Assembly (NCBI GenBank): GCA_015064355.1
Contig: SVSJ01000021.1
Coordinates: 1 to 47,145 of the forward strand
From: Oscillospiraceae bacterium
GTDB lineage: Bacteria > Bacillota > Clostridia > Oscillospirales > CAG-272
Direction of reading: 5' to 3'
DNA: 47,145 nt
Part shown: piece by piece, positions 1-47,145 of the stretch
Position numbering within the stretch: the first letter of the stretch is position 1
How the letters are laid out: each line of letters begins with the position of its first letter
Notes under the pieces: model-generated
Seen by the model: only the letters and a program-made list of their open reading frames with translations
What the model was told of the DNA's origin: nothing
The model's database searches: none
Translations under genes and position numbers: made by a program

Positions 1-167
1 ATAACATAATCTGTCGAAACATTGTAGGCGCGTTGCGGCAACCTTCAAGAAGCTCAAACCCTTGTAACTCCGAGCTTTTTGAAGAATCCGTTAAATTTTT
101 TTGCACCTACTTGACATAATGGGACGACCTTGGTCGTGTCGTAATTCCCAAAGAGATCCGCAGAACC

Positions 168-632
168 ATGCGCATCCGCGAAGGCGACCCCCTTGAGATC
201 TATACAGACCACGAAGGCGAGGTCATTTTCAAGAAGTATTCCCCTATTGGTGAGATGGCACAGTTTGCGGGTCAGTACGCGGAGACTCTCCACAAGACCT
301 GCGGTCTCTCTGTGGTGATCTGTGACCGTGACGTTGTGATTGCGTGCGCCGGGCTCCCCAAGCGTGAGTATATTGACCGCAAGATCGCTATGGAAGCGGA
401 GTCTCTCATTGAAAACCGTCAGCTTTATCACGCCCCTGAAGCCGGTGGTGTCAGCATTGTTGACGGCGGATATCCCATAGGCTGTCTTATGCCAATTATC
501 ACCGAGGGCGACATTACAGGATGCGTTGCATCTCTTCGCACAGGGGACAATGACGGAAAGATCGCGCCGGAGCTTGAAGCAAAGCTGATCCAGACAGCTG
601 CCGGCTTCCTTGGCAAGCAGCTTGAAAGCTAA
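168..632 (+). CDS. spoVT: SpoVT-like AbrB-family regulator, 5' truncated
   Basis: Transcriptional regulator of the SpoVT type: an N-terminal AbrB swapped-hairpin DNA-binding domain followed by a GAF-like sensor domain. SpoVT adjusts late forespore (sigma-G) gene expression in Bacillus. Homology does not begin at the ATG at 168. The same frame upstream (from 123) still encodes DDLGRVVIPKEIRRT, which is core AbrB sequence, but an in-frame TAA at 117-119 cuts it off and the usual first ~10 residues (MKATGIVRRI-like) are absent in all three plus frames. No ribosome site precedes 168. The GAF part (from about residue 25, through ICDRDVVIACAG to the end) looks intact. Either the gene is truncated by a rearrangement at about 120, or the sequence is misjoined there. 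Translated from 168 the protein would lack most of its DNA-binding domain. Family call is firm; functionality is doubtful. Confidence 0.8.
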   Translation: MRIREGDPLEIYTDHEGEVIFKKYSPIGEMAQFAGQYAETLHKTCGLSVVICDRDVVIACAGLPKREYIDRKIAMEAESLIENRQLYHAPEAGGVSIVDGGYPIGCLMPIITEGDITGCVASLRTGDNDGKIAPELEAKLIQTAAGFLGKQLES

Positions 633-640
633 AAACAAAG

Positions 641-675
641 CCGTGAGGAAATCCCCCACGGTTACATATTTTTTT
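641..675 (+). terminator. Rho-independent terminator after spoVT-like gene
   Basis: Hairpin CCGTG...CACGG (641-645 with 657-661, extended by GG/CC) followed closely by a run of seven T residues (669-675). It ends the spoVT-like transcript upstream of the MFS promoter. Confidence 0.7.
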
Positions 676-694
676 GACAAATTTCTCCTTCGTC

Positions 695-723
695 TTGACT
701 TTCCCCTGCCCTTTTGATATACT
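695..723 (+). promoter_or_regulatory. Sigma-A-type promoter of the MFS gene
   Basis: -35 TTGACT (695-700) and -10 TATACT (718-723) with a 17-bp spacer, 27 bases before the ATG at 751. The ribosome site AGGTGA (741-746) lies six bases before the start codon. Confidence 0.75.
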
Positions 724-750
724 GTGGTAGTTTGATTTTCAGGTGATATT

Positions 751-1920
751 ATGGCAACTTTACTTCTTATTGTTATATACATAGGCTATATCGGCCTTGG
801 CACTCCGGACTCTATTCTCGGCACTGCCTGGCCTGAGATATATTCAGAATTCAACATTCCCATCTCCTGGGCAAGCTTCATTACTGTCTTGTCTACAATG
901 GGAACGTTTTTCTCCAGCTTATTCAGTCCAAGGCTTCTGAATAAATACGGAGTTTACAAGGTGACTGTCATAAGCACGGCCATGACTGCTGCGGCACTAT
1001 TTCTTTATTCCGTGTCAAATAATTTCATTGTACTGTGCCTGTTGAGCATTCCCCTCGGTCTTGGTGGCGGTGCTATTGACACGGGACTGAACAACTATAC
1101 CGCCGTTCATTACAAGGCAATGCACATAAATTTCCTCCATTGCTTTTACGGAATCGGAGTTGCCCTTAGTCCTTACTTTATTTCCTATGCTATCAAGGGA
1201 GCTGAAGGCTGGCGAGGCGGTTACAGAATCGTCTCTATCATACAGATCGCAATTACCATAGTTGTTGCATTGTCGCTCCCTCTTTGGAAGAGAGTCAAGT
1301 TTGTCAACAACGGCGAGGTGGTCGCTGAGATCCAGCAGAAAACCCTCACGGTGCGTGAGATGGCGAAGCTTCCGAAAATGCTCCCTATGTGTCTGATTTT
1401 CGTTGGCTCCTGCTCTGTTGAATTTGTTTGCGGAGGTTGGAGTAGTACATATCTTGTTGAACACATGGATCTGACCTCTGACAAAGCCGCTCTTTGCGTA
1501 ATGGTCTACTACGTTGGCCTTGCTCTCGGCAGAATGACCGCCGGGCTCATTTCCTCGAAGATCTCCGGGTGGCGGGTTATCTTCCTCGGCCAGTCGCTTG
1601 TGCTTATTGCTCTTACGATAATTGCCATAGCACCCAATCCTCTGGTTATGACTATTGGTATGTTCCTGTGCAGCTTCGGTAACGGTCCTCTGTGGCCTAA
1701 CCTTATGTACGTTACACCAAAAATGTTCGGAGTTGAGATCTCTCAATCGGTAATGGGTGCGGAGGGTGCCGTTGCAACGATAGGGCTTATGATCGCTCCC
1801 GCATTGTTCGGCCAGCTTGCAGAGCTCGTCGGCGTGCACATCTTCCCCTACTACCTCTTCGGCTTATACTTATTGATGATCGCCGCAACCGTAGCAGTAC
1901 ACTCAAAAAGAAAAGCATAA
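751..1920 (+). CDS. MFS transporter
   Basis: Integral-membrane transporter of the major facilitator superfamily, 389 residues, close to the usual ~400 for a 12-helix member. The sequence is almost entirely hydrophobic segments separated by short charged loops. After helix 2 comes the PRLLNKYG loop, which fits the conserved MFS loop 2-3. The cytoplasmic loop between halves (KRVKFVNNGEVVAEIQQKT, about residues 180-200) separates two six-helix halves. The N-terminal segment GLGTPDSILGTAWPEI resembles the fucose-permease-like branch, which usually carries sugars or small acids, but the substrate cannot be read from the sequence. It is monocistronic: it has its own promoter and a hairpin terminator directly after the stop. 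Start chosen for the AGGTGA site six bases upstream. Confidence 0.85.
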   Translation: MATLLLIVIYIGYIGLGTPDSILGTAWPEIYSEFNIPISWASFITVLSTMGTFFSSLFSPRLLNKYGVYKVTVISTAMTAAALFLYSVSNNFIVLCLLSIPLGLGGGAIDTGLNNYTAVHYKAMHINFLHCFYGIGVALSPYFISYAIKGAEGWRGGYRIVSIIQIAITIVVALSLPLWKRVKFVNNGEVVAEIQQKTLTVREMAKLPKMLPMCLIFVGSCSVEFVCGGWSSTYLVEHMDLTSDKAALCVMVYYVGLALGRMTAGLISSKISGWRVIFLGQSLVLIALTIIAIAPNPLVMTIGMFLCSFGNGPLWPNLMYVTPKMFGVEISQSVMGAEGAVATIGLMIAPALFGQLAELVGVHIFPYYLFGLYLLMIAATVAVHSKRKA

Positions 1921-1925
1921 AAACA

Positions 1926-1962
1926 AAAGCTCTTTTGATTATCAGTCAAGAGAGCTTTTTTG
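1926..1962. terminator. Bidirectional terminator between convergent genes
   Basis: Imperfect inverted repeat AAGCTCT...AGAGCTT (about 1927-1957) with A-rich sequence on the left and T-rich on the right. It can end both the MFS transcript (+) and the 12-gene operon (-). Confidence 0.75.
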
Positions 1963-1966
1963 TCTT

Positions 1967-3154
1967 TTAGAGCATTATAATAATCTTAGCCACAAGCACG
2001 ACAGCAACGAGAGCTACCGGGTACGTAGCCGCATATGCTGACGCTACCTCATCAGTACCAGCTGTGGAGATAAGCGCACCGAGAGCAGGAGTGGAGGTCA
2101 TACCTCCGGTGATAGAACCCAGGTTATTGAAGATGCTGAGCTTGAACACGTATCTTGCGAAGATGTAACCCACGATCATAGGGATGGTAGTAAGAGCAAC
2201 ACCGTAGAGGAAATACTCAAGCTGGAGATTTTCGATAAAGCGAACACCACCCGGAACACCTGCACCAATAAGGAACAAAACAAGACCCAGTTCACGGAAC
2301 ACGTTAAGGTTGTTCTTGCTTACACGAAGATCAACAGGTCCAATGTGGGCCAAATGTCCGAAAAGAAGACCTGACACCAGTGTACCACCGGATGTTCCCA
2401 GTGAGAAGTTAATGCCGGGAATCTTGATTGAACCTATGATAACGCCCACTGCAACCGCCAGGAAAAATGGGAAAAAATCAAGAGAATCAAGCTTTATGAG
2501 CTTACGCTTGGGCTCGGGAACAGCTATCATACCTGCCGCAACAAACGCCTCGCGCTCTTTTGCGATATCTACCTTAAGGATCTTCGGGAGAAGCTGAACG
2601 AACAGCACAACACCAAGCACACCGTAGATATACGCGATACCGTAACCCGCGGTAGCTGCGTTGGATACTTCCTCAGCCACACCTTCTGTAGCCGCGGAAA
2701 GGCCGGGGGTACTTGTAAGACCGCCTGTGAGAAGGCCTACCACCATACCTGCGTCAACCTTGAAGATAAGGATAATAGCAACCGCAACAAGGGCACCGGA
2801 TGAGATAACGATAAGTCCCATAAGGATATACGCAAGGGATTTCTTGTTCATGGTGCGGAAGAATTTCGGTCCTGCGATATATCCGACCGCTGTTACAAAC
2901 AGTGCTGTTCCGATATTGGAGAACACCTTGAATCCTGCAGGATCGTAAAGAGAGATCTCTGCCCCGCCAATGGTAAATGAGGGGACATAGTTCACAAGAA
3001 TACCGTAGATAAGTGCTACGAGAAGCACACCTGCAGTACCTAGAGACACGCCTTTTATGCTGATGCCGCCTACAAGGTAGCCTACAGCACCGATAGCAAA
3101 GGCGATAAAGATAAGTGAAAACATGGAGTCAAGAACTCCGCCAAGATATGCCAT
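1967..3154 (-). CDS. Aspartate-alanine exchanger (AAE) family transporter, probable C4-dicarboxylate exchanger
   Basis: Polytopic membrane protein of 395 residues from the AAE/YidE-type antiporter family. The internal duplication is visible: GGLTSTPGLSAA in the first half and GGMTSTPALGAL in the second are equivalent pore motifs, each preceded by a hydrophobic bundle. The central RCK (TrkA-C) domains of larger members are absent; only a short charged loop (about residues 200-225) separates the halves. Known members exchange aspartate/alanine, and relatives export succinate. It is the last gene of the fumarate operon, 18 bases after the flavoprotein gene, so exchange or export of succinate, fumarate, malate or aspartate is the best inference. 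Family call is good; substrate is inferred from context only. Confidence 0.8.
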   Translation of the reverse strand: MAYLGGVLDSMFSLIFIAFAIGAVGYLVGGISIKGVSLGTAGVLLVALIYGILVNYVPSFTIGGAEISLYDPAGFKVFSNIGTALFVTAVGYIAGPKFFRTMNKKSLAYILMGLIVISSGALVAVAIILIFKVDAGMVVGLLTGGLTSTPGLSAATEGVAEEVSNAATAGYGIAYIYGVLGVVLFVQLLPKILKVDIAKEREAFVAAGMIAVPEPKRKLIKLDSLDFFPFFLAVAVGVIIGSIKIPGINFSLGTSGGTLVSGLLFGHLAHIGPVDLRVSKNNLNVFRELGLVLFLIGAGVPGGVRFIENLQLEYFLYGVALTTIPMIVGYIFARYVFKLSIFNNLGSITGGMTSTPALGALISTAGTDEVASAYAATYPVALVAVVLVAKIIIML

Positions 3155-3172
3155 GATATATTACGCCTCCGA

Positions 3173-4789
3173 TTAAACCTTTCTGGTGTAGTCGGGGAGA
3201 AGCTTGGGAGACTGAACGTCAGTTTCAACGCCACTCTCTGCCAGCTCTGCTTCAAACTTTGCGATATGGTCAAGAGTAAGTGCACCGAGGGTTACTGTTT
3301 TCGCCTTTTCAGAAGCCTGCTGGCCGGCGTTTCTACCGAATACGATGATATCAAGGAGAGAGTTACCCATAAGTCTGTTTCTGCCGTGGATACCGCCTAC
3401 AACCTCACCTGCGGCGTAGAGATTTTCTACCCCGGTCATACCGTCGGCGGTGATATCAAGACCGCCGTTCTGGTAGTGGAGTGTGGGGAATACGAGGATG
3501 GGCTCTTTTCTGATATCGATGCCATACTTACCGAACATACGGAGCATTGCAGGGATTCTCTTCTCAATAGTTCCCTCACCGCCCTTAAGCTCGATCATAG
3601 GTGTATCAAGCCACAGACCCAGTCCGTCTGATGTCTCAAGACCGTTACCGCGTGCTGTGCATTCACGAATAATGGATGCTGCAGATACGTCACGTGTTTC
3701 CAGGGGATGCATAAATACTTCACCGTTTGCGTTAACAAGCTTTGCTCCAAGGGAACGAACCTTTTCAGTTACAAGAGCACCGAAGATCTGCTCGGGGAAC
3801 GCTGCGCCTGTGGGATGGTACTGAAGTGTATCAGCGTAAAGGAGCTTTGCACCTACTCTGTAACCAAGTACAAGACCGTCTGCTGTTGCGCCATAGTGGT
3901 TTGATGTGGGGAAGCCCTGATAGTGAAGTCTGCCCGCACCGCCTGTTGCCATGATAACAGTCTTTGCTCTCGCTACGAGAAGCTCGCCTGTTTCCATGTT
4001 CTTAAGTACAGCACCTGCACACTTGCCGTTTTCGTCAAGGATAAGCTCGATTGCTGATGTGAAGTCGATTACCGGAATACCACGGTTGAGAACTTCGTCA
4101 CGAAGTGTTCTCATAATTTCAGCACCGGAGTAGTCCTTTGCAGCGTGCATTCTCTTACGGGATGTACCACCGCCGTGGGTTGTTACCATTGTGCCGTCGG
4201 GTGTCTTATCGAACTCTACGCCAAGCTCGTTAAGCCACTGGATAGCTTCGGGAGCGTCACACACAAGCTTACGGAGAAGCTCGGGCTTTGCCGCAAAGTG
4301 ACCGCCGCCGAATGCATCAAGATAGTGAATAGCAGGGCTGTCGTTAGGCTTGTCAGCCGCCTGGATACCTCCCTCAGCCATCATGGTGTTTGCGTCCCCT
4401 ATACGAAGCTTGGTTACGATCATTGTATTTGCGCCGTTTTCGTGAGCCTCGATAGCCGCTGATGCACCTGCACCGCCGCCACCAATGATAAGAACGTCAA
4501 CGTCATAGTCGATCTTTGAGAGATCTACGTCAGAGGCGCTGATTCTGCTCTTACCCTGGAGAAGAGCTGCAAGCTCTGTGGGAACCTTGCCACCCTTGTT
4601 TACGCCGGCCTTCAGAACTTCAAACTCGCTCTGCTTGTAGTCAGGGTGATATGTAGCAAGGAGTGTTTCCTTTTCTTCCGCAGTCATTCTGCGAGGCTCG
4701 AATGCTGTATTAGCCGCTCTTGCAGCTTCTACCTTCTTCATGGATTCAAGCATCGCTTCTGTATATACCGCTGTTCTCTTTTCTACCAT
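3173..4789 (-). CDS. frdA: Fumarate reductase flavoprotein subunit, soluble type with N-terminal extension
   Basis: FAD subunit that would reduce fumarate to succinate, 538 residues. The dinucleotide-binding motif is IIGGGGAGAS at about 101-110. The active-site set of the SdhA/FrdA family is complete: HPTG His at about 325, Arg of TRDVSAAS at 366, His of LHYQNGG at 438, and Arg of RNRLMGNS at 472. Two features stand out. A ~95-residue hydrophilic region precedes the Rossmann fold, where ordinary FrdA begins almost at once. The His that carries covalent FAD in E. coli FrdA (SHTVAAEGG) aligns with Asn134 (ANTMMAEGG), so FAD is probably bound non-covalently, as in L-aspartate oxidase and soluble fumarate reductases. 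L-aspartate oxidase itself is unlikely given the Fe-S partner gene directly upstream. No membrane-anchor gene is present. Confidence 0.88.
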   Translation of the reverse strand: MVEKRTAVYTEAMLESMKKVEAARAANTAFEPRRMTAEEKETLLATYHPDYKQSEFEVLKAGVNKGGKVPTELAALLQGKSRISASDVDLSKIDYDVDVLIIGGGGAGASAAIEAHENGANTMIVTKLRIGDANTMMAEGGIQAADKPNDSPAIHYLDAFGGGHFAAKPELLRKLVCDAPEAIQWLNELGVEFDKTPDGTMVTTHGGGTSRKRMHAAKDYSGAEIMRTLRDEVLNRGIPVIDFTSAIELILDENGKCAGAVLKNMETGELLVARAKTVIMATGGAGRLHYQGFPTSNHYGATADGLVLGYRVGAKLLYADTLQYHPTGAAFPEQIFGALVTEKVRSLGAKLVNANGEVFMHPLETRDVSAASIIRECTARGNGLETSDGLGLWLDTPMIELKGGEGTIEKRIPAMLRMFGKYGIDIRKEPILVFPTLHYQNGGLDITADGMTGVENLYAAGEVVGGIHGRNRLMGNSLLDIIVFGRNAGQQASEKAKTVTLGALTLDHIAKFEAELAESGVETDVQSPKLLPDYTRKV

Positions 4790-4804
4790 TTCAGCCGCAC
4801 CTCC

Positions 4805-5479
4805 TTACTTCTCGATTTCTCTGTTGTTGTAAAGCTCTTTCATCTCGGAAACAGGCTTCTGCATAAGCGCCTGGATCAGCTTCTCAAAGGTACCGTCCTT
4901 GATTTCCTGTACTCTGTTTTCAAGATGCTCGGACTTGGGCGCAAGATACTTGCCGTTGATTCTTCTTGCAAGTACGCCCACCTGGGGATGAGAAATACCT
5001 GCAGGACAACGGGAAGAACATACGCCGCACATTACGCAGTCAAAGGATTCTTCAGCACAAGCCTCAAAGTCACCTCTCTGTGCGTATGCAATGTACTGCA
5101 TTACGTTAAGTCCCTGAGTACAAGCCTTTGTGCAGGCGTTGCATCCGATGCAGGAGTAAATTTCGGGATAAAGCTGCATCATTACAGCTTCGCTTACAGG
5201 TACTTTTTCAATATCATACACCTGCTTTACAAGGGGGAAGAAAGGCAAAGTCGCTACGTACATTCCCTCTTCAACCTTGGTCTGACAAGCGAGACAAGCC
5301 TTAAGCTCGCGCTCGCCCTTGATTCTGTATATTGTTGCACAAGCACCGCAGAAGCCGTTACGGCAGCCGCAACCGCGTACAAGCTGATAGCCTGCGTATT
5401 CCATTGCGCCCATAATGGTAAGGCTTGAAGGCACTTCATACTTCTTACCAAACAAGAACACGTTTACCATATTTTCCAT
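4805..5479 (-). CDS. frdB: Fumarate reductase iron-sulfur subunit, [2Fe-2S] plus two [4Fe-4S]
   Basis: Electron-transfer partner of the flavoprotein. The N-terminal half is a plant-type ferredoxin domain with the [2Fe-2S] ligands in CGCRNGFCGAC and a later CLAC. The C-terminal half has CIGCNACTKAC and CVMCGVCSSRCP. Canonical FrdB/SdhB has [2Fe-2S], [4Fe-4S] and [3Fe-4S], the last next to the quinone. Here the third motif has all four cysteines, which points to a [4Fe-4S] and a protein partner rather than quinone. At 224 residues it lacks the HdrB-like CCG half of methanogen thiol:fumarate reductase TfrB; separate HdrB and HdrC are encoded upstream. A TTG at 5509 would extend it by 10 residues, but GGAG seven bases before the ATG at 5479 supports that start. 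It follows flxA by 30 bases and precedes frdA by 15. Confidence 0.85.
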   Translation of the reverse strand: MENMVNVFLFGKKYEVPSSLTIMGAMEYAGYQLVRGCGCRNGFCGACATIYRIKGERELKACLACQTKVEEGMYVATLPFFPLVKQVYDIEKVPVSEAVMMQLYPEIYSCIGCNACTKACTQGLNVMQYIAYAQRGDFEACAEESFDCVMCGVCSSRCPAGISHPQVGVLARRINGKYLAPKSEHLENRVQEIKDGTFEKLIQALMQKPVSEMKELYNNREIEK

Positions 5480-5509
5480 ATCATTTCTCCATATTAAGGT
5501 GTGATTCAA

Positions 5510-6340
5510 TCAATACTCATCGGGAAGTTCAGAAAGCTCATCCATTCTGAATACGGGGCCGTCCTTGCAAACATATTTCGAACCTACGTTGCATCTTCCG
5601 CATTTGCCTATACCGCACTTCATCTTCAGCTCAAGTGTGGTGTATATCTGTGTTTCGGAGAAGCCAAGCTCCAAAAGTCCTGCAAGGGTGAACTTGATCA
5701 TAACCGGAGGTCCGCAGAGGATAGCTACCTTGTTCGTATCAAAGCCAAGCTCCTTAACGAAGTTTGGCACAAAGCCAACGTGACCGTCCCAACCGGGCTG
5801 TTCACGGTCGATAGTCAAGTGGACGTGCACATCACGCTCGTCCTTCATCCATTCGTTTACGATCTCGTCGTAGAACGCAAGGTCTTCCTTGGAACGGCTG
5901 CCGTACACGATGTCGATCCTGCCGTATCTTTCGCGGTAGTGTCGGCAATAGTTGATAACAGAGCGAACCGGTGCCATACCAACGCCGCCTGCGATGATGA
6001 GGAGGTCGTGTCCCGCGAATTCGTCGTCCACAGGGAATGCGTTACCGTATGGACCGCGGATCGTGATCTCCTGACCGGGCTCGATCATATGAAGCCAATT
6101 TGTCAGGCAACCGCATTTCTTAATCTCAAATTCAAGATAATCTTCGTTTGTGGGAGAGGATGTAATGGAGAACATCGCCTCACCAATACCCGGGAGTGAC
6201 ACCATAGCGCACTGGCCGGGCTTGTGGATGATAGGCTTCTTGCCGTCTCTTCCAACTACGCGGAAATTCTTTATGTCGGGTGTGTCGATTCTTACCTCAG
6301 TAACCACGCCGATTACGGGAATAAGTGTTTCAAAGTTCAT
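5510..6340 (-). CDS. flxA: FlxA-like FAD/NAD(P)H-binding oxidoreductase subunit
   Basis: NAD(P)H-oxidising subunit of a Flx-Hdr complex, 276 residues. The N-terminal FAD-binding barrel (FSITSSP, about 57-63) and the NAD-binding domain (LLIIAGGVGMAPVRS, about 113-127; CGPPVM, about 210-215) follow the ferredoxin-NADP reductase pattern. The C-terminal CGIGKCGRCNVGSKYVC holds the [2Fe-2S] ligands, as in PyrK, AsrB and hydrogenase gamma subunits. In isolation it could be any of those. The flanking hdrBCA and MvhD-like genes make FlxA (described for the FlxABCD-HdrABC NADH dehydrogenase/heterodisulfide reductase of Desulfovibrio) the best name. It would deliver electrons from NADH. GGAGG sits before the start, and the flxB stop is two bases upstream. 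Confidence 0.82.
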   Translation of the reverse strand: MNFETLIPVIGVVTEVRIDTPDIKNFRVVGRDGKKPIIHKPGQCAMVSLPGIGEAMFSITSSPTNEDYLEFEIKKCGCLTNWLHMIEPGQEITIRGPYGNAFPVDDEFAGHDLLIIAGGVGMAPVRSVINYCRHYRERYGRIDIVYGSRSKEDLAFYDEIVNEWMKDERDVHVHLTIDREQPGWDGHVGFVPNFVKELGFDTNKVAILCGPPVMIKFTLAGLLELGFSETQIYTTLELKMKCGIGKCGRCNVGSKYVCKDGPVFRMDELSELPDEY

Positions 6341-6342
6341 TG

Positions 6343-7365
6343 TTATTCCTCCTTGCCCAGCGTTTTCATTACTTTAACAATATTCATGGAGATTGGGCAG
6401 GACTGAAGACATCTGCCGCAGCCTACGCAACCAAATTCTCCCTTGTTATTTTCGGGGAAATACACCAGCTTATGCATAAATCTCTGGCGGAAGCGTTCCT
6501 TTTGTGTAAGGCGGGGATTGCCGTGTGCCATCTTTGTGAAGTCGGAGTACATACAAGAATCCCATGTGCGGAAACGCTTGATACCGTGGCCTGTATCGAA
6601 GTCCTTTATATCGTAGCACTGGCATGTTGGGCATACGAATGTACATGTACCGCAAGCGATGCACGCCTCGGAAAGTGATGCCCAGTTTTTGTCATCCCAG
6701 AATTCCTGAGTCTTTCCGCCGCCGAATTTTGACGTGTCAAGATTTGCGAGAGGAAGCTTATCCATGATCTCACGAGTCTTTGCCTTAACCTCGTCAAGGG
6801 TAGCGCTGTCTCTTTCCTCGAATATATCGCCAAGGGATTCGACAAATGCACTTCCCTTTTCTGTCTTCGCTTCAATGAAGTAGCCGCCGTCTGCAGGGGT
6901 GAACACTACATCTCCTTCGGGAGCAGATGCGTCAATACCGAATGCCTTACAGAAGCAGGTCTCTTCAGGTCTACGGCATGCCATAGAAATGATAACTCCG
7001 TGTTCACGTCTGTTTTTATAGTATGTGTCAACAGGATCTGTGAGGAACACCTTGTCGAGAATCGAGAAGCTTCTTGCATCACAAGCGCGAACTCCGAAGA
7101 TAGCGAAGTCTTCTGTTTCACGTCTCGGGTCGATGATCTCAATCTTCTTTTCCGTCATCTTGAACTCTACAAGGTTCTCTGTTTGCGGGAAGAAAAAGTC
7201 CTTTGCGCTTCTTGTGGTGTGGAGTCTTTCGGATACCTTTGTTCCGTTCTGCCACTTCTTGTATGCTGAATTTGTACCTTCTGTGTCAACAGGAACGTAC
7301 ACGTTCAGCTTTTTTGATGCTGCCTCAAAAAAGTTTTCAAGGCTTGCTTTAGCGATGTATTTCAT
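6343..7365 (-). CDS. flxB: FlxB-like 4Fe-4S dicluster subunit (AsrA/HyhB-like)
   Basis: Iron-sulfur electron-transfer subunit, 340 residues, related to anaerobic sulfite reductase subunit A and cytosolic hydrogenase beta subunits. The N-terminal ~200 residues form a globular domain with GVRACDARS and a Cys-rich ETCFCKAFG. Two [4Fe-4S] motifs follow: CIACGTCTFVCPTCQC at about 233-248 and CVGCGRCLQSCP at about 315-326. It would pass electrons between FlxA and FlxC/FlxD. Its ATG overlaps the preceding stop (TAATG), so translation is probably coupled. Which of the two ferredoxin subunits should be called FlxB and which FlxC is assigned by order only. Confidence 0.75.
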   Translation of the reverse strand: MKYIAKASLENFFEAASKKLNVYVPVDTEGTNSAYKKWQNGTKVSERLHTTRSAKDFFFPQTENLVEFKMTEKKIEIIDPRRETEDFAIFGVRACDARSFSILDKVFLTDPVDTYYKNRREHGVIISMACRRPEETCFCKAFGIDASAPEGDVVFTPADGGYFIEAKTEKGSAFVESLGDIFEERDSATLDEVKAKTREIMDKLPLANLDTSKFGGGKTQEFWDDKNWASLSEACIACGTCTFVCPTCQCYDIKDFDTGHGIKRFRTWDSCMYSDFTKMAHGNPRLTQKERFRQRFMHKLVYFPENNKGEFGCVGCGRCLQSCPISMNIVKVMKTLGKEE

Positions 7366-8339
7366 TATTCAGCACCTCTTTCTCTCACGATAGAGGGTTC
7401 TGCGTCATCGAATGTAAAGGAAATGAGAGGATGCTTTACGTCTTCGTTATCTCCTGCCTGGTATTCACCGTACAGCTCGTCCATATCCTTGATGAACTTA
7501 CGGTTGAGAAGGTGGAGGGGAATATGCTCGGGGCATACTCTGGAGCACTCACCGCAGTCAGTACATCTGCCGGCAACATGGTATGCGCGGATGATGTGGA
7601 ACATTTTTTCCTCAAATGAGTCAGCCGCCGCTTTCTGTGCAATGCCGGATTTGGGGTTATCAAAAACGCACTGTTCACAGGTACAAGCGGGACACACGTT
7701 ACGGCAAGCATTGCAGCGGATACATCTGGAAAGCTCACCCTGCCAGAACTCGAATCTCTCCTCAGAGGTCATCTGCTCCAGCTTTTCTACGAGATCAAAT
7801 CTTCCACAGTTTGCGATTTCTTCGCCGTCTTCACCTATGATCTCGTCATATGATGCAAGCTTCTTTGACTTGCAGGTAATACAGCGGTCAGCCATTACAT
7901 CTGCTTTAGCTACAGTCTCGTCTCCGTATACAGTCTTTACGGTGTAGTTGTCTCCATCAGCCTCGATACCAACAATACCGCTGATACCTCTCGCCTTGAT
8001 CTTCTCTACGTCCGCTTTTCCTTCGCAACCTACGCCGATAACGTAAACCTTTTCTCTGTCTATTCTCTTCTCTGCTGTAAGCTGGTTGAGAGAATATGTA
8101 TCGCAGGGCTTGAGGAACACCAGTGTCTTGCCTTCCAGTGTCTTTACTCTGAGAAGATACTTTGACACGTTTGCCGCGGTGAAATCGTCATACACGAAGT
8201 CTTTTTCTATCTCTTCGGCTGTTTCGAATATTGCGGGAGTTGCATCATATGCAAACTCACCGGCAGTCCAGCCGATCACTCTTGCCACCTCACCGGATGT
8301 GAGAAGCTCGATGGCTCTTTTCTTCATTACTTCTTGCAT
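7365..8339 (-). CDS. flxC: FlxC-like 4Fe-4S subunit
   Basis: Second ferredoxin-type subunit of the Flx module, 324 residues. Residues 1-150 resemble the FrhB/HdrA-associated fold (LVFLKPCDTYSL, VIGVGCEG). Next comes a Cys pair (DRCITCKSKK) and two [4Fe-4S] motifs, CIRCNACRNVCPACTC and CTDCGECSRVCP. An open frame extends 34 codons further upstream into the flxD gene. The ATG at 8339 is preferred because GGAGG lies exactly seven bases before it; the ATG at 8327 (overlapping the flxD stop as TAATG) is the alternative. The gene overlaps flxD by 13 bases and flxB by one, indicating coupled translation and a stoichiometric complex. Confidence 0.75.
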   Translation of the reverse strand: MQEVMKKRAIELLTSGEVARVIGWTAGEFAYDATPAIFETAEEIEKDFVYDDFTAANVSKYLLRVKTLEGKTLVFLKPCDTYSLNQLTAEKRIDREKVYVIGVGCEGKADVEKIKARGISGIVGIEADGDNYTVKTVYGDETVAKADVMADRCITCKSKKLASYDEIIGEDGEEIANCGRFDLVEKLEQMTSEERFEFWQGELSRCIRCNACRNVCPACTCEQCVFDNPKSGIAQKAAADSFEEKMFHIIRAYHVAGRCTDCGECSRVCPEHIPLHLLNRKFIKDMDELYGEYQAGDNEDVKHPLISFTFDDAEPSIVRERGAE

Positions 8340-8764
8340 CTCAGGTCCTCCAATCTGCGGTTCGGTCCAAGGCTTGTGATCTCTTCTACAAAGCTGTTCA
8401 TTGTTGCAGCAAACTTTGCTCCTTCTGCAGCGGATACCCATTCCAGTCGGGTTCTCTTTCTCTCGATTCCAAGGAAGTCGAGCATAGAGAACAGCATTGT
8501 CATTCTGCGGCGTGCGTAGTAGTTGCCTGTTGTATAGTGGCAGTCACCCGGATGGCATCCGCAGATAATTATCCCGTCAGCACCTCTTTGGAATGCCCGA
8601 AGGATGAACATGGGATTAACTCTGCATGAGCAAGGCACGCGGATGATCTTTACGTTTGCGGGATACTGGAGGCGGTTGGTACCGGACAGGTCTGCACCTG
8701 CATATGAGCACCAGTTACAGCAGAACGCAACAATGGTAGGAACAAATTTTTCGTTTACTTGCAT
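8327..8764 (-). CDS. flxD: FlxD/MvhD-family [2Fe-2S] electron-transfer subunit
   Basis: Small protein (145 residues) of the MvhD family, which links an electron-input module to HdrA in methanogen Mvh-Hdr and bacterial Flx-Hdr complexes. The cysteine pattern of the family is present: FCCNWCSYAGAD near residue 14, VPCSCRVNP near 48, and CGCHPGDCHY near 70. No hydrogenase (MvhA/G) genes accompany it, so input is expected from FlxABC. The start overlaps the end of hdrA by 10 bases, which fits tight coupling with HdrA, its direct partner. The family call is secure because MvhD cysteine spacing is distinctive. Confidence 0.88.
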   Translation of the reverse strand: MQVNEKFVPTIVAFCCNWCSYAGADLSGTNRLQYPANVKIIRVPCSCRVNPMFILRAFQRGADGIIICGCHPGDCHYTTGNYYARRRMTMLFSMLDFLGIERKRTRLEWVSAAEGAKFAATMNSFVEEITSLGPNRRLEDLRCKK

Positions 8765-10746
8765 ATTGCGTCAACCTCCGCCATAATCTGTTCGTTTGAG
8801 AAGCCGTAGAGGTCCATTGCACCCGACGGGCAGGTAACGGTACATGCGCCGCATCCCTGACATACTGCGGGATTAACGTAAGCTACTCTTCTCATTTTTG
8901 TTGTTCTGTCGGGCATTCTGAATTCCTTATCGGAATATGAAATCGCGCCGTAGGGACACACGTTAGCGCACTGACCGCATCCGTTACACATAAGCTCGTC
9001 GGAATGAGCTACGCAGGGATTACAGGTCAGCTTATCCTTCGCAAGAAGTCCAACCACCTTAACCGCGCAAGCACTCGCCTGTGACACGGTTTCGGGAATA
9101 TCCTTTGGTCCCTGGCATGTGCCTGAGAGGAAGATACCCGCAGTGGGAGATTCAACGGGACGAAGCTTTGCGTGTGCTTCTGTGAAGAAGTCGTTTGTGT
9201 CCATACTTGCTGTGAGCATTGTAGCAAGGGGGCGTGCGGACTTATCGGGCTCGATTGCCGCTGCAAGTACCACAAGGTCTGCCTTAATGTGTATCTGCTC
9301 GTTCATGATAAGGTCAGAGCCCTGAACGTCAAGTGTTCCGTCTGCTCTGGGAACAACCTTGCCGACTGCTCCCTTTATGTAGTGCACGCCGTAGTCTTCA
9401 ACTGCTCTGCGATAGAACTCGTCAAAGTTCTTACCCGGTGTACGCACGTCGATATAGAACACATACACGTCTGTATCGGGATACTTTTCTCTTGTAAGCA
9501 TTGCGTGCTTTGCTGTATACATACAGCAGATCTTTGAGCAGTATGTTTTACCCTTCTCCGGTGTGCATCTTGAGCCAACGCACTGGATAAACACGATAGT
9601 GTGAGGGTGCTTTCCGTCTGAGGGACGAAGCAGTGTACCCGAGGTGGGACCTGCGGCATTTGTGAGACGCTCAAACTCAAGGGATGTAATAACGTCCTTG
9701 GACTGGGAGTAAGCGTACTCGTCATATTTGTCTACCTTAATTGGGTTAAAGCCGGTTGCAACAACGATGGCGCCGTACTTTTCTTCGATAATCGTATCTT
9801 TTTGCTTGTAGTCGATAGCCCCTACCGAGCAAACCTTTGCGCAAACGCCGCACTTGCCGTTTTTCAGCATATTGCAGTGGTCCGCATCAATTGTTGCGAT
9901 CTTCGGTACCGCCTGTGCAAAGGGGATATATACAGCACGTCTGTTGTCCATTCCCATATTGAATTCATTGGGAACCTTTTTTACAGGGCATTTTTCGGTA
10001 CAGAGGCCGCAGCCCGTGCATTTTGTTTCGTCAACGTAGCGAGCCTTTCTCTTGATCTTCACGCTGAAGTTGCCCACAAATCCGGAGACAGCTTCAACCT
10101 CGCTGTAGGAGTATATCTTAATCTTCTCGTGCTGTGCGCAGTCAACCATTTTAGGTGTGAGGATACACGCCGCACAGTCAAGTGTGGGGAAGGTTTTGTC
10201 GATCTGGGTCATCTTGCCGCCGATGGTGGGATTCTTTTCAACGATGTCAACCTCGTATCCCGCCTCTGCGATGTCAAGGGCTGTTTGGATACCCGCAATA
10301 CCGCCGCCGATTACCAGCGCACGCTTTACAACGGGGCTTTCTCCTGCTGTAAGAGGCGCGTTGAGCAGTACCTTTGCGATGGCTGCTCTGCCGAGGATGA
10401 TAGCCTTTTCGGTGGCTTCTTCAATATTCTTATGTATCCAGGAGCACTGCTCACGGATGTTTGCGATCTCAACCATATATGGGTTAAGGCCTGCGGCAGT
10501 AGCTGTTTTTCTGAATGTTGCCTCGTGCATACGGGGGGAGCAGGAGCACACCACTATACCGGTGAGGCCGTGTTCGCGAATTGCGTCCTTTATCAAATTC
10601 TGGCCGGACTCAGAGCACATGTACTGATATTCAGCGGAAAGGACAACGGATGGTTCGCGGCCGAGAGCTTCAGCAACGGCTTTTACGTCAACTGTAGCCG
10701 CGATGTTTGTACCGCAATGGCACACAAATACACCGATTCTTTGCAT
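8755..10746 (-). CDS. hdrA: Heterodisulfide reductase subunit A, electron-bifurcating FAD subunit
   Basis: HdrA, 663 residues, full length for the family. Order seen: an N-terminal cysteine domain (VCHCG at 8-12; CSCS near 69), the FAD-binding GGGIAG motif near 148, the conserved DKTFPTLDCAACILTPKM segment near 185-205, an inserted ferredoxin domain (CTGCGLCTEKCP near 243; CGVCAKVCSVGA near 298), a second half of the FAD domain, and a C-terminal ferredoxin (CNGCGQCANVCPYGA near 588; CQGCGACTVTCPSGA near 632). In characterised HdrA the FAD splits electron pairs between a high-potential acceptor (through HdrB/C) and ferredoxin. Its place between HdrC and FlxD matches that role. No truncation or missing cluster motif is apparent. 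Confidence 0.93.
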   Translation of the reverse strand: MQRIGVFVCHCGTNIAATVDVKAVAEALGREPSVVLSAEYQYMCSESGQNLIKDAIREHGLTGIVVCSCSPRMHEATFRKTATAAGLNPYMVEIANIREQCSWIHKNIEEATEKAIILGRAAIAKVLLNAPLTAGESPVVKRALVIGGGIAGIQTALDIAEAGYEVDIVEKNPTIGGKMTQIDKTFPTLDCAACILTPKMVDCAQHEKIKIYSYSEVEAVSGFVGNFSVKIKRKARYVDETKCTGCGLCTEKCPVKKVPNEFNMGMDNRRAVYIPFAQAVPKIATIDADHCNMLKNGKCGVCAKVCSVGAIDYKQKDTIIEEKYGAIVVATGFNPIKVDKYDEYAYSQSKDVITSLEFERLTNAAGPTSGTLLRPSDGKHPHTIVFIQCVGSRCTPEKGKTYCSKICCMYTAKHAMLTREKYPDTDVYVFYIDVRTPGKNFDEFYRRAVEDYGVHYIKGAVGKVVPRADGTLDVQGSDLIMNEQIHIKADLVVLAAAIEPDKSARPLATMLTASMDTNDFFTEAHAKLRPVESPTAGIFLSGTCQGPKDIPETVSQASACAVKVVGLLAKDKLTCNPCVAHSDELMCNGCGQCANVCPYGAISYSDKEFRMPDRTTKMRRVAYVNPAVCQGCGACTVTCPSGAMDLYGFSNEQIMAEVDAICK

Positions 10747-10758
10747 CTTCTCTCTCCT

Positions 10759-11142
10759 TTACTTTGCGTACTTTCTCATTGCTGTCATAAGCAGCTGTCC
10801 GGGGGTATCCTCGTCAAGCTTTGCAGGGATGTCGTCCTGCTTCAGTCTGTTCTTGCCCTGCTGACGAATCACTTCAAGGCGCACAGCCTCCACTACCTTT
10901 GCAGGTTCAACACCTCTCGGGCATCTCTCAACGCAGGCAAAGCAAGTCAGGCACTTGTAAATGGATTCCGATTCCATAAGCTTTTCGATATTGCCCTCGT
11001 TTACCATAGCCACAAACTGGTGAGGATGGTATTCCATCTCATCGTATGACGGGCATGTTGCAGAGCATTTTCCGCATTTCATACACTTTCTTACTTCTGC
11101 TCCGCTCATTCGAAGGATCTGTTCTTTTCTCTTCTGTTCCAT
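10759..11142 (-). CDS. hdrC: Heterodisulfide reductase subunit C
   Basis: Small ferredoxin-like subunit of 127 residues with two [4Fe-4S] motifs, CMKCGKCSATCP at about 20-31 and CLTCFACVERCP at about 64-75, each ending in Cys-Pro as in HdrC and GlpC/GlcF-type proteins. It bridges HdrA and HdrB. Spacing is 12 bases to hdrB upstream and 12 to hdrA downstream. In this operon it may also contact the Fe-S subunit of the fumarate reductase, which has two motifs of the same type. Confidence 0.88.
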   Translation of the reverse strand: MEQKRKEQILRMSGAEVRKCMKCGKCSATCPSYDEMEYHPHQFVAMVNEGNIEKLMESESIYKCLTCFACVERCPRGVEPAKVVEAVRLEVIRQQGKNRLKQDDIPAKLDEDTPGQLLMTAMRKYAK

Positions 11143-11154
11143 TACAAATCCTCC

Positions 11155-11937
11155 TTAATCTATGAGCCCGAGAGCTTCTGCCAGCACTTCGGTGAAGTAC
11201 TTAACTTCGATTTTTTCGTCTGAGTTTTTCTTGATATTGTACTCGCAAAGGGGGCAAGCGGTGATCATAAAGTCCGCTCCCATTTCAAGGGCGTTTTCTG
11301 CCACAGCACTTGCTCTTTTCTTTGCAGCAGACTTGTCTTCAAGGGTTATATAGCCGCCGCAGCACTCGTTGCGCATGGAATAGATCACAGGCTCAGCACC
11401 GAGAGCGCGGATAAAGTCCTCCATGATCTTCGGGTTTTCGGGATCGTCAAACTTCAGCACACACGACGGGCGCAGGAGGAGACATCCGTAATATGCGGCG
11501 ATCTTCTTGCCGGTGAGGGGCTTTACAACCTTTTTCGCAAGCTCGTCAAAGCCAACTTCGTCACGGAGCAGTTCAAGAAAATGGATTACCTCTCCTTCTC
11601 CATGATACTCCATATCGGGAGCCATATAGTTGTTGACACGGCGGTCAAAATCTGCGTTTACCTTAAATTCGTGATTTGTCTGCTTCAGCACGTTGTAACA
11701 AGCGGAGCAAACAGTCAGCACACGTCCGCCGTTGTCTCGACCGTTGGCAAGAGCGCGGACTGAGGGCAGCTTTGTAGCGATCTCGTCCTTTGCGGATGTA
11801 TAAGCGCCGCCACAGCACTGCCAGTTTTCTATTTCACAGAGCTCAAAGCCCAGAAATTCCGCTGATTCTCTTGCGTATCTGTCAAGAGCCTTTGCCTTGT
11901 TCTTCAGCGTGCATCCGGGATAATATGCTATTTTCAT
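11155..11937 (-). CDS. hdrB: Heterodisulfide reductase subunit B, two CCG domains
   Basis: HdrB, 260 residues. Two complete CCG (cysteine-rich) domains are visible. The first has Cys9 (YYPGC), Cys41-Cys42 (QCCGG) and C77xxC80; the second has YYGC near 152, ECCGG near 196 and CPLC near 235. In HdrB of methanogens these bind two non-cubane [4Fe-4S] clusters that reduce the CoM-S-S-CoB disulfide. Firmicutes lack these coenzymes, so here the subunit either reduces another disulfide or relays electrons. The fumarate reductase genes in the same operon suggest the latter. It is the first hdr gene, 33 bases after fumC. Confidence 0.9.
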   Translation of the reverse strand: MKIAYYPGCTLKNKAKALDRYARESAEFLGFELCEIENWQCCGGAYTSAKDEIATKLPSVRALANGRDNGGRVLTVCSACYNVLKQTNHEFKVNADFDRRVNNYMAPDMEYHGEGEVIHFLELLRDEVGFDELAKKVVKPLTGKKIAAYYGCLLLRPSCVLKFDDPENPKIMEDFIRALGAEPVIYSMRNECCGGYITLEDKSAAKKRASAVAENALEMGADFMITACPLCEYNIKKNSDEKIEVKYFTEVLAEALGLID

Positions 11938-11970
11938 TTCTTCTCTCCAAATTATGTTTTCGCTGTTTTA

Positions 11971-13356
11971 TCAGAGATTCCCTGCCATCTCTTCGGGCTT
12001 GAATACTTCATCAAACTTCTCTGCCGTAAGGAAGCCGAGAGCTACGCAAGCCTGCTTCAAAGAAATGTTCTCTTTGTATGCCTTCTTTGCAGTCTTTGCG
12101 GCATTTTCATAACCGATATAGGGGTTAAGTGCCGTTACAAGCATCAGAGAGTTGTACAGATTATCGTGCATCTTCTGCTCGTTTGCACGGATTCCGATTG
12201 CGCAGTTGTCATTAAAGGAAACGATAGCTTCTGCAAGGAGTCGGCAGGACTGCAGGAAGTTGTAGATACATACGGGCATAAATACATTCAGCTCGAAGTT
12301 ACCCTGGGATGCAGCCATTGAAACTGCCACGTCGTTGCCCATTACCTGTACTGCTACCATTGTTACGGCTTCGCACTGTGTGGGGTTTACCTTTCCGGGC
12401 ATAATGGAGGAGCCGGGCTCGTTTTCGGGAATGGTGATTTCACCGAGGCCGAGTCTGGGACCGGATGCAAGCCAGCGCACGTCGTTTGCGATCTTCATCA
12501 TATCGCACGCAAGAGCCTTTACTGCGCCGTGAGCGAATACAAGCTCATCCTTGGAAGTAAGAGCGTGGAACTTGTTTTCTGCGGTCTCGAAATCCTTGCC
12601 GGTGATCTCGGAAACTGCCTCTGCAACCTTTGTGTCAAATCCACGGGGCGCATTCAGACCTGTACCAACGGCAGTACCGCCGAGAGCAAGAGTCTTAAGT
12701 GCAGGGAGAGATTTTTCGATAAGTGCGATATCCATTTCAAGGGAGCTTCTCCAACCGGAGATCTCCTGGGAGAATCGAATGGGTGTTGCGTCCTGGAGGT
12801 GGGTTCTTCCGCTCTTTGTGATACCTTCGTGCATCTTCTCAAGTCTGCGGAATGTGGTGATCAGCTTTGCTACTGCAGGGATGAGCTTGTCTTCAATCGC
12901 TTCAACTGCCGCGATATGCATTGCTGTAGGGAATGTATCATTGGATGACTGGCTCATATTGATGTCATCATTAGGGTGGCACAGCTTCTTGCCTGCAAGC
13001 TCGTTTGCGCGGTTTGCGATTACTTCGTTTGCGTTCATATTGGACTGTGTACCGCTACCTGTCTGCCATACTACAAGTGGGAAATGGTCGTTCAGCTCCC
13101 CTGCCATAACCTCGTCACAGGCCTGGGAGATATATGTAAGCTTTTCGTCCGTCATCTTCTCGGGACGGAGCTGGTTATTTGCAATAGCTGCCGCTTTTTT
13201 GAGTACGCCAAATGCCTTGGTGATCTCGCGGGGCATGGTTTCAATTCCTACGCCGATCTTGAAGTTTTCGTGGCTTCTCTCTGTCTGGGCTGCCCAATAT
13301 TTGTCGGCAGGTACTCTGACCTCGCCCATTGAGTCGTGTTCTATTCTGTATTCCAT
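11971..13356 (-). CDS. fumC: Class II fumarate hydratase
   Basis: Fumarase interconverting malate and fumarate, 461 residues as in the iron-independent class II family. Signature GSSIMPGKVNPTQCEA is exact for fumarase rather than aspartase or argininosuccinate lyase. Other active-site stretches are GSGTQSNMNANE (about 98-109), SSNDTFPTA and GRTHLQDATP. The frame is open seven codons further upstream, but AAAGGGA six bases before the ATG at 13356 supports that start, 17 bases downstream of the mdh stop. Position between malate dehydrogenase and fumarate reductase indicates that it runs as a dehydratase, supplying fumarate. Confidence 0.93.
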   Translation of the reverse strand: MEYRIEHDSMGEVRVPADKYWAAQTERSHENFKIGVGIETMPREITKAFGVLKKAAAIANNQLRPEKMTDEKLTYISQACDEVMAGELNDHFPLVVWQTGSGTQSNMNANEVIANRANELAGKKLCHPNDDINMSQSSNDTFPTAMHIAAVEAIEDKLIPAVAKLITTFRRLEKMHEGITKSGRTHLQDATPIRFSQEISGWRSSLEMDIALIEKSLPALKTLALGGTAVGTGLNAPRGFDTKVAEAVSEITGKDFETAENKFHALTSKDELVFAHGAVKALACDMMKIANDVRWLASGPRLGLGEITIPENEPGSSIMPGKVNPTQCEAVTMVAVQVMGNDVAVSMAASQGNFELNVFMPVCIYNFLQSCRLLAEAIVSFNDNCAIGIRANEQKMHDNLYNSLMLVTALNPYIGYENAAKTAKKAYKENISLKQACVALGFLTAEKFDEVFKPEEMAGNL

Positions 13357-13373
13357 ATCTGTTCCCTTTCCCA

Positions 13374-14318
13374 TCATATGTTAACGCTTTTGATTACTGT
13401 TTTAAGATTGTCCGCACTGCGTCTGAGAAGCATTATTTCTTCGTCTGTAAGTGCAGGGTTAAGCTTACCTCTTATGCCGTCACGGCCAACAATGCTGAGA
13501 GTGCTTAAGCAAACGTCACTGATACCGTATTCACCGTGCATCATTGTTGATATAGTAAGAGTTGTGTCCATTCCCGCCATCAGGCACTTGCAAATGTGGC
13601 AAACGGAAAGAGACACTGCATAGAAGGTTGCGCCCTTACGCTGAATGACTCTCGCGCCGGACTTTTTCATATAGTTTTCAACCTCTTCCTTATTAAGAGA
13701 GGGATAAAGGTTGTTTTCAGAGCTGATCACGTTGTGATACTCGTGGATCGGCACATTTGAAATGTTGGCAATAGACCAGGGCACAAACGAGCTGTCCCCA
13801 TGTTCACCGAATACGTATGCGTGTACGTTCTGCTGGTTGATATTATAGAATTCAGAGATTCTCGCGCGAAGACGGGATGTGTCAAGGATCGTACCGGAGC
13901 CAATGATCTTTGTTTCGGGAAGATCAGAGCACTTGCACATTACATAAGTAAGAATGTCAACAGGGTTTGAAACAATAATATACGTTGCATCCGGAGCATA
14001 GGTGGTGATCTGAGGAATTATGCTCTTCATAATGTCAACATTGGTCTGCGCAAGGTCGAGGCGGGATTGACCGGGCTTTCTCGCAAGACCGGAGGTGATA
14101 ATTACAATATCAGAATCGCACGCGTCACGGTAAGAACCTGCATACACCGAAACAGGGGAGCAGAACGGGATTCCCTGTCTGATGTCAAGGGCTTCTCCAA
14201 GGGCTTTTTCGGCATTAATGTCGATAAGAACGATCTCATTTGCCTGCCCGCCCACTGCCAATGTATACGCAATTGTTGAGCCAACGCTACCTGTGCCAAT
14301 TATTGTTATCTTGCTCAT
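13374..14318 (-). CDS. mdh: Malate dehydrogenase on an L-lactate dehydrogenase scaffold
   Basis: NAD-dependent 2-hydroxyacid dehydrogenase, 314 residues. GTGSVGS (8-14) binds NAD, Asp33 (LIDIN) selects NAD over NADP, His173 in GEHGDSS is the catalytic base and Arg149 (DTSRLR) binds carboxylate. Overall sequence, including GEYGISDVCLS, looks like lactate dehydrogenase. The specificity loop, however, reads SGLARKPGQSR: the residue that is Gln102 in LDH (PQKPGETR) is Arg80 here, as in malate dehydrogenase. Changing this residue to Arg is the classical engineered LDH-to-MDH switch. With fumC next in the operon, oxaloacetate to malate is the likely reaction. Annotation pipelines would probably call it ldh. 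It is the first gene of the operon; AGGAGA lies seven bases before the ATG. Confidence 0.82.
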   Translation of the reverse strand: MSKITIIGTGSVGSTIAYTLAVGGQANEIVLIDINAEKALGEALDIRQGIPFCSPVSVYAGSYRDACDSDIVIITSGLARKPGQSRLDLAQTNVDIMKSIIPQITTYAPDATYIIVSNPVDILTYVMCKCSDLPETKIIGSGTILDTSRLRARISEFYNINQQNVHAYVFGEHGDSSFVPWSIANISNVPIHEYHNVISSENNLYPSLNKEEVENYMKKSGARVIQRKGATFYAVSLSVCHICKCLMAGMDTTLTISTMMHGEYGISDVCLSTLSIVGRDGIRGKLNPALTDEEIMLLRRSADNLKTVIKSVNI

Positions 14319-14367
14319 AGATTAATCTCCTGTACTATGTTCTGAAAGGCATACTTTCTTATAATAA

Positions 14368-14396
14368 ATTATATCAAATATTGATAAATAATTCAA
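14368..14396 (-). promoter_or_regulatory. Promoter of the mdh-fumC-hdr-flx-frd operon with internal inverted repeat
   Basis: On the minus strand, -35 TTGAAT (14396-14391) and -10 TATAAT (14373-14368) with a 17-bp spacer. The spacer holds the inverted repeat TATCAA-ATA-TTGATA (14372-14386), which reaches into the -10 and could be an operator. The arm order does not fit FNR (TTGAT-N4-ATCAA) or Rex sites. Confidence 0.7.
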
Positions 14397-14540
14397 TAGC
14401 ACCGCACTATTTTATGCTTTGTGTGACAGAGGTATTTTGGTGCTTTTGTATGGTGTTTTTGTATAATATTAACAATTGGGGCTGTTAACTATGGTTCTGC
14501 CGATTCTGTGATATGACAGGAAAACCAGTGGATACGTCAA

Positions 14541-14572
14541 TAAAAAAACGACAGATTTTGTCTGCCGTTTAG
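14541..14572 (-). terminator. Terminator of wecB
   Basis: On the minus strand, a hairpin of about 9 bp (AACGGCAGA pairing with TCTGTCGTT) is followed by seven T residues, just beyond the wecB stop. The stretch 14397-14540 between it and the operon promoter shows no gene. It contains the weak inverted repeat TTAACA-N8-TGTTAA at 14469-14488. Confidence 0.8.
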
Positions 14573-14577
14573 TTTTT

Positions 14578-15675
14578 TTACAGTTTTTCGCAAAGGATGT
14601 CTGCAATTCTCTTGCAAGCAAAGCCGTCGCCGTAGGGATTGGATGCGCGGCTCATTTTCAAGTACTCTGCCTCGTCTTCAAGCAGGGTCTTGAATGAGGA
14701 GTAAATTACATCTTCATCTGTTCCAACAAGTTTAAGAGTTCCGGCGGCGATTCCCTCCGGTCTTTCAGTTGTGTCACGCATTACAAGCACGGGCTTGCCC
14801 AGTGAAGGAGCTTCCTCCTGGATTCCGCCGCTGTCTGTAAGGATCATGTAGCTGCGGGCAATGAAATTGTGGAAGTCAAGCACCTCAAGTGGCTCGATGA
14901 TATGTATTCTGTCGCAGTCACCAAGCTCTTCCGCAGCCGCCTCACGAACCACAGGATTCATGTGAATAGGATAGATAGCGCAAACGTCGGGATGCTCGTC
15001 GATAATGCGGCGGATAGCCCGGAACATATTGTGCATAGGCTGGCCGAGATTCTCTCTGCGGTGAGCGGTGATGATAATAAGACGGCGATCCCCTACCCAC
15101 TCAAGCTCCGGATGGGTGTAATCTTCACGAACAGTGGTCTTAAGGGCGTCAATGGCTGTGTTGCCGGTAACGTATATCGTGTCAGCTGCCCTGCCCTCTT
15201 TGAGAAGATTATTCTTTGACAACTCTGTGGGAGAAAAATTGAATTTCGAGATAATACTTACCGCCTGGCGGTTAAACTCTTCCGGATAAGGGGAGTAAAT
15301 ATCATAGGTGCGGAGTCCGGCCTCAACGTGACCAACTGGAATCTGCAGATAGAAGCACGCAAGAGCCGTCACAAAGGTCGTGGACGTATCACCGTGAACA
15401 AGCACGACGTCAGGCTTGATCTCACTAAGAAGCCCGCGAATGCGATCAAGGATATTTATGGTAACGTCAAACAATGTCTGCTTGTCTTTCATTATGGACA
15501 AGTCATAATCAGGAACGATGCCAAAGGCTTCAAGCACCTGATCGAGCATCTGACGGTGCTGACCTGTCACGCATAAAGTTACGTCAAGTTCTTTTCTGCT
15601 TTTCAGTTCAAGAACCAAAGGACACATTTTTATTGCTTCGGGCCGAGTGCCGAATACCACCATTACCTTCTTCAT
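14578..15675 (-). CDS. wecB: UDP-N-acetylglucosamine 2-epimerase (non-hydrolysing)
   Basis: Converts UDP-GlcNAc to UDP-ManNAc for cell-wall polymers such as teichoic acid linkage units or surface polysaccharide; cytosolic, GT-B fold, 365 residues. Family motifs in order: FGTRPEAIKM (about 8-17), VHGDTSTT, HVEAGLRT, PEEFNRQ, TAHRRENLG and DSGGIQEEAP near the C-terminus, which together include the catalytic acidic and His residues of WecB/MnaA. The open frame extends 13 codons upstream, but AAAGG before the ATG at 15675 and family length support that start. It is monocistronic, with its own consensus promoter and terminator. Confidence 0.92.
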   Translation of the reverse strand: MKKVMVVFGTRPEAIKMCPLVLELKSRKELDVTLCVTGQHRQMLDQVLEAFGIVPDYDLSIMKDKQTLFDVTINILDRIRGLLSEIKPDVVLVHGDTSTTFVTALACFYLQIPVGHVEAGLRTYDIYSPYPEEFNRQAVSIISKFNFSPTELSKNNLLKEGRAADTIYVTGNTAIDALKTTVREDYTHPELEWVGDRRLIIITAHRRENLGQPMHNMFRAIRRIIDEHPDVCAIYPIHMNPVVREAAAEELGDCDRIHIIEPLEVLDFHNFIARSYMILTDSGGIQEEAPSLGKPVLVMRDTTERPEGIAAGTLKLVGTDEDVIYSSFKTLLEDEAEYLKMSRASNPYGDGFACKRIADILCEKL

Positions 15676-15716
15676 AGATAAAACCTTTCGTTGAGTCGTC
15701 GCCGTTCTATACACTA

Positions 15717-15745
15717 ATTATACCCGAATTTTCCAAGGATGTCAA
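15717..15745 (-). promoter_or_regulatory. Promoter of wecB
   Basis: Minus strand -35 TTGACA (15745-15740) and -10 TATAAT (15722-15717), 17-bp spacer: a perfect consensus pair about 42 bases before the ATG at 15675. Confidence 0.85.
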
Positions 15746-15803
15746 CCGCCGAACACCTCACGGGAAATATCCCACAATTTTTTTACAATTTCAAGAAAAA
15801 GTA

Positions 15804-15832
15804 TTGCAATTCCCCGCCTTATATGGTATAAT
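15804..15832 (+). promoter_or_regulatory. Promoter of tRNA-Val
   Basis: -35 TTGCAA (15804-15809) and -10 TATAAT (15827-15832) with a 17-bp spacer, 11 bases before the first tRNA base. Confidence 0.8.
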
Positions 15833-15843
15833 TCAAGCACTTT

Positions 15844-15917
15844 GGAGGCATAGCTCAGCTGGTTAGAGTACTTGCTTGACATGCAAGGGGTCACTGGTTC
15901 GATTCCAGTTGTCTCCA
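15844..15917 (+). tRNA. tRNA-Val(GAC)
   Basis: Complete cloverleaf. The acceptor stem GGAGGCA (15844-15850) pairs with TGTCTCC (15910-15916), including one G-T wobble. D-arm contains AGCTCAGCTGGTTAGAGT. The anticodon stem CTTGC/GCAAG encloses the loop TTGACAT with anticodon GAC (15878-15880). The T-arm is CTGGTTCGATTCCAG. Discriminator base is A; CCA is not encoded. A terminator follows directly. Confidence 0.95.
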
Positions 15918-15919
15918 TA

Positions 15920-15956
15920 AAACGGATTGTGAGGTTCATCTCACAGTCCGTTTTTT
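15920..15956 (+). terminator. Terminator of tRNA-Val
   Basis: Hairpin of ACGGATTGTGAG with CTCACAGTCCGT (one bulge), followed by seven T residues. Confidence 0.85.
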
Positions 15957-16079
15957 TGATGCAATTGGCTTGAGAAGCAGTATCCGAGACGCCGTATTAA
16001 CGAATAAGTCTTGCTGACAAAATGCGGCTCGTCACTTTGATTGTCAAAGTGGTGGTTCAGATTCCAGTTGTCTCCATAA

Positions 16080-16112
16080 AAATACCGTAGGATGAAGTCC
16101 TGCGGTATTTTT
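16080..16112 (+). terminator. Terminator after the tRNA remnant
   Basis: Hairpin AATACCGTAGGA with TCCTGCGGTATT followed by a T run. It has the same position relative to the tRNA end as the first terminator but a different stem sequence. Confidence 0.8.
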
Positions 16113-16272
16113 TACTTGAGTTAACTGGCTTGAGAAACAATATCCGAGACGCTGCCTGCCCTCAATAAGTCAAAATATTTCAGAATTAGAAATTATTTTC
16201 AAAAACAGCGTAATATTTCTGCCCTCGATTTTGTCTTATATTGTTATAAGGATATTTTGCTTGGCGGATAGG

Positions 16273-16301
16273 TTGACCGACAACGCACCAAGTGATATAA
16301 T
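16273..16301 (+). promoter_or_regulatory. Promoter of the ECF sigma gene
   Basis: -35 TTGACC (16273-16278) and -10 TATAAT (16296-16301) with a 17-bp spacer, 36 bases before the GTG start. It is a housekeeping-type promoter; no obvious ECF autoregulatory motif (AAC/CGTC) was recognised. Confidence 0.75.
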
Positions 16302-16337
16302 TAATTATCGGATTGCCAATGAAAAAGGAGAACAGTT

Positions 16338-16922
16338 GTGCTATTTTATCTTACGTTATCTACTCTGGCAGAGGATGAACGAAGCTGCGCAGAAGAAATA
16401 TTCATTACATACGGAAAGAAAATTTACTCCATAGCATATAAGATTCTGAAGAATCATCAGGATGCAGAGGACACCCTCGATAGAGTGATGATAAATGTTA
16501 TGGAGAATATCGAAAAATTTTCGAATCAAAGCCGAAATATTGTTGAAGCTCAAATCGTCATATATACCAGAAACGCTGCCATCACTCTTTACAGAAAGAA
16601 CATGCACAAATCAAAGTACGAGACACCGTTCACTTACGTAAATGATGACGGGGAGCAGATCGAGGTGGATTTGCCGGACGAGCGCGCTGACGTTGAGAAG
16701 ATAACCATAAGCAAAGAAAACGCGGCGATACTGGAGAAATATCTCCTGCAGCTATCCGAGGACCATCGTGACATAATCAAGCTCATTTATCTCTATGGCT
16801 ACTCATACAAAGAAGCGGGAAAGATACTTCATATTACACCAAACGCAGTAGCGTCTCGCCTGTTCAGAGCCAAGACTAAGCTTATTAATATGGTAGGAGG
16901 TGGATTTAATGAACGCATATGA
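16338..16922 (+). CDS. ECF-type RNA polymerase sigma factor
   Basis: Sigma-70 family extracytoplasmic-function factor, 194 residues, the usual ECF length. Region 2 lies at about 15-75 (FITYGKKIYSIAYKILKNHQDAEDTLDRV). The linker contains YVNDDGEQIEVDLPDERA. Region 4 at about 125-185 carries the helix-turn-helix (LSEDHRDIIKLIYLYGYSYKEAGKIL, then TPNAVASRLFRAK). The start is GTG, chosen because AAAGGAG lies seven bases upstream. It overlaps the next gene by 14 bases, the typical sigma/anti-sigma pairing. Confidence 0.9.
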   Translation: MLFYLTLSTLAEDERSCAEEIFITYGKKIYSIAYKILKNHQDAEDTLDRVMINVMENIEKFSNQSRNIVEAQIVIYTRNAAITLYRKNMHKSKYETPFTYVNDDGEQIEVDLPDERADVEKITISKENAAILEKYLLQLSEDHRDIIKLIYLYGYSYKEAGKILHITPNAVASRLFRAKTKLINMVGGGFNERI

Positions 16923-17610
16923 GCGAAACAGTAACATTGACGCCCTTATTACTTTGTCTGCCCATGTATTGGAAGACGAAGACCTTGAGACTATGCGCGG
17001 AGCAGATGTATCTGACGTTGAAATACCGCATCGCCTGTACCGTAAGATCATGAGAAGAATCAGGAAGCACGACAGGCAGACGGAGATGTCCAAAGCATAT
17101 ATCTTCGTGCGCCGCATTGCAGCTGTTTTTCTTATAGTTTGTTCCATATCCTTTGCTCTCTGCTTGAGCGTAGAAGCAATCAGAACAGAAATCTGGAATA
17201 CCATTGTTGATTGGTATGAAGAATATGTTGAGATACATTTTGAAAACAACGGTGCTGTTGCTAACGTGATAGAAGAATATAAAGAACCGTCATTTGTTCC
17301 TGATGGTTATGAGAGGCAGTTGATAATGCAATCACCGGTTAATTATATTATTTACTATAATGTTGATGACGAAAGAACTGTTGTATATAAGCAGCTACTA
17401 ATGAATGAGGGTATAACAATACAAATAGATAATGAGGATTGCTCGATAAAAGGCATAGTAATTAATGGAAATAAAGGCCAATTGTATGAACATGATGACG
17501 GAAAAATAAGGATAATGTGGCTTGATAATGAATGGTGTTATGAATTAACAAAATATACTGGCGACTTAAATAGTCTTACGTTAATAGAAATGGCAGAATC
17601 AGTCAAATAA
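16909..17610 (+). CDS. DUF4367 single-pass membrane protein, probable anti-sigma factor
   Basis: Protein of 233 residues. Residues 1-65 are cytosolic and charged (VEIPHRLYRKIMRRIRKHD). One membrane segment (FLIVCSISFALCLSV) lies at about 72-92, and the rest is predicted extracellular. The C-terminal part ends in YELTKYTGDLNSLTLIEMAES, characteristic of DUF4367 domains found behind ECF sigma genes in Clostridia. It is likely the membrane-bound partner that holds the preceding sigma factor, though no zinc-binding anti-sigma motif is present. Start at ATG 16909 with GGAGG eight bases upstream; a GTG three codons earlier is less likely. The second half (from about 17,260) is noticeably AT-richer than its neighbours. 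Confidence 0.78.
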   Translation: MNAYERNSNIDALITLSAHVLEDEDLETMRGADVSDVEIPHRLYRKIMRRIRKHDRQTEMSKAYIFVRRIAAVFLIVCSISFALCLSVEAIRTEIWNTIVDWYEEYVEIHFENNGAVANVIEEYKEPSFVPDGYERQLIMQSPVNYIIYYNVDDERTVVYKQLLMNEGITIQIDNEDCSIKGIVINGNKGQLYEHDDGKIRIMWLDNEWCYELTKYTGDLNSLTLIEMAESVK

Positions 17611-17613
17611 CAA

Positions 17614-17655
17614 AAAATCCATACGGTCACTTTGGCTGTATGGATTTCTTTTTCT
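17614..17655 (+). terminator. Terminator of the sigma operon
   Basis: Inverted repeat AATCCATAC...GTATGGATT followed by T-rich sequence, directly after the DUF4367 stop. The interval up to the blaI promoter has no gene. Confidence 0.8.
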
Positions 17656-17733
17656 GTGTAACAATCAAGTGTGTTTGTTCGTCTTAATAAGTGAACGAGG
17701 TGAATATATACAAAAATACCTTTTTTTGCAAAA

Positions 17734-17790
17734 ACCGTTGACAAATGTATATGGTTATGATATACTAAAACCGTAGACAATTGTAGATGG
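17734..17790 (+). promoter_or_regulatory. blaI promoter overlapped by two direct operator-like repeats
   Basis: -35 TTGACA (17738-17743) and -10 TATACT (17761-17766), 17-bp spacer. Two copies of a 21-bp element start at 17734 and 17770, exactly 36 bp apart, and differ at three positions. The shared core is GACAA-N-TGTA-N-ATGG (17740-17754 and 17776-17790). The first covers the -35, the second the transcription start and leads into the ribosome site. The ACAANTGT centre resembles the TACA/TGTA operators of BlaI/MecI repressors, so autorepression by the next gene is likely. Confidence 0.75.
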
Positions 17791-17799
17791 AGGATTATT

Positions 17800-18183
17800 A
17801 TGAAAACTATAGAACGATTGCCCGAATCCGAGCTTGAAATAATGCTTACTTTATGGCACGCCGGGGAGCCTTTAACCGCCGGAGAGATCGCAAAGGAGCT
17901 TGCCGAATCCCACGGATGGAAAACCGGAACTGTGCACGTGCTCCTGGAAAGATTGGGCGAGCGGGGATTTGTAACCTGCGACAAAAGCGGATACAAGCAC
18001 CTGTTCTCTCCCACGATCAAGGAATCGGACTACAGAAAAGGAGAGGAGCATACAATAATTCGGCGCTTCTTCGGAGGATCGGCGAAAAATATGATCGCAT
18101 CCTTACTTAACGCAGACGGACTCAGCGATGAGGACTTGGAGGAATTGTCAGCTATGCTGAAAAAGAAGACCGGAGGTAAGTAA
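17800..18183 (+). CDS. blaI: BlaI/MecI/CopY-family transcriptional repressor
   Basis: Winged-helix repressor of 127 residues. LPESELEIMLTLWHAGEPLTAGEIAKEL and the recognition helix region WKTGTVHVLLERLGERGFV are diagnostic for BlaI/MecI. The C-terminal helices (LLNADGLSDEDLEELSAML) form the dimerisation part, where BlaR1-dependent cleavage occurs in relatives. GGAGG is six bases before the ATG. The stop overlaps the start of the M56 gene as TAATG, the standard blaI-blaR1 arrangement. No beta-lactamase gene is adjacent, so the regulon is probably cell-envelope maintenance; this is inference. Confidence 0.9.
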   Translation: MKTIERLPESELEIMLTLWHAGEPLTAGEIAKELAESHGWKTGTVHVLLERLGERGFVTCDKSGYKHLFSPTIKESDYRKGEEHTIIRRFFGGSAKNMIASLLNADGLSDEDLEELSAMLKKKTGGK

Positions 18184-21100
18184 TGCTCAATTTCTTTCTT
18201 GATATTTTAGAAATAACAGCGGGGACTTCTCTGCTAGTTTTGCTTATGCTTTTGATTTTGCGCCTTGTGGGAAAGAAGTTCACCGCAAAGTGCAGATACA
18301 TTCTCTGGACGCTGGTTCTTGTGCGACTGGCGATCCCCTTCAGCTTCAATATGCTGCCCGCACTTATCGAGGTTCCTGTTGAGCCCACGATAATCGAGCA
18401 TGAAGTCCTTGGCGAGATCACTGACAACCCACCTGTGGAATACGAACCTGTACAGACCACACCTGCCGAGACAAACCCTGGTGTGCATGAGCAGATCCCA
18501 TCAGCTCCCGTGATACCAACAGTCCCAACAAACCCCACAGTACCGACAAATCCAGTGAATCCCATAAATCCTACGGTCCCTGAAAACCCGACTACCCCAA
18601 CGTTCCCGAATCCGGGTACAACAATAAACCCGGGCGTTCAGGATGAGACCCCACCGGAGCCCGTTGTTGTTCCTGAGGTCCCCGAGGAGCCCGTGATTGA
18701 AGAAGAGCCAATCTCTTGGATACAGATACTTGACATAGCTTCTGTTGTGTACGTTGCCTGTGGCGTGGTATTCCTGCTGTGGAATCTCATTTCCTACACG
18801 CTGTATACTCGCAAAATTCTCCGCGGAGCACGACTGCCCGACGAGAGGACCCTTGCGGTTTACAATTCGATTTGCAAAAAGGAAAACCTGAAGAACCCGC
18901 CTGCACTTCTCGTCTCCCCCGCGGTAAACAGCCCTGCGGCGTTTGGAATCTTCAGACGCAAGATCCTTCTGCCTGACATTCCGTTCACACAAAACGGTCT
19001 TGCAGGCACACTGTTCCACGAGGTGACACACTGCAAGCGCGGCGACCTTTATATTAAGGTAATCGAGCTTGTTGCCCGCTCTTTCCATTGGTTCAATCCT
19101 CTCGCTCACGTTTCCGCATTCCGCTGTGAGATGGAAATGGAAATGTCCTGCGACGAAACGGTGCTTAACGGTTGCAATGACGACGCACGCGCAGCATACG
19201 GCGAGGTAATGCTTGACATAATCCGCCGCTGCAGACGCAACAGAGGGGCGCTGACTACTCACTTCAACCCCAAAAAGAGCTCAGTTAAGGCGAGATTCGC
19301 CAACATCATCTACGGTTCAGGCAAGCGCCGCGGCAGAATTCTCATCGCCGTTTGCCTCATTCTCTGCCTCATTGCAGGTACTATAGTTGCGTGTACGACC
19401 GGGGATGACTCACCCAAGCTGAAAGAGTACAAGATAAACGTACTTGTCGACGAAGAAGTTGACGGTGCTGACGGGTACAACCGAGACATACACATCATTG
19501 AGGTGGAGATCGACTCCGAGCACGAAGCGGAGATAAACAAAACCATCAGCGCATATTTTCTTGACACATACAATAGTTATATGAACAGCGCGGGAAACGC
19601 CTATGATTTCCCTTATCAGCTTATTGATACATCGTATTCAGTTAAGAGCAATATTCTTGCAATCACCGGTGTTTCACGATACAGTGCAACGTCTGTACCG
19701 TCGAGTTTTGTACGTAGCGTATTCTACGACCTTGAAAATGACAAGATGTGCACAGTGGAGGAATACTTTGAGGCTACAGGACTTGACTGGGCCAAGGCGA
19801 ACAATCAGGCCGAAAAGCTGCTGCAGACCCATTCTCAATACGAGCATTTGGTTTGGGAGATCAACGGTGTAATATATAATGAAGCTGACGAGCCTGTTTT
19901 GGTGGTAAAAGCAGACAACACCAACCCTGACAGCGAACAGATAAAACACGTGTATCTCATAGGCTACGATTTTGACGAATACTGCGAAACAAATTATAAC
20001 GACCACTTCGACGGCTTTGACGAGATTGTGTGGCAGGATATTCCGATCAAGATGAATATCTCCTGTCCCACCGACGAGCTTCTTGAATCCTATGATAAAA
20101 CAAAAATAATCGACGCGACCTCCGACGAGTATGCCGTTTACCTTTCCGTAACATCAAACGTTGATGTTGAAGGCGCGTATATCACGGAGCTTGTTTGGAA
20201 TGATGCCACGCTTACCGACTCCAAGCCGCTGTGTAAGATCGACCTGAAAGCAGGTGTGCCGCAGATCATCGCGGTATCCTTCCCCGGCGTTTTGGGAAAC
20301 AGAGCTCTGACGTACTACGACACCTATGGTGTTTACAGACGCTATGAGATCACAAGAAGTGGCGAGGACGGCACTCCTTTGCTTGTGGAGATAGAATATT
20401 CATCTCTGAGCGAGGATTTCGTCGGCTCTGACCTTGGTGATGTTTTGACCCCGCCTTTGGTAGACCCAAAAACCTATGTCAACGTCACATCCAACCCGGG
20501 AAATCTCAATTTCAAAACCATCGTACTCCCATTTAATTACTTCAGCGATCTTTACGAGTTCGACGAAGATCATTACATTATTGCAACCTACAATATCGAA
20601 AAGGATGCGAACAGAACCCCTCTCAGATATTCAGACTATACGTTCTATCTGATCAACACGGCAACGGGTACTCTTGAGGACGCCTTGACCCTCGGCACAC
20701 TGTTACACAGACCCACACAGCGTCATTACGTATCCGATGGGCTTGTGCTGTTTGATCTCGAATATGACGATGTAGCAAGGTTGTATAACGTCCCTGCCGC
20801 ATACAAGATCACCGTGCAGAATGGACGGCTAAACATAACGGAAACCTCAGTGACGCCCTTCCCCTTCTATGATGAAAAGCTTGTGTCTCCCGACGGCCGA
20901 TATACCGTTTACCACGTTGTTGACAGCGGATCAGGCAGCGGTGGAATTGAAGTTTTACACAAAGGTTTGCTTGAAGCCGAGCGCATTCTTACAAACGTTA
21001 TGGAAGGTGACCCGGGCGTTACAAACCTCGGTGACGTTACAGGATACAGCCCCGTGCAGTTTATCGACGATCACCGACTCCTCTACCACATCGGTGGCTG

Positions 21101-24100
21101 GGAATGGACTCAGGGCTACGGTATATACGACCTGGCAACAGGTGAGAAGACCGAATTCCGCAACGGTTACGCCGCAATTGGATATATGGATGGAATCGTA
21201 TATCTTTCGAGGTCAAGCGGTTATGAAACTGTGGCTTGGTACGGCGATACTTTGGCAGGCGGAGAGCTCACAATGCTCGCTTCAGTTGATGAAGTAGGCG
21301 ACACGGCTGTTTTTCACGTTACCTCTCCCTATCAGTTCAAATTTGCAGGAACAAACTGGAGAACGATCTATTCAGTGAACTCTATTGCGGGTACACTGGG
21401 CAAGGAACAAGTGGATATAGAACTGTATTCTCTTGACCTTCGCAAGCACTCTCCAAATGAAGAAAAAAAGCCTCTGGCCGAAGTTTCATATAACGCAAGC
21501 AACGCAGAGATATACTCTATCAGCCATAATAACACCGAGACCGTAATTATATTCGCTGAGGGAGTTGAAATGCCGCCTCAGCCTGTGGATACGGTAAAGG
21601 TTATCTCCAATCCCGGTGGGCTTAAGCTTAAAAATATCAATATCCCGAAAGCTGACAAGAAAGCAATATTCAGCTTTAACGACAGATACATTATTGTTGT
21701 GACTGCGAATACCACCCAAAATAAAGATAGCAACGGAACAAATCTCGTAAAAGACTTGATGCTGTATTTAATTGATATTGAAGACGGCAAAATGGTTGGA
21801 TACAGAAGCCTTTCCGGACAGTATTTTCCCTGGAGTCAGCGGTACACAGACGACGGCGTTATTCTTTATACAGCTATACGATTTGACACCGGATGGGAAC
21901 TTGAATCCGCATATCTTGTAACGTTTGATATTAACGGAATTAACGTAACGGAAACACAATTTGAAGAATTTCCGCGTTATACTTCAAGGATTGTTTCGCC
22001 CGACGGACAGTATATTGTATACGCGGTAGATGACGATCTTGACGAGCACGGAGGGATTGACGTAGTATATCCCGACGGAAGCAGAAAACGCGTTATGGAG
22101 GATTTGCCATTCAGCGAATACGGTCTACAGGGATGTAATTACTTCACTCCACAACAATTTATAGATAACACAAGATTCATATACTCTTCAACCGACGGTA
22201 TAGGTATATACGATGTTTCCACCGGCAATGATACGACTCTGGCGTTGAATGGCGACTATTGGGGCTACGCAGACGGATATATATACTACTCGTTGAGCAA
22301 AGGTTATGCGCAGTCAGAACTTTGGAAATGTGATACGAGCGGTGAGAAAACCCAGATCGCATCTCTCGATGAAAACGCAGATGTCCCACAGCTTAATGAT
22401 TCAAACACTTATTGTTTCCGTGACGGAAAATGGTTTGAATATCACGGTGTGTCTGCCAATAGTTCATCGTGGCCCAAAAACGGAGATTTCGCTAAAGTAA
22501 CTGTCTATTCCGAAGATATGACTGAAGAACTGGCTGTACTGGAATATACATTTGATTCCGGATTATGGCACCAAACTCTGTTTGCATTTGATAACACCAT
22601 CAATGTGCTTACATATGGGGATTATAAGCTGTCACCAAGCGATGAAACCGCAAACTATAACCCCGCCGACTACGTCAACGTCATCTCCAATCCCGGCGGG
22701 CTTGACGTATACACTGTTACAATTCCTGCGCAGATAAACAATCATCAGGCGTTTGCTGAGTGTATCAGATATGACGACAGATACGTTCTCTGCCTGACTC
22801 ACAATTACAGCTATGACGAGGTGACAAGAGAAAGCACTCGCAGTAATTTCCATCTCTATGTTGTCGATACAGCAAACGGAACTATAATCCACAGTCAGTC
22901 TCTTGATTGCACAGGCACTCCTCACGAGTTCGTGTATACAAGCGACGGCAGAGCTGTTCTTGCGAATATGCAGAACAATGATGGCGTTCTCACATTCATG
23001 TGCGCCCATGCAGTCGAAATATACGACGGTATTGTTACCGTAATCGATACAGAAATCGACTACTTCCCTCATTACACATCCAAGGTGACATCCCCCGACG
23101 GAAAATATACAGCGTATTATGTTCTTGATGACACAGACGGTCACGGAGGTATTGAACTGCATCGAATTAACGGTTCTGTTAAGCGGATCCGCGAGAATTA
23201 TGTGGTGCTCTCCGGAGAGGATATATCATCTGACGTATACGGCTGCCTTAAGTCATATTCCCCCGTTGGTTTCCTTGATGCAAAGCATCTTGTGATATAT
23301 GTGGGACATTATGAAAGTGCCGGAACATACGAGATATACAATGTGGAAACAGGTGAAACGATCTCACGAGCTCAACCGGACTTCAAAACAGGAGACGACG
23401 GAGCACAGTACAAAGTTAGATACAGCCCTGTGATGATCGTTGACGGATGGATGTACCTTGCTAACAGTGAGCTGAGAAATGAAAACGGCATGTTTGAACG
23501 CTGCGGCGTTTCAAAAATAGACCTCGACGGTAATTTGGTTGAAATTGCACACAAGTATGACACGAAAGGCGTATTTGCTTTGCCCAATGACCTTGTCTGG
23601 ATGAATAACGGCGGAAGCACATGGGAAATGTATAACAACAACTACAACGGCTGGTCGTTGGAACGTAAAGAATACTTCGAGTCCATGGACTACCGCATTA
23701 ATAAGACCATTTACTCCGCGGATTTCGTTCCGCTGCTTGAGATAGAGTACCCCTTCTTCTACGGATCGCAGATGGAGGACGTGTATACATACAGATTCGG
23801 CGGCGCTTGCACTGTCATCACATTCACAGAGGGCGATCCTTTGCCCGACACACCGAAGCAGAATAACCCTGTTACTGTTATTTCCAATCCCAAGGGATAT
23901 TCGGTGCAGACCGTTTACATCCCTGCCGGAGGTGACGGTAGTGCCACGGGATACAAGTACAGCGACGGCATGAAGCTTTACATGACCAAGGACAACGTAA
24001 CGGATGAAACGGGATATGTGAAGGCTTACACCAACATAAAGCTGTACCTTGTTGACATGGATCACGCGAGAATCGTGGGCGAGTGTGCCATTGACGGGGA

Positions 24101-27100
24101 ATACCGTCTTGACAACATCAGCTATGAAACCTCTGGTAACGGTATCATTTTGCGAGATGTTGAGTTTACCCATGACAGAGGCTACCTTGTTCACGGGGCG
24201 TTCCACATCCTCTACAGCGGCGGTGAGCTGACAGCTACTAAGATCGACGCAGACGCCTACTACTTGCCCGAATATGCCAATGCTTATCCCCAGTATGACG
24301 AGCCTGTTCGCGGAAACGCATCGGACGGCGTCTACATTGCATACAAAACAACGGATGACGGAGTTGGTCGCGGCGGTATTGACCTGAAAGCTCCTGACGG
24401 AACAGTCAAGCGGATCCTTACAAACCTAGTGCTTGATGATGCAGGCGGAAATCTCTCGGATGTTACGTCTTACACTCCCGTCGGATTTATACCGGCAAAC
24501 GCTTACGACGGCGCGGCAAGGCTTGTTTACAATATCGGTGCATACGAGGGTGCAGGCAAGGGCTTCGGCATATATAACGTTCACACGGGTGAGCGTGAAG
24601 AGTTCATTCACATGAATTACAGAGCTGTTGACGTGTGGTCGAACAATATATATTTCGAGGAATACAAGCGCACTGACGAGGGCTACAGCGAAAGCTACAG
24701 ACTGTGGAAGCGTGACAGAAACGGCAACATGACTCTACTCTGGTCAGTTGAACCCGCAGACGGTGCGGCATATCACGAGGGCGAGCCCTTCCCATCGTTC
24801 AATGACGGATTGTGGAGCTTCTACAGCTATCCCAATATGCCCGTGCCCGATTATCTCACACGCCGCAGTACATATGTACAGCAGGAAATACGCCACGGGG
24901 ACAATTTTGATCCCATCGTGACGGTGAGATATCCAAGCATTGGCAGCTATACAAGCAATTTCGGTGTCTCTACTATGGGACAGGTGACCGTTGTTCTGCC
25001 TGTACCCGAGGAGATGATCCCGCAGAACGTGACTACTGTGGAATTTGAAACGGTAGATGGGCTTTTGGAAAAGTTCGCTGACGAGATCAATGGATTCGCT
25101 CGCGGCGTATATGCACGGCAGGAATTTCTCGATGCGGTTGACGAATTTATCAACCCGGGGAAGTATCAGGGCAAGATGACAAAGTCAAGATATGCCGCGC
25201 TATCGGGCATGGGTGCGAAGGATTTCTCTGCAACCTATGACAAGCGGTCTGGCAGGATGTATCTGACATTCACCGTAACAGGTGAGCCTGTGGGAACGCT
25301 GAAAAAGGGTGTGAACACCGCTGAAGTATGCGAGAATATGTACGGCATTGGTGTTCTGTGCGGCGATACTTCCGGCAACAACGCAAACGAAGCAAGAAGT
25401 GCTGTTTCAAAGTATCTCGGGTGGATAGGTAACAACGGCTTACCCGACTCTTCCGTTGAAAAAGAGCTGGTGTTCACAGATTACATGGCATCCTGCCTGA
25501 ACGATATCGGCAAGACTCCCACAAGAGACGCGATTGTGGACTATGCTGAACGCTGCTTCGGTATTTCCGGATACTCACCGCTGAACAATCAGTTTGACGA
25601 AAACGGCAATCACGTTCAACTTGGTTACGGACTTGGTGTCACAAACTTCATCATAACAAGCGATACGGTGGTGAACGGCGTACATACGGTTACGGTTGAT
25701 TTTTTCAGCGACAGCTATTACCAGGAAAAGAAATCAACAGTAAACTACCGCGTAACCAAGCTCCAGGACGGCGCGTGGAAGTTCATTGACGTGGCTGAGG
25801 CTGATAACAGTACCAATCACACCAACGATGCATACAGTAATGTGGAATTTTTCACATATACTTGGAACATAGCATCTGAAAATGATATCAGCATTGATAT
25901 TCCCTCTTACTGTTTTTTGTATAACGGATGTTTTGTTGAGCCAAACAACTATGCACAGTCATCAGATAACGTGACCAGAGTACTTCTCACAAGTTATCCA
26001 CATACTCTTGAAGAATTTGAGAAGGGTGTGGAAACACGAGAAACCCAAAGAGTCGATGTTACTGTTCCTATCACCGTTACGGCTAATGACGGAACACAGA
26101 TCAAAGGATTTTACGGAGACGCGGAGTTGGGCGGTGAGAACATACGGTTGTACGTGTTCTATATTCCCAACAAGTTTGGTCTTGACGCTTATGCGCTTCA
26201 TCTATGGCAGAGACTTGACTTTGACGGAAAAGACTATTTTGACAACGTAGTTACTCCAATCGTTAAGTCGGTAAATATCGTTGAAAGCAGTGATGTTATC
26301 AGCGAAATCGAAACATCGATCGATATATACGAACGATATGGGATCAAAGTCAGATTGCCGTATTTCCTTTATACAGAAGCAGGAGTGGGAACATATCTCA
26401 GAGCTGTGAGTTATATCAACCCCGATAAGCTTGAAGAAAACGAAATTGCAAGCTTTTATCAGACTTATATGATGGAAAAAGGGCTTGGACATCTGTATTC
26501 AATCGTTCGTCATACTGCCACAGAAGCTTTCGACAGCATATCATACGAAAAAGCTGTTGAGTATTTCGCCTATGACGACACATATTTCTACGGAATTCTT
26601 CGCCCTTCAGATGCTCAGTGGGATACCACAAATGAAAGCATGAGGGGAGAATATGAAAAGTTATCCGAGAAAAGCGATGATGTTGTCAAGCTGTTCATTG
26701 ATGCAAATGCAGGTCTTACCCAATGCAGTCACAATGAGGCTGTGAACAAGATTACAGATGACAAATTGGAGATTCAACTGCAGTTTAACCCCGAGAAGTA
26801 TGCATCTGAAATCGCGAAAATGTCGGGCAGAATAGTCACAGCTTGCGGCAATACTATGGGCAACTCTGTCTATTACTACTATCCGATGCTTATGCCGAAT
26901 GACAAGCAGGTCACAGTATACTACACCAAAGATTTCGGACTTTCAGTTTATACTACCCGCGCACCTCTGCCTGAGGGAATCGAGTTCACTTACGGCAAAG
27001 TAGTGGATGCGTATCATGGAAACAGCGGTGAGAGCATATTCGTCCTGCGACTGGAAAACGGAGACAAAGTCACATTCTGGCACTATATGAATTTTGCCGA

Positions 27101-29753
27101 CAAGGAAGTGCATGAGTTTGAGCTGGTTGGCGAGATAACAAAGGAAAACGCCGACGACTACGGACACACATGGGAGAAGCTGACCGAGAAGACATCGGAT
27201 ATCCCGCTGGGCTTTGAACCATCAAGCTACAAGTCATACATTGAGCTGATCACCGGCAAGGAAGTTCTGTTCTGGGAAAAGATATTCGTTAATCCCATGT
27301 ACCTCTATTTCGTTCCCATCGAGAGCGGTGCGAAGGAGTTCAGCGTTTACAGCTATACCGATTACTCAAGTGTATCTTATAAAGAGGGTGAAGGCTTACA
27401 CGAGCTCAAGTTCGCCCTCCCTACTGACATTCCCTACGACACAGCAGAAATCGTCTGGACAGGCGGCGGTGGCGGCAGCGGTGAATTCCAGTTTGTCGTA
27501 AAGCTGACCCGTGGCAATGACGTAACCTATATTTCCTACAACAATTTCAGCTATCAAAACAGCGTTCTTGAATTCGAGTACGCGGGAGTGGTTTCAGACT
27601 ACGACCTCGCAAATCTCGCCGCGTCCTACCCTGCCACCTTTATGGTAGAAACCTATCACGAAGCCGAGCGGATCTACTCATTGTTCACAGGATATGGCGC
27701 AATTAAGTATTTCGATGAGGTTATCGAGTACAACGGTATGCCGTACCAAAGATGCAATATGCCGGAGTTTTCAAGCCTTGCAGAGCTGAGGAACTTAGTA
27801 AACCGCTACTTCTCCGACGAGCTGACAGACGCACTTATGAATAAGACTGTCGGCCTCGAGGGGTGGCCCCTTTACATTGAGCAGAACGGCAAGCTTTACA
27901 GATTCGGCGGCTACGTGGCACAATGGGGCGGAATACCCGAGGATTACAATTGGGAAGTGCTCCTTTATTCAGGTGGCGAGTACAGTACCAAGGTGACCGC
28001 CACCGAGACGTTCTACGAAAAAACTGTCACCACCAGTGCAACCTGCAAATACGTGGTTGAACCCGAAGGATACATCCGGTTCACTGAGTTTCCGCTTATG
28101 ATTGAGAAGCTGTGGAATGTGTTCGCAGATGGTCCGTATGAGGTTTCCGAAGCAGCTGTTGCCCAGAATGCTTGTATGGACGCACTCTTCAACAACCGGG
28201 CTCTGCGCTTTACGGCAACCGGTGAGGAGATGTATATCAAGGATTATCTTGGAAAAAGCAATGACACGGTAGTGAAATACGCCATAATAGATTTGAACGG
28301 GGACAACAAGCGCGAGATCGTTGCGGGCGACTCAAACGGCAACTATCTGGTTCTTCACTACGGTGACGATACGGTTTACGCTTGCAGCGTTCCATACAGA
28401 GGCTTTCTGAATCCCAAAGCGGACGGAACGTTTGAGGTTTCGGCAGGCGCAAGTGACAATGGAGTATACAAAATGGAATTTGTCTCCGGTGAATGCATCC
28501 AAACACAGCTTGCGTACTATCGTGCTGATTTCTCGCAGACTGTTGAATACTACTACCTTGGCAGCAATACCGCAACTAAGGAGCAGTATGATGCGTTTAT
28601 GGATGATCAAAGAAAGAAGCCTGACCTTGAATGGATTGAGGGGAACATCAATTACAGCGCAGAAGAATCACGCCCCATACTCGACGTATTCATGGAGATA
28701 CTGGCAGGCAAGCGAAAAATGTTTTTTCCATCCTCAAATGAGTCGCAATATATAAATGAGTATACCGAGGGTACAGAGTTGTCAATAAACAAGTTTTCTA
28801 TACTTGACCTGAATGGGGATGACGTGCCCGAAATGGTGCTGAATGTTAACCATGGTACACTTGAAGATTACGCGCGAACAGTGTTATACTACGAAAACGG
28901 TATAGTATACGCTCACGCCTTCCCGTACCGGGGATTTTCTTCACTGAAGTCGGATGGAACCTTCCATTATTCCGGTGGTGTTTCAAATAATGGAACAGGC
29001 AAACTCAACTTTTCAGGAATTTCTTACACAATAACAAGGCTTGCTTATTGTGAGTCCGATCCGAACAACGGGAACAAAGTTTCCTTCTACGTAGACAACA
29101 AGTCCGTTTCAAAAGAAGAGTTCTCTGCTTATGAGGCAGCGCAAGATCAAAAGCAGGACGCGACTTGGACTGAGTATGACAGCGAAGCAGGCGGTGACAT
29201 TGCGTATCCTGCTATCTTGGATATTCAACGTTTTGAGATTATGGGCAAAGAGGCTTACTATTATGCATTGTCATCTGACGCAAATATCGCAGACCCGGAA
29301 AATAACCTATTGTACCGAGAGCACAACAGCGTTTGGTTCGGTAATGGCCGGTGGAGATTGTATGCATTCCTTGGTGACAACTGGACGATAGATGAAATTT
29401 TTGAGATCTACAAAATTGAATCGTCGGTAAGTATTCGCGAAATTTCCTCAAAAGAGCGAGACACATCAAATGAATATTTGCTCGAGGATCTTTCAGTAAT
29501 ATCAGATGTGTTCTCAATATTAGAGAAATCTAAAACCGTATCCCTAAGCACCTGGCAAAAGACAAATACTTCAGAGTTGTACAATGAAAATAATATCGTT
29601 CTTGATATTTGCTTTGTCACAGTACATGGTGAGACGTTGGAGTTAAGATTATTCCCGTACGCAGATTGCATGATTCAGGAGGATGAGTGTGTATTCGTGT
29701 TGAATGACGGAGACGGAGAAATACTATTCCAGCTTCTTGTGGGAACTCCGTAA
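18183..29753 (+). CDS. Giant M56/BlaR1-type sensor protease with ~3,450-residue extracellular region
   Basis: One uninterrupted frame of 3,856 residues. The N-terminus is a standard BlaR1/M56 unit: TM1 (about 10-28), TM2 (38-58), a Pro/Thr/Asn-rich loop (about 75-165) and TM3 (178-205). A cytosolic zinc protease domain follows, with HEVTH at 279-283, WFNPL and the third ligand Glu before SCDE, then TM4 (384-403). Ordinary BlaR1 has about 250 residues after TM4; this has nearly 3,450. I can see: a RsiV/DUF3298-like part (about 410-650); four related repeats starting near 766, 1138, 1498 and 1897; an unassigned 2290-3150 region; an IseA-like domain (about 3159-3310); and two FG-GAP-like units (DLNGDNKREI, about 3364; DLNGDDVPEM, about 3539). 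It would sense something at the cell surface and trigger BlaI cleavage. GGAGG lies six bases before the ATG. Confidence 0.85.
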   Translation: MLNFFLDILEITAGTSLLVLLMLLILRLVGKKFTAKCRYILWTLVLVRLAIPFSFNMLPALIEVPVEPTIIEHEVLGEITDNPPVEYEPVQTTPAETNPGVHEQIPSAPVIPTVPTNPTVPTNPVNPINPTVPENPTTPTFPNPGTTINPGVQDETPPEPVVVPEVPEEPVIEEEPISWIQILDIASVVYVACGVVFLLWNLISYTLYTRKILRGARLPDERTLAVYNSICKKENLKNPPALLVSPAVNSPAAFGIFRRKILLPDIPFTQNGLAGTLFHEVTHCKRGDLYIKVIELVARSFHWFNPLAHVSAFRCEMEMEMSCDETVLNGCNDDARAAYGEVMLDIIRRCRRNRGALTTHFNPKKSSVKARFANIIYGSGKRRGRILIAVCLILCLIAGTIVACTTGDDSPKLKEYKINVLVDEEVDGADGYNRDIHIIEVEIDSEHEAEINKTISAYFLDTYNSYMNSAGNAYDFPYQLIDTSYSVKSNILAITGVSRYSATSVPSSFVRSVFYDLENDKMCTVEEYFEATGLDWAKANNQAEKLLQTHSQYEHLVWEINGVIYNEADEPVLVVKADNTNPDSEQIKHVYLIGYDFDEYCETNYNDHFDGFDEIVWQDIPIKMNISCPTDELLESYDKTKIIDATSDEYAVYLSVTSNVDVEGAYITELVWNDATLTDSKPLCKIDLKAGVPQIIAVSFPGVLGNRALTYYDTYGVYRRYEITRSGEDGTPLLVEIEYSSLSEDFVGSDLGDVLTPPLVDPKTYVNVTSNPGNLNFKTIVLPFNYFSDLYEFDEDHYIIATYNIEKDANRTPLRYSDYTFYLINTATGTLEDALTLGTLLHRPTQRHYVSDGLVLFDLEYDDVARLYNVPAAYKITVQNGRLNITETSVTPFPFYDEKLVSPDGRYTVYHVVDSGSGSGGIEVLHKGLLEAERILTNVMEGDPGVTNLGDVTGYSPVQFIDDHRLLYHIGGWEWTQGYGIYDLATGEKTEFRNGYAAIGYMDGIVYLSRSSGYETVAWYGDTLAGGELTMLASVDEVGDTAVFHVTSPYQFKFAGTNWRTIYSVNSIAGTLGKEQVDIELYSLDLRKHSPNEEKKPLAEVSYNASNAEIYSISHNNTETVIIFAEGVEMPPQPVDTVKVISNPGGLKLKNINIPKADKKAIFSFNDRYIIVVTANTTQNKDSNGTNLVKDLMLYLIDIEDGKMVGYRSLSGQYFPWSQRYTDDGVILYTAIRFDTGWELESAYLVTFDINGINVTETQFEEFPRYTSRIVSPDGQYIVYAVDDDLDEHGGIDVVYPDGSRKRVMEDLPFSEYGLQGCNYFTPQQFIDNTRFIYSSTDGIGIYDVSTGNDTTLALNGDYWGYADGYIYYSLSKGYAQSELWKCDTSGEKTQIASLDENADVPQLNDSNTYCFRDGKWFEYHGVSANSSSWPKNGDFAKVTVYSEDMTEELAVLEYTFDSGLWHQTLFAFDNTINVLTYGDYKLSPSDETANYNPADYVNVISNPGGLDVYTVTIPAQINNHQAFAECIRYDDRYVLCLTHNYSYDEVTRESTRSNFHLYVVDTANGTIIHSQSLDCTGTPHEFVYTSDGRAVLANMQNNDGVLTFMCAHAVEIYDGIVTVIDTEIDYFPHYTSKVTSPDGKYTAYYVLDDTDGHGGIELHRINGSVKRIRENYVVLSGEDISSDVYGCLKSYSPVGFLDAKHLVIYVGHYESAGTYEIYNVETGETISRAQPDFKTGDDGAQYKVRYSPVMIVDGWMYLANSELRNENGMFERCGVSKIDLDGNLVEIAHKYDTKGVFALPNDLVWMNNGGSTWEMYNNNYNGWSLERKEYFESMDYRINKTIYSADFVPLLEIEYPFFYGSQMEDVYTYRFGGACTVITFTEGDPLPDTPKQNNPVTVISNPKGYSVQTVYIPAGGDGSATGYKYSDGMKLYMTKDNVTDETGYVKAYTNIKLYLVDMDHARIVGECAIDGEYRLDNISYETSGNGIILRDVEFTHDRGYLVHGAFHILYSGGELTATKIDADAYYLPEYANAYPQYDEPVRGNASDGVYIAYKTTDDGVGRGGIDLKAPDGTVKRILTNLVLDDAGGNLSDVTSYTPVGFIPANAYDGAARLVYNIGAYEGAGKGFGIYNVHTGEREEFIHMNYRAVDVWSNNIYFEEYKRTDEGYSESYRLWKRDRNGNMTLLWSVEPADGAAYHEGEPFPSFNDGLWSFYSYPNMPVPDYLTRRSTYVQQEIRHGDNFDPIVTVRYPSIGSYTSNFGVSTMGQVTVVLPVPEEMIPQNVTTVEFETVDGLLEKFADEINGFARGVYARQEFLDAVDEFINPGKYQGKMTKSRYAALSGMGAKDFSATYDKRSGRMYLTFTVTGEPVGTLKKGVNTAEVCENMYGIGVLCGDTSGNNANEARSAVSKYLGWIGNNGLPDSSVEKELVFTDYMASCLNDIGKTPTRDAIVDYAERCFGISGYSPLNNQFDENGNHVQLGYGLGVTNFIITSDTVVNGVHTVTVDFFSDSYYQEKKSTVNYRVTKLQDGAWKFIDVAEADNSTNHTNDAYSNVEFFTYTWNIASENDISIDIPSYCFLYNGCFVEPNNYAQSSDNVTRVLLTSYPHTLEEFEKGVETRETQRVDVTVPITVTANDGTQIKGFYGDAELGGENIRLYVFYIPNKFGLDAYALHLWQRLDFDGKDYFDNVVTPIVKSVNIVESSDVISEIETSIDIYERYGIKVRLPYFLYTEAGVGTYLRAVSYINPDKLEENEIASFYQTYMMEKGLGHLYSIVRHTATEAFDSISYEKAVEYFAYDDTYFYGILRPSDAQWDTTNESMRGEYEKLSEKSDDVVKLFIDANAGLTQCSHNEAVNKITDDKLEIQLQFNPEKYASEIAKMSGRIVTACGNTMGNSVYYYYPMLMPNDKQVTVYYTKDFGLSVYTTRAPLPEGIEFTYGKVVDAYHGNSGESIFVLRLENGDKVTFWHYMNFADKEVHEFELVGEITKENADDYGHTWEKLTEKTSDIPLGFEPSSYKSYIELITGKEVLFWEKIFVNPMYLYFVPIESGAKEFSVYSYTDYSSVSYKEGEGLHELKFALPTDIPYDTAEIVWTGGGGGSGEFQFVVKLTRGNDVTYISYNNFSYQNSVLEFEYAGVVSDYDLANLAASYPATFMVETYHEAERIYSLFTGYGAIKYFDEVIEYNGMPYQRCNMPEFSSLAELRNLVNRYFSDELTDALMNKTVGLEGWPLYIEQNGKLYRFGGYVAQWGGIPEDYNWEVLLYSGGEYSTKVTATETFYEKTVTTSATCKYVVEPEGYIRFTEFPLMIEKLWNVFADGPYEVSEAAVAQNACMDALFNNRALRFTATGEEMYIKDYLGKSNDTVVKYAIIDLNGDNKREIVAGDSNGNYLVLHYGDDTVYACSVPYRGFLNPKADGTFEVSAGASDNGVYKMEFVSGECIQTQLAYYRADFSQTVEYYYLGSNTATKEQYDAFMDDQRKKPDLEWIEGNINYSAEESRPILDVFMEILAGKRKMFFPSSNESQYINEYTEGTELSINKFSILDLNGDDVPEMVLNVNHGTLEDYARTVLYYENGIVYAHAFPYRGFSSLKSDGTFHYSGGVSNNGTGKLNFSGISYTITRLAYCESDPNNGNKVSFYVDNKSVSKEEFSAYEAAQDQKQDATWTEYDSEAGGDIAYPAILDIQRFEIMGKEAYYYALSSDANIADPENNLLYREHNSVWFGNGRWRLYAFLGDNWTIDEIFEIYKIESSVSIREISSKERDTSNEYLLEDLSVISDVFSILEKSKTVSLSTWQKTNTSELYNENNIVLDICFVTVHGETLELRLFPYADCMIQEDECVFVLNDGDGEILFQLLVGTP
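20478..25013 (+). repeat. Four in-frame ~1.1-kb repeats encoding propeller-like modules
   Basis: Within the giant gene, protein repeats begin with V-x-V-[IT]-S-N-P-[GK]-[GNY] at about 20478, 21594, 22674 and 23871 (periods 372, 360 and 399 codons). Each contains a TolB-like SPDGxYxxY segment (ASDG in the fourth), then GGI-x(6-8)-DG or similar, then SYSPVGF- or YxPxQF-like and IYNVxTGE-like segments. Conservation is at protein level; the DNA copies have diverged, so the duplications are old. Repeat 2 is more AT-rich than the others. Confidence 0.75.
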
Positions 29754-29801
29754 CAAGACAAGTTATACCACGTTGAAATAATCCATTGAGTGAATAAGAT
29801 A

Positions 29802-30191
29802 ATGAAAACGAATACATACGAAGAAATCTGCTCACAGTGTATTGACACAATGTATCACATAGCCTACGTTGCTCTGGCCGATGAAAGAATCGCAGAAGAG
29901 ATAGTGACAAAGGTTTGTGTCTCCGGTGTGCACAAGTGTAACAAAGAGGATGCGGAGGCAATAATGTTTAGGTTATTTTCCGATCTTTACCGCAGGTGCA
30001 AACGAAAGCTGTGTCTTCATAAGCCCGCCACCCACCCCCTTCCCCCGCTTTTGCAGATGCTGACGAATCACGACCGACTTATTCTGGCGATATACTTTTT
30101 GTCTGGTCTGTCACAAGATAACGTCAGCCGGATCGTCGGAGTATCGGAAGAAAAGCTGGAAACTGAGGTCAGGGAGATCTGCGTCATATAA
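29802..30191 (+). CDS. Small sigma-70-like protein, degenerate ECF type
   Basis: Protein of 129 residues starting 48 bases after the giant gene, probably in the same transcript. The N-terminal half (CIDTMYHIAYVALADERIAEEIV) resembles ECF sigma region 2 in weakened form. The C-terminal half (LTNHDRLILAIYFLSGLSQDNVSRIV) follows the region 4 pattern, with a helix-turn-helix-like end. It is much shorter than a normal ECF factor (~180) and the region 2.4 determinants are not recognisable, so it may be a decoy, regulator or decaying copy. The start is uncertain: ATG 29802 and GTG 29790 are both possible and neither has a clear ribosome site. Confidence 0.6.
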   Translation: MKTNTYEEICSQCIDTMYHIAYVALADERIAEEIVTKVCVSGVHKCNKEDAEAIMFRLFSDLYRRCKRKLCLHKPATHPLPPLLQMLTNHDRLILAIYFLSGLSQDNVSRIVGVSEEKLETEVREICVI

Positions 30192-30212
30192 ACAACCGAA
30201 CAAGATAAAACT

Positions 30213-30245
30213 AAAGGGAGCCGCTTTCGACTCCCTTGTTTTTTG
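30213..30245. terminator. Terminator between convergent genes
   Basis: Hairpin AAGGGAG...CTCCCTT followed by GTTTTTTGG, ending the blaI-giant gene-sigma-like transcript. The stem may also serve the opposing BspA-like gene, whose stop is at 30248. Confidence 0.75.
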
Positions 30246-30247
30246 GG

Positions 30248-32092
30248 TTAATAACACACAACCGTGCCGGATTTGGTTATTGTACCGTCGGTGCAGTAGA
30301 TAGTGTAGTCAGGGGTGTTTTCATCCCAGCAATTACCTTTGCTTATTTTTTCCCACTGCTCTGTTGTGCCGTTATAGTTGATCTTGCCAAGCTTTTTACA
30401 GTCAACAAAGGCGTATTCTCCCATGCTTTCAACTGCACTCGATAGTGTAACCGTCTCAAGCGCATCACAGCCCCAGAACGCTCTCCAGCCAATCTTAGCA
30501 GAGCCTATAACTGCGGTCTCAAGGCTGTCACAATCGTGGAAGGCGCTTGAATCAATATAAGTAACGGTTTCGGGTATCTCGATACTTGTTAATCCTGAAT
30601 ACGTAAAGGCTGACGCGCCTATGGTTTTAAGTGTTGACGGAATTTTGATACTTGTCAAGCTGTGGCAGTGTCCAAAGGCGTATGCGATAGACTCCAGTCC
30701 TTCCGGCAGTTCGATCTCCGGCAGGCTGCTGCATCCCCAAAATGCATTGTCAAGGCTCTTGATATTTTTTGATAATACTACGGATTTAAGTCCCGAGCAG
30801 TCGATAAATGCGTATTCCCCAATCATTGTAACGCTGTCGGGAATTACGATGGATGTCAGCGCCTTGCACTCGGAAAATGATGCGTAACCGATGTACGTAA
30901 CATTTTCAGGGAAGTTGATTTCTGCAAGTGAATGACACCAGCGGAATGCGCGGTCCTCAATTCGGATTATTGAATCCGGCAGGGTCACGGAGGTTATGTT
31001 TTTGTTTGACGCAAACACTCCAACGCCAATTATTGTTACGGGAAGTCCGTTGTATATTTCCGGAATTACGATTGTTTTATCTGTACACGAGCCTATGGAC
31101 GCCAAGGTGTAGGTGAAGCCGTCGGAATTGAGCGTGAAAGTAAAGATAGACGGTAAAATCTCTTCTTCAATCACAGCAGAACAAACGGTACAAGCTATGT
31201 ATCTGTGTCCGTCTTCAGCATACGTAGGGGCAATGTCTTCAATCCAATCACCCGGCGTGTGACCTGTTTTTGGAAGCACCTCTTGTGCAACAAATACCTC
31301 GTTACACACGGAACAATGCTTGCCCTCGCTCAAACCGTCCTTAAGGCAAGTCGGCTCAACTCCAGGGTCTGTTACTTCGTTGTGACCGAGAGCTTCTTCG
31401 GTTTCTATTGAAAATTCATCGCCGCAAATGGAGCAAGAGAAAATTGTTAAACCTGGAGTGGTGCAGGTGGGCTGCTGTATCGATGTGCTGTATATATGAT
31501 AGTGATCATATAGAACAGAAACAGAGGATTTATTATAGTTGTTATCGCTGGTGATGATCACCAAATCGCGAACATCGAAACAACCGTCACCGTTGATGTC
31601 TGCTTCCTTGCATATCGCATCGCCGAATGACAAATTGTACGTATCGGAGGATGTGAGGGCAACAACGTCCTTCAGATCCACGCAGCCGTCGGCATTCACG
31701 TCCCCTGCAAGCAATTTGATATTTGATACCTCAGTTGAGGCGTGTTCTGTCAAATCAATATTGGCATCGCTCACCGTAATATTTACAACTTTATATGAAA
31801 GGTGTCCCGTTTTACGGATCATTAGATCGTATGTACCTGCGGCAACACCGGTGAATTCAAAGCTCTGAATGACCGTTTCAGCGGAAGAAACCGTTTCAAC
31901 GGCAGCGGTATATTTTGTTTCTTCTCCCACCACAAGACAAGCCTCAATATCCGAATTTGGATTGTAGCTTTCGACCTCTCCGGTGATGGTAATACCTTGG
32001 TTCGGTTCAGTCTCATTCGCAAATGCAATGCTCGACAAAAGGCACGAGCAAACAATGAGTGCTGCAATAAAGAAAAGAAGCTTTCGTCTCAT
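30248..32092 (-). CDS. Secreted BspA-type leucine-rich-repeat protein with dockerin-like module
   Basis: Exported protein of 614 residues. Signal peptide at 1-25 (LLFFIAALIVCSCLLSSIAFA). A carboxypeptidase-regulatory-like beta domain lies at about 32-120 (ITGEVESYNPNS to AGTYDLMIRKTGHLSYK). A dockerin-like pair of calcium loops follows at about 128-195 (DVNADGCVDLKD, DINGDGCFDVRD). Two Cys-rich repeats (PTCTTPGLTIFSCSICG; PTCLKDGLSEGKHCSVC) occupy about 196-320, and then come about ten LRR_5/BspA repeats (SVTLPDSIIRIEDRAFRWC, SIVIPDSVTMIGEYAF and so on). BspA proteins usually mediate surface adhesion. The N-terminal two modules closely match the C-terminus of the transglutaminase-like protein at 43483-45252. 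AGGAGA lies eight bases before the ATG. Confidence 0.87.
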   Translation of the reverse strand: MRRKLLFFIAALIVCSCLLSSIAFANETEPNQGITITGEVESYNPNSDIEACLVVGEETKYTAAVETVSSAETVIQSFEFTGVAAGTYDLMIRKTGHLSYKVVNITVSDANIDLTEHASTEVSNIKLLAGDVNADGCVDLKDVVALTSSDTYNLSFGDAICKEADINGDGCFDVRDLVIITSDNNYNKSSVSVLYDHYHIYSTSIQQPTCTTPGLTIFSCSICGDEFSIETEEALGHNEVTDPGVEPTCLKDGLSEGKHCSVCNEVFVAQEVLPKTGHTPGDWIEDIAPTYAEDGHRYIACTVCSAVIEEEILPSIFTFTLNSDGFTYTLASIGSCTDKTIVIPEIYNGLPVTIIGVGVFASNKNITSVTLPDSIIRIEDRAFRWCHSLAEINFPENVTYIGYASFSECKALTSIVIPDSVTMIGEYAFIDCSGLKSVVLSKNIKSLDNAFWGCSSLPEIELPEGLESIAYAFGHCHSLTSIKIPSTLKTIGASAFTYSGLTSIEIPETVTYIDSSAFHDCDSLETAVIGSAKIGWRAFWGCDALETVTLSSAVESMGEYAFVDCKKLGKINYNGTTEQWEKISKGNCWDENTPDYTIYCTDGTITKSGTVVCY

Positions 32093-32146
32093 TTGGTGAT
32101 TCTCCTGCAGAAATATCTATTTTCAAAGCGAACTTTTTTAAATATT

Positions 32147-32174
32147 ATTATACAATAATATCATTATACATCAA
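32147..32174 (-). promoter_or_regulatory. Possible promoter of the BspA-like gene
   Basis: Minus strand -35 TTGATG (32174-32169) and -10 TATAAT (32152-32147) with a 16-bp spacer in AT-rich sequence. A second TATAAT lies just upstream, so the exact choice is uncertain. Confidence 0.5.
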
Positions 32175-32221
32175 TTTGAGGAAAAAGCAAAGAGGATTTT
32201 TGGAAAAGAAGTCGCAAATTG

Positions 32222-32263
32222 TCTTAACAAAAATCAGAACCACCGGTTAAACAGATGGTTCTG
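32222..32263 (-). terminator. Terminator of the small membrane protein gene
   Basis: On the minus strand, a perfect 9-bp stem TCAGAACCA/TGGTTCTGA with a 13-base loop is followed by TTTTTGTT, about 55 bases beyond the gene's stop codon. Confidence 0.8.
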
Positions 32264-32316
32264 ACTCGAATATTCTTACGGATACCCCTCTGATCAAGGG
32301 TAGTATTTGATTAATC

Positions 32317-32715
32317 TCAAAATATCAGCGCTGCGATAGCGGGAATCGCAAGGATGGCAACGATAATTGCAAGGGTAATGAGAAGTTTTTTGGGGAAGGA
32401 CTTGATTCCAGCCTTTCTCTTGATGTCCCATACTGCGATTTTACGACTAAGTTCAAACTTGTCACAAATGATACCGAGGAAGAAGGACGCGATCCAAAGA
32501 AGGATGCATATGATACCTGCTATACCTATGATATTGCTTTTGATTTCAGCAAGAAAGCTTATCTCGCTTACGCAGTAGTAAAAGTAAAGCAAAAGTGCCA
32601 TTGATACGATAAAGCCGCAAACTACTTTAGAGGATGAGTGGCACATCTCGTCAAATGCTGTTGCCAATTTCGAGTGTTCGTATTTTGTGTAGGTGTAAGG
32701 AACTTTGATAGACAT
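32317..32715 (-). CDS. Small membrane protein of unknown function
   Basis: Not recognised. It has 132 residues and three predicted membrane segments: VVCGFIVSMALLLYFYYCV (about 31-49), NIIGIAGIICILLWIASFFLG (about 61-81) and a C-terminal one, LLITLAIIVAILAIPAIAAL (about 111-130). Between segments 2 and 3 is a basic loop (FELSRKIAVWDIKRKAGIKSFPKK). The N-terminal 30 residues are hydrophilic. AGGAGA precedes the ATG, and an extended -10 (TGTTATAAT, minus strand, around 32762-32770) suggests its own weak promoter just downstream of the GH95 gene. No strong terminator separates it from GH95, so co-transcription is also possible. Confidence 0.7.
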   Translation of the reverse strand: MSIKVPYTYTKYEHSKLATAFDEMCHSSSKVVCGFIVSMALLLYFYYCVSEISFLAEIKSNIIGIAGIICILLWIASFFLGIICDKFELSRKIAVWDIKRKAGIKSFPKKLLITLAIIVAILAIPAIAALIF

Positions 32716-32811
32716 AATTTTTTCTCCTGTTTTTTTAGCGTTGTTCGTTGTTTACGAGCACATTATAACACAAGAAAAATTCTGTTTTTGCAAAAGGTTT
32801 CCAATACAAGC

Positions 32812-35442
32812 TTACTCGCCAAGGTAATCTGCCGCCTGAGCACGCTGTTCGCAGAGCATATTAATCTGTCTTATCCATGCGCGGTAGCGGTCACGATCAA
32901 GAGCGGTTGAATGGTTCAAAGTCACATACGCGCCGTTTGAAGAGGAGTCAAGGGTGTCAGCGCGGGTGATTTTGTATGTTACTGTTTCAACCTTTGAGAA
33001 ATCCAGGCTACGGTCAACGTACTTGCCCTCCTGCACATTTATGCCGATAAGGTCGTAAGTGGGCGAGGAGTCAGTTGCGCGCCAAACGTTAACGGGAGCA
33101 GAATAATTCCAAGTAATCTCAAGATTGCGATTTGCTTTGATCTGTGTAGGATATTCCTGCTTTGTCCACGCGGGAATTGCGGTGATCACATATTCCCTGC
33201 CCGCTTCTGTCTCAAACTCGATTCTGTGGCCATCTATTGCGTTAAACTCGAAGTTCATTTCGGCACCAGCAATTCCGTGATACTTAAGACGGCAGAGACC
33301 GCCAACTCTCGAGTATATCTTCATTTCCGTTGCACAGCCGTTTGTCCAGCTTACGTCAAATACGAATCCGCCGCGTGCCACAAGTCCCTTGTATGAGCCG
33401 TCCGCCCAATCGTCAGGCAAGCACGGAAGAGGCGCGATGTACTTTTCGTGGCTCTGGAGCAGCATTTCTGCTACACCGGAAGTGCCACCAAGGTTTCCGT
33501 CGATCTGGAACGGGGGATGCGTATCCCACAGATTCGGCAGTGTACGGAGTCCGAGAAGGTTGGAATACAGCTTGTACGCACGGTTTCCGTCACCTGTTCT
33601 TGCCCAGGCGTTCAGACGGTGAGCAAGTGCCCAACCTGTTGACTCGTCAGAACGGTAGTCCAGAGACACCTTGGCTGCGTCAAGCCATGCAGGGGTATCG
33701 TTTGAGATAAGGGTACCAGGATAGAGACCCACAAGCTGGGAAATATGGCGGTGGCAATACTCGCCGATCTCACCGTAGAACTTCTCTTCTCTGAATTCCT
33801 TGATCTGTCCGCTCCAGCCAACCTGTACGGGATCATAATGAGCGATCTGCTTTCTGAGCTTGGCAATAGTCTCACGATCCTTTTCGGGGAGAGTGTCTTC
33901 GCCAAGAATGTCAACGCACTTCAAGAGATCATTTGCGTTTTCCCAGATCATCTGCTGGTCGAATGCGCAGCCTACGGTCTGGTGATACTGCTGCATACCC
34001 GGTTTCCAATCGTTGTCGCAGTTTGAAATGATCTGCTCGGGGGATGCAGAGAAAGCGGAGAGGTAAAGTCCGTCATAGTCGCGTACACAGCGCATGAGGT
34101 GCTTTGACATTGCAAGGAGCGTGGGGTATGCGTACTCACGGAGAACCTGTTTATCTCCGGTGAAGTCATAGTATTCCCAGAACAGCTTTGATGTAAGACC
34201 ACCTGTTCCCGGACCGGAATGTCCGCCGGGAGCTGTGATGAAATAAGCGTAGCTTGCGGTGCCGATAGTCCAGCCGCACTCGCCGGGCTCGTCGGTGTAG
34301 TTTTCGGGAATGTTCGCTTTTATGTATTCACCTGCAAATTTTTCAGCCACAGGTCGGAATGCAAGGTTGAAATCGCGATATGCAGAAAATGTCTCCGCAA
34401 GGTTTCCAATGAATGCGGGCCAGTAGTTCATCTGCACATTGATATTGTGCCAGTATCCGCTTCCCCAGGGGGAGTAATCGTGGCAATTCCACACGCCCTG
34501 TAGCGTAGCGGGAAGGCAGCCCTCACGAGAAGATGACAGGAGCAAATATCTGCCGTACTGGAAGTAGAGAACCTCAAGATACCGGCTTCTCTTGCCCTCG
34601 GAATAAGCCTTAAGGAGCTCGTCAGTCATCATTTCAGGAACGTCAGTCTCGCCAAGACCCAGCTCTACCCTGCCGTAAATTGAGGTGAAATCGCTGACGT
34701 GGCGATCACGCAGTTCTGCGAAGGATCGAGCGGAAGCATCGGCCATTATGCCGCACACAAGCTCGTGGGGATCAAAGTCACGGAGCTTCTTTTTGTCGTC
34801 CTCTTCGAGAAACACCTCGGGGCGAAGCTCGTAGTTTGTTGCGCCGCAGAAAATGAAATATGTATCAGTTGCGCCGCAAATAGTTAGCTTTCCGTCCTTT
34901 GGTGTGACCTGACCGTCAGAGAACACACGAAGCTGACCCTCGAAGTTGATATTCCAGTAGCGCATATTGCCGCGCATTGTGATAAGATCTCCCTCGGAGG
35001 TTACTTCACCTGTCTTTGCGCGCTCTTCGTGGTCATTGACGAAAGGAACTTCAAGCTCAACCTCAAAGCCAAGCTTGTCTGTGGAGGTAATCCTGCCCAC
35101 CAATGCGCGGTCAGGATATGTCATAAAGTATTCACGCTTCACTCCGATGCCGTTTATGTCGTATTGAACGTAGGCTGTTCCGTCATTCAATGTGAGTCCG
35201 CGCTCGTATCCGCTGACATCTTCAAATTTATATGGGAAATGGAGATATATTTCCGCGAAATTATTGAGACCGCCATGGTGCCAGGGGTTCTCAAGGGAAT
35301 TTTCTGTGATCTGTATTCTTTCCTTTTCCACGCCGCCGAACACGTTGCCGCCGATGTGTGAGTTGCCGATTGGCATAGAATAATTCTCCCAGCCCTCCGC
35401 TGAATCGGGAGCAGGTGATGAATAACGAAGCTTCAGTTCCAT
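32812..35442 (-). CDS. Glycoside hydrolase family 95 (alpha-L-fucosidase/galactosidase type)
   Basis: Inverting exo-glycosidase of GH95, which removes alpha-1,2-linked L-fucose (or L-galactose in some members) from host glycans, milk oligosaccharides or plant xyloglucan. Its 876 residues cover the full family architecture: N-terminal beta domain (SMPIGNSHIGGNVFGGVEKER at about 23-43), the (alpha/alpha)6 barrel, and a C-terminal beta domain. Active-site stretches are HNINVQMNYW (about 329-338, with the Asn pair), the general-acid Glu in SASPEQ near 467, and QIDGNLGG near 649 with the base-activating Asp. There is no signal peptide, so it acts in the cytosol on imported oligosaccharides. GGAGG lies before the ATG. 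It is divergently transcribed from the gene at 35568. Confidence 0.9.
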   Translation of the reverse strand: MELKLRYSSPAPDSAEGWENYSMPIGNSHIGGNVFGGVEKERIQITENSLENPWHHGGLNNFAEIYLHFPYKFEDVSGYERGLTLNDGTAYVQYDINGIGVKREYFMTYPDRALVGRITSTDKLGFEVELEVPFVNDHEERAKTGEVTSEGDLITMRGNMRYWNINFEGQLRVFSDGQVTPKDGKLTICGATDTYFIFCGATNYELRPEVFLEEDDKKKLRDFDPHELVCGIMADASARSFAELRDRHVSDFTSIYGRVELGLGETDVPEMMTDELLKAYSEGKRSRYLEVLYFQYGRYLLLSSSREGCLPATLQGVWNCHDYSPWGSGYWHNINVQMNYWPAFIGNLAETFSAYRDFNLAFRPVAEKFAGEYIKANIPENYTDEPGECGWTIGTASYAYFITAPGGHSGPGTGGLTSKLFWEYYDFTGDKQVLREYAYPTLLAMSKHLMRCVRDYDGLYLSAFSASPEQIISNCDNDWKPGMQQYHQTVGCAFDQQMIWENANDLLKCVDILGEDTLPEKDRETIAKLRKQIAHYDPVQVGWSGQIKEFREEKFYGEIGEYCHRHISQLVGLYPGTLISNDTPAWLDAAKVSLDYRSDESTGWALAHRLNAWARTGDGNRAYKLYSNLLGLRTLPNLWDTHPPFQIDGNLGGTSGVAEMLLQSHEKYIAPLPCLPDDWADGSYKGLVARGGFVFDVSWTNGCATEMKIYSRVGGLCRLKYHGIAGAEMNFEFNAIDGHRIEFETEAGREYVITAIPAWTKQEYPTQIKANRNLEITWNYSAPVNVWRATDSSPTYDLIGINVQEGKYVDRSLDFSKVETVTYKITRADTLDSSSNGAYVTLNHSTALDRDRYRAWIRQINMLCEQRAQAADYLGE

Positions 35443-35471
35443 ATTGCCTCCAAAAAGGGATAATTTTCATA

Positions 35472-35500
35472 ATTATATCATATCCAACCGGATTTTACAA
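35472..35500 (-). promoter_or_regulatory. Promoter of the GH95 gene
   Basis: Minus strand -35 TTGTAA (35500-35495) and -10 TATAAT (35477-35472), 17-bp spacer, about 30 bases before the ATG. It is back-to-back with the promoter of the opposite gene, only 7 bp apart. Confidence 0.7.
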
Positions 35501-35507
35501 GACACGG

Positions 35508-35536
35508 TTGAAAATGTTTATTTGGTATGATATAAT
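35508..35536 (+). promoter_or_regulatory. Promoter of the hypothetical gene at 35568
   Basis: -35 TTGAAA (35508-35513) and -10 TATAAT (35531-35536) with a 17-bp spacer. GGGGAGG (35554-35560) is the ribosome site. Confidence 0.75.
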
Positions 35537-35567
35537 TAAATACAGATATTTGAGGGGAGGCAGAATA

Positions 35568-36602
35568 ATGGAAATTGCTAAGTATGGTGCGTGGGAAATT
35601 GCCGTTGATATAGAAAAAACACGGGATTATTACTCTCGCTATCAGGTTAAAGATACACAAATACAGAGAAATTTCATCGAATACTGTCAAACATTATCAT
35701 CTGAAGAGCGTAATTTTTTCGATTCCCTTGGAATAGACCCAACGTGTTGCGAAGTCGAATCTATTTTAGGCGCTTCCAGCAGAGGTGAGCTGGACTGTCT
35801 CGGTTTTTATTATGTTTGCGGTGAATATTTGAAGTTTCCTCCTTTCACAGCAATTACCATTGAGGAGTTGGCAGCGAATAATTTTGTTGACCCAATCCCT
35901 GATCCGAGTGTAACCGTCGGTAATTTCAAATTTGAATTTGCACACCCTGAGCGTCCCTATCCCAATATACCAGATGATCTTCCCGAGGGATATATTTGTG
36001 TTCACTTTATCTGTGAAAAAACAAAATGGCTACTTAACGAGCCTTGTGAAAAAATAATGAATCCGTTTTCCGAAAGAATAATATACGGTGAAGTAAGTCC
36101 TGAAGAGATTGAAGAATTAGGGAAAGAAATGATGGCAAACGGCAGAATTGAACTCTTGTCAGAATGGTTAGAAAGAAACAGCAAACTATTTTCCAATCTC
36201 AATATATCGGCAGAACCTATGAGTGATGAGGAATATCTCGCGTACAAAGAAAAGTGGGTGGAGCATTTCGCCCCAGCAGACGCGGATATGGACAGAGTGC
36301 GAGAGCTCTGCGTAACACACGAGAAATATTCAACTTATTTGTGGCATCTGTTCAGTTTTGAAATTGCACACGCTATGTCCGGAGATGCGGCGGTGGAAAA
36401 ATTCAGCAGTATTCCGAGGAGAGAGTGTATTCTTGTTAGCCATTGGGATGATCTTTGCTACAGAATCTCCGACGGGTCGAATCTCACACCACAGGTTCTA
36501 GAAAACTTTGATGACGTAACCTTGACAGCTGCTGATTTTTCTTGGACGTATTCCCAAACACACGAAAGTGAACTTGGTCCGTATTATTACGAAAAGGTGT
36601 AA
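35568..36602 (+). CDS. Hypothetical cytosolic protein
   Basis: Not recognised. It has 344 residues and is acidic, with no signal peptide or membrane segment. Notable stretches are a long N-terminal helical part (KTRDYYSRYQVKDTQIQRNF), a Pro-rich middle (AHPERPYPNIPDDLPEGYIC) and a C-terminal part with FSFEIAHAMSG and VSHWDDLCYRISDGS. The frame is open 51 codons further upstream, but that would pass through the promoter; GGGGAGG seven bases before the ATG at 35568 sets the start. It has its own promoter and a perfect terminator about 120 bases after the stop. Base composition is AT-richer than the GH95 gene opposite. Confidence 0.75.
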   Translation: MEIAKYGAWEIAVDIEKTRDYYSRYQVKDTQIQRNFIEYCQTLSSEERNFFDSLGIDPTCCEVESILGASSRGELDCLGFYYVCGEYLKFPPFTAITIEELAANNFVDPIPDPSVTVGNFKFEFAHPERPYPNIPDDLPEGYICVHFICEKTKWLLNEPCEKIMNPFSERIIYGEVSPEEIEELGKEMMANGRIELLSEWLERNSKLFSNLNISAEPMSDEEYLAYKEKWVEHFAPADADMDRVRELCVTHEKYSTYLWHLFSFEIAHAMSGDAAVEKFSSIPRRECILVSHWDDLCYRISDGSNLTPQVLENFDDVTLTAADFSWTYSQTHESELGPYYYEKV

Positions 36603-36670
36603 CAAATAACAAATGCCAATAGCTGTAAGGCAATCCTTGATCATCCAACAAACGGCATATGACCAAGCGA

Positions 36671-36698
36671 GTGGGACGTCGAGGACGCCGTCCCCTAC
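36671..36698. repeat. Palindromic intergenic element
   Basis: GGGACG-N10-CGTCCC with flanking GTG and CTAC. The stem is GC-rich amid AT-rich sequence and has no T run, so it is not a terminator. It resembles short dispersed GGGACG/CGTCCC elements of Clostridia, recalled from memory. The rest of 36603-36891 holds the terminator below and nothing else I can identify. Confidence 0.5.
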
Positions 36699-36720
36699 AG
36701 AAAACCATACCTACAAACAT

Positions 36721-36748
36721 AAAAAGAGACTCCAAAGAGTCTCTTTTT
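36721..36748. terminator. Bidirectional terminator
   Basis: Perfect 12-bp inverted repeat AAAAAGAGACTC-CAAA-GAGTCTCTTTTT. It can end the hypothetical gene (+) and the SLH gene (-) that converge here. Confidence 0.9.
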
Positions 36749-36891
36749 CTTTATGCATTATATTTTATTTATGGATGAGTCTGTCGAACAGGAAACACAA
36801 AAGCTTTGCACGATCGAACTTGTCAGCACAATCACAATGACGATTTAATAAATGCGCTTTAAACAGGTTTTGTATTTCATAAATGTATGCC

Positions 36892-38283
36892 TTATTTTTC
36901 CAATATTATCGAATAAGCATACACCAATTCAGCTACCAAATATCGCTTTGCAGGGGAGTTGGGTGTGAGCATTCTGCCGTCTCCGGAATAAATACCATTC
37001 TGGACAGCCCATTTCATTTGCTTGTACGCCCAGTCTGACACGCTGTTCTCGTCGATGTATGATGTGAGTCTGTAGTCGCTTGCCGTATCAAGTCCGACAT
37101 AGTTTGCATACCGCGCGATGATCACGATAGCCTGCTCAACTGTAACGGAATCGTTAATTCCGAACTTTCCGTTTCCGTAACCCTGGACAATTCCCTCCTG
37201 CGCCGCCCATTTAACGTATGGAGCATACCACTCACCAGCAACCACGTCATCAAAAGACTCACCGGTGAAATAGTTGGGATCAACACCCGCAAGTCTGCCC
37301 ATTACTGTAACGAACATCGCGCGGGTCATAGTTGTTTCAGGAGCAAATTTCGTGTCCGATACGCCCTTGAAAAGTCCCTTTTCGTAAACAAACTCGATAG
37401 CGTCAATATATTCCGCACTGTTTGCTACATCAGTAAATGGGTTGATCCAGGGTGTGTCTACCACCGAATCATCCGGTTCAGTTACCGGTGGATCTGTTTC
37501 GTCAGGCTCAATATAAGGCTCGTCTGTTTCGTCCCCTTCATTGGTCTCGGGCGCAGGTGTCTCTTTAAATACATCCCCTGTTACCGCAGGCACTGCAAGA
37601 GTATCTGATCTGTCTTTGTCACCGTAGTAGTACCCTGTTGCGCCGTCATTCATGGCCACAATAAATGACTGATTGAGAGCGTCTCGCTCGGTTTTTGTGA
37701 CAAATCTGACGGAATCAGAAGTCAATCTCGCACCTGGAAGAACAGCAAATCTCAATGAAACAACAGTTGTAAAATCGTCGTAATTAACTGTCATTGACTG
37801 TGAAGGCTGGAGGCAAAGGAGCAGCGTTTTTCCGTCCTTACTTATTGCCGCAAGATTGAAATTTATCATGCTGTAGCTCCACTGATCAACGGTGATTCTG
37901 CCGTCTTTCACGTCTTCCTTAAGCTCAAAATAATTCGAGTTTTCAAATCTTTCGGGTGACTTTCCTACACTAAGCTTTCCTGCGATTATGTCGTCGTTGA
38001 TGGAATACCCGTCATAAGCATAATCAACAAGCAAAAGGTCAGTCATATCAATAGCGATCCATGCACCCTGTATTCCGCGTATGCCTTCGCCCTTTAGACG
38101 ATACTCAAGGATTACGGTATCGTACTCCGCGCCGCTACCGTCCTTTTCGGTATTCCACTTATCATCTGAAGCTATAACATTTATATTGGTGCCAAATTCG
38201 GCTCCTGCTTTCGCATAGATCTGTGTTGGTATTACGCCAAGCAGCATAATCAATATGAGTACCAGTATTGACGCTCTTTTCAT
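36892..38283 (-). CDS. SLH-domain surface protein with cohesin-like N-terminal domain
   Basis: Exported cell-surface protein, 463 residues. Signal peptide 1-24 (ASILVLILIMLLGVIPTQIYA). Residues about 28-230 form an uncharacterised domain shared with the large SLH protein downstream (GAQGAWIA- or GIQGAWIA-type core, QPSQ, TERDALNQS, AMNDG). An acidic Pro/Thr/Glu linker (about 235-285) leads to three SLH motifs (FTDVANSAEYIDAIEFVYEKG; FDDVVAGEWYAPYVKWAAQ; YIDENSVSDWAYKQMKWAVQ), which bind pyruvylated secondary wall polymer. The start is ATG 38283 with GGAGG five bases upstream; the earlier in-frame ATG at 38313 lies at the -10 region edge and has no ribosome site. Confidence 0.88.
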   Translation of the reverse strand: MKRASILVLILIMLLGVIPTQIYAKAGAEFGTNINVIASDDKWNTEKDGSGAEYDTVILEYRLKGEGIRGIQGAWIAIDMTDLLLVDYAYDGYSINDDIIAGKLSVGKSPERFENSNYFELKEDVKDGRITVDQWSYSMINFNLAAISKDGKTLLLCLQPSQSMTVNYDDFTTVVSLRFAVLPGARLTSDSVRFVTKTERDALNQSFIVAMNDGATGYYYGDKDRSDTLAVPAVTGDVFKETPAPETNEGDETDEPYIEPDETDPPVTEPDDSVVDTPWINPFTDVANSAEYIDAIEFVYEKGLFKGVSDTKFAPETTMTRAMFVTVMGRLAGVDPNYFTGESFDDVVAGEWYAPYVKWAAQEGIVQGYGNGKFGINDSVTVEQAIVIIARYANYVGLDTASDYRLTSYIDENSVSDWAYKQMKWAVQNGIYSGDGRMLTPNSPAKRYLVAELVYAYSIILEK

Positions 38284-38319
38284 TGTTACCTCCGAAAAAT
38301 TAGGCTTGTTCATGGTTAC

Positions 38320-38348
38320 ATTATATCATATCATTTAATCTGTGTCAA
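38320..38348 (-). promoter_or_regulatory. Promoter of the shorter SLH gene
   Basis: Minus strand -35 TTGACA (38348-38343) and -10 TATAAT (38325-38320), 17-bp spacer: perfect consensus. The large SLH gene has the same layout with GA before the -10. Confidence 0.88.
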
Positions 38349-38462
38349 TTTTTTGTTAGCTGTAAAAGTATTGATCATAGTCGACAGCAATCGCCATTAT
38401 TCTCCCTACACAGTCTTTATAATATAAAATGTAGATGATTTTTATGTTAAAAGTAAAAACAC

Positions 38463-38534
38463 AACATATATATGTTATTATAAAGTCCTGTTATTTAACA
38501 CAACAGAAATTTTGTTAAAAATTATAACATATAT
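38463..38534. promoter_or_regulatory. Palindromes upstream of the RHH gene, possible operators
   Basis: AACATATATATGTT (38463-38476) is a perfect 14-bp palindrome. AACA-N7-TGTT (38502-38516) is a second, imperfect one, and an ATAACATATATTAT half-match follows at about 38524. They share AACA/TGTT arms and lie 40-110 bp before the RHH start, in the divergent region with the SLH promoter. Autoregulation is inference; no clear -35/-10 pair was identified for the RHH gene. Confidence 0.45.
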
Positions 38535-38572
38535 TATTGCCGCTTCTCATTATAGAATTGAGGTGATGTAGC

Positions 38573-38782
38573 ATGAATGAGAAATTGATATTAAAGCAAA
38601 AGCTCAGAGGAGAAGACGGATTCCGAACATTTTCTGTCAGAATTCGCGACGATACGGTAGACAAACTTGATGGATTATCATTGATTACAAACCGTTCACG
38701 TAATGAACTCGTTAACATTTTGATAGATTATGCCCTTTCAAATTGTGTTGTTCAAAACAATACCACAGATTCCGAAACATAA
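38573..38782 (+). CDS. Ribbon-helix-helix (Arc/CopG-type) DNA-binding protein
   Basis: Small protein of 69 residues. The beta ribbon FRTFSVRIRDDTVDKLDGLS is followed by helix A, then the turn and helix B (NRSRNELVNILIDYAL), the pattern of MetJ/Arc RHH dimers. GAGGTGA lies six bases before the ATG. There is no toxin-like partner: the next gene converges. It sits between two paralogous SLH genes, so it may regulate one or both. Confidence 0.82.
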   Translation: MNEKLILKQKLRGEDGFRTFSVRIRDDTVDKLDGLSLITNRSRNELVNILIDYALSNCVVQNNTTDSET

Positions 38783-38815
38783 AAAAATCCCCGCCGTAGC
38801 GAGGATTTTTTTGTT
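38783..38815. terminator. Bidirectional terminator between RHH and large SLH gene
   Basis: AATCCCCGC-CGTA-GCGAGGATT hairpin flanked by A7 on the left and T7 on the right. Confidence 0.88.
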
Positions 38816-38824
38816 ATTGGTTTT

Positions 38825-41800
38825 TTACTTTGTGAGGAGGTTGTATGCTCTGTAGAGCATTTCTGCTACAAGGAAGCGAGGAGCGTGTGCTGCGGGATGG
38901 AGATTGAACTTATTGCCTTCGTATACTCCGTTTTCTACAGCCCACTTCATCTGCTCAAGTGCCCAATCAGATACGCTATCTGCATCAGCGTATGCTGCGA
39001 GATCTTCTGTTGCAGCTGTGTACTTGTCAACATACTGAGCGTATCTTGCAAGAATTACTGTAGCCTGTTCAACTGTGATCTCGTTATCAACACCGAACTT
39101 GCCGTCGCCATAGCCGAGTACGATACCTTCGGATGCTGCCCAACGAACAGCTTCTGTGTACCATGTATCACCTGCAACGTCGTCGAAGTTCATGAGGTAG
39201 TTAACAACAGGTTCGCCTTCAAGTCTCCAGAGTACTGTTACGAACATTGCTCTGGTCATTGTTGTGTTAGGAGCAAACTTGGTTTCGGATACACCGTTGA
39301 AGAGACCCTTGTCTACAACAAACTTAACTGCTTCGTAGTAGTCAGCGTTCTTGCTTACGTCGGTGAACCAGGCTTCCTTGAAGTTAACCTTAATGGTGTG
39401 ATCCTTCTTAACATTCTTGAATGTGTATTCGGAAACAGCGCCTACATTCTTGCCGTCAACGTATACGGATTCAATTTCGTATCCGTCGTCAGGTTCGATT
39501 ACGTAAGTTACGGTCTTACCGTATCTTACAACTGTTGTGCCTTCGTTTGTAATGTCACCGCCTTCACCCGCGATAGCAACTACTGTGTATCTGCGGTTAA
39601 GGAGCGCAACTACAACGTCGAACCAACCTGCCTTATCGTCCTCTTCGGGCTTGTCGTCGCTATCGTCAGCACCGAGTTCCATATAATCCATCAGGTATCC
39701 GCAAGATGTACATTCGCGGTATCTGATTACCTTACCGTCAGCCTTCCACGGGCCTGCTACGTGCTCACCACTATCGTGAGGCTGTCCGCAAGAGCAGTTC
39801 TTCCAGTGACCGTTTTCGTCGATCTGCCACTCATTATCTATTTTATGTGTAAGTTTAGGTGTAATAACGTAACCGCAAACAGTACATACTTCGTCATTTT
39901 CGTATGTTGCGGGGCCGCTGGAAGTGTGATCTACGTAATCCTTCTTATCTTCACATCCGGAGCATGCGTGCCAGTGACCGTGCTCGTCAGCTGTGTATTC
40001 GTCGCCGGTTGCATAGTCATGACCAAGTGCCGCGCCTACATCAAATGTTTCTGTGCCTGCAACGCCACATACGCAACTCTTGGAATACTTAGCAGGGTTG
40101 TCGCAGTCTGCAGGAGATACAAGGTACTTGTCATCAGTTGATTCCTGATCGAATGTATGAGGGGTGTAACCGTCCTTTTCGTCACATCTGGAACAAGCAT
40201 ACCAGTGAGCGTCAGCATCTGTAGTCCATTCGGTTGCCCAGTCATGACCGAGTGCTGCACCGTCTTCAAATGTTTCTGTACCTGCTACGCCGCATACACA
40301 GCTGTAGTAGTACTTAGCAGCATCTGTGCAGCTTGTGCCGGATACGAAATACTTGTCGTCTGTTACCTTCTGATCGAATGTATGAAGAGCGTAACCGTCC
40401 TTTGCGTCGCATCTGGAGCAATCGTACCAGTGAGCATCACCGTCTGTTGTCCATTCGGTTGCGAAATCGTGACCGAGTGCTGCGCCATCTTCAAATGTTT
40501 CTGTACCAGCAAGTCCGCATACACAGCTGTAGTAGTACTTAGCAGCGTTTGTGCAGTCTGCAGCGGATACGAAATACTTGTCGTCTGTTACCTTCTGATC
40601 GAATGTATGAGGAGCGTAGGAATCCTTTGCGTCGCATCTGGAGCAATCGTACCAGTGAGCGTCACCGTCTGTTGTCCATTCGGTTGCCCAGTCGTGACCG
40701 AGTGCTGCACCGTCTTCAAATGTTTCTGTACCTGCTACGCCGCATACACAGCTGTAGTAGTACTTAGCAGCATCTGTGCAGCTTGTGCCGGATACGAAAT
40801 ACTTGTCGTCTGTTACCTTCTGATCGAATGTATGAAGAGCGTAAGCGTCCTTTGCGTCGCATCTGGAGCAATCGTACCAGTGAGCGTCACCGTCTGTTGT
40901 CCATTCGGTTGCCCAGTCGTGACCGAGTGCTGCGCCAAAATCAAATGTTTCTGTACCAGCTTCGCCACAATCACAGCTGTAATAGTACTTAGCAGCGTTT
41001 GTGCAATCTGCAGCGGATACAAGATACTTGTCAGTAGTTACCTGATTATCAAATGTGTGACCGAGTGCTGCGCCAAAATCAAATGTTTCTGTACCAGCTT
41101 CGCCACATTCGCAACTGTAGAAGTACTTAGCGGGGTTTGTGCAGTCTGCAGCAGATGCAAGATACTTGTCTTCTGTTACCTGCTTATCAAATGTGTGACC
41201 GAGAGCAGCACCAAAATCAAATGTTTCAGTACCAGCTTCACCGCATTCACAGCTGTAGAAGTATTTAGCAGGGTTTGTGCAGTCTGCAGCGAATGCAAGA
41301 TACTTGTCTTCTGCTACCTGCTTATCAAATGTATGACCTTTTGCTTCGCCGGATTCAAACATTTCTGTACCTACAAGTCCGCATTCACAGCTCTTGTAGT
41401 ACTTAGCAGGGTTTGTGCAATCTGCAGCAGATACAAGGTACTTGTCTTCTGCTACTTCCTTACTGTAATCGTGAGTAGCGTAGCTATCCTTTTCATCACA
41501 GCCGGAACATGTGTGCCAGTGACCAACAGCATCTACTACCCATTCTGTGGACCAGTTATGGTCTTCTGCTGTGCCAAAATCAAATGTTTCAGTACCAGCT
41601 TCGCCACATTCGCAGCTGTAGAAGTACTTAGCAGGGTTTGTGCAGTCTGCAACAGATGCAAGATACTTGTCTTCTGCTACCTGCTTATCAAATGTGTGAC
41701 CGAGAGCCGCACCAAACTCAAATGTTTCAGTACCTGCTTCACCGCATACGCAGCTGTAGAAGTACTTAGCGGCGTTTGTGCAATCTGCAGCAAATGCAAG

Positions 41801-43294
41801 ATACTTGTCTTCTGTTACCTGCTTGTCAAATGTGTGACCAAGTGCCTCGCCGGATTCAAACATTTCTGAGCCTGTTTCGCCACATTCGCAGCTGTAGTAG
41901 TACTTAGCAGGGTTTGTGCAGTCTGCAGCGAATGCAAGATACTTGTCTTCTGCTACCTGCTTATCAAATGTATGACCTTTTGCTTCACCGGATTCAAATG
42001 TTTCTGTACCTGCTACACCACATACGCAGCTGAAGTTATACTTGGCAGGGTTTGTGCAGTCTGCAGCAGATGCAAGATACTTGTCTTCTTCTACTCTCTG
42101 ATCGAATACGTGCACTGCGTAGCTATCCTTTTCAGTACAGCCGGAGCAAGCGTGCCAGTGGCCGTCAGCATCTGTTGTCCAGTCTGCGGACCAGTCGTGG
42201 CCGTTTACGTCACAGTAGGCCTTAACCTCAATGGCAACAGCCTCTGATTTTGCAGTTGCTGTCTTTGCACCGGTCGCAGCTTCGTTTGTGTTTGTAACTA
42301 CTACGTAATAATATGCTTTGCCTATTGTATCTACATTAGGAGTGTATGAGCTTTCGCTTCCAACAAGTTCGCCGCCTTCGTTGCTGTTTTCGGCGTTCTT
42401 GTACCATGCATATGTAAGAGTGCCGCTGTCACTTACTGTTGCTGTTACTGTAAGTGCTGTTGCTGTAGCGTTCACTGCATAAATTGCTCCGGTGGGAGCT
42501 CCTGTAATTACGGGAGTTGCAGCATCAACAAGTTCTACTGTAGGTTCTCCGGTAATACCTGCGTTACCTGTGAATACAGGTGCAGGAAGTGTATCGGGGT
42601 TTGAACGGTCACCGGAGTAATATCCTCCGGAAACACCGTCGTTCATAGCGATCTTGTAAGACTGGTTGAGTGCGTCACGTTCTTCGTCTGTAATATATCT
42701 GATAGAATCAGAGGCGAGAACTACACCGGGACGAACAGCGAATCTGAAAGAAACTATAGTTTCAAAGTCGCTGTAGTTAACGCTGTAGTACTGAGAGGGC
42801 TGAGGACACAGATAAAGTGTGTTTCCGTCAGCGCTTACTGCAACTACGTTAAAGTTGTATGCGCCGAAGGACCAGTTATCTACCTCAATTCTGCCGGACT
42901 TAACCGGTTCTTTGATTGCGTAATAATAGGGTGCGGTATCAATATCGCCCACCATAATGGAGAATCTCTCGGGAGCTTTTCCGGGAACGATAGCCTTACC
43001 CTCGCCTATGTAATCATTTACATTGCCACCATCACTTTCGATGTCTGCCCAAATAAGCTTGGTAAGGTCAACGGCGATCCATGCGCCCTGAGCACCCTTA
43101 ATTCCCTGACCCTTGAGCTGATATTCTACGAGAATGGTGTCGTGCTCAACTTCAGCAGCATCCTTCCATTTTCCCTCGAGAACATCCACGTTGAATCTTG
43201 TTTCAAATCCTTCCGGTGCCGCAGCAATCGACACTACAGGAACAGAAACAAAAAGCAGAATCGCTGCCAAAAAAATTGACAAAATACGTTTCAT
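38825..43294 (-). CDS. Large SLH surface protein with Cys-rich tandem repeats
   Basis: Exported protein of 1,489 residues. Signal peptide 1-25. Residues about 28-240 are the domain shared with the shorter SLH protein. A bacterial Ig-like domain lies at about 265-355 (LTYAWYKNAENSN). The repeat region, about 360-1150, has twelve DKY modules (DKYLxSAADCTNPAKYxYSCxCGxAGTETF) interspersed with seven HW modules (W-x(4)-D-x(2)-HW[HY]-x-CS[GR]C). After a last variant module comes an InlB/Listeria-Bacteroides-type repeat (about 1235-1305, YVIEPDDGYEIESVYVDGK), then three SLH motifs (about 1307-1489). The repeats supply more than 45 cysteines in CxC and CxxC pairs plus paired His, plausible for metal or disulfide chemistry outside the cell. 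AGGAGG lies five bases before the ATG. Confidence 0.88.
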   Translation of the reverse strand: MKRILSIFLAAILLFVSVPVVSIAAAPEGFETRFNVDVLEGKWKDAAEVEHDTILVEYQLKGQGIKGAQGAWIAVDLTKLIWADIESDGGNVNDYIGEGKAIVPGKAPERFSIMVGDIDTAPYYYAIKEPVKSGRIEVDNWSFGAYNFNVVAVSADGNTLYLCPQPSQYYSVNYSDFETIVSFRFAVRPGVVLASDSIRYITDEERDALNQSYKIAMNDGVSGGYYSGDRSNPDTLPAPVFTGNAGITGEPTVELVDAATPVITGAPTGAIYAVNATATALTVTATVSDSGTLTYAWYKNAENSNEGGELVGSESSYTPNVDTIGKAYYYVVVTNTNEAATGAKTATAKSEAVAIEVKAYCDVNGHDWSADWTTDADGHWHACSGCTEKDSYAVHVFDQRVEEDKYLASAADCTNPAKYNFSCVCGVAGTETFESGEAKGHTFDKQVAEDKYLAFAADCTNPAKYYYSCECGETGSEMFESGEALGHTFDKQVTEDKYLAFAADCTNAAKYFYSCVCGEAGTETFEFGAALGHTFDKQVAEDKYLASVADCTNPAKYFYSCECGEAGTETFDFGTAEDHNWSTEWVVDAVGHWHTCSGCDEKDSYATHDYSKEVAEDKYLVSAADCTNPAKYYKSCECGLVGTEMFESGEAKGHTFDKQVAEDKYLAFAADCTNPAKYFYSCECGEAGTETFDFGAALGHTFDKQVTEDKYLASAADCTNPAKYFYSCECGEAGTETFDFGAALGHTFDNQVTTDKYLVSAADCTNAAKYYYSCDCGEAGTETFDFGAALGHDWATEWTTDGDAHWYDCSRCDAKDAYALHTFDQKVTDDKYFVSGTSCTDAAKYYYSCVCGVAGTETFEDGAALGHDWATEWTTDGDAHWYDCSRCDAKDSYAPHTFDQKVTDDKYFVSAADCTNAAKYYYSCVCGLAGTETFEDGAALGHDFATEWTTDGDAHWYDCSRCDAKDGYALHTFDQKVTDDKYFVSGTSCTDAAKYYYSCVCGVAGTETFEDGAALGHDWATEWTTDADAHWYACSRCDEKDGYTPHTFDQESTDDKYLVSPADCDNPAKYSKSCVCGVAGTETFDVGAALGHDYATGDEYTADEHGHWHACSGCEDKKDYVDHTSSGPATYENDEVCTVCGYVITPKLTHKIDNEWQIDENGHWKNCSCGQPHDSGEHVAGPWKADGKVIRYRECTSCGYLMDYMELGADDSDDKPEEDDKAGWFDVVVALLNRRYTVVAIAGEGGDITNEGTTVVRYGKTVTYVIEPDDGYEIESVYVDGKNVGAVSEYTFKNVKKDHTIKVNFKEAWFTDVSKNADYYEAVKFVVDKGLFNGVSETKFAPNTTMTRAMFVTVLWRLEGEPVVNYLMNFDDVAGDTWYTEAVRWAASEGIVLGYGDGKFGVDNEITVEQATVILARYAQYVDKYTAATEDLAAYADADSVSDWALEQMKWAVENGVYEGNKFNLHPAAHAPRFLVAEMLYRAYNLLTK
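39850..42215 (-). repeat. DNA-level tandem repeat array in the large SLH gene
   Basis: About 2.3 kb of in-frame repeats. Two unit sizes occur: about 138 bp (DKY module with a GHTFDKQV link) and 225 bp (DKY plus HW module). Around 40,259 and 40,709 about 200 bp are nearly identical at a distance of 450 bp, two 225-bp units. These two units match each other better than the unit between them, so a 450-bp block has been duplicated. Expect copy-number variation and assembly errors here. Confidence 0.85.
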
Positions 43295-43342
43295 ACTATC
43301 CTCCTAAAAGTTATAGTTATACTAACTAATTATACACATGTC

Positions 43343-43371
43343 ATTATATCACACCTTTGTTTTGCTGTCAA
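43343..43371 (-). promoter_or_regulatory. Promoter of the large SLH gene
   Basis: Minus strand -35 TTGACA (43371-43366) and -10 TATAAT (43348-43343), 17-bp spacer, perfect consensus, about 50 bases before the ATG. Confidence 0.88.
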
Positions 43372-43427
43372 CCCTTTTATAATTTTTTAGCCATAATTTC
43401 TACATATTCAGTTGGATATTTTTAGGA

Positions 43428-43470
43428 ACAAAAAACAAGCAGCAACCATCGTTTTAATGATTGCCGCTTA
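43428..43470 (-). terminator. Terminator of the transglutaminase-like gene
   Basis: On the minus strand, AGCGGCAATCAT pairs with ATGGTTGCTGCT (two weak positions), followed by TGTTTTTTG, a few bases beyond the stop at 43483. Confidence 0.75.
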
Positions 43471-43482
43471 TAATATAATGTA

Positions 43483-45252
43483 TTAATATTCTACTTTCAC
43501 TTCGCCTTTGTTGTAGTTGTTGCCAGAGGTAATGATAATCAAATCCTGCAGCTCGCAAAGTCCGTCGCCGTTAATATCGGCACTGGGGTTAACCGCGGTA
43601 GCGACGGTCTTGTTGTATGTATCATCAGCAGTTATAATCACAACGTCCTTAAGGTCAACCACCTTGTCGCCATTGGTGTTTCCTGCAATAAGTACAATAT
43701 CAGCCACATCGTTTCTTGAGTGTGTTGTAAGGTCAATAGACTCTCCGACAACTGTGATACCGGTGATAGTGTAGGGCAAGTGACCGGCCTTTGTGACCAC
43801 AAGATCATATGTACCGTCTGCAACATCGTTTATGGTAAAGCTCTGTGTTATCATAGCAACGGAATCGACCGTCTCGGTTTCGACGGAGTATTTCACCTCA
43901 TCCCCAACCTTGAGTTCAATAAGAGCGGGTTCGCCGGGGTTATAGGTTGTAACCTTTCCTGTCAGTGTAACGGGTTCCTTAATGTCGAGCTTATAAGTGA
44001 GTCTGTAATCCTTCTTAATTTGAGCGGTGAAATTGGGAGTTGTGCTGTATTCAAAAACAAAGGTTCCGTCTTCAAAAGTCATACCGAAGATGCTGTAATC
44101 GTCGCCAAAGGTCTGTTCGGGCTCAACAAACTTTTCATATGTCTTTGCCTTGGTGTCGTACTTATATACAGCATCGGGCATAGAAACCAGAAGATTGTCG
44201 CCATATACTGCAGTACGTCCGTAATGTCCGGGCCAAATATATCCCTTGCCCGCCGGCCAGTAAACAAATACGTTTTGCAGCTCTGTTCCGTCATAGGTAT
44301 TAATCGTAGTGCTCACACCGTCAATGTAATAGATCTCGTCGCCAATAAGCTGGAAAGCTGCGTCGGAGTTTCTCCAGAAATAATTATCATATTTCGTACT
44401 GTTCGGAGTATAGTCAAAGTCGGTTTCATTTTTATGACAAGCAGAAAATGCTGATGAAGACAAAAGGAAATTCTTGTGGGAAACTCTGCCTGCAATATCC
44501 CACACCGGGTCATCCCAGGTTACGTCAACGTGATAATATTCACCGTCGATTTTTACAATATTCCACTCATGGTTGAGCTGTGACGAGCTGCACAAATATG
44601 ACTCAATGCCCACAAGCTTGAGAAGGTAACAGTACGCCTCGGAGTATCCCTCGCACACACATATTCTGTTAACAAGAGCACCGTATGCCATATATGACTC
44701 GGTTGGAAGAGTATTGTTAACCAGTCTTTCCTGGTCGTATTCGCAGTGAGCAACAAGTCTGTCGTGAATCAGAAGGGCCTTCTGAGCTTCGGTGAGGCTA
44801 TCGTTTCCGCGGATACCGTCAAGAATACGGTCGACTTCCGCGTCCCACTTTGTCTTGCACTCTTCATAGGTATCAGGGGTACAAACGTAGTAGGCATCAA
44901 AAAACGCTATTGTACTACCGTCGTAGCTCCAGAAATTACCCGGATTAATATAGAAATACTCGGGCATTTCTTCGCAAAGAAAATTCCTCAGTGCTGACAG
45001 GTACTCATCTGTAAAAGGAATACCAAAAGATCTCACATCAATTCTTGCTGAATAGTTTTCAATCTGCGGTTTAATAGCCGCCTTGAGCTCATCAACAGAC
45101 ACGTAATCTTCAAGAAGCTTTACCTCAGTAGCAAGATACTTTGGAGACTCCTTGCAAAAGAGGGGCTGTTCCGGCTCAGCTTCTGCAGTGATATACACAG
45201 GTGTCACAAAGACCATTATCAATGCAAGAATTGTGCACAATAGTTTTTTCAT
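43483..45252 (-). CDS. Secreted transglutaminase-like protein with dockerin-like module
   Basis: Exported protein of 589 residues. Signal peptide 1-23. A transglutaminase/protease-like domain covers about 60-260, with the Cys in RICVCEGYSEAY (about 199), the His in LNHEWN (about 227) and the Asp in VDVTWDD (about 244): a complete Cys-His-Asp triad. A beta-rich region follows (about 270-420), then a carboxypeptidase-regulatory-like domain (about 426-520; VTLTGKVTTYNPGEP to HLPYTITGI) and a dockerin-like calcium pair (NTNGDKVVDLKD; DINGDGLCELQD) at the C-terminus. Bacterial members cleave or crosslink surface peptides; the substrate is unknown. GAGGT lies seven bases before the ATG. Confidence 0.87.
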   Translation of the reverse strand: MKKLLCTILALIMVFVTPVYITAEAEPEQPLFCKESPKYLATEVKLLEDYVSVDELKAAIKPQIENYSARIDVRSFGIPFTDEYLSALRNFLCEEMPEYFYINPGNFWSYDGSTIAFFDAYYVCTPDTYEECKTKWDAEVDRILDGIRGNDSLTEAQKALLIHDRLVAHCEYDQERLVNNTLPTESYMAYGALVNRICVCEGYSEAYCYLLKLVGIESYLCSSSQLNHEWNIVKIDGEYYHVDVTWDDPVWDIAGRVSHKNFLLSSSAFSACHKNETDFDYTPNSTKYDNYFWRNSDAAFQLIGDEIYYIDGVSTTINTYDGTELQNVFVYWPAGKGYIWPGHYGRTAVYGDNLLVSMPDAVYKYDTKAKTYEKFVEPEQTFGDDYSIFGMTFEDGTFVFEYSTTPNFTAQIKKDYRLTYKLDIKEPVTLTGKVTTYNPGEPALIELKVGDEVKYSVETETVDSVAMITQSFTINDVADGTYDLVVTKAGHLPYTITGITVVGESIDLTTHSRNDVADIVLIAGNTNGDKVVDLKDVVIITADDTYNKTVATAVNPSADINGDGLCELQDLIIITSGNNYNKGEVKVEY

Positions 45253-45302
45253 TATATCAACCTCTTAATATTATAAAATTTTCTAATTCTTCTTCATTAT
45301 CC

Positions 45303-45331
45303 ATTTTAGCACCGTTGAACATCTTTGTCAA
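45303..45331 (-). promoter_or_regulatory. Promoter of the transglutaminase-like gene
   Basis: Minus strand -35 TTGACA (45331-45326) and -10 TAAAAT (45308-45303), 17-bp spacer, about 50 bases before the ATG at 45252. Confidence 0.75.
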
Positions 45332-45464
45332 TAAGGCGTTAAGACGAAAACACAAAATATCTATAATTTCAGCATCTGTTACAATTAAAAAAACAAAATA
45401 AACATCACCCTTTTGTAAAGCCGAAGGGTTCTTCCCTGTTCGTGGATTATTTTTCATCATACTA

Positions 45465-45493
45465 TTGAAAACAGCTTGATTTGATGATATAAT
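45465..45493 (+). promoter_or_regulatory. Promoter of coaX
   Basis: -35 TTGAAA (45465-45470) and -10 TATAAT (45488-45493) with a 17-bp spacer, 30 bases before the GTG start. Confidence 0.78.
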
Positions 45494-45523
45494 AAGCTAT
45501 CCGAATCGGAGGAGGAAACAGTT

Positions 45524-46288
45524 GTGTTACTTGCAGTAGATATTGGAAATACAAATATCACAATCGGCGGATTTAAGGATGATGCTCTGTCTTTTGTTGC
45601 CCGCATAAAAACAGATGCTCAAAAGACCTCTGACGAGTACGCCGGCAAGCTTTTGAACACCCTTTCGTTGTTTGATATCAGCAAAACGGAAATCAGTGGG
45701 GCTATTATTTCCTCCGTTGTCCCTCCTCTTAACAGGATAATGAAAAATGCTATCAGATTCATAAGCGGTAAAGAGCCCCTTATTGTTGGTCCGGGAATAA
45801 AAACCGGTTTGAACATTCACTGTGACAATCCCGTTTCCGTCGGCTCTGATCTGATCTGTGCCTGCGTTGCCGCTCATCATTTATATGGTAGCCCGTCGAT
45901 CATCATTGATATGGGCACCGCCACAAAGATCATGGTTGTCGATAAGCGGGGAGCATTTATCGGCGTGTCTATTATCCCCGGAGTTCTCATGGGTTTGAAA
46001 GCATTGTCATCAGGCACTGCACAGCTTCCGCAGGTCAGCCTTGAAGCACCTCCATCAGTCATTGGTAAAAACACCGCAGACTGTATGAAGTCCGGCGTTG
46101 TATACGGTAACGCTTCAATGATCGACGGTATGATCGACAGGTTTACAGAAGAGGTGGGAGAGGATATTCCCGTTTATGCAACAGGTGGCTTATCTTCCAC
46201 CATAGTTAAGTACTGCAAGCACGAAATCACTCTTGACGAGAATATGGTGCTTAAGGGGCTTAACATTATTTACAAGAAAAACACATAA
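45524..46288 (+). CDS. coaX: Type III pantothenate kinase
   Basis: First enzyme of coenzyme A synthesis, phosphorylating pantothenate in the cytosol. Its 254 residues match CoaX. Motifs: DIGNTNITIG (5-14, phosphate loop), VSVGSDLICA near 105 (the catalytic Asp of the usual GADR motif is kept, the following Arg is Leu), IIDMGTATKI near 127 and YATGGLSS near 225. CoaX enzymes need a monovalent cation and are not inhibited by CoA. Start is GTG with a strong GGAGGAGG nine bases upstream; TTG two bases earlier is out of frame. The transporter gene lies 78 bases downstream, probably in the same operon. Confidence 0.92.
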   Translation: MLLAVDIGNTNITIGGFKDDALSFVARIKTDAQKTSDEYAGKLLNTLSLFDISKTEISGAIISSVVPPLNRIMKNAIRFISGKEPLIVGPGIKTGLNIHCDNPVSVGSDLICACVAAHHLYGSPSIIIDMGTATKIMVVDKRGAFIGVSIIPGVLMGLKALSSGTAQLPQVSLEAPPSVIGKNTADCMKSGVVYGNASMIDGMIDRFTEEVGEDIPVYATGGLSSTIVKYCKHEITLDENMVLKGLNIIYKKNT

Positions 46289-46366
46289 CGTATATTGCTC
46301 CGTCAGGAGTTCAATATAAATTAATGCGTTGTACCGCTATTGCGGACGACAGCAAGGAGGATTTTT

Positions 46367-46951
46367 ATGCACAAACAAAAGAAGATGTCTGTTCAGACTC
46401 TTGCGCTACTTGCTCTGCTTACGGCACTTGTAGCAATTCTCGCCTATTTAGGCGGATTTATCAAAATCGGGGGATTTGCATCCATCTCCCTGACTCTGAT
46501 TCCCGTAGTACTGGGAGCGGCACTTTGCGGACCTTGGGCAGGAGCGTGGCTCGGCTTTGTGGCAGGTGCTGTATTCTTCACAACTCCCGACGCGCTTTAC
46601 TGGATCAGCTTAAGCCTTCCGGGCACGATCATCACCGTACTCGTTAAGGGTGCTTTGTCCGGTCTCGTTGCAGGTCTTGTTTACAAGCTTATTGAAAACA
46701 AAAATAAATACCTTGCAGTTATGGCTGCTGCGGTCGTTTGCCCTCTCGTAAACACAGGCACATTCATTCTCGGATGCTTTGTTTTCTTCAGAGATGCACT
46801 TGTTTCCGGCGCTGCTGACAAGGGAATCTCAATTGCCGAGTTTATCATCGTTTTCTACGTTGGATTAAACTTCGTATTCGAGCTTATCTCAAACATAGTA
46901 TTGAGCCCCACTATCGTAAAGCTTTTAAACATAAGAAAGAAGAAGCACTAA
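46367..46951 (+). CDS. ECF transporter substrate-binding (S) component, possibly for pantothenate
   Basis: Integral membrane protein of 194 residues with about six hydrophobic segments, the size and pattern of an energy-coupling-factor S component. The start MHKQKKMSVQTLALLALLTALVAIL and the following GGFASISLTLIPVVLGAALCGPWAGAWLGFVAG are characteristic (amphipathic start, then loop and G/A-rich helices). It would work with a shared EcfAA'T module encoded elsewhere. Adjacency to coaX suggests pantothenate (PanT-like); this is inference. Start at 46367 with AAGGAGG six bases upstream; open frames starting at 46324 and 46340 lack such a site. Confidence 0.85.
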   Translation: MHKQKKMSVQTLALLALLTALVAILAYLGGFIKIGGFASISLTLIPVVLGAALCGPWAGAWLGFVAGAVFFTTPDALYWISLSLPGTIITVLVKGALSGLVAGLVYKLIENKNKYLAVMAAAVVCPLVNTGTFILGCFVFFRDALVSGAADKGISIAEFIIVFYVGLNFVFELISNIVLSPTIVKLLNIRKKKH

Positions 46952-47004
46952 TAAAATCACAAAAAATAAACCTCCCGTATTGCCGCGGGCTTCATAAAAC
47001 AGTT

Positions 47005-47042
47005 AATCCGACCTATGATTACGAACATAGGTCGGATTTTTG
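47005..47042 (+). terminator. Terminator of the coaX operon
   Basis: Perfect 13-bp stem AATCCGACCTATG/CATAGGTCGGATT with an 8-base loop, running into TTTTTG. Confidence 0.92.
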
Positions 47043-47059
47043 TATTGTGTATCGGGTTC

Positions 47060-47145
47060 GGAAAGGCTCCCTTGTGTAAAGGGAGCTGTCAGCGAAGCTG
47101 ACTGAGGGATTGACAACCCCTCCGCTCCTTCGGAGCACCTCCCCT
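47060..47145. repeat. Dispersed hairpin-rich intergenic repeat, cut by window end
   Basis: Three consecutive hairpins: GCTCCCTT/AAGGGAGC (47066-47086), TCAGC/GCTGA (47089-47102) and GCTCC/GGAGC (47123-47136), joined by GAGGGATTG and CCCCTCCG. This pattern is recalled as a repeat scattered between genes in Faecalibacterium- and Ruminococcus-type genomes. It continues beyond the window. Confidence 0.75.

Follow-up and report, generated by a model that had tools for sequence, protein, structure and literature searches.

We identified a 12-gene operon, mdh-fumC-hdrBCA-flxDCBA-frdBA-permease, on the minus strand (14318-1967) of the window, the whole 47,145-nucleotide stretch of DNA that was analyzed, which comes from a gut-type Clostridia genome. 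The best explanation of the operon is a soluble fumarate reductase coupled to an electron-bifurcating Flx-Hdr unit, to which we assign a probability of about 0.65. Gene neighborhoods strongly support one part of the bifurcation reading proposed in a first-pass annotation, namely that Flx-Hdr is coupled to a FrdAB lacking a membrane anchor. We infer that NADH electrons are bifurcated between ferredoxin and fumarate, that the proteins form a complex, and that electrons leave HdrBC for FrdB, as well as the stoichiometry and direction of the reaction. The features of the operon are as follows.

14368..14396, minus strand: promoter-like site, TTGAAT-17-TATAAT with an extended -10, 10/12 match to consensus
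13374..14318, minus strand: LDH-like malate dehydrogenase with Arg80 at the LDH Gln102 site
11971..13377, minus strand: FumC, class II fumarate hydratase (TIGR00979, 713 bits, above the cut-off of 665)
11155..11937, minus strand: HdrB-like protein with two CCG domains (PF02754; top NCBIfam matches are to SdhE and HdrB, both below cut-off)
10759..11142, minus strand: HdrC-like protein with two [4Fe-4S] motifs (TIGR03290, below cut-off)
8755..10746, minus strand: HdrA, FAD dependent, bifurcating type (NF040770, 788 bits, cut-off 1100)
8327..8764, minus strand: FlxD, MvhD/FlpD-like (PF02662, E=5e-56)
7365..8339, minus strand: FlxC, Fe-S protein (Fer4_8; longest ORF from 8441)
6343..7365, minus strand: FlxB, HydB/AsrA-like Fe-S protein (PF17179; ShyB/HydB/AsrA models)
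5510..6340, minus strand: FlxA, FAD/NAD-binding, HydG/AsrB/DHODB-like (PF00175, PF10418; HydG/AsrB models)
4805..5479, minus strand: FrdB, one [2Fe-2S] and two [4Fe-4S] clusters (ORF from TTG 5509)
3173..4789, minus strand: FrdA flavoprotein (PF00890; PDB alignments), with an N-terminal extension of ∼90 to 95 residues
1967..3154, minus strand: AspT/YidE-type permease with two Asp-Al_Ex domains (PF06826 in two stretches; TIGR01625 above cut-off)
1925..1959, no strand assigned: hairpin with T-runs, scored on the plus strand for a convergent MFS gene

The 12 closely packed, same-strand genes of the first-pass annotation were all recovered as ORFs, with gaps between neighbors of -13 to +33 bp. These gaps are based on the more likely starts of flxC (the internal ATG 8339, behind GGAGG) and frdB (ATG 5479, behind a GGAG-like site). 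Family matches to Pfam and NCBIfam-type models held for the operon ORFs. Several NCBIfam best-model scores were well below the curated cut-offs (bits/cut-off: HdrA, 788/1100; HdrB, 147/345; HdrC, 66/160; FrdA, 342/718), and thus the subunit names are given by similarity and not as equivalog calls. A single promoter and a single terminator had also been proposed. The site at 14396-14368 agrees with the former in its consensus match, but it is weak alone because a scan of 18 kb returned 32 promoter-like matches against 22.7 expected. Weaker matches of this type also occur within the operon. The hairpin at 1925-1959 agrees with the latter, but it was scored on the plus strand; since the minus strand also ends in a T-rich run, as judged by eye, the hairpin is probably a terminator common to the two convergent units.

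To compare residues, the alignments took in 128 of 129 FrdA, 120 of 124 FrdB, 83 of 83 HdrB, 84 of 84 HdrC, and 49 of 50 malate dehydrogenase sequences found, after length, stop, and score filters. The source sequence forms one row of each alignment, two distant sequences (L030 and L179) are among the FrdA rows, and L092 was excluded from alignments A1 and A2 due to a stop in its FrdA frame. No membrane-anchor gene was found within the operon, in keeping with the earlier description of FrdAB as anchorless. FrdB has a [2Fe-2S] motif and, as previously noted, two [4Fe-4S] motifs; these are both CX2CX2CX3C, so FrdB departs from the [3Fe-4S] ligand pattern of quinone-linked complex II. Its ligand cysteines (four for [2Fe-2S] and eight for [4Fe-4S]) were invariant in 120/120 aligned sequences. 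FrdA residues His325, Thr341, Glu342, Arg345, Arg366, His438, and Arg472, which we take from E. coli FrdA to serve in substrate binding and proton transfer, were kept in 128/128, with Ser for Thr in two. At the position of the His that binds FAD covalently, FrdA has Asn134, and Asn was found there in 126/128 aligned sequences. Loss of the FAD-linking His favors fumarate reduction over succinate oxidation in E. coli Frd mutants, and the Asn therefore agrees with reduction. Identification of FrdA as L-aspartate oxidase (NadB) was rejected, as it scored 268.8 of 452.75 bits with TIGR00551 and is paired with FrdB.

The Flx-Hdr gene set, hdrABC plus flxABCD, is clustered on one strand. The FAD and ferredoxin domains of HdrA are homologous to those of bifurcating HdrA, and the protein aligns with PDB 5odc_A over residues 3-660 (E=2e-206), while missing the NCBIfam HdrA2 cut-off. 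It keeps the residues aligned to E356 and K409 of 5odc. All eight Cys of HdrC were present in 84/84 aligned sequences.

The first gene carries the NCBIfam label L-lactate dehydrogenase. Alignment of its protein to PDB LDHs placed position 80 at the LDH Gln102 site, the substrate-loop residue, and Arg was found there in 49/49 aligned first-gene sequences. Lactate dehydrogenase was therefore rejected, and the earlier name mdh agrees with the substrate-loop Arg despite the label. The AspT/YidE-type permease is possibly a dicarboxylate transporter, a substrate suggested by the position of its gene.

The core hdrBCA-flxDCBA-frdBA was found in this order in 58/58 named loci with enough upstream sequence (80 fetched; loci with too little were excluded gene by gene). 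This count reflects close relatives because the loci were taken from the best 80 of 581 relatives, chosen by FrdA identity. The first-pass annotation had considered that the association might be unique to one genome; this was rejected, as many relatives share the core. The same annotation had called for a survey of hdrABC-flxABCD with anchorless frdAB. Among 197 genomes of the order (E 1e-150), FrdA was found in 41 and HdrA in 41, with both in 40 and neither in 155 (Fisher P about 2e-39, uncorrected for kinship). FrdA and HdrA were on one contig in 39 of the 40 genomes having both; in the exception, G506, they are at contig ends, beside neighboring operon genes. The sole HdrA without FrdA (G514) is just 48% identical, so within the order this clade's Flx-Hdr appears to be reserved for Frd. 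G200 was outside the genomes fetched.

Two other gene orders with complete Flx-Hdr occur elsewhere in the FrdA tree, frdBA-hdrBCA-flxDCBA at four loci and hdrCBA-flxDCBA-frdBA at L171. The tree holds 67 of the 128 rows, thinned by locus number, with the four downstream-Flx-Hdr loci labeled apart. At 11 loci, FrdA lies in clusters that contain multiple HdrA genes together with an MvhD-like protein.

As we propose it, the operon would encode the reductive steps that lead from oxaloacetate to succinate, with soluble FrdAB wired to the Flx-Hdr bifurcating unit. NADH would be oxidized at FlxA, and the electrons would pass through FlxBCD to the HdrA flavin and be split there. One stream would go to ferredoxin; the other would run through HdrC and HdrB to FrdB and FrdA and reduce fumarate. 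The net reaction would be 2 NADH + fumarate + Fdox -> 2 NAD+ + succinate + Fdred, with an estimated standard free energy of -33 to -49 kJ/mol, and the reduced ferredoxin could drive Rnf. In line with this wiring, a single model, TfrB, aligns in separate segments with FrdB, HdrC, and HdrB, and HdrB itself scores best with SdhE, a subunit of a fumarate reductase.

The source genome carries an rnf cluster, and RnfC was above cut-off in 13/15 operon genomes, in which the presence of the operon itself was checked; G031 had none over the cut-off, and G051 was slightly under. The system had also been called quinone-free. UbiA was above cut-off in 2 of the 15 operon genomes, the source genome and G045. 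For the source genome, the best NCBIfam model was decaprenyl-phosphate phosphoribosyltransferase (86.5 bits, cut-off 234), the MqnP model reached 25 bits of 375, and no menA model was among the matches listed; menaquinone synthesis on the strength of this UbiA match was rejected. The source genome, whose assembly is 80% complete, is thus likely quinone free. The label fits G045 less well, however: its UbiA protein is MenA-like, with 1,4-dihydroxy-2-naphthoate polyprenyltransferase as the best model (213 of 289 bits), and adjoins a heptaprenyl-synthase-like protein, so G045 may have a quinone.

It is unlikely that Flx-Hdr instead reduces a cellular disulfide, the role proposed for it in Desulfovibrio, with a diffusible thiol carrying electrons to fumarate through a TfrAB-like HdrB/HdrC/FrdAB, a scheme in which bifurcation would be possible too. 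HdrB may still act on thiols because both of its CCG cysteine sets, the disulfide-reducing sites, are intact in 83/83 aligned sequences. The segmented TfrB match to FrdB, HdrC, and HdrB also fits a thiol route. Moreover, four loci hold just hdrC-hdrB-frdB-frdA, and G098, the sole genome of these examined further, has a complete Flx-Hdr elsewhere. Against a thiol route, Pfam and NCBIfam models detected no CCG domain in FrdB, unlike the C terminus of TfrB, and DsrC was absent in 15/15 operon genomes. The single HdrB per operon also makes two separate HdrB roles unlikely.

Less probable still is that FlxABCD-HdrABC is a plain NADH-to-FrdB wire that wastes the fumarate potential and leaves ferredoxin uninvolved. 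HdrA would be superfluous for a simple NADH:fumarate enzyme, yet it retains the architecture and residues of a bifurcating subunit, and a potential ferredoxin user is present in most operon genomes, as the RnfC counts indicate. In favor of such a wire are five FrdA genomes without a strong HdrA match: G585 (99% complete) gave none at E 1e-6 with a query that matched 41 genomes elsewhere, and G399, G124, G326, and G121 gave none at E 1e-120. At the phylum level, 19/39 more distant FrdA-family loci had no adjacent Hdr genes in the fetched stretch, some of them at contig ends. Two of the 19 (L147 and L175) have NapC/NirT-type cytochrome genes followed by frdB, which suggests quinol as the donor there. 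These loci and the five genomes also weigh against the bifurcating reading, as FrdAB can have another donor.

Operation in reverse, with succinate oxidized and reduced ferredoxin joining in the formation of NADH (confurcation), could suit syntrophs, and some related FrdA loci adjoin genes for class I fumarase and malic enzyme, a set that might support succinate oxidation (families confirmed in L168 and assigned by similarity clusters in the rest), but we regard it as very improbable given that these loci are not among the exceptions to the Asn at the FAD-linking position, that methylmalonyl-CoA mutase was not found in 15/15 operon genomes, and that the published homologue produces succinate.

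A bifurcating Flx-Hdr-FrdAB thus remains our preferred reading. More tentatively, at slightly under even odds, FrdAB may represent a separate soluble class with an N-terminal extension, noncovalent FAD, and Hdr in place of an anchor, which joins Flx-HdrABC, multi-HdrA, HdrBC, or NapC-type partners; quinone-free fumarate respiration via Rnf would then be common in gut and rumen Clostridia, with a Ruminococcus flavefaciens genome among them.

If the bifurcating reaction is true, fumarate would be a further high-potential bifurcation acceptor beside crotonyl-CoA and heterodisulfide. It would explain NADH-based succinate formation with energy conservation in bacteria lacking menaquinone, and succinate formation would yield reduced ferredoxin for an ion gradient via Rnf or for H2. 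Because the gene set is frequent in rumen and gut Clostridia (this FrdA occurs in 41/197 genomes of the order), this bears on the balance of succinate, propionate, and H2 in the rumen and gut.

The first-pass annotation doubted whether the arrangement was known; it has in fact been published for Pseudoclostridium thermosuccinogenes. That report (PMC7282089) describes the same kind of operon, named the succinate operon (CDQ83_RS03365-RS03315), whose transcripts increased roughly 4-fold when CO2 was limiting, although not every subunit reached significance. These transcript data favor the bifurcating reading. The report also credits a 2019 preprint with the same coupling to ferredoxin. The bifurcation idea is thus plausible, while neither it nor the arrangement is new. 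As described there, that operon likewise contains fumarate hydratase, Flx-Hdr, fumarate reductase, and a putative transporter; malate dehydrogenase is not listed in that description, whereas mdh comes first here. The available portions of PMC6315080, PMC5861303, PMC7174568, PMC6776011, and PMC4149029 do not state the arrangement, and the literature searched yielded no enzyme biochemistry for Flx-Hdr-FrdAB. For tubeworm symbionts, PMC6315080 proposes a tfrAB/flxABCD-hdrABC complex, the tfrAB genes being scattered among flxABCD-hdrABC and korABCD. There, as here, Flx-Hdr is proposed to feed electrons directly to a fumarate reductase, but the setting is the autotrophic rTCA cycle and the reductase is of the TfrAB type.

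The TfrAB thiol:fumarate reductase likewise combines an FrdA-like and an Fe-S subunit, but TfrB is a single chain with FrdB- and HdrB-like parts, and the proteins here score far under the equivalog cut-offs (NF004900/NF004898; 342/718 and 38/385 bits), with FrdB lacking CCG. The Desulfovibrio vulgaris FlxABCD-HdrABC, reported by Ramos et al. in 2015, has the same subunit set and NADH entry. In that species it is linked to a disulfide (DsrC) and ethanol metabolism; the operon here differs in being joined to frdBA in genomes without DsrC (15/15). The SdhABE 8-methylmenaquinol:fumarate reductase also pairs an HdrB-like subunit with fumarate reductase, but the SdhE model reaches 155/500 bits here, and this operon adds HdrA and Flx. 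Compared with quinone-linked complex II (SdhABCD/FrdABCD), the anchor, the [3Fe-4S] pattern, and the covalent-FAD His are all missing. Finally, HdrA is homologous over its full length to that of the methanogen HdrABC-MvhAGD (5odc), and FlxD is MvhD-like, but here an NADH module takes the place of the hydrogenase, and the predicted acceptor is fumarate.

The operon is formed by twelve genes in close order on one strand, and ORF positions and family matches bear out the first-pass annotation on this point. The family matches give the order as LDH/MDH-family dehydrogenase, class II fumarase, HdrB, HdrC, HdrA, FlxD, FlxC, FlxB, FlxA, FrdB, FrdA, and an AspT/YidE-type permease. Intergenic gaps range from -13 to +33 bp, taking the likely flxC and frdB starts. 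The operon and its borders are as follows:

14318 to 1967, minus strand: twelve tightly ordered genes, mdh-like to permease
13374-14318, minus strand: first gene of the operon
14578-15714: wecB-like gene upstream of the operon
14570-14546: terminator-like hairpin of the wecB-like gene
14396: promoter-like match
1920: convergent MFS gene facing the operon end, with a hairpin between the two

The match at 14396 agrees with the upper coordinate given in the first-pass annotation, but it is 1 of 32 matches in the promoter scan, against 22.7 expected.

Several operon proteins score under NCBIfam equivalog cutoffs. NCBIfam names the first gene, earlier called mdh, an L-lactate dehydrogenase, but Arg occupies the specificity-loop position throughout the 49 aligned sequences. 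By protein-engineering work, Arg at this position marks malate dehydrogenase; for this group within the L-lactate dehydrogenase subfamily, the automatic L-LDH label is thus probably a mistake. Both CCG cysteine sets of HdrB are kept in 83/83 sequences, as are the eight cysteines of HdrC in 84/84. HdrA matches 5odc_A, the HdrA of methanogen HdrABC-MvhAGD, over its full length (E=2e-206) and keeps the residues corresponding to E356 and K409. In four genomes (G088, G132, G288, and G308) the HdrA frame is interrupted by a single TGA codon read in frame, so HdrA there may contain selenocysteine.

FrdA is alignable with E. coli fumarate reductase (3p4p/1kf6; residues 95 to about 500), with mitochondrial and bacterial SdhA, and with L-aspartate oxidase. 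Seven active-site positions known from complex II are conserved in 128/128 aligned sequences, with one Thr replaced by Ser in two. At the position of the covalent-FAD His, the window's FrdA has Asn134, and Asn is found in 126 of the 128 (the exceptions are locus L085 and outgroup L179). In E. coli Frd, enzyme that lacks the covalent FAD bond still reduces fumarate but is severely impaired in oxidizing succinate. The dinucleotide-binding motif starts at about residue 90 to 105 in most members versus 14 to 15 in two outgroups, indicating that the N terminus of the family is extended by roughly 90 residues; this extension had no match in the Pfam search. The C-terminal domain of the complex II flavoprotein was likewise absent from the Pfam matches of FrdA. 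FrdB carries a [2Fe-2S] motif and, as described earlier, two [4Fe-4S] (CX2CX2CX3C) motifs, and all twelve ligands are invariant in 120/120 sequences. In one MAG (L092) a stop interrupts the FrdA frame, reflecting a pseudogene or an assembly error.

Among 59 genomes, our own included, 29 encode FrdA at ≥68% identity; distant homologues at about 31 to 36% also occur. A scan of named genomes gave at least 593 matching stretches, and the best 80 were analyzed. Most of these are labeled as uncultured Clostridia, with the rumen and other animal guts as frequent sources, and a Ruminococcus flavefaciens genome (L101) is included. The gene association is not unique to this genome, since hdrBCA-flxDCBA-frdBA is in order at all 58 loci with enough upstream sequence among these 80; fumC is present in 53/54, mdh in 42/52, and the permease type in 47/66. 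Like operons in MAGs labeled Treponema and Bacteroidaceae (L084 and L109) represent mislabeled bins or transfer.

Co-occurrence also holds in 197 genomes drawn evenly from Oscillospirales, where FrdA and HdrA were each found in 41 and together in 40. Both lie on one contig in 39 of these 40; in the other (G506) each sits at a contig end next to further operon genes. In the HdrA-only genome (G514), HdrA is 48% identical and is part of another cluster. In the FrdA-only genome (G585), frdBA has no hdr/flx genes within 20 kb, and HdrA was not found at E 1e-6 in a search run without a control. This genome (L191) is 1.2 Mb and 99% complete, is nested in the operon group, and has retained frdBA.

Across 398 genomes of Bacillota, 38 besides our own have window-type FrdA (52 to 66% identity, 39 loci), and there are two distant matches besides. 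The neighborhoods of all 39 loci were fetched. One locus (L171) reads hdrCBA-flxDCBA-frdBA, and four (L162, L170, L172, and L174) have frdBA followed by complete hdrBCA-flxDCBA. With the order in the window, Frd and Flx-Hdr thus occur together in three gene orders, which supports functional coupling. The three arrangements (the window's group, L171, and the four loci with frdBA first) occupy separate places in the FrdA tree. In eleven loci (L143, L145, L148, L149, L151, L154, L156, L157, L160, L161, and L165), frdBA is preceded by an MvhD-like gene and by several copies or fusions of HdrA; nine of these also show HdrC and HdrB, and the other two are truncated at contig ends. Four have just hdrC-hdrB-frdB-frdA.

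The remaining 19 of the 39 have none of these Hdr/Flx genes near frdA in the fetched stretch, some lying at contig ends. Neighbors were checked by family search in four and by similarity cluster in the others. L168 has class I fumarase and malic enzyme beside FrdA, and L144 has pyruvate carboxylase. NapC/NirT-type cytochrome genes precede FrdB in L147 and L175, and window-type FrdAB may therefore also be quinol linked in some genomes. We searched for HdrA in 23 genomes (the 18 that carry the 19 Hdr-less loci, the four with HdrBC-only loci, and that of L171) and found it at E 1e-120 in 19, including 14/18 with Hdr-less loci, and not in G399, G124, G326, or G121 at that threshold. A Flx-Hdr cluster lies away from the FrdA locus in G142, G094, and G098, where it is complete, and in G226, where a contig end interrupts it. 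The survey shows that Hdr is not required by FrdAB everywhere. Judged by its neighborhoods, FrdAB is a putative module with exchangeable donors, Hdr proteins recurring among them.

The metabolic setting was examined in 15 operon genomes (G005 included; 12 are ≥90% complete with ≤5% contamination). Frd is in line with hdrA and flx in ten (the window genome, G002, G007, G013, G016, G024, G031, G034, G035, and G045), and FrdA and HdrA share a contig in G033, G051, G055, and G058. RnfC is over cutoff in 13, including our own genome, where contig C9 has RnfC followed by RnfD, G, E, A, and B (RnfG identified by eye, the others over a model's cutoff). All 15 have [FeFe] hydrogenase, and DsrC was found in none. 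Methylmalonyl-CoA mutase was found in 0/15 and, therefore, the end product should be succinate, not propionate by that route. Because our own genome is 79.86% complete, its absences are soft. UbiA is over cutoff in two. The quinone-free character claimed earlier is likely for our own genome, where UbiA is phosphoribosyltransferase-like; G045, where it is MenA-like, may have a quinone. In G045 (L189), which also has the operon, MenA-like, heptaprenyl-synthase-like, pyridine-nucleotide-disulfide-oxidoreductase-like, and ApbE-like genes are grouped, resembling an extracellular electron transfer locus.

The ferredoxin potential is -420 to -500 mV. With fumarate at +33 mV and NADH at -320 mV (PMC5861303), the calculated standard free energy of 2 NADH + fumarate + Fdox -> succinate + Fdred is about -49 to -33 kJ/mol. 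The most economical reading of gene content, motifs, and co-occurrence is that electrons would pass from NADH through FlxA and FlxBCD to HdrA and split there, one branch leading to ferredoxin and the other through HdrC, HdrB, FrdB, and FrdA to fumarate.

An arrangement of this kind has already been published, but no biochemistry for it was found in the literature covered. PMC7282089 describes a P. thermosuccinogenes "succinate operon" that combines the genes for fumarate hydratase, Flx-Hdr, and fumarate reductase with one for a putative succinate transporter; the window operon is thus a further example. Its transcripts were ∼4-fold higher under CO2 limitation (not all subunits significantly), and the authors propose fumarate reductase coupled to ferredoxin reduction, crediting a 2019 preprint. 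The FAD-site change, the exchangeable partners of FrdAB, and the co-occurrence counts were not met in the literature covered; we claim no novelty, as that preprint may hold them. For tubeworm symbionts, Flx-Hdr has been proposed to form a complex with TfrAB and KorABCD (PMC6315080). In Gram-positive sulfate reducers, HdrCB stands in place of QmoC beside QmoAB (PMC4149029), which is a parallel case.
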